Source: Sulfuritalea hydrogenivorans sk43H
Lineage (GTDB): Bacteria > Pseudomonadota > Gammaproteobacteria > Burkholderiales > Rhodocyclaceae
DNA: 36,191 nt
Assembly: GCA_945870205.1 (NCBI GenBank)
Contig: CAMBRI010000016.1
Coordinates: 1 to 36,191, forward strand
Reading direction: 5' to 3'
Of the stretch, positions 1 through 36,191 are shown one piece after another (positions within the stretch are counted from its first letter, which is position 1; the number at the start of each line of letters is the position of its first letter). The notes under the pieces are model-generated. The model was not told where the DNA came from. It saw only the letters and a list, made by a program, of their open reading frames with translations, and did no database searches. The position numbers and the translations under genes were made by a program.

Positions 1-435
1 CGCTATCCCCCGCAGGGCATTCGAGGCGTCGGCACCTCTCTGGCGCGCGCCGCACATTGGGGCGGCATCAAGGATTACGCCTTGAAAGCCAACGAGGAAA
101 TCTGTCTGATCGTGCAGATCGAAACCCGCGAAGGTCTGGCGAATCTGGAGGCAATACTGGCCGTGGACGGTGTCGATGGCGCGTTCGTCGGTCCGGCTGA
201 CCTCGCGGCGTCGATGGGCCACCTCGGCGACGCGAGGCACTCCGAGGTGAGGGCCGCCATTGAAGATGCACTTTCACGTATCTCGGCTACGGGCAAGGGA
301 GCCGGCGTGTTCGTAACCGACACCGACCTGGCGGAACGTTACCGCGCCTGCGGCGCCAGCTTCATCGCCGTCGGCGGCGACACCTCGTTGCTGCGCAACG
401 CGGCGGTGAAATTGGTGGCGTCCTTTCACGGCTGA
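1..435 (+). CDS. HpcH/HpaI-family aldolase, 3' part
   Basis: The frame is open from the left edge to TGA at 433-435, so the N-terminal part is missing. The visible 144 residues begin with an [11 protein letters not shown] motif, typical of class II, metal-dependent HpcH/HpaI aldolases (2-keto-3-deoxy-sugar acid or 4-hydroxy-2-oxo acid aldolases). They continue with IVQIETREG, where the Gln/Glu pair is expected to bind metal, and [12 protein letters not shown], the GPxDL motif with a metal-ligand Asp. Such enzymes reversibly cleave 2-keto-4-hydroxy acids to pyruvate plus an aldehyde in the cytosol. The substrate cannot be told from this part. The next genes are a toxin-antitoxin pair and a semialdehyde dehydrogenase, so a degradative pathway is possible but not shown. 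Family is secure, exact function is not. Confidence 0.9.
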
Positions 436-527
436 TTGAACTCAGGCAGGCGCCGCTTCGGTTTTTAATGTGAAACAACTCATTCGGAGCGAGGTGTGAC
501 AGTCGAGCGCGGCGAGCCGACTGGTAG

Positions 528-559
528 CCCCGCCCTGGGGCGGGGATAGGGGTGGGGGG
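528..559 (+). repeat. REP-like hairpin plus G-rich tail (copy A)
   Basis: An 8-bp GC-only stem (528-535 with 538-545) is followed by a purine-rich tail of the form ATAGGGGTGGGGGG. The hairpin followed by GGGGTGGGG resembles a widespread intergenic repeat of GC-rich proteobacteria. Two relatives occur in this window at about 25819 and, on the other strand, about 30151. It lies in the 259-nt gap between the aldolase and the antitoxin gene. It could act as a terminator for the aldolase, but it has no T-run. Confidence 0.5.
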
Positions 560-637
560 CCTTCAATTCGCCTGTCGCGTGTTTCATCCCCGGCGGGTGG
601 CCCTTGCTGCCATGAGCGTTAGGGCGTGCTGACTCCC

Positions 638-666
638 TTGCCGTGGATGAGTTGATGCAGTAGCAT
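638..666 (+). promoter_or_regulatory. Candidate promoter of the vapBC-like pair
   Basis: TTGCCG at 638-643 and TAGCAT at 661-666 are separated by 17 nt, each matching four of six consensus bases. The -10 sits inside the perfect inverted repeat at 646-675, which fits repression by the antitoxin complex. This is weak on hexamers alone; the placement is the main support. Confidence 0.4.
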
Positions 667-675
667 CAACTCATC
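646..675. promoter_or_regulatory. Perfect 13-bp inverted repeat, probable VapBC operator
   Basis: GATGAGTTGATGC (646-658) and its exact reverse complement (663-675) are separated by AGTA. The repeat ends 19 nt before the antitoxin ATG. Type II antitoxins with ribbon-helix-helix folds normally repress their own operon by binding such palindromes, so this is read as the operator. A transcribed hairpin in the leader is the alternative. Confidence 0.65.
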
Positions 676-694
676 ACATTTCTGGATTGCCCTT

Positions 695-943
695 ATGCGC
701 ACTACGCTCGATATCGAAGACGATGTGCTTGTTGCCACCAAGGAGCTTGCGCGGCGCGGTGGTACGACCGCCGGGCGGGTCATTTCCGCCCTGGTGCGGC
801 AGGCACTGACGCAGTCCGCCGGATCTGCAGCCGGCAGCGCGAGGGAACCGGCGGCAGTCTATGGCTTCCGCCCGTTTCCGTCGCGCGGTGGCGTGCTAAG
901 TAACGAGCAGGTCGATAAGCTGCGCGACGAAGAAGGCGCCTGA
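695..943 (+). CDS. VapB-like ribbon-helix-helix antitoxin
   Basis: An 82-residue protein beginning MRTTLDIEDDVLVATKELA, the short beta-strand followed by a helix seen in antitoxins of the DUF2191/VapB type, then TAGRVISALVRQAL. The N-terminal half should dimerise and bind DNA. The C-terminal half (AVYGFRPFPSRGG, then an acidic end) should wrap the toxin and block its active site. Its TGA shares one base with the ATG of the PIN-domain toxin gene, so the two are translationally coupled. A perfect inverted repeat lies just upstream, consistent with autoregulation. The family call is strong because of the motif plus the partner gene; binding to this particular operator is inferred. Confidence 0.85.
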   Translation: MRTTLDIEDDVLVATKELARRGGTTAGRVISALVRQALTQSAGSAAGSAREPAAVYGFRPFPSRGGVLSNEQVDKLRDEEGA

Positions 944-1371
944 TGCGGGCCTTGCTCGACGTCAATGTGCTAATCGCCTTGCTCGACAGCGACCATGTGC
1001 ATCATGCGCGGGCCACGTCGTGGTTGAAGCAAAATATCAGGCACGGCTGGGCGTCCTGCCCGCTGACCCAGAATGGTTGCATCCGCATCATGTCGCAGCA
1101 CGGCTACCCGAACGCGTTGCCGGCGGCCGCGGTGGCCGCGCGTCTGGCTGCGGCAACGGCGACAAGTCATCACGTTTTTTGGCCGGATGCGGTCAGCATG
1201 CTCGAGGCCGGACGGATTGCATGGAGTGCCGTGCTCGGCTCCCGCCAGGTGACCGACGTCTATCTGCTGGCGCTGGCCGTGGAACAACTCGGGTGCCTGG
1301 TGACTCTGGATCGCGCGGTACCGCTGAAGGTGGTTTCTGGTTCGAAGGCAAGTCATCTTGTCGTGATCTGA
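943..1371 (+). CDS. VapC-like PIN-domain toxin (ribonuclease)
   Basis: A 142-residue PIN-domain protein. It starts MRALLDVNVLIALLD, giving the first metal-binding Asp at residue 6. A later TDVYLLALAV segment supplies the third conserved acidic position, and LVTLDRAV provides the final conserved Asp. PIN toxins are Mg/Mn-dependent ribonucleases that cut tRNA or rRNA and arrest growth when the antitoxin is degraded. The length is normal for the family and no key residue is obviously lost, so the pair is probably functional. It overlaps the antitoxin by one base. The RNA target cannot be inferred from sequence. Confidence 0.85.
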   Translation: MRALLDVNVLIALLDSDHVHHARATSWLKQNIRHGWASCPLTQNGCIRIMSQHGYPNALPAAAVAARLAAATATSHHVFWPDAVSMLEAGRIAWSAVLGSRQVTDVYLLALAVEQLGCLVTLDRAVPLKVVSGSKASHLVVI

Positions 1372-1447
1372 TCGTCGCCCGGTGCTACCGCAGCGCATCC
1401 CAATGCGGCAAAATCCGTCCCTGCCCTGAAACATTGAGAACCCTCCA

Positions 1448-2890
1448 ATGAAAAATTCCGAACTGCTGCGCGACACATGTCTGATCAACGGTGAATGGAT
1501 AGCGGCCAGTGGCGCCCGCATCGACGTTCGCAACCCGGCAACGGGTGATCTGGTCGGAACGGTGCCCAGCTTCGGCGCAGTCGAAACGCGCCGTGCGATC
1601 GATGCCGCACAGGCGGCATTCCATCCGTGGCGGGCCAAGACAGCGGCGGAGCGGGCGAAGATCCTCAGGCGCTGGTTCGAACTGATGATGGAAAACCAGG
1701 AGGACCTGGCGCGGCTGATGACGCTCGAGCAGGGCAAGCCGCTGGCCGAGGCGCGCGGCGAGATCGCCTACGCCGCTTCCTTCATCGAGTGGTTCGCCGA
1801 GGAGGCACGGCGCGTGTATGGCGAGGTGATTCCGTCTCCGCTGCCGGACCGCCGCCTGATCGTGCTGAAGCAGCCGGTCGGCGTTTGCGCGGCGATCACG
1901 CCGTGGAATTTTCCGGCGGCGATGATTACGCGCAAGGTGGCGCCGGCGCTGGCCGCGGGCTGCACCATGGTGGTCAAGCCCGCCGAGCAGACGCCGCTTT
2001 CCGCCCTGGCGCTGGCCTGGCTCGGCCAGCAGGCCGGCATTCCGCCGGGCGTGCTGAATATCGTGACCGGTGAGCCGGTCGCCATCGGCGGCGAACTGAC
2101 CTCGAATCCGAAGGTGCTGAAGTTGTCCTTCACCGGCTCAACGGAAGTAGGTCGATTGCTGATGGCGCAGTGCGCGCCGACCATCAAGAAAATGTCGCTG
2201 GAGCTCGGCGGCAATGCTCCTTTCATCGTCTTCGACGATGCAGATATCGACGCCGCAGTGGCCGGGGCGATGCTGTCCAAATATCGCAACACGGGGCAGA
2301 CCTGCGTGTGTGCCAATCGTTTTCTGGTGCAGGAGGGCGTGGTCGGCGAGTTTGCACGGAAACTCGCCGTTGCCGTCGCGGGCCTCAAGGTCGGCAGCGG
2401 CTTCGAGGAGGGTGTCACGCAAGGTCCGCTGATCGATGGCGCCGGGTTGGCCAAGGTCGAGGAACTGCTGGCCGATGCCTTGGCGCAGGGTGCGCAGGTG
2501 CTGTGCGGTGGCAAGCGCCACGCCCGTGGCGGCACCTTTTTCGAACCGACAGTGCTGACTGGCGCCACGCCGGCGATGCGCCTGGCGCGCGAGGAGATCT
2601 TTGGCCCGGTGGCGCCGATTTTCAGCTTTCGCGATGAAGCCGAGGCAGTGCGCCTGGCCAATGACACCGAGTTCGGCCTGGCCGCCTATTTCTACAGCCG
2701 CGATATTGCACGCGCCTGGCGCGTCGGCGAGGCGCTGGACTACGGTATGGTCGGCATCAATTCCGGCATGATCTCCAACGAGGTGGCACCCTTCGGCGGC
2801 GTCAAGCAGTCGGGCCTTGGCCGTGAAGGTTCGCGTCACGGGATCGAGGAGTACCTCGAAATCAAGTACCTGGCGATGGCAGGGCTGTAA
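1448..2890 (+). CDS. gabD: NAD(P)-dependent succinate-semialdehyde dehydrogenase
   Basis: A 480-residue aldehyde dehydrogenase of full family length. The cofactor-binding part contains TPWNFPAAMITRK and VVKPAEQTPLSA. The general base is Glu252 in LELGGNAPF, and the catalytic Cys is residue 286 in NTGQTCVCANR, followed two residues later by a second Cys as often found in GabD. The C-terminal motifs NSGMISNEVAPFGG and KQSGLGREGS are also typical of succinate-semialdehyde dehydrogenase. It oxidises succinate semialdehyde to succinate in the cytosol, the last step of GABA or 4-hydroxybutyrate use. No transaminase gene is adjacent. A glutarate-semialdehyde dehydrogenase role (DavD) is the main alternative. 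There is no strong ribosome-binding site before the ATG. Confidence 0.88.
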   Translation: MKNSELLRDTCLINGEWIAASGARIDVRNPATGDLVGTVPSFGAVETRRAIDAAQAAFHPWRAKTAAERAKILRRWFELMMENQEDLARLMTLEQGKPLAEARGEIAYAASFIEWFAEEARRVYGEVIPSPLPDRRLIVLKQPVGVCAAITPWNFPAAMITRKVAPALAAGCTMVVKPAEQTPLSALALAWLGQQAGIPPGVLNIVTGEPVAIGGELTSNPKVLKLSFTGSTEVGRLLMAQCAPTIKKMSLELGGNAPFIVFDDADIDAAVAGAMLSKYRNTGQTCVCANRFLVQEGVVGEFARKLAVAVAGLKVGSGFEEGVTQGPLIDGAGLAKVEELLADALAQGAQVLCGGKRHARGGTFFEPTVLTGATPAMRLAREEIFGPVAPIFSFRDEAEAVRLANDTEFGLAAYFYSRDIARAWRVGEALDYGMVGINSGMISNEVAPFGGVKQSGLGREGSRHGIEEYLEIKYLAMAGL

Positions 2891-2946
2891 GGATCACGTC
2901 ACGGTGAGGGTGCTACCATCGCGTTCCCCCTGACCGGCTACGCATC

Positions 2947-3579
2947 ATGATCCCCATCGAAATCCTGCTCGCCTTTCTCGCCGCCTCGGCGCTCGTCACG
3001 ATCGCCCCCGGTCCCGACAACCTGATGGTGCTGTCGGTGGGCATCAGTCGCGGCCGCTCGGCTGGAATCGGCTTCGGCCTGGGCTGTGCACTGGGCTGTT
3101 TCGTCCATACGCTGTGGGCGACGCTGGGCATAGGTGCCGTGGTGATGGCGTCCGAGGCGACTTTCACCACCCTGAAAATGGCCGGTGCCGCGTATCTGGT
3201 CTATATCGGTATCATGGCCTGGCGCTATGCCGGCAAGCTGGCGCCGATCAAGCTCGACGATGGCAGCGCAGAGCCCATGGGCGCCCATGTCCGGCGCGGC
3301 TTTATCGCCAACGTGATCAATCCCAAGGTGGCCCTGTTCTTCATTGCCTTCCTGCCGCAATTCGTCGATCAGGCGCGTGGCGACGTGTGGCCGCAGATGC
3401 TGCTGCTGGGCGCCTTGTTCGCGGCGCAAACAGTGGTGATTTTCGGCAGCCTGGGCTGGTTCGCTGGCAGCATCGGTGTACGTTTGCAACAGCAGCCGGG
3501 GCTTGCGGTCTGGCTCGATCGCTGCGCGGGGACGATCTTCTTCGCGCTGGCGCTGCATCTGGCCACCGCCGGCCGTTGA
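2947..3579 (+). CDS. LysE/RhtB-family amino-acid exporter
   Basis: A 210-residue hydrophobic protein with about six predicted membrane segments. The N-terminal IAPGPDNLMVLSVGIS contains the PGP signature of the LysE/RhtB superfamily. It is followed by a glycine-rich segment (GIGFGLGCALGC), then NVINPKVALFFIAFLPQF, which is the second family hallmark. Members export amino acids such as homoserine, threonine or lysine across the inner membrane by proton antiport. The substrate is not predictable. It lies 56 nt after the dehydrogenase and may share its transcript. No clear Shine-Dalgarno sequence is visible before the ATG. Confidence 0.9.
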   Translation: MIPIEILLAFLAASALVTIAPGPDNLMVLSVGISRGRSAGIGFGLGCALGCFVHTLWATLGIGAVVMASEATFTTLKMAGAAYLVYIGIMAWRYAGKLAPIKLDDGSAEPMGAHVRRGFIANVINPKVALFFIAFLPQFVDQARGDVWPQMLLLGALFAAQTVVIFGSLGWFAGSIGVRLQQQPGLAVWLDRCAGTIFFALALHLATAGR

Positions 3580-3760
3580 GAGGCCTTGGTCCGGCGTCTT
3601 CCCGTCATTCGAGTCGAGCCGGAATGCTCAAGGCCTGTCGCGCTGCACGACAAGGGAGGATCTCGCAGCGGACGGCTGGGGCTTTCCTTGCCACTGCCTT
3701 CCTGCATCCCCTAAAATCAGGCTTCGGGCGGTCGGACAGGCACGATCGGGGAGACAGATC

Positions 3761-5236
3761 ATGAAAAGACAGGGATGCCGGGCACTGATCCGGCTGCTCA
3801 GCATTGCCACGCTGCTGGCGCCCGGCGCCGCGGTGGCCGGCGAGCAGGCCGAACGCGCCATGGCTGCGGTAAAGGGCCTGATTGCCTCGGGTGAAGTGCG
3901 TCCCGATGCCATCATCAAGGTTGCCTTCAAATCGGGAAACATTGCCGCCTTGCTGGGACCGGACCTCGAACTGCAAAAGGAGTGGGAGCAAAGCAGCGGT
4001 ATCAGGATCTCGGCGCGGGTGATTCCGCAGCAGCCGGCCTTGCTCAACCTGAAGGCGAATCCCGACATCGACCTGACAGTGGCTCGCACCAATGAATTTC
4101 CCGACCTGCTGGATCAGGGACTGGTCGAGGATCTGGCACCGCTGATCAAGCAATTCGGCTTTCAGGTCGACGGCATGCCGCCGCAGGGCTATATCCGGCC
4201 GCGCTTGCAGGGCTACTTTGGCGACAAACTGGTGGCGATCCCCGCCGATGGTGATGTCATCATCATGTATCTGCGTCGCGACCTGATGGAAAGCCCCGAC
4301 GAGCAGGCGGCGTTTCGCAAGGCCTACAAGCGCGAGCTCACGGTGCCCAGAACCTGGCAGGAATACGACCAGCTGGTGAGCTTCTTTCATCGGCCCGGAA
4401 AGGGGCTGTATGGGGTTGCCGAGCAGCGCGAACGGGCCGGCGGCTGGATGTTCTGGCTGCCTCGTTACCTGTCCCAGGCCGCGCCCTACAGCAGGCTGTT
4501 CGACGACAAATTGCGGCCGTTGATCGATTCGCCGGCGGGCATCGCCGCCACCGAGAGTTACGTGCATACCGTGCGTCATTCGCCGCCGGAGATTCTTGCC
4601 GACGGCAGCGACTACAGCTATACCTTGCCGCTGTTCATGCAAGGCAAGGTTTTCGCATCGGTGTTTACGATTGCAGGCGCCAAGCTGCTGAATTCGGTCG
4701 GGTCGACGGTGCGCGGCAAGTTCATCGCGGTTCCGATTCCCGGCAACCGGGTCGGCGAGCGGATCATTCGCCAGAACGTGCCGATCTATGGCAACAACAT
4801 GGTTGTTTCCAGTCGAGGCACGCAGCGCAAGTTGGCCTTTTTGCTCACCATGTGGTTGACCGATCCGGACAACTCGCTGCGCACCGTGGGCGTCAAGGGC
4901 GGATTCACCGATCCGTTTCGCTGGCATCACATCAAGGACAAGCGCATCCGGGAACTTTACACGCCCGAGGCGCTGGCGGTATTCAGCAAGGAATGGGCGG
5001 TTGCGCTGCCGCCCGGGACCGGTCTGCCGGGCGATGGCGAGTATCTCGATGCACTCGACCACAATCTCTGGCTGGCGGCGAGCGGCAAGCAGACCGCTGC
5101 CGAAGCGATGCGGCGCACGGCCCAGGAATGGGAGAAGATCACCCAGCTTCGAGGTCGTGACAAACAACTGCCGTGGCTAAAGATATTCAATGCGGGATTC
5201 GTCGCCAGCGTCTCCGGTGAGCGGCCCGTCAAGTAG
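3761..5236 (+). CDS. Periplasmic solute-binding protein, family 1 (no transporter partner)
   Basis: 491 residues. The ATG at 3761 is chosen because GGGGAG lies 7 nt before it and the protein then opens with a textbook signal peptide: MKRQGCR, a hydrophobic core (LLSIATLLAPGAAVA), then GEQAE. The rest resembles sugar/polyol-type extracellular solute-binding proteins: VAFKSGNIAALLGPDLELQK, a NPDIDLTVARTNEFPDLLDQG segment, LVAIPADGDVIIMYLRRDLM, and LFMQGKVFASVF. There is no permease or ATPase gene nearby. The next gene, 18 nt later, encodes a membrane GGDEF-EAL protein. The natural reading is a periplasmic ligand receptor that controls that enzyme, though direct contact is an inference. Ligand unknown. 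Confidence 0.8.
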   Translation: MKRQGCRALIRLLSIATLLAPGAAVAGEQAERAMAAVKGLIASGEVRPDAIIKVAFKSGNIAALLGPDLELQKEWEQSSGIRISARVIPQQPALLNLKANPDIDLTVARTNEFPDLLDQGLVEDLAPLIKQFGFQVDGMPPQGYIRPRLQGYFGDKLVAIPADGDVIIMYLRRDLMESPDEQAAFRKAYKRELTVPRTWQEYDQLVSFFHRPGKGLYGVAEQRERAGGWMFWLPRYLSQAAPYSRLFDDKLRPLIDSPAGIAATESYVHTVRHSPPEILADGSDYSYTLPLFMQGKVFASVFTIAGAKLLNSVGSTVRGKFIAVPIPGNRVGERIIRQNVPIYGNNMVVSSRGTQRKLAFLLTMWLTDPDNSLRTVGVKGGFTDPFRWHHIKDKRIRELYTPEALAVFSKEWAVALPPGTGLPGDGEYLDALDHNLWLAASGKQTAAEAMRRTAQEWEKITQLRGRDKQLPWLKIFNAGFVASVSGERPVK

Positions 5237-5254
5237 GTCGCCCCGGCACAAGTC

Positions 5255-7831
5255 ATGAAACTTCCTGCACGTTTTGGTCTGCTGCAGCAACTGCTTACCG
5301 GTTTTGCCGTTGGCGGTGCGCTGGTCGCACTCGTGATTTTCGCAGGCGACCAGATGCTCGACCGATCTTCGGAGCGGCTGGTCGCCACGCTCGAACGACA
5401 CGTGCGCCCTCTGGCCCGCATGCACACTCTCCAGTCGCGCTTTGGTGCTTTGCGCAATCTGGAACTCGAACTGGGACATTCGGACGACGTGTTCGCCTTG
5501 CAGACCCAGGTCACGCGCCTGCGCCGCGAAATCACGGCGGTCGACGCCGAGATCAACAAGTTCTCCGTCGGGCTCGGCGCTGAGGCGCCTGTAGAAGCCA
5601 TGCGGCTTGCCGGCCATTGGCGCGACTATCGCTCCCGTTTGGACCAGCAGGCCCGTTTGGCGGGCGAGATGGACCTTGCCGGCGTGCGCCGGATCACCGC
5701 GGCGGGTTCGCACATCCCCTTCCTTTCGATCCAGGCCGTACTGACCGATGTTGCCGCGCAGACGGAAGGCGCCGCGGATGCCGCGTACCTGAAGGCCGTC
5801 GAGGAACAGGGCAGGCAGCGGCGGGAATTCCTTCGACTCGTGATGATTGGCGCACTCGTGATGTTTGCCGGTCTGGCGTACTCGGGCCGTACCATCGTGC
5901 GCCGCATCGGCATCTTGCGCCAACATGCACAGCAACTGGCGGCGGGAGAAGTCAGCGGACAGATTGCGATCGCGCGTCACGACGAAATCGGCGATCTGGC
6001 CGCCGTATTCGAGGCCATGCGACAACAGGTGCTGACGCGTGAGGCAGCCCTGCGCGGCGCGCAGCAGGCGCTGGAGCAGCGTGTCGAGGAGCGCACGATT
6101 GACCTCCATCGCGCCAATCGCCGCCTGGTTCGCTTCTCGCAGGTGGTCGAACAGAATCCCGTTGGCATCCTGGTGGCGCGCATCGGAGGCGGGGTCGAAT
6201 TTGCCAATCCGGCCTATATGCGCATCACGGGTCAGTCGGAAGAGGATGTGATCGGACGTCCTCTGGCCGACGTTCTGCATACCGCCGACCCGCTCGATGC
6301 CGACAACGCCTTGCGGGTGGCGAGCGGCGGCGCCATTTGGGAGGTCGAGCAACCCAGCCGGCGCGGCGCCGATGCCTACTGGGAGCGCTTGCGGCTGGGA
6401 GTCGTGCGCAACGAACAGCGCCAGGCCACCCACTTGCTGTTGTCGCGCGAGGACATCACCCAGCAGCGGCAGCAAATGGAAAAGATTACCTACCAGGCAC
6501 ATTACGACATCCTGACCGGCCTGCCCAACCGGGTGCTCGGCAATGACCGCCTGGTGCAGGCGATCAACCGCTCGCGACGAGACGGCGGCAAGGCAGTGGC
6601 GATGTACATCGACCTCGACAATTTCAAGGAAGTCAACGACACGCTGGGCCATTCCGTCGGCGACATGCTGCTGCGCCTGGTGGCGCAGCGCCTGGTCGAG
6701 TCGATTCGCGGCGAGGATGTCGTGGCGCGGCTGGGAGGTGACGAATTTCTGGTGGTGGCCAGCGGCCTTACCCACGGTGACGAAGCCGCCGCGATTGCCG
6801 AGAAGATCCTTGCTGCCTTTTCCGTGCCCTTCCGGATCGACGAACGCGAACTGGTCACGTCGCCCAGCATCGGCGTTGCGGTCTATCCCGACGACGGTAC
6901 CGAGCCGATGGTATTGATGCGCAACGCCGACCTGGCCATGTACGAAGCCAAGGACTCGGGGCGCAACATGTATCGCTTCTACAACCGCTCGATCCACGAT
7001 CTTTCACTGCAGCGACTCGAAATTGGGCGTTGCCTGCGCGGTGCGCTGGAGCGCCAGGAACTGCATGTGGTCTACCATCCGCTGGTTCAGGCGGATAGCG
7101 GGACGATCATCGGCGCTGAAGCCCTGTTGCGCTGGACCAGTCCGGAACTGGGCGTCGTGGAGCCTGCGACTTTCATCCCTGTGGCGGAACAGAATGGCTT
7201 GATCGTCGATCTGGGACGCTGGGTGCTGCGCGAAGCCTGCGCCACCCTGGCGCGCTGGCGTCTGGATCAGATCGGTTTTGTCATGGCGGTGAATGTTTCG
7301 CCCAGACAATTCCGCACCAGCGGCTTTGTCGCCATGGTCAAGGAATGCCTCGACGAATTCCACGTGCCGCCGCAGCAACTCGAAATTGAGATCACCGAGG
7401 GCCTGCTGCTGCGCAACCAGGGCGAAGTAAAAATCATCCTTGACGAATTACACGCGCTTGGCGTGCGGCTATCCATGGATGACTTCGGTACCGGCTATTC
7501 CTCGCTAAGCTACCTGCGCGAGTTCCCGTTCCATACCGTGAAAATCGATCGCAGTTTCATTCACGATGTCTCGGAAGACCGGAGTGATCGCGCCCTGGTC
7601 ATCGCTGCGGTGCGCATGGCCCAGGCTCTGGGCCTGCAGATCATCGCCGAAGGCGTCGAGACCGACGAGCAGTGGTCATTCCTTGCTGCGCAGGACTGCG
7701 ACATCCTGCAAGGCTTCCGCTTCGGCATGCCGGTGACCGAAAGCAATTTCGGCAAGACCTGGGTCAATGCACGGGTAACCAGGCCAGAAGCGGAAGGACA
7801 GTCGACCAGCGTGCCTTTCATCCCGATCTGA
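5255..7831 (+). CDS. Membrane HAMP-PAS-GGDEF-EAL cyclic-di-GMP enzyme
   Basis: 858 residues. A first membrane segment (about 8-30) and a second (about 193-212, LVMIGALVMFAGLAYSG) enclose a periplasmic domain of about 160 residues. A HAMP linker follows, with HDEIGDLAAVFEAM, then a PAS domain (about 290-405; NPVGILVARIGGGVEFANPA). The diguanylate cyclase motif GGDEF is intact at 494-498, with an RxxD inhibitory site (RGED) five residues before it. The phosphodiesterase motif EAL is at 622-624, with NVSPRQF, EITEG and DDFGTGYSS (742-750) also intact. Both activities are therefore possible, and the net direction cannot be read from sequence. The gene starts 18 nt after a solute-binding protein gene, so its periplasmic domain probably senses that protein. 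Confidence 0.93.
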   Translation: MKLPARFGLLQQLLTGFAVGGALVALVIFAGDQMLDRSSERLVATLERHVRPLARMHTLQSRFGALRNLELELGHSDDVFALQTQVTRLRREITAVDAEINKFSVGLGAEAPVEAMRLAGHWRDYRSRLDQQARLAGEMDLAGVRRITAAGSHIPFLSIQAVLTDVAAQTEGAADAAYLKAVEEQGRQRREFLRLVMIGALVMFAGLAYSGRTIVRRIGILRQHAQQLAAGEVSGQIAIARHDEIGDLAAVFEAMRQQVLTREAALRGAQQALEQRVEERTIDLHRANRRLVRFSQVVEQNPVGILVARIGGGVEFANPAYMRITGQSEEDVIGRPLADVLHTADPLDADNALRVASGGAIWEVEQPSRRGADAYWERLRLGVVRNEQRQATHLLLSREDITQQRQQMEKITYQAHYDILTGLPNRVLGNDRLVQAINRSRRDGGKAVAMYIDLDNFKEVNDTLGHSVGDMLLRLVAQRLVESIRGEDVVARLGGDEFLVVASGLTHGDEAAAIAEKILAAFSVPFRIDERELVTSPSIGVAVYPDDGTEPMVLMRNADLAMYEAKDSGRNMYRFYNRSIHDLSLQRLEIGRCLRGALERQELHVVYHPLVQADSGTIIGAEALLRWTSPELGVVEPATFIPVAEQNGLIVDLGRWVLREACATLARWRLDQIGFVMAVNVSPRQFRTSGFVAMVKECLDEFHVPPQQLEIEITEGLLLRNQGEVKIILDELHALGVRLSMDDFGTGYSSLSYLREFPFHTVKIDRSFIHDVSEDRSDRALVIAAVRMAQALGLQIIAEGVETDEQWSFLAAQDCDILQGFRFGMPVTESNFGKTWVNARVTRPEAEGQSTSVPFIPI

Positions 7832-7921
7832 TTCTTCCTCAGACGCCATCAAACGGGCGTTGTGCTTTATGATTGAAGGATTCGACCAAGCGCCGTACGA
7901 GCGTTGACACGCAGGGAGATA

Positions 7922-8944
7922 ATGATGTTGCCGAAGGCTCTGAGCAAGGCGCTGGCTGCCGCGCTGACGCTGCTTTGCGCGTTTTCCGTTGCTGCACAGA
8001 CCCTGCAGATTTCGGTCAGTGTGCCGGGGCCGGGTGCTGCTTCCTACCTGCCGGTTGCTCTGATTTCGAAAATCGGCGCCGATCGGGCCGAGGGTGCCCA
8101 GGTCAGGGTGCAGTATGTTTCCGGCGGCGGGGTGGCCGCCCAGGAAATGCTGTCGAACAACACCGAGTTCGCCGTGTTCGGGCTGCCCGCCGCAATGACG
8201 TCCCGGCTCAAGGATTCGCGCGTTGTCGCCCTGGCGGCGATCAATGACCTGCCGCTCTATGTGCTGCTGGTGCGCAGCGGCCTGCAGGGAAAAGTCAAAT
8301 CGGTAGCGGACCTCAAGGGCCGCGTGATCGGCGTGCACAGCAATTCGATCACGACCAAGACCAATTCGCACATCGTCATGGAGTTGCTGCTGAGGAATGC
8401 GGGCGTGGCGCCGGACAGCGTCCGTTTCGTCTCGGTGGGCCAGCGCTGGTCTTCCGAGGCGGCGATGCTCGCCGACGGTTCGGCCGATGCCATCATGGGC
8501 GACGAGCCGCATGCCTCGCGCATGGTGGCGGACAATGCCGCCTTCCAGCTTGTGCACCTGGGTGATCCGCAGACGTCTAGCAGCATCCAGGGCGGCGCCT
8601 TTCTGCGTGGTGCCCTAGTCGGCCGGCAGGACCGGATCGACCAGGATCCGAAGAAGGCCGCGGCCATGGTCAGGATAATCCGACGCACCCTTGAATGGAT
8701 GGCCAGCCACACGCCCGAGGAAGTGATCGACATGGCCGGCATAGATGATCCGGTGGAGCGTAAATACATGCTGGCGACCATGCGCAAATATCCGCGACAG
8801 TACAGCAAGGACGGAAAGTTCTCCACGCGCCAGTTGCAGGACACCGAGCTTTTTTTTCGCAAATCTCAGGCCGGCAATAGCGCGGCGCAAACCCTCAAGG
8901 TGGAATCGATGATCATCGACCGCTTTGCCGGGCGCAAGGACTGA
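7922..8944 (+). CDS. NMT1/SsuA-like periplasmic substrate-binding protein
   Basis: 340 residues from ATG 7922; a second ATG follows directly at 7925. AGGGAG at 7913-7918 fits either, and a TTG at 7904 is less likely because it lies upstream of that site. A signal peptide (ALSKALAAALTLLCAFSVAAQ) is followed by a fold typical of NMT1/THI5/SsuA binding proteins: VPGPGAASYLPVALISKIG, GGGVAAQEMLSNNTEFAVFG, VADLKGRVIGVHSNS and DAIMGDEPHASRM. Such proteins bind sulfonates, nitrate, pyrimidine precursors and related small molecules. No ABC permease or ATPase is present. Instead the gene is followed 5 nt later by a second membrane GGDEF-EAL gene, repeating the arrangement just upstream with a different binding-protein family. 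Ligand unknown. Confidence 0.82.
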   Translation: MMLPKALSKALAAALTLLCAFSVAAQTLQISVSVPGPGAASYLPVALISKIGADRAEGAQVRVQYVSGGGVAAQEMLSNNTEFAVFGLPAAMTSRLKDSRVVALAAINDLPLYVLLVRSGLQGKVKSVADLKGRVIGVHSNSITTKTNSHIVMELLLRNAGVAPDSVRFVSVGQRWSSEAAMLADGSADAIMGDEPHASRMVADNAAFQLVHLGDPQTSSSIQGGAFLRGALVGRQDRIDQDPKKAAAMVRIIRRTLEWMASHTPEEVIDMAGIDDPVERKYMLATMRKYPRQYSKDGKFSTRQLQDTELFFRKSQAGNSAAQTLKVESMIIDRFAGRKD

Positions 8945-8949
8945 GGTTC

Positions 8950-11900
8950 ATGCCGGAATCGCTGCGCCATCCGCTGACCCGGCAGATTGCCGTGCGCCTC
9001 GCGCTGGCGCTGCTGGTGACCATCCTGACGACCGTCGCGCTGGCGGTATGGTTCTATGCCCAGGCCAACCAGCGCTTTCTCGAAAAGCATATTCGTCAGG
9101 CTGAGAAGTACTATGGCAGCGCTCTGGCGCTACAGGAGGTCGAGTGGGAGCGCGGCGCCTACAACTTCAAGGCCCGGCTCGAGTACTCGCGCGTGCTGGA
9201 GGATAGAGCCGGGCGTCAGGCCCGGCTCAGCAATTTCATCACCGCGCAAGGCGGCGTGCCCGACTATCCGATGGTCGTCGTCCTCGATCACGAGGGCAAT
9301 CGCCTGAATACGTTTGCCTACGCCCAGGGTCGCATTCCGCCGGCGGTCTTCGATATCGGCGACTCCGGCTGGGCGTATGACGAAACCGAAAACCGGCTTT
9401 ACCGGGCATTTCGCCAGCAGGTCTGGCTGGGTGCGGGGCAGAATGGGACATTGATCACCTTTCGCCCCGTCGATCATGCGGTGCTCGGCGCTCTGGCCTA
9501 TCCCGAGACGCAACTGGTGGCCTTGTGGCACAAGCGCCCGGTGGCCAGTTCGCGCGGCGATGACGGCCTGGAGTCGATCGGACCTGAACACACTGCCGGT
9601 GTAGGCGTGAGCCAGAGTCTGCTGCCGTGGAGTCAGGCGCAACCGGACAACCCTCGAGTGCTGCTGCGGATTAATCCCGACGAACCGTTTACGTTTGCCG
9701 AACTGGCTCAACCATTGGGATTGGGCGCACTAGTGTTTGCGCTGGCCACCTGGATCACTCTTGGCCTGTGGGCGACCAGCCTTGTGCGCCGCGTGCTTGC
9801 CTTGCGCGCGGCACACCAGGAATTCGCGGGCGCGCGCGACGCCTCACCGCGGGTGATTTCGGCTCTGAACGACGCGCAACCCGACCGGGGCGACGAACTC
9901 GCCGATCTTGCGCGCTCCCTGCGAGACATGATGGCGGATGTCGCCCAGCACGAGGGCGAGTTGCAGAGCGCCACGGAGGTACTGCACCAGAGCGAAGAGC
10001 GCTATCGCTTTCTGGTGGAGGGGGCGCGGGTTGTCGCCTGGGAGTTCTCGGCGGCGGCGGCGCGCTTCAGCTATGTGTCGCCGAGGGCCGAAGACTTGCT
10101 TGGTTACCCGGTCAAGGACTGGCTGCAGCCGGGCTTCATCGATTTGCATGTGCATCCGGACGACATGGGGCGCGTCGCCGAAGCGCGTTCACTGGCGCTC
10201 GGCACGGGTTCCGGTTGCTCGCTCGACTATCGTCTGCGCCATCGTGACGGGCATTTCATCTGGGTACATCACCTGTCCGCCGCTGCCGCTAGCACCGATC
10301 CGCAGGCCAATTCGATGATACGCGGCATCCTGCTCGACATCAGCGAACGCAAACAACTCGAACAGCGTCTGGCACTGGCCGGTCTGGTGTTCGAAACGGC
10401 GAGCGAAGGCATCATGCTGACCGATGCGCAGAACCGCATCATTTCGGTCAACCCGGCCTTCGAGGCCATTACCGGTTATAGCGGCAACGAGGTGATGGGC
10501 AAGGATCCCAAGCTGCTCAATGCCGGATTGCAGACGGCCGATCACTACCAGGCGATGTGGCAGGGACTGCAGCAGGACGATTGCTGGGAGGGCGACGTGT
10601 GGAACCGGCGCAAATCGGGCGAATCGTTTGCGCAGCGGCTTTCGGTGTCGATCATCCGCGACGAGTGGGGCCATATCAAGAGCCATCTGGCGATGTTCAG
10701 CGACGTCACGACACAGAAGCGGCAGGCCGAGGAAATCGAGCACCAGGCCGCCCACGATGCGCTGACCGGCCTGCCCAATCGGCGCCTGCTCGCCGACCGC
10801 ATGACGCAGGCCATCGCGCGCGCGCAGCGTCAGAGCGGGCGAGTTGGAATCATGATGCTTGATCTGGACGGCTTCAAGCACATCAACGACACGCTCGGCC
10901 ATCGTGTCGGCGATCTGCTGCTGATCGATACGGCGCGCCGCCTGGCCCATTGCGTGCGCGAATCGGATACCGTGGCGCGGGTCGGCGGCGACGAATTCAT
11001 GGTGGTACTGCCGGAAATTCAGGGTCAGAACGACCTTCAGGCCCTGGCGGTGAAAATCCTCGACCACCTCGGTGAGCCCTTCAATATCGAGGGCAAGGAA
11101 CTCTTCATCTCGGCCAGCATTGGCCTTACCTTGTATCCCAATGATGGAGATACGCCAGAGGTACTACTGGCCCATGCCGACACCGCGATGTATCGGGCCA
11201 AGTACGACGGCAAGGACACCTACCGCTTTTTCACGGCGCAGATGCACGAACATGCGCTGGCGCGGTTGCAACTGGAAGATGCCTTGCGCCGCGGACTGCG
11301 CGATGGGGAGTTCGTGCTCCATTTCCAGCCGGTGTTCGAACTGGCGAGCGGGCGCATGGCGAAGGCCGAAGCGCTCATTCGCTGGCAGGATCCTCAGCGC
11401 GGACTGATCGATCCGATCGACTTCATTCCGGTCGCCGAGGACACCGGGTTGATCGTGTCGATCGGCGCCTGGGTCGTAAAAGCCGCCGCCGCACAGGCGG
11501 CGCAATGGCGCGACCTGGCGCCGGTGGATTTTCGCATCGGCGTCAATCTGTCGGCCCAGCAGTTTCAGCGCGCCGACTGCGTCGGCTTGTGGCGCGACGC
11601 CCTGGCAGAGCAGGGTGCCAAGGCAAGCCAGTTCGTGGTCGAGATCACGGAGAGCCTGTTCATCGACGATCAGGGTGATGCCCGCTACCAGCTCAACGAG
11701 ATCAAGGCGCTTGGCATCCAGGTCGCGATCGATGACTTCGGTACCGGCTTTTCATCGCTGAGTTATCTGAAACGCTTTCCGGTCGACACCCTGAAAATCG
11801 ACCAGTCGTTTGTCGCTGGCATTCCGGATGATCCGGAGGACACGGCACTGGTCGAGGCGATCGTCTCGATGAGCCGTGCGCTGAGCCTGCAGGTCGTTGC

Positions 11901-12027
11901 CGAAGGGATCGAAACCGAAGCCCAGCGCAGCTTTCTTGCCGGTCTTGGCTGCCAGTACGGGCAGGGCTACTTATTCGGCCGCGCCTTGCCGGCGGCCGAG
12001 TTTGCGAAACTCTTCCTGCGCGGCTAG
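8950..12027 (+). CDS. Membrane PAS-PAS-GGDEF-EAL cyclic-di-GMP enzyme
   Basis: 1025 residues. A membrane segment (about 14-36) is followed by a large periplasmic sensor region (about 40-255, CHASE-like by position, not firmly assigned), then a second membrane segment (about 256-280) and a HAMP-like linker with DELADLARSLRDMM. Two PAS domains follow (about 344-470 and 476-590; the second has EGIMLTDAQNRIISVNPAFE). GGDEF is intact at 679-683 with the RxxD inhibitory site (RESD) before it. EAL is intact at 807-809 with NLSAQQF, EITES and DDFGTGFSS (928-936). It could make or degrade cyclic-di-GMP. It lies 5 nt after the NMT1-like binding protein gene, so that protein is probably its periplasmic input. 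The domain order and sensor region differ from the upstream GGDEF-EAL protein, so this is not a simple recent duplicate. Confidence 0.93.
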   Translation: MPESLRHPLTRQIAVRLALALLVTILTTVALAVWFYAQANQRFLEKHIRQAEKYYGSALALQEVEWERGAYNFKARLEYSRVLEDRAGRQARLSNFITAQGGVPDYPMVVVLDHEGNRLNTFAYAQGRIPPAVFDIGDSGWAYDETENRLYRAFRQQVWLGAGQNGTLITFRPVDHAVLGALAYPETQLVALWHKRPVASSRGDDGLESIGPEHTAGVGVSQSLLPWSQAQPDNPRVLLRINPDEPFTFAELAQPLGLGALVFALATWITLGLWATSLVRRVLALRAAHQEFAGARDASPRVISALNDAQPDRGDELADLARSLRDMMADVAQHEGELQSATEVLHQSEERYRFLVEGARVVAWEFSAAAARFSYVSPRAEDLLGYPVKDWLQPGFIDLHVHPDDMGRVAEARSLALGTGSGCSLDYRLRHRDGHFIWVHHLSAAAASTDPQANSMIRGILLDISERKQLEQRLALAGLVFETASEGIMLTDAQNRIISVNPAFEAITGYSGNEVMGKDPKLLNAGLQTADHYQAMWQGLQQDDCWEGDVWNRRKSGESFAQRLSVSIIRDEWGHIKSHLAMFSDVTTQKRQAEEIEHQAAHDALTGLPNRRLLADRMTQAIARAQRQSGRVGIMMLDLDGFKHINDTLGHRVGDLLLIDTARRLAHCVRESDTVARVGGDEFMVVLPEIQGQNDLQALAVKILDHLGEPFNIEGKELFISASIGLTLYPNDGDTPEVLLAHADTAMYRAKYDGKDTYRFFTAQMHEHALARLQLEDALRRGLRDGEFVLHFQPVFELASGRMAKAEALIRWQDPQRGLIDPIDFIPVAEDTGLIVSIGAWVVKAAAAQAAQWRDLAPVDFRIGVNLSAQQFQRADCVGLWRDALAEQGAKASQFVVEITESLFIDDQGDARYQLNEIKALGIQVAIDDFGTGFSSLSYLKRFPVDTLKIDQSFVAGIPDDPEDTALVEAIVSMSRALSLQVVAEGIETEAQRSFLAGLGCQYGQGYLFGRALPAAEFAKLFLRG

Positions 12028-12151
12028 CCGGCCATGCGCGCCCCGGGCGATGGTGCCCCGGGCCGGCCCGGCATCGGCCGGCAAGCACAGAGCTACCCCG
12101 CGCCGGTGCCGACCGCCGAAAAGTCAGCTGCCGCAGCGGGCCAACAGCGCC

Positions 12152-12157
12152 TACAAT
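12152..12157 (+). promoter_or_regulatory. Possible -10 box of the LivK-like gene
   Basis: TACAAT, five of six consensus bases, lies 65 nt before the ATG in the 195-nt gap after the second GGDEF-EAL gene. No convincing -35 box is seen at the right spacing, so this is tentative. A GC-rich 7-bp hairpin (12062-12068 with 12076-12082) in the same gap separates it from the preceding gene. Confidence 0.25.
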
Positions 12158-12222
12158 CCCGCAGTCACTTGCGCTCAGTCGTTCTGCGCCGGGCGGACAC
12201 CACATAAAAAACAGGAGGAAAC

Positions 12223-13362
12223 ATGAAGGCAAGAAAACTCGCATGGGTTCAGACCATTGCACTGGTTCTGGCGGCAGGGTCGGCCTGGGCCGACATCACC
12301 ATCGGCGTCAGCGTATCGGCCACCGGCCCGGCAGCGTCGCTGGGCATCCCGGAAAAACAGACCTTCGCGCTGCTGCCGCAGACGGTGGGTGGTGAAAAGG
12401 TCAAATACATTGTGCTCGACGATGCCACCGACCCCAGCACGGCGGTTAAGAATGCGCGCAAGTTTACCGGCGAGGACAAGGTGGATGCGATCATCGGCTC
12501 GACCGCGACCCCCACCTCGATGGCGATTCTGGAAGTGGCGTTTGAAACAAAGACTCCGCAGATAGCCATGGCGCCGCTGCCGCCGGCCGGCGACAAGGCG
12601 CCCTGGGTATTCACCACGCCACAGAACTTTACCCAGATGGCCATTGCGATTGCCGCGCACATGGCGGCCAACAACGTCAAGACCATCGGCTTCATCGGCT
12701 ACGCCGATCCCTACGGCCAGCTCTGGCTGAAGGCGATCCAGGGTGCGGCCGAGGCCAAGGGCATCAAGATCACGGCGTCGGAGGCCTACCAGCGTGCCGA
12801 TACCAGCGTTACCGGGCAGGCGCTCAAACTGCTTGCGGCAAACCCCGACGCGATCCTGATTGCGGGTTCCGGCACGCCCGCCGTGCTGCCACAATCGACG
12901 CTGATCGAGCGCGGCTACAAGGGCAAGTTCTACCAGACGCACGGCATTGCCAACCGCGACTTCCTGCGTGTCGGCGGCAAGAATGTCGAGGGCACGATAT
13001 TCCCGGTCGGCCCGATGCTCCTGGCCGAGCAGTTGGCCGACAGCCATCCGTCGAAGAAGGCGGCGCTGGAGTACATCAAGGTGTATGAAGCGGCGCACGG
13101 TGCCAACAGCCGCTCGACCTTTGGCGGTCATGGCTGGGACGCCTATCTGCTGCTGAATCGTGCCGTACCGGAAGCGCTGAAGAAAGCCAAGCCCGGCACG
13201 GTCGAGTTTCGCATCGCCTTGCGCGAGTCGTTGGAGAACGTCAAGGAACTTCCCGGAGTTCACGGCGTATTCAACATGTCGGCCAAGGATCACAACGGCT
13301 TCGACGGCCGTGCCGCCGTCATGGCCACCATCGAAAATGGTGACTGGAAACTGCTCAAGTAG
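12223..13362 (+). CDS. LivK-like branched-chain amino-acid-type binding protein
   Basis: 379 residues. A full AGGAGG at 12213-12218 lies 4 nt before the ATG. The signal peptide (TIALVLAAGSAWA) is followed by ITIGVSVSATGPAASLGIPE, the entry motif of periplasmic binding proteins of the branched-chain amino-acid type (Peripla_BP_6). Further segments are DDATDPSTAVKNARKFTGED, the VDAIIGSTATPTSMA loop that contacts ligands, and GFIGYADPYGQLWLK. Proteins of this family bind leucine-type amino acids, amides, or aromatic and organic acids. No liv permease or ATPase genes accompany it in the window, which makes it the third orphan binding protein in a row. It may serve a transporter encoded elsewhere or be another sensor. 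Ligand not predictable. Confidence 0.88.
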   Translation: MKARKLAWVQTIALVLAAGSAWADITIGVSVSATGPAASLGIPEKQTFALLPQTVGGEKVKYIVLDDATDPSTAVKNARKFTGEDKVDAIIGSTATPTSMAILEVAFETKTPQIAMAPLPPAGDKAPWVFTTPQNFTQMAIAIAAHMAANNVKTIGFIGYADPYGQLWLKAIQGAAEAKGIKITASEAYQRADTSVTGQALKLLAANPDAILIAGSGTPAVLPQSTLIERGYKGKFYQTHGIANRDFLRVGGKNVEGTIFPVGPMLLAEQLADSHPSKKAALEYIKVYEAAHGANSRSTFGGHGWDAYLLLNRAVPEALKKAKPGTVEFRIALRESLENVKELPGVHGVFNMSAKDHNGFDGRAAVMATIENGDWKLLK

Positions 13363-13376
13363 GCCTCATGCACTCC

Positions 13377-13409
13377 ATCGACCTCGCCGCGTGAGCGGGC
13401 GAGGTCGAT
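13377..13409. terminator. Hairpin between convergent livK-like gene and queF
   Basis: A perfect 12-bp stem (13377-13388 with 13398-13409, ATCGACCTCGCC and its complement) encloses a 9-nt loop. It lies 15 nt after the LivK-like stop codon and 18 nt before the queF stop codon on the opposite strand. Its position between convergent genes suggests a shared terminator. The T-run is weak on both sides, so termination strength is uncertain. Confidence 0.55.
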
Positions 13410-13426
13410 AGTTGCGGGCGGCTCTC

Positions 13427-13858
13427 TCAGCCGCGCGTGTTGGACTGTGTAGCAAACTCCGCCAGTTCTATCCTTGCCGCGGGCTTCCAGCCTTTCTTGC
13501 GGTGTTCGGCGACGACATTCGTGAAGACGCCGCCACGGACAAAGAAACGCGCCGTGAGGCGCATGAAGCGCGGTTTGGTGGCGCTGGCGAGTTCGTCGAG
13601 GATGCGGTTGGCGACATCTTCGTGGAAATGCCCCTCGTCGCGAAAGCTCCAGATGTAGAGCTTGAGACTTTTCAGTTCGACGCAGACCCGGTCGGGTATG
13701 TAGTCCAGCGTCAGCACCGCGAAGTCCGGCTGCCCGGTCTTGGGGCAGAGGCAGGTGAATTCCGGGATCTCCATGTGGATCTGGTAATCCCGGTGCGGCG
13801 CAGGATTGGCGAAGGTTTCCAGCGACTTGGCGCGGGTCGGTTTTGCGGTCTTTGGCAT
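13427..13858 (-). CDS. queF: NADPH-dependent 7-cyano-7-deazaguanine reductase (QueF)
   Basis: 143 residues from the ATG at 13858. A longer frame exists upstream, but its extra residues do not resemble QueF and would run through the smc promoter region. The protein reduces preQ0 to preQ1 in queuosine tRNA modification. Key signatures are [13 protein letters not shown], giving the catalytic Cys38 and Asp45, [16 protein letters not shown] in the NADPH-binding QueF motif, and FHEDVAN with the substrate-contacting Glu. The length matches the short, unimodular (YkvM-like) type, which works as a multimer, not the two-domain E. coli type. It is transcribed divergently from smc. Confidence 0.95.
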
Positions 13859-13891
13859 GCTGTGTCGCACAGGGTAAGAGGGGCGGGACAG

Positions 13892-13899
13892 ATTATAAT
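13892..13899. promoter_or_regulatory. Shared palindromic -10 region between queF and smc
   Basis: ATTATAAT is its own reverse complement. It gives a perfect TATAAT on the plus strand (13894-13899, towards smc, 51 nt before its GTG) and on the minus strand (13892-13897, towards queF, 33 nt before its ATG). It is an AT-rich island in a GC-rich 92-nt gap. No good -35 box is seen for either direction, so the promoter call rests on the -10 and its position. Confidence 0.5.
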
Positions 13900-13950
13900 G
13901 GCGCGGCTTCAGAGACGTGTCTTTGCCATCATCTTTCCGGTTCATCCCTC

Positions 13951-16900
13951 GTGCGTTTAAACAAGCTGAAACTGTCGGGCTTCAAGTCCTTTGTCGAGCC
14001 CACCACCGTGCTTTTCCCCGGTCAACTGGCGGGCGTGGTCGGCCCCAACGGCTGCGGAAAATCGAACATCATCGATGCGGTGCGCTGGGTACTGGGCGAA
14101 TCCAAGGCCTCAGAGCTGCGCGGAGAATCGATCCAGGACGTCATTTTCAAGGGCTCAGGCAATCGCAAGCCAGTCAGCCGCGCCAGCGTAGAGCTGTATT
14201 TCGACAACGCGCAAGGCCGTGCTGCCGGGCAGTGGAGCCAGTACGCCGAAATCACGGTCAAGCGCGTACTCGACCGCGAAGGCAATTCCAGCTACTACAT
14301 CAACAACCTGCACGTGCGGCGGCGCGACGTGATCGACCTCTTCCTCGGTACCGGCCTTGGGCCGCGCGCCTACGCCATCATCGGTCAGGGCATGATTTCC
14401 CGTATCGTCGAGGCCAAACCCGACGAACTGCGTTTTTTCCTCGAAGAAGCGGCCGGCGTCACCAAGTACAAGGAACGCCGCAAGGAAACCGAACACCGTC
14501 TTGAGGACGCGCGCGAAAACATCGCACGGGTCGATGACATTCGCAACGAACTGGAAACGCAGGTCAGCCACTTGCAGGCGCAGGCGACGGTGGCACAGCA
14601 GTACCGTGGCCTGCACGAGCAGGTGTCACGCAAGCAGACCCTGCTCTGGCTGAAGAAGCGCAACGATGCCAGGCAAGACAGCCGGCGTCTGGCAGGCCAG
14701 GTGGACGAAGCGGTCAACCGGGTCGAAGGCGAGACCGCCCAATTGCGAGAGATCGAAGCGCGCGTCGAACATGCGCGCGAGAGTCATTATTCCGCGTCCG
14801 ACGCCCTGCACGCGGCACAGGCCGAGATGTTCGCCGCCAATACCGAGGTCAGTCGCCTCGAATCCGAGATCGGGCATTTGCGCGATTCGCGCTCGCGGCT
14901 GGAGCTGCGCCTCAACCAGTTGGGCGCCGAGGAAACACATTGGCGTGGCCAGCAGGGCCAGCTTGTCGCGGATGAAGCGCGCTGGACTTCCTTGCTGGAC
15001 ATTTCCCGCAGCCGCGCGGCAACGGCGACAGCGCGGCACGACGAAGCGGCGGCGCGCCTGCCCGACGCCGAAGATGCCGTGCAGCTTGCCGGCACCGACG
15101 TCACCGAAGCACGCCGTGCCTTGAGCGATGCCGAGCAGGCCTTGCGACTGGCCGAGGCCGACCGCGGACACGCTCAGCGCGCGCTGGAAAATCTGGCACA
15201 GCGTCGTGGCCGGCTGGAGCAGGATCGCCAGGCTCTGGGCGCACCCGACCCGGCCTTGCTCGCCGCATCACAGGAAGCCGAGCAGCGTGCCGAGGCGGCG
15301 CTGGACGCGGCGCAAAAGCATCTCGCCACGCTTCAGGCCGCCGTGCCGGTGGCCGAGGCAGGTCTGCGCGCGGCCCGCGAAGCCTTGCAGGCGGCCCACC
15401 GCAGCCTGACCGAAACCCGTGCCCGGCATGATGCGCTGGCGCATTTACAGGCCAAAGTGGCGCAAAGCGGCGAGATCGGCGACTGGATCAAGGCCCACCA
15501 GCTGGCGGATGCGAAGCCTTTGTGGCAGTCGATCCAGGTTGAGGCCGGCTGGGAAACCGCCGTCGAAGCCGTGCTGCGCGAGCGTTTTTCGGCGCTGAGC
15601 GCTGATTCAGATGTGCTGCGTGCCGCGCTTGCCGCGCCACCGCCGGCGATTCTTTCACTGGCCCTGGCGCGCGACACCGGGACGGCAACGGTGGTGGCCG
15701 GAAGCCTGCGCAGCAAGGTACGCTGCAACGATTCGCGCTGGTCCGCCGTGCTCGACGAATGCTTGGCCGGTGTATCGACCACCGATGATCTGGCCGCCAG
15801 CTTGCCTCTGGCTGCGGGCTGCCAGGTATCGCGCGCCGGGCACCTGCTGACACCTGCGGGCCTGACTCTCTACGTGCCGGACGCCAAGACCCACGGCGTC
15901 ATTGAGCGCCAGCGCGAGATCGATGAACTGGCCGGTTTGCTCGCCGAGCGAAGCGAAGCCGAAGATGTGGCACGCGAAGTTCAGCGCGCGGCCGAGCAGC
16001 AACTGGCCGATGCCCAGGGTCAGCTCAGCGTGGCGCGACGGGCCATGCAGGAGGCACAACAGGCCTCCCATGCGACTCAGGTCGAGGCGCTTAAACTGAC
16101 TCAGGCGCAAGCCCGCTTCGACGAACGCTCCTCACAAATCGACCGCGATCTGGCCGAACTGCTGCGCCAGGATGAAACCGAGCTGGCCCGTCGCGAGCGC
16201 GCCGAGGCCGAAGGCGACCTGCAGCGCGAGCGCCAGGGCGAGGTGCGCGAACGCCTGGAGCAGGCGCTTGAGTTGCATCGGCAAAAGGACGCGGCCTTGC
16301 GCGAGGCCCGCGCACTGGAAATCCAGTTGGGGCGAGAAGCCCAGGAAGCCGGCTTTTCTGAGCGCGAATGCCTGTCCAAGCTGGAAGACAATGCACGCGC
16401 CGGAGCGACGGCAGGCAGCCAGTTGCAACGTGTCGAAGCGGAAACCGCAGCGGCACGCGCCGAAGTGGCGGGCATCAGCGACGCCGTTTTGCAGGAGCAA
16501 TTGCACGCCGCACTGGATGCAAAGCAGGGTCAGGAGGGTTTGCTTGCCGAGCGCCGCAATGTGCTGGAAACGGCTGCCGGCGAATTGCGCAGCCTCGACG
16601 AACAGCGTCTCAGGCTGGAACAGGGCGTGGTGCCGCTGCGCGACAAGATCAACGACCTTCGGCTCAAGGCGCAGGCCGCGCAGATCAACGAAGAGCAGTT
16701 CCGCGAACGCCTGGCCGAGGTGCAAGTGGTCACCGATGACGACGAACTGCCTTTCGCCGAAGAACTGGCCGCCAGCGGGGCCGAACGGATCAAGGACAAT
16801 GTCCTGCAGGGTGAAATCGTACGGCTCAACGCCGAAATCGAAGCCCTTGGTCCGGTCAATCTCGCCGCGCTGGAAGAACTGACCACGGCTTCCGAGCGCA

Positions 16901-17466
16901 AGGGCTTTCTCGACGCGCAATCGGCCGACCTCAACGAGGCCATCGGCACCCTGGAAGACGCCATCCGTCGCATCGACCGTGAAACGCGCGAGCAGTTGCA
17001 GGAGACCTATAACACGGTCAACACGCACTTCGGCACGCTGTTTCCGCAGCTCTTCGGTGGCGGTGAAGCGCGCCTGATTCTTACCGGCGACGAAATCCTC
17101 GATTCCGGCATCCAGATCATGGCGCAGCCACCGGGCAAGAAGAACACCACGATTCATTCGCTCTCCGGTGGCGAGAAGGCCCTGACGGCGATCGCCCTGG
17201 TGTTCGCGATATTCAATCTGAATCCGGCACCCTTCTGCATGCTCGATGAAGTGGATGCCCCACTTGACGATTCGAACACCGTGCGTTTCTGTGAAATGGT
17301 CAAACGCATGTCGGTGAACACCCAGTTCGTATTCATTTCGCACAACAAGATTGCCATGGAAATGGCCCAGCAACTGATCGGCGTGACCATGCAGGAGCAG
17401 GGCGTCTCACGCGTGGTCGAAGTCGATATCGAAGAGGCGCTGCGCCTTGCCCATGAGGAAGCGTAG
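13951..17466 (+). CDS. smc: Chromosome condensation ATPase SMC
   Basis: 1171 residues from GTG 13951, where the sequence begins at the family-typical [13 protein letters not shown]. The Walker A motif GPNGCGKS is at 31-38. Two long coiled-coil arms (about 170-500 and 640-1010) flank a hinge (about 500-640). The ABC signature LSGGEKAL begins at 1071, and Walker B is [12 protein letters not shown] with Asp1099-Glu1100. SMC forms a dimer that, with ScpA and ScpB, loads near oriC and organises and segregates the chromosome. It is followed 75 nt later by zipA and then ligA, a gene order familiar from betaproteobacteria. The coding sequence has no internal interruption. A longer upstream start would run into the queF promoter and is not supported. 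Confidence 0.96.
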
Positions 17467-17541
17467 CAAAGGTTCAGTGGCGACCGGTGCCGGAGTGGTC
17501 GGCGTCGGGCGCAGCGGCGGAAACCAAAAGGTGGCTTGAAG

Positions 17542-21333
<3,792 letters not shown>

Positions 21334-21337
<4 letters not shown>

Positions 21338-22239
21338 AAAAAGTAAGCAAAGCCGTATTCCCCGTCGCCGGCCTCGGCACCCGTTTCCTGCCGGCGACCA
21401 AGGCCAGCCCCAAGGAAATGATGCCCATCGTGGACAAGCCACTGATCCAGTATGCGGTGGAAGAGGCCGTCGCAGCGGGCATCACCGACATGATCTTCGT
21501 CACCGGTCGCTCCAAGCGCGCCATCGAAGATCACTTCGACAAGGCCTATGAACTGGAAAGTGAGTTGGCACAGCGCGGCAAGACCGAGTTGCTGGAGTTC
21601 GTGCAGAACCTGCTGCCGAAAAACATCAACTGCATCTACATCCGCCAGCCGGAGGCGCTGGGGCTGGGCCATGCGGTGCTCTGCGCCTATCCTGCGGTGG
21701 GCGATGAGCCTTTCGCGGTACTGCTGGCCGATGATTTGCTCGATGGCGATCCGCCGGTGATGAAGCAGATGACGGACATCTATGATTACTATCGCAGCTC
21801 GGTGATCGGCGTGCAGCAGGTACCGCGCGAAGATACCAAGAGCTACGGCATCGTCGACAGCAAGCCGATGACCGATGTGCTGGAACAAGTTCTGCGCATC
21901 GTGGAAAAGCCGAAACCCGAGGATGCGCCATCGACCCTGGCGGTGGTCGGTCGCTACGTACTGACGCCGCGAATTTTTCATCACCTGGCGCGCATCGGCC
22001 GGGGTTCGGGCGGCGAGATTCAGCTTACCGACGGCATCGCCGCACTGCTGGCCGAGGAGCAGGTGCTGGCCTACCGTTACCACGGCACGCGCTACGATTG
22101 CGGTTCCAAGCTGGGCTATCTCGAAGCCACCGTGGCATTCGGACTGCGCCATCCCGAAGTTGGCAAGGATTTTGCCGCCGTGCTGAAGAGGATGTCCGAT
22201 GAAGACCATCCCCGGAACTCTGCCGGGGATATGAAATGA
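21334..22239 (+). CDS. galU: UTP-glucose-1-phosphate uridylyltransferase
   Basis: 301 residues, usual for GalU. The nucleotide-binding start [20 protein letters not shown] is followed by [18 protein letters not shown], both hallmarks. [16 protein letters not shown] and [10 protein letters not shown] place the sugar nucleotide and metal site. The enzyme makes UDP-glucose from UTP and glucose-1-phosphate for lipopolysaccharide, exopolysaccharide and glycolipids in the cytosol. AAGGAA precedes the ATG, which overlaps the ORF6N stop (ATGA). The stop codon in turn overlaps the next start (ATGA). Confidence 0.96.
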
Positions 22240-22781
22240 GTCCGCAGGAGGCGCAAGCAGTTCTCGCCGAGGCCGATCTGCTGTGTTCAGCCGAAGAGTC
22301 GGCGCTGGCCGTTCGGCGGGTCGCCAGCGATATCACCGCGCGCCTGGCTGAAGCCAACCCGCTGGTGCTGGCGGTGATGGGCGGTGCCGTGGTATTCACC
22401 GGCACCTTGCTGCCGCTGCTGGCCTTCCCGCTGGATTTCGATTACCTGCATGTGACCCGTTACGGGGAGGTCACCACGGGGGGGCAACTGTCCTGGATCG
22501 TCGAGCCCCGATCGTCTGTTGCCGGTCGCGTGGTGCTGGTGGTAGACGACATTCTCGATGAGGGCGTGACCATGGCCGAGATAGTCAGGCGCCTCAAGGC
22601 GCAAGGGGCCAGCGAGGTGCTGAGCGCGGTATTCGCGGACAAGAATCTGGGCCGGGCAAAGCCGATCAACGCTGATTTCGTCGGCGTGCACCTGCCGAAC
22701 CGATATGTTTTCGGCTACGGCATGGACGTCAAGGGCGCGTGGCGCAATCTGCCCGCCGTGTACGCCGTCAAGGGTCTCTGA
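22236..22781 (+). CDS. Hypoxanthine-guanine phosphoribosyltransferase
   Basis: 181 residues of the type I phosphoribosyltransferase fold. The PRPP-binding signature [15 protein letters not shown] is clear, preceded by [17 protein letters not shown], the first PRPP loop region, and [12 protein letters not shown] as in bacterial Hpt enzymes. [18 protein letters not shown] and the terminal [18 protein letters not shown] are in the purine-specificity region. It salvages hypoxanthine and guanine to IMP and GMP using PRPP. It is translationally coupled to galU by a four-base overlap. Xanthine preference cannot be excluded. Confidence 0.9.
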
Positions 22782-22952
22782 CGCGGGGGGGGCGTGCCAT
22801 GACGATGCCGCATATGCGTCCGGGTTTGCCCGGTCCCGGAGTTGTGGGCCTGCACTGCAAGCCCGAAGCGAGAGGCGCAAAGTGCTCGCGGGGCTTGCAA
22901 GTATCGCGGATTTAGTGGAACAATACGATTTTCTAAACCAAAGGGGAATTGG

Positions 22953-23327
22953 ATGAACAAGAGTGAACTGATTGATGCAGTTGCCGAGCGTGCTGAGCTT
23001 TCCAAGGCAGCAGTCAACAAAGCCATCGATGCATTGACCGAAGTTATCACCTCCGTCATTGCCAAGGGTAATCCGGTTGCACTGATCGGTTTCGGCACAT
23101 TCAAGTCCGTCATGCGTTCCGCACGCACCGGCAAGAATCCGAAGACCGGCGCCGTTCTGAAAATTGCCGCCAAGGCCGTACCGAAGTTCTCCGCAGGCGC
23201 TGGCCTCAAGGCCGCTGTCGCCGGCAAGAAGCCCGTCGCCAAGGCTGCCGCCAAGAAACCCGCCGCTGCCAAGCCGGCTGCCGCCAAGCCGGCTGCAGCC
23301 AAGAAACCCGCCGCCAAGAAGAAGTAA
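22953..23327 (+). CDS. HU-like nucleoid protein with Lys/Ala/Pro tail
   Basis: 124 residues from ATG 22953, with AAGGGG six nt before it. The first 90 residues are a bacterial HU/IHF-like fold: MNKSELIDAVAERAELSKAA, then ALIGFGTFKSVMR, and ARTGKNPKTGAVLKIAA, which stands in the place of the DNA-clasping arm. The last 30 or so residues are a histone-H1-like repeat of AAK, KPAA and AKK units encoded by near-identical direct repeats. Tailed HU proteins of this kind are known in betaproteobacteria such as Burkholderiales; the tail adds nonspecific DNA binding. The gene stands alone in a 171-nt leader gap and is followed by a strong terminator. Confidence 0.92.
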   Translation: MNKSELIDAVAERAELSKAAVNKAIDALTEVITSVIAKGNPVALIGFGTFKSVMRSARTGKNPKTGAVLKIAAKAVPKFSAGAGLKAAVAGKKPVAKAAAKKPAAAKPAAAKPAAAKKPAAKKK

Positions 23328-23361
23328 GCAGGCGCGCTTCCTTGTTCCTTCGGGGACATGA

Positions 23362-23394
23362 AAAGGGCAACCCTCGGGTTGCCCTTTGTTTTAT
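23362..23394 (+). terminator. Rho-independent terminator after the HU-like gene
   Basis: A perfect stem AAAGGGCAACCC (23362-23373) pairs with 23376-23387 around a tight loop and is followed by GTTTTAT. The A-run on the left side means the reverse transcript also ends in T residues, so it can serve the convergent DUF1015 gene, whose stop is 50 nt away. Confidence 0.9.
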
Positions 23395-23436
23395 GCTGCG
23401 GCGGGGACGGTATCCGGAGGAGCGCACCCGGCGCAC

Positions 23437-24687
23437 TCAATCAAGGACGTGCGAGACCAGACCATCGGCCAGTTTCGGCTCGAACCAGGTTGATTTGGGC
23501 GGCATCACCTCGTTGCTGTCGGCAACGGCCATGAGCTGATCCATGCGTGTCGGATGAAGGGCAAAAGCCACCGCCATTTCGCCCGAGTCGACGCGCCTTT
23601 CCAGTTCCGCCAGGCCGCGTATGCCACCGACAAAATCAACTCGCTTGTCGCGCCGCAGATCGGCAATGCCCAGCAACGGACCCAGCAGGTGGTCGGAGAG
23701 CAGCGACACATCCAGGCTGCCGACCGGATCGTCGGGAATTGTTTCCGGCTTGATCGTGAGCCTGTACCACTGTCCGGCGAGATACATGCCGAATTCACCA
23801 GGGCCGGCGGGATGGACGCGCTGCGCACTTTCTTCAACACTGAAGGCCGTGCCGATGCGTTTGATCAGCCCCGCGCCATCCATGCCGTGTAGATCCTTGA
23901 CCACGCGGTTGTAGTCGAGAATCTTCATCTGGTGATGGGGGAATATCACGGCGAGAAACGAGTCCGCCGAGGACTCATGGCCCTTCTGGTGACGTGCGGC
24001 CGCAACGCGCGAAGCGGCGGCAGATCGGTGGTGTCCGTCGGCGATGTAGAGCGCATTCATGCCGTCAAAGGTTTGCGTGATCGCATCGATCTGCGCGGGA
24101 TCGGTCAGTACCCAGATCTGGTGGCGAATCCCATCCTCGGCGGTGACGTCGGCGGCGGGCGCGCCTTGGGCAATCGCGTCGACCAGGCTGTCGGCGGCGG
24201 CAGACGCCGGGTAGGCAAGCAGCACCGGGCCGGTCTGCGCGTTGAGTGCCTCGATCTGGCGCACGCGATCGTCTTCCTTGTCGGGGCGGGTGAACTCATG
24301 TTTGCGGATGCGGTTGCTGTCGTAATCGGCAACGCTCGCCGCAGCAACCAGTCCGGTTTGTACATGGTCGCCGCTTTCACCGGGCATGGTCAGGCGATAG
24401 GCGTAGTAACAGGGTGTCTCGTCCCGAACCAGGACTCCTGCCGCCAGCATCTTCTGCAGATTTTCTGCGGCTTTGGCATATACCGCAGGGGCATAGGGGT
24501 CGATTTCGCGCGGCAGATCGATTTCGGGTTTGGAAATGTGCAGGAAAGACCAGGGTTTCCCTGCGGCGCCCCCATGGACAATGCGGCGCGCCTCATCGCT
24601 GGAGAGCACATCATAGGGTGGCGCGGCGATGGCGCCGGCCTGGCCGACGGCTGGGCGCAGGCCGCGAAATGCTCGGATCAGACTCAT
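23437..24687 (-). CDS. DUF1015 family protein
   Basis: 416 residues matching the DUF1015 family over its whole length. The start MSLIRAFRGLRPAVG and APPYDVLSSDEARRI are characteristic, as are the internal ALYIADGHHRSAAASRVAA, with a conserved Asp-Gly-His-His cluster that looks like a metal or catalytic site, and FLAVIFPHHQMKILDYNRVV. The biochemical function of this widespread family is not established; in other bacteria members lie near serine biosynthesis genes. Here it follows aroG by 8 nt on the same strand, so the two are probably co-transcribed. It is soluble with no signal peptide. Confidence 0.88.
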   Translation of the reverse strand: MSLIRAFRGLRPAVGQAGAIAAPPYDVLSSDEARRIVHGGAAGKPWSFLHISKPEIDLPREIDPYAPAVYAKAAENLQKMLAAGVLVRDETPCYYAYRLTMPGESGDHVQTGLVAAASVADYDSNRIRKHEFTRPDKEDDRVRQIEALNAQTGPVLLAYPASAAADSLVDAIAQGAPAADVTAEDGIRHQIWVLTDPAQIDAITQTFDGMNALYIADGHHRSAAASRVAAARHQKGHESSADSFLAVIFPHHQMKILDYNRVVKDLHGMDGAGLIKRIGTAFSVEESAQRVHPAGPGEFGMYLAGQWYRLTIKPETIPDDPVGSLDVSLLSDHLLGPLLGIADLRRDKRVDFVGGIRGLAELERRVDSGEMAVAFALHPTRMDQLMAVADSNEVMPPKSTWFEPKLADGLVSHVLD

Positions 24688-24695
24688 AAGAACTC

Positions 24696-25778
24696 TCAGG
24701 CTGGGTTGCTGTGGGCGATGGCGTCGCGCAGTGCGGCATGCGCATCGCGAATCATTTTTTCGGTGGTCGGCCAGTCGACGCAGGCATCGGTCACCGAGCA
24801 GCCGTATTTCAACTGCGCGAGGTCAGCCGGAATCGGCTGGTTGCCGGCCTCGATGAAGCTCTCGATCATCAGGCCGACGATGGAGCGATGGCCGGCCTTG
24901 CGCTGGGCCGCAATCTGGTTCACGCAGTCCTGCATCACCAGTGGTTGCAGTTCCGGCTTCTTGTAGCTGTTGGCGTGAGAGCAGTCGACCACGATGTTGT
25001 GCGCCAGTTTTGCTTTCGCCAGCGCGGCCTCGGCCAGTGCGACGCTGACCGTGTCGTAGTTCGGTCGTCCGCCACCGCCACGCAGTACCAGGTGGCCGTA
25101 GCGGTTGCCAGCGGTGCGCACGACACAGGAGCGGCCCTGCATGTTGATGCCGAGAAAGCTGTGCGGACTGGAGGCGGAAATGATGGCATTGACTGCGGCA
25201 TCCAGCGAGCCGTCGGTGCCGTTCTTGAAGCCGACCGGGGCCGATAGGCCCGAGGACATTTCGCGATGGGTTTGCGATTCCGAGGTGCGTGCGCCAATCG
25301 CCGCCCACGCGATCAGGTCGCCCAGGTACTGCGGGCCGATCGGGTCCAGCGCTTCGGTGCCGGCCGGCAATCCGATTTCATTCACGCCGAGCAGGAATTC
25401 GCGCGCCTTTTGCATGCCTTCCTCGATGTGGAAGGAATCATCCATGCGCGGATCATTGATGTAACCCTTCCAGCCGGTGGCGGTGCGCGGCTTCTCGAAA
25501 TACACGCGCATCACCAGCACCATGGTGTCGGCGACCTCATCCGCAAGTTTCTTCAGGCGTCGCGCGTAATCGAGGCCGGCCGCCGGGTCGTGGATGGAGC
25601 AGGGGCCGACTACGACGAAGACACGCGGATCGGTGCCGTCGAGAATGCGCTCCAGCGTGCGCCGCCCAGTCAGCACCGACTCTGCCGCGGCTTCGGACAA
25701 AGGCACACGGGCATGGATTTCCTCCGGCGTCGGCATCGGTTCGAAGGCTTCGATATTGAGGTTTTCAGTTTGTTGCAT
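24696..25778 (-). CDS. aroG: 3-deoxy-7-phosphoheptulonate synthase, class I
   Basis: About 360 residues. ATG 25778 is chosen because a GGTGA lies five nt before it; an in-frame GTG at 25787 is the alternative. It condenses phosphoenolpyruvate and erythrose-4-phosphate to DAHP, the first step of the shikimate pathway. Motifs are VVGPCSIHDPAAGLDYARRL with the metal-ligand Cys, GPQYLGDLIAWAAIGARTSE, FKNGTDGSLDAAVNAI, and IVVDCSHANSYKK. The length and N-terminal region are those of the E. coli AroF/G/H family, whose members are inhibited by aromatic amino acids; which amino acid is not readable here. It is followed by DUF1015. Confidence 0.95.
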   Translation of the reverse strand: MQQTENLNIEAFEPMPTPEEIHARVPLSEAAAESVLTGRRTLERILDGTDPRVFVVVGPCSIHDPAAGLDYARRLKKLADEVADTMVLVMRVYFEKPRTATGWKGYINDPRMDDSFHIEEGMQKAREFLLGVNEIGLPAGTEALDPIGPQYLGDLIAWAAIGARTSESQTHREMSSGLSAPVGFKNGTDGSLDAAVNAIISASSPHSFLGINMQGRSCVVRTAGNRYGHLVLRGGGGRPNYDTVSVALAEAALAKAKLAHNIVVDCSHANSYKKPELQPLVMQDCVNQIAAQRKAGHRSIVGLMIESFIEAGNQPIPADLAQLKYGCSVTDACVDWPTTEKMIRDAHAALRDAIAHSNPA

Positions 25779-25818
25779 GTCCGTCACCGTGATAGTCGCG
25801 CCTGCGACTCACAAAGCT

Positions 25819-25860
25819 CCCTTCTCCCCTGGCGGGAGAAGGGCTGGGGAAGAGGGGGGA
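25819..25860 (+). repeat. REP-like hairpin plus G-rich tail (copy B)
   Basis: CCCTTCTCCC (25819-25828) pairs perfectly with 25834-25843 and is followed by CTGGGGAAGAGGGGGG. It lies between aroG and the PIN toxin gene. It has the same plan as copy A (528-559) and the copy embedded in mfd (30151-30188, opposite orientation). Confidence 0.6.
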
Positions 25861-25906
25861 ATGGCGCGGCGTCCATGGTCAGGGCAGAGTCGTCACTCAT
25901 GTTGGG

Positions 25907-26293
25907 TTACCAGATGCGTTTGATGCCGTAGTCCGAAAAGGCCCGATCGGAACTGACGACGGGTAGCTTGCGGTTTTTTGCCTGCGCGACCAGCAGCCGA
26001 TCGAAGGGGTCGCGGTGATGCAGGGGCAGGTTTTCGATGGCAGCGACGTCATCGAGTTCGATGCCGAGCAGGCGAAAGCCGTTGGCCTCGATATGGCTGG
26101 CCACATAGCGGCCTACGGGTTGCGCCAGTCTGATGCCGCCCTGACCGGACTTGATTGCCAGTTCCCATGCTACAACGACGCTGACGAGGATTTCGTTGTC
26201 GGGATTGGCAATGCAGGATTTCGCCTTGACGGACAGTTTGTCATCGCCTTCCACCCAGCGCAGGAAGGCGTTCGTGTCCAGCAGCGCAATCAC
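25907..26293 (-). CDS. PIN-domain toxin paired with a Phd-type antitoxin
   Basis: 128 residues with a GTG start. It begins MIALLDTNAFLRWVEGDD (first Asp at residue 6), has AWELAIKSGQGG with the central Glu, and HHRDPFDRLLVAQA with a conserved Asp, ending with VVSSDRAFSDYG. This composition is typical of the PIN subfamily that pairs with Phd/YefM antitoxins. It should be a metal-dependent ribonuclease. The start codon overlaps the antitoxin stop (GTGA), giving translational coupling. All conserved acidic residues are present, so it looks intact. It is distinct from the PIN protein at 943-1371. Confidence 0.87.
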   Translation of the reverse strand: MIALLDTNAFLRWVEGDDKLSVKAKSCIANPDNEILVSVVVAWELAIKSGQGGIRLAQPVGRYVASHIEANGFRLLGIELDDVAAIENLPLHHRDPFDRLLVAQAKNRKLPVVSSDRAFSDYGIKRIW

Positions 26294-26520
26294 TTGGTGT
26301 AATCCTCGAAGCCTTGCGGGATCGCGTCGAAGTTCTCGGCCATGAAGAGGATTTGTCCCTTGCCCGAGCCGGGCGCGCGCTTCTGCCGTGCGCGCTTGAT
26401 CGGCACCAGCATCGCCAGCGGCTTATTGTCGCGGGCGATGACGATTTCCTCGCCCATCATGGCTTTCTGTACCAACTCCGAGAGATGGGCCTTGGCTTCG
26501 GCGATGTTGAATTGCTGCAT
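26290..26520 (-). CDS. Phd/YefM-family antitoxin
   Basis: 76 residues from ATG 26520, chosen because AAGGAG is five nt upstream; longer frames would include the operator. The sequence MQQFNIAEAKAHLSELVQKA is the classic Phd/YefM N-terminal DNA-binding start, followed by GEEIVIARDNKPLAMLVPI. The remaining tail is expected to neutralise the toxin. It precedes the PIN toxin gene in the usual antitoxin-first order. A 12-bp palindrome covering the -10 box lies 15-39 nt upstream, as expected for autoregulation. Confidence 0.9.
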   Translation of the reverse strand: MQQFNIAEAKAHLSELVQKAMMGEEIVIARDNKPLAMLVPIKRARQKRAPGSGKGQILFMAENFDAIPQGFEDYTK

Positions 26521-26534
26521 GGGGGCTCCTTCAG

Positions 26535-26559
26535 TGTTGGTCATTTTAAATGACCAACA
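26535..26559. promoter_or_regulatory. 12-bp inverted repeat, probable Phd operator
   Basis: TGTTGGTCATTT (26535-26546) and its exact complement (26548-26559) flank one T. The site overlaps the candidate -10 box and ends 15 nt before the antitoxin start, so bound antitoxin would block RNA polymerase. Confidence 0.75.
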
Positions 26560-26571
26560 ACGGCGGGTCAA
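26543..26571 (-). promoter_or_regulatory. Promoter of the Phd/PIN toxin-antitoxin pair
   Basis: On the minus strand TTGACC (26571-26566) and TAAAAT (26548-26543) are separated by exactly 17 nt, each five of six consensus bases. It is the clearest sigma-70 promoter in the window. The -10 lies within the operator palindrome. Confidence 0.75.
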
Positions 26572-26687
26572 GGTGTGGGCTGCGGAGATTACGGAAGGTT
26601 GGAGCGTGGTTCGGTGTGAATGAGGCTCGCCGTGGTCCGGTTGCGGTCGTCTCGTTTCAATAGTTAAAGTCGGCGCTGGTGAGACGG

Positions 26688-26731
26688 TGGTTCTCGGGCT
26701 TATGTTGAGCTCAACATAAGCCCGAGAACCA
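26688..26731. repeat. 44-bp perfect palindrome
   Basis: Two 22-bp arms (26688-26709 and 26710-26731) are exact complements with no spacer. Outside them, 26670-26687 matches the complement of 26785-26802 at 17 of 18 positions. The whole is therefore an inverted duplication with about 53 nt present only on the right side. It lies between the Phd promoter and the mfd relic. Such a structure would extrude a cruciform and is normally unstable. Confidence 0.9.
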
Positions 26732-26812
26732 GCCCTTGCTCCAGTCCTCCAACCCGCAGCCGATTTCATTGAACTCGGCGACCGCCGTCTCGCCAGCGCC
26801 GAGTTTTTTCAT
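26711..26812 (-). CDS. Small hypothetical ORF coupled to the mfd relic
   Basis: A 33-codon frame whose ATG shares one base with the TGA of the relic (TGATG). It starts MKKLGAGETAVAEF and ends in GWFSGLC, with its stop inside the right arm of the palindrome. I do not recognise it. It may be the truncated start of the gene that once followed the donor mfd, or chance. Confidence 0.25.
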   Translation of the reverse strand: MKKLGAGETAVAEFNEIGCGLEDWSKGWFSGLC

Positions 26813-27022
26813 CAGCGCCTGAGGCGGCGAAAGGGTTCCTTTACCGGGGCCGCCCTCTCGCCGAGCGCGGCGGTCGGCTTCTGCCAGATCAGCCTTTTCG
26901 GGCCGGCGAGCTTGAAGCTGCGGTCGGACTGGATCACCAGGATGATGTCGGCCGGGTCCAGGGGCCGGCATTTCGCCGCAGCGATCAATCAGCTCCACGC
27001 GCATGGCGCGCGGCTCGTCGTC
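26812..27022 (-). pseudogene. Relic of an mfd 3' end, internally deleted
   Basis: Translated on the minus strand, 26958-26812 reads DPADIILVIQSDRSFKLAGP and onward to a TGA. It aligns without gaps with the last 48 residues of the intact Mfd at about 35 positions. Just upstream, in another frame, DDEPRAMRVELIDRCGEMP (27022 to about 26966) matches the DDELRLMQEELIDRYGEMP part of Mfd. About 38 intervening residues are missing and the frame is broken at the junction. The divergence shows it is not a recent copy of the resident mfd. It lies in the same orientation as mfd, with a toxin-antitoxin pair between them. Confidence 0.85.
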
Positions 27023-27044
27023 GCGTCATGGACTGGCACGGCCG

Positions 27045-27428
27045 TCAGGCGCCGGGCCACAGGCGCGCGAAGTCGAAGGAGAGCTGGCGGTGATGGCGGA
27101 TCGATAGCAGGTATATGGTGGCGCTGGCCTCCGTCGCGGCGTAGAGCAGCAGGTAGTCGCCGTGCAGGTATTCGCGTAGCGCGTCCGGTGCGCCCGCCGG
27201 CAGGGCGGCCAGTTGCGCCAGTGCCTCGGCGGACTGCGGCGGGTTGTCCAGGTAGCGCCGGCCGATGCGCGGAAAGCGTTGCAGGTTGGGGATGACCGTG
27301 GCCCGCAGTTCGGCCAGCAGCGCGTCGAAGGCAAAGCCGGCATCTGCTTCGATCAGGAAGGCCTCGATGGATTCCAGGCGCTCCAGGAAGCTGGCGGTCA
27401 GCTCGACCCGATAGCGCGTGTCAGCCAC
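27045..27428 (-). CDS. RelE/ParE-superfamily toxin
   Basis: 127 residues with a GTG start. The order YRVELTASFLERLESIEAFL, then NLQRFPRIGRRYLDNPP, then REYLHGDYLLLYAATEASA and the terminal IYLLSIRHHRQLSFDF fits the RelE/ParE fold. The terminal strand with IRHHRQ is typical. RelE members cleave mRNA on the ribosome and ParE members poison gyrase; this one cannot be assigned to either. It follows its antitoxin with an 8-nt overlap. Confidence 0.85.
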   Translation of the reverse strand: MADTRYRVELTASFLERLESIEAFLIEADAGFAFDALLAELRATVIPNLQRFPRIGRRYLDNPPQSAEALAQLAALPAGAPDALREYLHGDYLLLYAATEASATIYLLSIRHHRQLSFDFARLWPGA

Positions 27429-27759
27429 GCTTCCTGGCGACTTTCGTTGAACCGGCGACCTTTGCGACGCTGGCCGCGCGGCGTTGCTGGATGCGGGCGA
27501 TGGCCTTGTCGGCCTCGACGGTGCGACCGGCGGCGATGTCGGCCAGACCGCGTTTGGCGTCGTCGATCAACAGCAGGTGGATGCGTTCGCGCTCGAGGCG
27601 ATGGTAGTAGTCCAGCCGGTCAGCATCGATCAGGGCGACATAGCTCTCGCCGTTCTTGGTGATGATCTTCTCGGCGCCGGCCTTGGCCTGATCGGCCAGG
27701 TCGGAGAGCTTGGCGCGCGCCTGGGTGAACGGCACTACGTCGCAGGCAGAAAAACTCAT
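27421..27759 (-). CDS. Phd/YefM-like antitoxin with long C-terminal tail
   Basis: 112 residues from ATG 27759, which has AAGGAG six nt upstream; the ATG six codons earlier lacks a good site. VVPFTQARAKLSDLADQAKA and KIITKNGESYVALID are the Phd/YefM pattern. After about residue 55 it has a helical tail (RLERERIHLLLIDDAKRG) and a basic C terminus (KVAGSTKVARKRG). The tail is longer than in the Phd antitoxin at 26290 and likely binds the RelE/ParE-like toxin. The end overlaps the toxin gene. Confidence 0.85.
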   Translation of the reverse strand: MSFSACDVVPFTQARAKLSDLADQAKAGAEKIITKNGESYVALIDADRLDYYHRLERERIHLLLIDDAKRGLADIAAGRTVEADKAIARIQQRRAASVAKVAGSTKVARKRG

Positions 27760-27796
27760 GATCGGCTCCTTGTCCATGGATTACAGAATTCTGCGC

Positions 27797-27826
27797 AGTA
27801 TAGCGGGCCGCAAGGGCCAGCGTCTA
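27797..27826 (-). promoter_or_regulatory. Candidate promoter of the Phd/RelE-like pair
   Basis: On the minus strand TAGACG (27826-27821) and TATACT (27802-27797) are 18 nt apart, the -10 matching five of six. The -35 falls in a small inverted repeat (27822-27826 with 27832-27836). A 10-bp palindrome CAGAATTCTG (27784-27793) lies between the -10 and the start codon and could be an operator half. Moderate support. Confidence 0.45.
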
Positions 27827-27839
27827 CCGCCTAGACCCT

Positions 27840-28015
27840 GTGCCGGGATCTGGGTGCCTTCTTCGCACCTTATCGGGGCCCTTGGTGGGCCCTGCATGGC
27901 CCACCGACCGGCGAAGGCGCGAAGCAGTGCTTCGGCGACACCCCCTTCGCCGTCCCGCCAGCGCCGCCCGCAAGGGATACCGTCTCCGGCTTCGCCGTAG
28001 ACATAACTCCTCGGT
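27840..28015. other. Non-coding gap between mfd and the toxin-antitoxin pair
   Basis: No plausible gene. It holds an 8-bp hairpin GGTGGGCC (27884-27891 with 27898-27905) with a 6-nt loop and no T-run, followed by GC-rich spacer with short repeats of a GAAG/CGGCGAAG type. The hairpin could stall or end mfd transcription but is not a canonical terminator. Confidence 0.4.
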
Positions 28016-31000
28016 TCAGCGCATGAGCCGACGAAAGAGTTCGTTCACCGCCGCCACCCGCTCCTTGAGGGCGGCAGTCGGCTTCTGCCAGAGCAGCCTG
28101 TCCTGTCCCGCCAGCTTGAAGCTGCGGTCGCTCTGAAGCAGGCGGATGATGTTTGCGGGGTCGATGGGAGGGTTCGGAACGAACTGAATCTGAATCGCGG
28201 CCGGACCGGCATCCAGCTTGGCGAGGCCCAGTACGCGACCGGCCAGCCGCAGACGGTGGGTTTCCATCAGGGCGAGGCTCTGCGTCGGCATTTCGCCATA
28301 GCGGTCGATCAGTTCTTCCTGCATCAGGCGCAACTCGTCGTCGCTATCGCAATTGGCCAGGCGCTTATACAGAGTCAGGCGCTCATGCACGTCGGGGCAG
28401 TAGTCGCTGGTCAGCAATGCTGGCACGCGCAGGTTGATTTCCGAAGTTATCGACAGCGGCTGGGTCAGGTCGGGAACTTTCTCGCCGGCCTTTAGCGCGC
28501 GCACTGCCGCATTGAGCATGTTGGTGTACATGGCGAAGCCGATTTCGTGGATTTCGCCGCTCTGAGATTCGCCGAGTACCTCGCCGGCACCGCGGATTTC
28601 AAGGTCATGCATGGCGAGGAAGAAGCCGGAGCCGAGCTCCTCCATGGCCTGGATGGCGTCGAGGCGGCGCTTGGCCTGTGCCGTCGGCTTGGCATCCTCA
28701 TGGGTAAACAGGTAGGCGTAGGCCTGGTGGTGCGAGCGGCCGACGCGGCCGCGCAACTGGTGCAGTTGGGCCAGGCCGAACTTGTCGGCGCGGTTGATGA
28801 CAATGGTGTTGGCATGCGGGTTGTCGATGCCGGTTTCGATGATGGTCGAGCACAAGAGCAGGTTGTGCTTCTGCTGGGTGAATTCGCGCATCACGCGTTC
28901 GAGTTCGCGTTCCGGCAACTGGCCGTGGCCGATCACCATGCGCGCCTCGGGCAGCAGGGTTTGCAGCCGCTCCTTCATGTTCTCGATGGTGTCGACTTCG
29001 TTGTGCAGGAAATACACCTGGCCGCCGCGCTTGAACTCGCGCAAACAGGCTTCACGCACCTGGCCATTGGACCATTTGGTGACGAAAGTCTTGATCGCCA
29101 GGCGCTTTTGCGGCGGTGTGGCGATCACCGAAAAATCGCGCAGGCCTTCGAGAGAAAGTCCCAGCGTGCGCGGGATCGGCGTCGCCGTCAGGGTCAGTAC
29201 ATCGACCGAAGCGCGCAGGGCCTTCAGTGCTTCCTTCTGGCGCACACCGAAGCGGTGCTCTTCGTCGATGATGATGAGGCCCAAGCGCTCGAAGCGGACG
29301 TCCTTTTGCAGCAGGCGATGAGTACCGATCAGAATGTCGATCTTGCCCTGCGCCAGCAGTTCGACGGCAGCATCCTGTTCCTTCGCGGACTTGAAGCGCG
29401 AAATCTCGGCCACCTTGATCGGCCAGTTGGCGAAGCGGTCGGAAAAATTCTGGTAGTGCTGTTCGGCCAGGAGCGTGGTGGGACAGAGGATCGCCACCTG
29501 CTTGCCATCGGCCACAGCCACGAATGCGGCACGCATCGCCACTTCCGTCTTGCCGAAACCGACGTCGCCGCAGACCAGCCTGTCCATCGGCTTGCCGGAT
29601 TTCATGTCCTCGATCACGGCATTGATCGCGGTCTGCTGGTCGGGCGTTTCCTCGAAGCCGAAGCCGTCGGCGAAGGCTTCGAGGTCGTGCTGCTTGAACT
29701 CGAACCTGTGCCCTTCGCGAAGCGCGCGCTGCGCATATAGGTGCAGCAGTTCGGCGGCGGTGTCATGCACTTGTTCGGCGGCCTTCTTTTTGGCCTTTTC
29801 CCACTGTCCGGAGCCCAGCGTGTGCAGCTGGATCGATTCCGGGTCGGCACCGCTGTAGCGCGAGATGACCTGTAATTGTGCGACCGGCACGTAGAGCTTG
29901 GCACCGTTGGCATATTCGAGATGCAGGAATTCCCCGCCTTCATCCTTCTGGCCCTCGCCGAAATCCATGTGCAGCAGACCCAGATAGCGGCCGATGCCGT
30001 GGCTCTCATGCACCACCGGGTCGCCCACTTTCAGTTCGGAGAGGTCGCGCAGCCAGCCTTCCAGGTTGGCACGGCGGGCGTCGGTGCGGCGCCCACGCGG
30101 CCTTGCGGTGGCCGCATACAACTCGTTCTCGGTGACGATCGCTATGCCGACCCCATCCCCACCCCGGCCCTCCCCTTGAAGGAGAGGGAGAAGGAGGAAG
30201 CCACCGGAGAGCGGACCGACGCTGAGCATGAAGGCTTCATCGCTGGCGAGAAACTCGGCGAAGTCATTGCAGGCGACGGGCGGCAGCTGGTATTCGACGA
30301 GATAGTCGTTGAGCGTCTGTCGCCGCCCGGCCGACTCCGCCAGCAGCAGCACCCGCCCGCCATGGCGCCCAAGGAAATCGCGCAATGCTGCCAAGGGATC
30401 GTCGGCCTTGCGGTTGACCGCCAGGGAAGGCAGTGTGGCCCGTCCGTCTGGGTCGTTCGCGGCCCTGAGCCTGAACTGCGCCAGGGCGTTGGCGCCGAGG
30501 AAAAACTCTTCATCGCGCAGGAACAACTCGCCCGGTGGCAGCACTGGACGCGAGCGGTCACCGCCCAGCATCCGGTAGCGGCCAGCGGTGTCGGCCCAGA
30601 ACTCGGCAATCGCGCCAGCGACATCACCGTGCAGCAGCAGCACGGCATTTTCGGGCAGGTAGTCGAACAGGGTCGCCGTGGCGTCGAAGAACAGCGGCAG
30701 GTAGTACTCGATGCCGGCGGGGAGGATTCCGCTGGAAACGTCCTTGTACAGGCTGATGCGCGAGGCATCGCCCTCGAAGGCCTCGCGGAAACGCTGGCGA
30801 AACGTGGTGCGGCCGGCGTCGCCAGCGGGAAACTCGCGCGCCGGCAGCAGGCGAATTTCCGGCACCGGGTAGAGCGTTCGCTGCGAGTCCACATCGAAAC
30901 TGCGGATGGTTTCGACTTCGTCGTCGAACAGTTCGATGCGGTAGGGCAGGGCGGTGCCCATCGGGAACAAGTCGACCAGTCCGCCGCGCACGCTGTACTC

Positions 31001-31480
31001 GCCGGCCGCGACTACCTGTGTTACATGCTGGTAGCCTGCCACCGTGAGCTGCGCGCGCAACTTGCCCAGGTCGAGCCGTTCGCCTTTTTTCATGAAGAAG
31101 GTGTGGCCGGCGAGAAATGCCGGCGGCGGCAGGCGCGTGACGGCGGTGGACGCGGCGGCGATCAGCACATCGCACTCATTGCGCGATACGGCGTAGAGGG
31201 TCGCCAGCCGTTCCGAGATCAGGTCCTGGTGCGGTGAGAAACTGTCATAGGGCAGAGTTTCCCAGTCGGGCAGCAGGTGCACGCGCAAGTCGGGCTGAAA
31301 CCATGCAATTTCCTCGGCCAGACGCTGGGCTTCGAGCGGGTTTGCCGCCACTACGGCCAGCAGGGTACCCGGCCGGGCAAGTTGCGCCAGTGCCAGCGCA
31401 TCGGCGGAGGCAGCCAGGGTCGGCAGATCGAGGCGTTGGCCAGGTTTTGGATGTGCGGGGAGCGACAGCAGGGACTTCAT
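28016..31480 (-). CDS. mfd: Transcription-repair coupling factor Mfd
   Basis: 1154 residues from ATG 31480 (an in-frame GTG at 31495 is the alternative). The N-terminal UvrB-like modules are followed by the RNA-polymerase-interacting domain (VGDPVVHESHGIGRY at about 490). The RecG-like translocase comes next, with Walker A GDVGFGKTEVAMR at about 638 and the DEEH box at about 739, then the C-terminal TRCF domain ending in ELFRRLMR. It displaces RNA polymerase stalled at lesions and recruits UvrA. At residues about 429-445 the sequence LLPLLQGEGRGGDGVG is an in-frame hairpin repeat inserted between LSVGPLSGGF and IAIVTENELY, in a linker region; the frame is intact, so the protein is probably functional. 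Confidence 0.96.
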   Translation of the reverse strand: MKSLLSLPAHPKPGQRLDLPTLAASADALALAQLARPGTLLAVVAANPLEAQRLAEEIAWFQPDLRVHLLPDWETLPYDSFSPHQDLISERLATLYAVSRNECDVLIAAASTAVTRLPPPAFLAGHTFFMKKGERLDLGKLRAQLTVAGYQHVTQVVAAGEYSVRGGLVDLFPMGTALPYRIELFDDEVETIRSFDVDSQRTLYPVPEIRLLPAREFPAGDAGRTTFRQRFREAFEGDASRISLYKDVSSGILPAGIEYYLPLFFDATATLFDYLPENAVLLLHGDVAGAIAEFWADTAGRYRMLGGDRSRPVLPPGELFLRDEEFFLGANALAQFRLRAANDPDGRATLPSLAVNRKADDPLAALRDFLGRHGGRVLLLAESAGRRQTLNDYLVEYQLPPVACNDFAEFLASDEAFMLSVGPLSGGFLLLPLLQGEGRGGDGVGIAIVTENELYAATARPRGRRTDARRANLEGWLRDLSELKVGDPVVHESHGIGRYLGLLHMDFGEGQKDEGGEFLHLEYANGAKLYVPVAQLQVISRYSGADPESIQLHTLGSGQWEKAKKKAAEQVHDTAAELLHLYAQRALREGHRFEFKQHDLEAFADGFGFEETPDQQTAINAVIEDMKSGKPMDRLVCGDVGFGKTEVAMRAAFVAVADGKQVAILCPTTLLAEQHYQNFSDRFANWPIKVAEISRFKSAKEQDAAVELLAQGKIDILIGTHRLLQKDVRFERLGLIIIDEEHRFGVRQKEALKALRASVDVLTLTATPIPRTLGLSLEGLRDFSVIATPPQKRLAIKTFVTKWSNGQVREACLREFKRGGQVYFLHNEVDTIENMKERLQTLLPEARMVIGHGQLPERELERVMREFTQQKHNLLLCSTIIETGIDNPHANTIVINRADKFGLAQLHQLRGRVGRSHHQAYAYLFTHEDAKPTAQAKRRLDAIQAMEELGSGFFLAMHDLEIRGAGEVLGESQSGEIHEIGFAMYTNMLNAAVRALKAGEKVPDLTQPLSITSEINLRVPALLTSDYCPDVHERLTLYKRLANCDSDDELRLMQEELIDRYGEMPTQSLALMETHRLRLAGRVLGLAKLDAGPAAIQIQFVPNPPIDPANIIRLLQSDRSFKLAGQDRLLWQKPTAALKERVAAVNELFRRLMR
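30151..30188 (-). repeat. REP-like hairpin (copy C) inside mfd, in frame
   Basis: Read on the minus strand it is CCCTCTCCTT, a short loop, AAGGGGAGGG (one mismatch in the stem), then CCGGGGTGGGGATGGGG. This is the hairpin plus GGGGTGGGG plan of copies A and B, and it is the form closest to the widespread proteobacterial repeat. Its reading frame is open, adding about 16 residues to Mfd. Confidence 0.75.
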
Positions 31481-31495
31481 GGTTGGGCAAGGCAC

Positions 31496-31740
31496 TGGGG
31501 CCGCGAATTATACGTGGCAGCTTGCTCACGCTTGTTCCGGCATTGATGGCGCAAACCCAGGACTTCATCGAGACGCGCGAATGTTACCGTCGCAGACGGC
31601 AGGAATCGTTGTTTGAGATTGCTCGATGTTCCCCAAGAATAATGCTTACTTCGAAGTATTGAAGCGTGAAGGAAGATGATTTCCTCAAGTATCATTGGAG
31701 CTTGCCAAACTGCGGATGAGGGGTTTGCTTTACTTTTGCA
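31496..31740. other. Divergent control region between mfd and the two-partner secretion locus
   Basis: A 245-nt gap, AT-rich for this genome. It contains a 12-bp palindrome TACTTCGAAGTA at 31647-31658, a candidate operator. A TTGAGA (31613-31618) lies 16 nt from AAGAAT (31635-31640), a weak candidate promoter towards the secretion genes. No coding signal is visible. Confidence 0.4.
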
Positions 31741-33492
31741 ATGGCGGGACAACTATTGATGCACCGTAGGCGATCGGCAGCAGGCCGTTTTCGCACCGCA
31801 GTCTTGGCCTGCGCAGGAGCGCTCGCCTGCAGCTTTGTCACGCATCCGGCGGCGCAGCAGCTTCCCGATGCGGGCGGTTTGCGGCAGGGGATCGAGCGCG
31901 AGCGTCTCGAGACGCCGCGCCCGCAAGTCAGGCCGCCGGAGCCGGCGCCACGGCCGCTGACTGGACCGCGCGAAGGTGAGCTCTCGGTTCGCGTACAAGT
32001 CTTCACGCTGAGCGGAAATACGCTGGTGGCGACAGAGCGATTACTGGCAGCCTTGTCCGGTTTTCTGCAAAGGCCGCTGTCATTTGCTGATTTGCAACTT
32101 GCCGCAAGTACCGTGGCGGACGTTTATCGTGCCGATGGGTGGGTGGTCCGTACCGTGCTTCCGCCGCAAGACCTTTCGTCCGGCACGGTGCGCATCGAGA
32201 TCGTCGAAGCCAGGTTTGGTCGGGTGCGCATCGAAAACAAGGAGACCCTCGATCAGTTGCGGGTTGGCGAGGATCGTCTTCTTGGCATTGCCGGATTCGC
32301 GTTGACCGTTGGGGCGCCGATTCGCAGCGATGACATCGACCGCGTGTTGCGCCTGCTCGACGAATTGCCGGGCGTGGCGGCTCAGGGGCGCCTGGCACCC
32401 GGGGAAGGCGATGGTGTCACCGATCTGGTGCTGAGCGTCAAGGACAAACCCATCGTTGGTGGCGACGTGCGCATCGACAATCATGGATCGCGCTCAACCG
32501 GGAAGATCCGCCTCGCGGCCAACCTCAGCGTCGCCAGCCCATTGAGGATGGCGGATCGACTGGGCTTCTATGCCCTGCATACCGAGGGCAGCGACTATGT
32601 CCGCGCGGCGTATTCGCTTCCTGCCGGGTATTCCGGTTTGTACGCCGGCGTCAATGCCTCGGCCATGCGCTACCGCTTGGTCGGCAGTGACTTCGTTGCC
32701 TTGCAGGCCCGCGGCGCCTCGGACACCACTGCCGCGGAGCTGCTTTACCCGCTGCTTCGTTTGCGCGATGCCAATGCCACGATCGGTGCCACCGTGGAGC
32801 GCAAGACCTTCGACAACGAATCCGGCGGAGCCGTGACCACGCGCTACGCCGTCGACACGGGTACATTGACGCTGAGCGGCAACCGCCAGGACGGCATCGG
32901 TGGCGGCGGCGTGTGGTTGGGCAATATCGCGCTGGTTGCCGGCGATGTCGATCTTTCCGGTTCGCCCAATCAGGCGGCCGATGCGCTCACGACACGCAGT
33001 GCAGGGAATTTTCAGAAACTGCGTTACGCTCTGAGTCGGCAACAGGCGTTGACAGAGAGCTTGCTCCTCTCGGCGAGTCTCAGTGGCCAGTTTGCGAGCA
33101 AGAACCTGGATTCTTCGGAAAAGTTCTACCTCGGTGGCGCCAGCGGATTGCGCGCCTATCCATCGAGCGAGGGTGGAGGAAGCGAGGGTGAGATGCTCAA
33201 TCTTGAATTGCAGTTGCGCCTTCCCCAGGGCTTCACCGTGAGCGGCCTGTACGACCATGGCACGGTGCTGGTCAACAAAGACAACAACTATACCGGTGCC
33301 CTGGCACAAAACCGCCTATCGATGCGCGGGCTGGGATTGGCCCTCGCCTGGGCCAATGGCCAGGGCGCCAGCGCCCGCCTGGCCTGGGCTCGGCGCCTGG
33401 GCAGCAACCCGAATGCGACGGCCGTCGGCAACGATCAGGACGGCACCTTGATCCGTAATCGCATCTGGCTGGAAGCCGGCCATGCCTTCTGA
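31741..33492 (+). CDS. TpsB outer-membrane transporter (ShlB/FhaC/HecB family)
   Basis: 583 residues. The start may be ATG 31741 or ATG 31759; neither has a good ribosome-binding site, and the second gives a more usual signal peptide (TAVLACAGALACSFVTHPAAQ). A proline-rich linker precedes POTRA domains (first from about residue 90, VFTLSGNTLVATERLLAAL). A 16-strand beta-barrel follows from about 240. The conserved loop-6 motif appears as GGASGLRAYP at 465-474, and the protein ends in a terminal Phe as outer-membrane proteins do. It secretes its TpsA partner, encoded 3 nt downstream, across the outer membrane. Confidence 0.92.
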   Translation: MAGQLLMHRRRSAAGRFRTAVLACAGALACSFVTHPAAQQLPDAGGLRQGIERERLETPRPQVRPPEPAPRPLTGPREGELSVRVQVFTLSGNTLVATERLLAALSGFLQRPLSFADLQLAASTVADVYRADGWVVRTVLPPQDLSSGTVRIEIVEARFGRVRIENKETLDQLRVGEDRLLGIAGFALTVGAPIRSDDIDRVLRLLDELPGVAAQGRLAPGEGDGVTDLVLSVKDKPIVGGDVRIDNHGSRSTGKIRLAANLSVASPLRMADRLGFYALHTEGSDYVRAAYSLPAGYSGLYAGVNASAMRYRLVGSDFVALQARGASDTTAAELLYPLLRLRDANATIGATVERKTFDNESGGAVTTRYAVDTGTLTLSGNRQDGIGGGGVWLGNIALVAGDVDLSGSPNQAADALTTRSAGNFQKLRYALSRQQALTESLLLSASLSGQFASKNLDSSEKFYLGGASGLRAYPSSEGGGSEGEMLNLELQLRLPQGFTVSGLYDHGTVLVNKDNNYTGALAQNRLSMRGLGLALAWANGQGASARLAWARRLGSNPNATAVGNDQDGTLIRNRIWLEAGHAF

Positions 33493-33495
33493 ATC

Positions 33496-36191
33496 ATGAA
33501 TACCATGCCGGATCGCGCTGGATCGCGACAAAGGCTCGCCGGCTCACCGCGACTTAAGGTCCGGCCGCTGAGCCTGGCGCTGGCGCTTGTGTGGGCGAGC
33601 GGAAATGCCGCACCGCCGGTGACGGAACTGCCGTCCGGCGCCCAGGTCAGGGCGGGCGCGGTCAGTATCAGTCAGACAGCGACGACCATGACCGTGCAGC
33701 AAGGGAGCCAGCGTGCGGTGGTCGACTGGAATACCTTCAATGTCGGTAGCCAGGCACAGGTCAATTTCGTCCAGCCGAGCGCCAGTGCTTCCATCCTCAA
33801 CCGGGTTCTCGATAGTCGGCCCAGCGAGATTTTCGGTCGCATCACCTCGAACGGCCAGGTCTTCCTGACCAACGCCAGCGGGATTTATTTCGGACCGAAT
33901 TCTTCGGTCGATGTCGGCGCCCTGGTGGCCTCGACCCACGGCATCGCCACCCAGGATTTCATGGAGGGCCGGCTGCGCCTGGAGCGCAACGGCAGCACCG
34001 GCAGCGTGGTCAACGCAGGTCGGCTCAATGCCCTGGTGCAGGAGGAACTCGGCGGCTACATCGCGCTCCTGGCGCCCGAAGTCCGCAACGAAGGCGTGAT
34101 CATTGCGAAACTCGGTACCGTCGCGCTGGCAGCCGGTGAAACCATCACGCTGGATATTGCCGGCTCACGCACCCTGGCGAGTCTGACGGTAAGCCCCTCG
34201 CAGATTCGAGCCCTGGTCGAGAACCGGAATCTGATTCAAGCGCCCGGTGGCCTCATTGTGCTCAGTGCGCAGGCGGCCAGCAGCCTGCAGGGCGGCGTGG
34301 TCAGCAACAGCGGGCGGCTGGAGGCCACCGGTTTGGCCATGCGCGGCGGCCGTATCGTACTGGAGGCTTCGGACCGCATCGAGAACACCGGCGTGATCGA
34401 CGCCAGCGCCAGCGCCGCCGGTCCTGCCGGCGTGGTCAACTTGACTGCTCCGGTGATCGCGAACAGCGGCCAGATCCTGGTTGATTCGACCCAGGCCGAT
34501 CAATCGGCCGGTGTCGTCGACATCATTGCGCGAACATTCGTGCAGGGAGCCGGTGGCAGCATCAGCGCTGCAGCCCTTGCCACTCTGGGCTCGGGTCGCG
34601 GCGGCCGTGTCACCATCAATGCCAGCGAAAGTGTCGAACTCGAGGGCATGGTCCGGGTCAGTGCCGGGGATGCGGCCACGTCCTTGCCAGCATCGGCGTC
34701 CAGTTCATCGACGGCGAATGGCGATGGCGGAGAGATCAGCGTTCTCGCCGGGACAACCATTCGCGTTCAGTCCGCAGTCCTCGATGCGTCCGGCGCGGGT
34801 GGCGGTGGACGCATCCACCTCGAAGGACAGCGTACGCCGCCGCTTCCCGACGAGCCGCGGCCCAATCCGGTGGGTTTGGTTCTTGGCGGTGCTACGCAAC
34901 TGCGGGCGAGCGGGCGCCGCGGTAGCGGCGGTACGATAGACATTCTCGGCGAGTCGATCGCGCTGACGGACAACACCCGGCTGGAGGCGACCGGGCGCAG
35001 CGGCGGCTCGGTCCGGGTTGGCGGCGATTGGCAGGGCAGCAACGGCGTGCGCCAGGCGTCCTGGATCTACATGTCGCGCGATGTCGTGATCGACGTTTCC
35101 GCTGAAGTCGGCGCCGGCGGAACGGCGGTGTTGTGGAGCGATGTCCGCAATACCTACTCGCTCACCTCGGCCCATGGCACCATCCTCGCGCGAGGAGGTA
35201 GCGCGGCGGGGGCCGGCGGTCGCGTCGAGACTTCGGGCCGCGTGCTTCAGATCGGCGGCATTCGGGTGCACGCCAATAGTCCGACGGGCAAGGCGGGCCT
35301 CTGGCTGCTCGACCCGGTCGACGTGATCATTAGTAATGGAGGGACGGGTCCTGATCCGTTCCAGGCATCTGGCCCGTATCCCCCATTTCTCCCATTCGAT
35401 GCGATAACGGACGGCACCGTCATCAACTTCGTTAACATCCAGGATGCATTGGACGTCGGTACCGCCGTTTTCATCAGCACCGACGCGGGGAAAATTACCG
35501 TCAATAACTCGATTACGACGACCTGGGTGGGTCCGAGTCCCGTGATTCTCAGACTGAATGCCTCTAGTGCGATCGTGTTTGGCGACTCGGTCACCATTTC
35601 CGGGCCCAGCCTGAGTCTTGAATTGCGCGCGGGCAGTTTTGACTTCACAAACGGTGGCGCCAATATCGTCAACCCGGTAGTGAGCCTTGGTAATGGGGTG
35701 TTGTCGGTGTCACCATATATGCCCAACCTGCCGGGACCGACCGCATTCGCCAATCCATTCTCGTGGCAGGGCAACATTGTGGGGAATGATTTCGTCGGCA
35801 CCCCAGCGGGCGGCAAGACGCACCTCGGCGGCTTGACCATCACCAATATTGCCACGAACCTCGGCGGGATATTCATCGGGGACCCTGCAAGCACGTCGCA
35901 CATCGAAATCAATTCGCCCATCAACCTGACCAGTCTCGCGACCGACGTCAATATTCTGGGCGCGAACATCACCATCAACGCACCCATTACGACACAGAAC
36001 CTCACGGCGATGTCGGCTACCGGGACGATCAGCGGTGTCGGAACGATCACCACGGCGGATCTGGAGATTAGAAATGCCGCTAACGTAGTCGGCCTGAATA
36101 CGGCGATTTCGGGCAATCTGGCAGTCAACTCGGTTGGTGGCGTCAGCCTTACCAACACTAGCAACCTGATCGTTGGCTCGGCAGGCCTGAC
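33496..36191 (+). CDS. TpsA haemagglutinin-like exoprotein, 5' part
   Basis: The frame is open from ATG 33496 to the right edge (898 codons visible), so the protein is large and its C terminus is missing. An extended basic N terminus leads into a signal peptide (LSLALALVWASGNAAPP). The TPS secretion domain (about 45-300) has VVDWNTFNVGSQAQVNFVQP, LNRVLDSRPSEIFGRI and LTNASGIYFGPNSSVDVGAL at 124-143, where NASG stands in for the common NPNG motif. The remainder is a beta-helix of glycine, asparagine and valine-rich repeats (GGRIVLEA, GGGRIHLEGQ, SGGSVRVGG), with a GLWLLDPVDVIIS marker typical of filamentous haemagglutinin relatives. It is probably a surface adhesin or secreted filament. Whether it carries a toxin tip (CdiA-like) cannot be seen. 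Confidence 0.9.
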   Translation, partial: MNTMPDRAGSRQRLAGSPRLKVRPLSLALALVWASGNAAPPVTELPSGAQVRAGAVSISQTATTMTVQQGSQRAVVDWNTFNVGSQAQVNFVQPSASASILNRVLDSRPSEIFGRITSNGQVFLTNASGIYFGPNSSVDVGALVASTHGIATQDFMEGRLRLERNGSTGSVVNAGRLNALVQEELGGYIALLAPEVRNEGVIIAKLGTVALAAGETITLDIAGSRTLASLTVSPSQIRALVENRNLIQAPGGLIVLSAQAASSLQGGVVSNSGRLEATGLAMRGGRIVLEASDRIENTGVIDASASAAGPAGVVNLTAPVIANSGQILVDSTQADQSAGVVDIIARTFVQGAGGSISAAALATLGSGRGGRVTINASESVELEGMVRVSAGDAATSLPASASSSSTANGDGGEISVLAGTTIRVQSAVLDASGAGGGGRIHLEGQRTPPLPDEPRPNPVGLVLGGATQLRASGRRGSGGTIDILGESIALTDNTRLEATGRSGGSVRVGGDWQGSNGVRQASWIYMSRDVVIDVSAEVGAGGTAVLWSDVRNTYSLTSAHGTILARGGSAAGAGGRVETSGRVLQIGGIRVHANSPTGKAGLWLLDPVDVIISNGGTGPDPFQASGPYPPFLPFDAITDGTVINFVNIQDALDVGTAVFISTDAGKITVNNSITTTWVGPSPVILRLNASSAIVFGDSVTISGPSLSLELRAGSFDFTNGGANIVNPVVSLGNGVLSVSPYMPNLPGPTAFANPFSWQGNIVGNDFVGTPAGGKTHLGGLTITNIATNLGGIFIGDPASTSHIEINSPINLTSLATDVNILGANITINAPITTQNLTAMSATGTISGVGTITTADLEIRNAANVVGLNTAISGNLAVNSVGGVSLTNTSNLIVGSAGL

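What the first reader, a model, noticed from the sequence alone, without database searches (positions are those of the whole stretch)
3761..12027. Two tandem 'orphan binding protein plus membrane GGDEF-EAL' cassettes
A family 1 solute-binding protein gene sits 18 nt before a HAMP-PAS-GGDEF-EAL gene, and an NMT1-like binding protein gene sits 5 nt before a PAS-PAS-GGDEF-EAL gene. No ABC permease or ATPase is present. Two unrelated binding-protein families serving the same genetic layout suggests a reusable sensory design: periplasmic receptor, membrane transducer, cyclic-di-GMP output. Both enzymes keep GGDEF, the RxxD inhibitory site and the EAL catalytic motifs, so binding could switch between synthesis and breakdown.
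Basis: partly seen in the sequence, partly recalled or inferred. Interest (0 to 1): 0.75.

Follow-up and report, generated by a model that had tools for sequence, protein, structure and literature searches.

The report
Binding-protein-gated c-di-GMP receptors in tandem
Two bacterial receptors that control the signal molecule cyclic-di-GMP each seem to smell the outside world through a separate partner binding protein encoded just before them, a partnership that relatives keep even when they swap the receptor's inner output part for a different one.

Summary
Two gene pairs lie head to tail: SBP_bac_8-type binding protein + HAMP-PAS-GGDEF-EAL, and NMT1-type binding protein + PAS-PAS-GGDEF-EAL, with no transporter genes found nearby. 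The pairing is far more than chance. For pair B, 48 of 50 relatives from a genome scan carry the same membrane sensor in the next gene; one exception is a contig end, the other (L088) shows no sensor. In 200 genomes of the order, the 8 with a close SBP_B are exactly the 8 with the full-length sensor, in one of them (G088) on different contigs. Distant homologues instead mostly sit near ABC genes (16 of 18 stretches for A, 8 of 13 for B). The sensor is predicted to be Cache-like; no Pfam model names it. SBP and sensor stay together while the output changes: GGDEF-EAL, GGDEF or histidine kinase, at least 6 changes on a 48-row tree. Pair A also has a histidine-kinase version. A third pair of another SBP family lies elsewhere in the same genome. 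Best reading: SBP-gated receptors of the NspS-MbaA kind, in families I found no description of. Ligand, direct contact and direction of the c-di-GMP change are untested.

The parts
3761..5236 (+). SBP_A: periplasmic binding protein, SBP_bac_8/SBP_bac_1 family, with an N-terminal Sec-type signal peptide (AVA-GEQ, judged by eye)
   Evidence: relatives L085 75%, L086 74%, L141 56%, L044 49%
5255..7831 (+). Receptor A: TM - about 160-residue periplasmic part in which Pfam recognises no domain - TM - HAMP - PAS - GGDEF - EAL
   Evidence: sensor part kept with SBP_A
5255..6100 (+). Sensor A (both membrane helices, periplasmic part, HAMP): the part shared with L085, L086, L044, L141, L167, L168
7922..8944 (+). 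SBP_B: periplasmic binding protein, NMT1/THI5-like family, with an N-terminal signal peptide (judged by eye)
   Evidence: AlphaFold model mean pLDDT 94.3; best PDB match 3qsl by sequence and by fold
8950..12027 (+). Receptor B: TM - periplasmic Cache-like sensor - TM - HAMP-like linker (HAMP below cut-off) - PAS - PAS - GGDEF - EAL
8950..9969 (+). Sensor B (residues 1-340): the part kept with SBP_B while the output varies; no Pfam domain above cut-off; predicted Cache-like fold

Best explanation
Each pair is an SBP-gated membrane receptor. The binding protein is exported to the periplasm and catches a small ligand, but it has no transporter of its own in sight; instead the ligand-loaded (or ligand-free) form docks on the periplasmic sensor domain of the enzyme encoded by the next gene. 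Docking moves the two membrane helices and the HAMP or HAMP-like linker, and so changes the balance of c-di-GMP synthesis (GGDEF) and breakdown (EAL) inside the cell. Binding protein and sensor form one input unit that evolution keeps together while it changes the output domain (GGDEF-EAL, GGDEF alone, or histidine kinase). The window carries two such units with unrelated inputs in tandem, so two different ligands probably feed one c-di-GMP pool. Shown by computation: pairing, co-occurrence, lack of transporter genes nearby, predicted Cache-like sensor fold, output change. Inferred: direct contact, signal path, that the enzymes are active (motifs are intact). Unknown: ligands and direction of the effect; breakdown as the resting activity is only a guess by analogy with MbaA.
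For: Pair B: 48 of 50 genome-scan loci have the sensor in the next gene, median spacing 4 nt, 15 of 48 overlapping (start codons picked by a script). Reverse search in 369 genomes of the class: 5 of 5 sensors, window's own included, lie directly behind SBP_B. In 200 genomes of the order the 8 genomes with close SBP_B (180 bits or more) are the same 8 with full sensor (260 bits or more), and in G088 the two genes are on different contigs. Sensor distances follow SBP distances (r 0.866) better than those of the GGDEF domain in the same polypeptide (0.73); partial r 0.762, 0 of 2000 permutations as high, 29 rows. The output label changes at least 6 times on the SBP+sensor tree. Pair A: six GGDEF-EAL versions, window included, and one hybrid histidine kinase, all with sensor A. 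Tandem A+B order seen in L085 and L086 (SBP_A of L086 cut at its start), and consistent in L083 and L084, whose contigs begin inside receptor A. Transport split: ABC genes within 3 kb of 16 of 18 distant SBP_A and 8 of 13 distant SBP_B stretches, and of 0 of 8 close ones; a permease in 1 of 57 stretches. Third pair in the same genome. Precedent: NspS-MbaA (PMC8079147, passages read).
Against: No physical contact was tested and a complex could not be modelled with these tools. Two of nine strong sensor copies in the order lie without an SBP beside them (L195/L199, L198/L200), and a 114-bit relative of sensor A (G180, L205) has none. One of 50 SBP_B loci (L088) shows no sensor behind it; L068 (34%) neither. 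The four best SBP_A relatives of a phylum search beyond the window's own (205 to 209 bits, L148-L151 = L160-L163) are in ABC operons, although weaker ones (132 to 174 bits) stand beside receptors, so SBP_A's wider family is mixed. Operon inheritance alone raises the SBP-sensor correlation, and the profile A1 was built from genes already known to be paired. Cache domains often bind ligands by themselves, so the SBP may only help. Permeases could lie elsewhere in these draft genomes.
Confidence: 0.8

Rival explanations
1. The binding proteins are ordinary transport SBPs that share a permease coded elsewhere; the neighbouring enzyme only reports nutrient supply and is co-expressed without contact.
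For: SBP_A and SBP_B belong to transport families; most distant homologues are near ABC genes. Transport and signalling by one SBP is known (PMC11113362, introduction read). Permeases elsewhere in the genome were not searched for.
Against: No permease near any of 8 close relatives, one in 57 stretches; own genome has no second SBP_B- or SBP_A-like match at E<=1e-20; the sensor domain, not just any enzyme, is kept with the SBP while the output changes.
Confidence: 0.1
2. The Cache-like sensor binds the ligand itself and the SBP only concentrates or hands over the ligand. This overlaps with the best explanation, since the SBP would still meet the sensor.
For: Sensor B model resembles ligand-binding Cache domains of chemoreceptors and DctB; two strong sensor copies have no SBP gene beside them.
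Against: All 8 genomes of the order with the strong sensor also hold the SBP, and sensor distances track SBP distances; Foldseek matches are distant (TM-score 0.5 or less).
Confidence: 0.25
3. The SBP is a constitutive inhibitor or activator subunit that responds to envelope state, not to a small ligand, in the way recalled for YfiR-YfiN.
For: Ligand unknown; orphan SBPs could have lost binding.
Against: The SBP_B model matches ligand-bound NMT1-fold structures (ThiY-like 3ix1, SsuA, PqqT); the family stays well conserved (mean column identity 49% over 46 rows).
Confidence: 0.08
4. Chance neighbourhood or assembly artefact.
For: The window is one contig of a draft genome, 85% complete, 4% contamination.
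Against: The same pair order occurs in 48 of 50 other records.
Confidence: 0.01

Closest known systems
NspS-MbaA (polyamine sensing, Vibrio cholerae and Sinorhizobium meliloti)
   Same: Periplasmic binding protein coded directly before, or overlapping, a membrane GGDEF-EAL protein with a periplasmic domain (PMC8079147 and PMC9993111, passages read).
   Different: SBP_B is NMT1-type; SBP_A's profile finds MalE/trehalose-type and no PotD chains in the PDB at E<=0.001; MbaA has SGDEF/EVL motifs, these have GGDEF and EAL; here the same sensors also drive histidine kinases.
SBP-activated sensor histidine kinases such as AioX-AioS and the couples discussed in PMC11113362
   Same: SBP gene beside the receptor gene; the histidine-kinase versions of pairs A and B look like this. 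PMC11113362 states that 10 of 11 characterised couples are neighbours (introduction read).
   Different: AioX is compared with PhnD in PMC5908839 (passages read); no AioX chain matches the SBP_B profile, though P0003 just passes Pfam's Phosphonate-bd cut-off (27.5 against 27 bits). Here output type differs among close relatives.
VpvABC of V. cholerae (predicted porin, periplasmic binding protein, diguanylate cyclase)
   Same: Predicted periplasmic protein plus membrane diguanylate cyclase (PMC12456836, passage read).
   Different: Three genes with a porin; sequence relation not tested.
3QSL, Bordetella bronchiseptica CAE31940
   Same: Closest solved structure to SBP_B (E 3.4e-31 by profile; TM-score 0.81-0.86 by fold).
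   Different: Called only 'putative exported protein'; its ligand and gene neighbours were not examined here.

Membership tests
SBP-gated receptor systems (kind) | Exported binding protein coded next to a membrane receptor, conserved across genomes | tested here: met
   48 of 50; 7 of 9 strong sensors in the order
SBP-gated receptor systems (kind) | Binding protein physically binds the receptor's periplasmic domain | not testable with these tools
   No complex modelling of two chains available
SBP-gated receptor systems (kind) | Binding protein changes receptor output | not testable with these tools
   Needs experiment
NspS-MbaA | Binding protein of the PotD/PotF polyamine type | tested here: not met
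   SBP_B is NMT1, so not met for B; for A, the profile finds MalE3 and trehalose/maltose-binding protein but no PotD at E<=0.001, and a remote link through the broad SBP_bac_8 family is not excluded
NspS-MbaA | Membrane GGDEF-EAL protein in the next gene | tested here: met
NspS-MbaA | MbaA-like periplasmic domain | not tested
   MbaA sequence was not fetched
ABC-transporter SBP | Permease and ATPase genes beside the SBP | tested here: not met
   0 of 8 close relatives; window none; genes elsewhere in the genomes not searched
AioX/ArrX oxyanion sensors | AioX-type (PhnD-like) sequence | tested here: not met
   No AioX chain at E<=0.01 with the SBP_B profile; against this, P0003 just passes Pfam Phosphonate-bd (27.5 against 27 bits)
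Cache sensor domains | Cache fold | tested here: inconclusive
   Foldseek E 1e-5 to 1e-3 to many Cache structures but TM-score at most 0.50 with the long helices included
Cache sensor domains | Match to a Cache profile | tested here: not met
   No Cache model in Pfam at E<=1 for any of 7 members
Active dual GGDEF-EAL enzymes | GGDEF, RxxD and EAL catalytic motifs | tested here: met
   Read; activity itself not tested

The most novel reading that the evidence does not exclude
SBP plus sensor is a portable two-gene input cartridge: binding proteins that have left transport altogether and, with their own Cache-like sensor, are plugged by recombination near the linker onto c-di-GMP enzymes or histidine kinases, and are collected by one cell (three families in this genome, two in tandem) to feed several outside signals into one c-di-GMP pool.
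Probability: 0.5. Interest if true: 0.65.

Novelty: new variant of a known kind. Interest (0 to 1): 0.5.

Why it matters
Signals for most GGDEF-EAL receptors are unknown (general knowledge). If orphan binding proteins are their true ligand sensors, the ligand can be found by screening a soluble, easily purified protein rather than the membrane enzyme. The pairs also give a natural experiment in which one input unit is joined to different outputs, and they mark a Cache-like sensor family that Pfam does not name.

Tried and rejected
Chance neighbourhood: rejected by conservation. Transport operon: no permease or ATPase found nearby. AioX or PotD membership: not supported by profile searches. Downstream SBP gene P0005 (Peripla_BP_6) as part of the cassette: no P0005-like protein at E<=1e-5 in the 56 other stretches searched, so left out. 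Mirror-tree first run gave undefined values from a log transform; repeated with plain distances, and only one search is used. VIA-align was not available. A permease search beyond neighbourhoods was not done. Sensor A was not folded (few usable relatives; both jobs went to sensor B and SBP_B).

What the counts hold. That scan used one peptide pattern (175 stretches matched, 50 encode a relative), so it is a sample. Tree: 48 of 53 SBP-sensor rows kept; rows with under 250 residues of SBP or sensor dropped; L105 was labelled histidine kinase by hand after reading, and L108 carried no label. Distances: the 29 rows with both GGDEF and EAL. The 13 distant SBP_B stretches hold 14 of the 15 distant matches; L043 was not widened.

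Full report
What is there. Gaps are 18 and 5 nt. Both enzymes keep GGDEF, RxxD and EAL motifs (read). The window is a whole contig, G000:C16, of a 4.44-Mb draft genome. No ABC permease or ATPase was found in it.

Conservation, first look. In 200 genomes of the order, SBP_A has one close relative (51%, G012), and it too is followed by a sensor-A-like protein with GGDEF and EAL. SBP_B has seven relatives of at least 32%. Six of the seven are followed by a protein with the same N-terminal sensor; the seventh (L068, in G088) is not. Outputs differ: histidine kinase (L063, L064), GGDEF-EAL (L065, L067, L069), GGDEF alone (L066); one search shows the sequences, and Pfam finds HisKA and HATPase_c in L089, the same record as L064.

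Conservation, larger scan of pair B. A scan of the genome-contig collection (84,980 species by the tool's description) with one peptide pattern from the SBP_B alignment gave 50 loci. In 48 of 50 the next ORF carries the sensor. L129 ends inside the SBP; in L088 no sensor was seen. Spacing, with start codons chosen by a script, runs from -22 to 256 nt, median 4, with 37 of 48 at 44 nt or less. Outputs of the 48: 28 GGDEF-EAL (2 cut by the contig end), 12 histidine kinase (1 cut), 2 GGDEF, 6 with none seen. Of these six, 4 are cut by the contig end (L105 shows the start of a kinase domain), L110 is interrupted with GGDEF-EAL in a neighbouring frame, and L130 ends in PAS plus an unnamed tail. Outputs were called by blastp with one to two reference domains each, not by Pfam for every row. 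Two records are not metagenome bins: Rhodoferax lacus IMCC26218 and Sulfuricella sp. T08. By record title the bins are mostly betaproteobacteria, with four Magnetococcales, three Gammaproteobacteria, one Alphaproteobacteria and one Desulfobulbaceae.

Reverse test. The sensor profile in 369 genomes of the class hit 5 places in 4 genomes, 5 of 5 directly behind SBP_B, the window's own included. In 200 genomes of the order there were 11 hits: 9 at 260 bits or more in 8 genomes, and 2 weak ones (77 and 64 bits, without SBP_B). Of the 9, 7 lie directly behind SBP_B and 2 do not: a second copy in G182, and the copy in G088. The 8 genomes are exactly those with SBP_B at 180 bits or more, where the next genome scores 94 bits. 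In G088 the SBP (contig 22) and sensor (contig 32) are on different contigs, so co-presence is not only linkage. This is not corrected for kinship (six family codes), and the profiles were built partly from some of these records.

Co-variation. For 29 pairs with GGDEF and EAL, SBP and sensor distances correlate at 0.866, SBP with GGDEF 0.643 and with EAL 0.597, sensor with GGDEF of its own chain 0.73 and with EAL 0.703; the partial correlation of SBP and sensor given both output domains is 0.762, reached by 0 of 2000 permutations. In a reduced set of 21 rows SBP-sensor is 0.798 against 0.46 for SBP-GGDEF. Over all 48 rows it is 0.728, in 16 kinase rows 0.632. Shared inheritance of an operon raises all such values.

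Output change. On a tree of 48 SBP+sensor rows (47 labelled) the three output labels need 6 changes; branches with at least 95% support force at least 4 for GGDEF-EAL and 4 for the kinase label. Close relatives L092, L097 (GGDEF-EAL) and L098 (kinase) show it directly. The tree used the quick method without bootstrap.

Transport versus signalling. As a control, ABC permease and ATPase genes were sought near the homologues (39 stretches): present within 3 kb in 16 of 18 distant SBP_A stretches and 8 of 13 distant SBP_B stretches, absent in 1 of 1 close SBP_A and 7 of 7 close SBP_B. One distant SBP_A without ABC genes (L056) is followed by a hybrid histidine kinase (read); the other (L054) and five distant SBP_B stretches show neither ABC genes nor an adjacent receptor that I recognised. 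In the 57 stretches (window, 50 scan loci, 6 further), one (L114) has a permease with an ATPase, on the other strand about 5 kb from SBP_B; L101, L126 and L131 show an ATPase only. Many loci are cut by contig ends, so absence is a neighbourhood statement.

Pair A. Close SBP_A with sensor A next to it: window, L085, L086, L044, L167, L168 (GGDEF-EAL) and L141 (HAMP, HisKA, HATPase, receiver), 7 of 7 where the junction is visible; L142 ends inside the SBP, and L083 and L084 begin inside the receptor. The wider family is mixed. Four phylum relatives at 205 to 209 bits lie in ABC operons (L160-L163), while weaker ones (132 to 174 bits) stand beside other receptors: L143 (kinase without sensor A), L164 (kinase without a membrane helix), L165 (kinase) and L169 (GGDEF-EAL without sensor A); L166 shows none next to it. 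A 114-bit relative of sensor A in G180 has no SBP beside it. Pair A is rare: strong in 3 of 101 genomes of the family, and the two same-genus genomes in that search lack SBP_A.

Tandem and third pair. The order SBP_A, receptor A, SBP_B, receptor B is seen in L085 (Rhodocyclales bin) and L086 (Sulfuritalea bin; its SBP_A is cut at the contig start) and is consistent in L083 and L084. In L044, L141, L167 and L168 pair A stands without pair B in the stretch fetched. SBP_B is doubled in L102 and L115. Of 20 EAL matches in the window's genome, the 18 others were fetched. One (L177) has a Peripla_BP_4 binding protein directly before a PAS x3-GGDEF-EAL protein, GTG start 7 nt after the SBP stop. The upstream genes of the others were judged only by reading; several stretches are cut by contig ends, and in three (L185-L187) the EAL gene was not found again by blastp.

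Structure. Sensor B: AlphaFold mean pLDDT 91.9; Foldseek's first match is an integrative chemoreceptor model, followed by Cache domains of chemoreceptors, DctB and a diguanylate cyclase, E from about 1e-5, TM-scores 0.5 or less; no Cache model in Pfam, no PDB sequence match. SBP_B: pLDDT 94.3; best fold 3qsl, then ThiY-like, THI5, SsuA, PqqT. The ligand cannot be named: these relatives bind pyrimidines, sulfonates or PQQ.

Comparison with what is known. SBP-gated receptors are an accepted kind. Receptors of several types are activated by SBPs of at least 13 families, SBP_bac_8 included, and couples are often neighbours (PMC11113362, introduction read; PMC9602780, passages). NspS-MbaA is the c-di-GMP example (PMC8079147 and PMC9993111, passages). 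The c-di-GMP sensing review PMC8846402 (passages) names ArtI with STM1987; the term NspS was not found in it. In the listings of paper searches I saw no description of NMT1-type or SBP_A-type partners of GGDEF-EAL proteins. Those searches cover open-licence PMC papers, I saw titles and starts of abstracts, and one search listed 15 of 73 papers.

Verdict. Observation confirmed; design supported; a new variant of a known kind, with output change under a constant input as its most interesting feature. Mechanistic steps beyond pairing remain inference.

Noticed in passing
window 12223-13362 (+): A further orphan binding protein gene (Peripla_BP_6, 379 aa) follows receptor B; its neighbours are QueF and SMC, with no receptor or permease beside it, and no similar protein was found in the 56 other stretches searched.
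   Followed up: partly
L177 (G000:C282): Third SBP plus GGDEF-EAL pair in the same genome: Peripla_BP_4 protein before a PAS x3-GGDEF-EAL protein.
   Followed up: partly
L102 6893-9003 and L115 6830-9105: Two SBP_B copies in tandem before one sensor, possibly two ligand specificities for one receptor.
   Followed up: no
L130 433-2037: Sensor B joined to PAS and a short C-terminal cysteine-containing tail with no Pfam output domain.
   Followed up: no
L119 4113-6887 and L123 4102-6882: Another GGDEF-EAL gene directly upstream of SBP_B, so the binding protein lies between two c-di-GMP enzymes.
   Followed up: no
L110 239-1291: SBP_B reading frame split by a stop in a draft contig, sensor and GGDEF-EAL also in separate frames; sequencing error or decay cannot be told apart.
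   Followed up: no
window 25910-26769 (-): PIN-domain and Phd/YefM-type genes side by side, a likely toxin-antitoxin pair.
   Followed up: no
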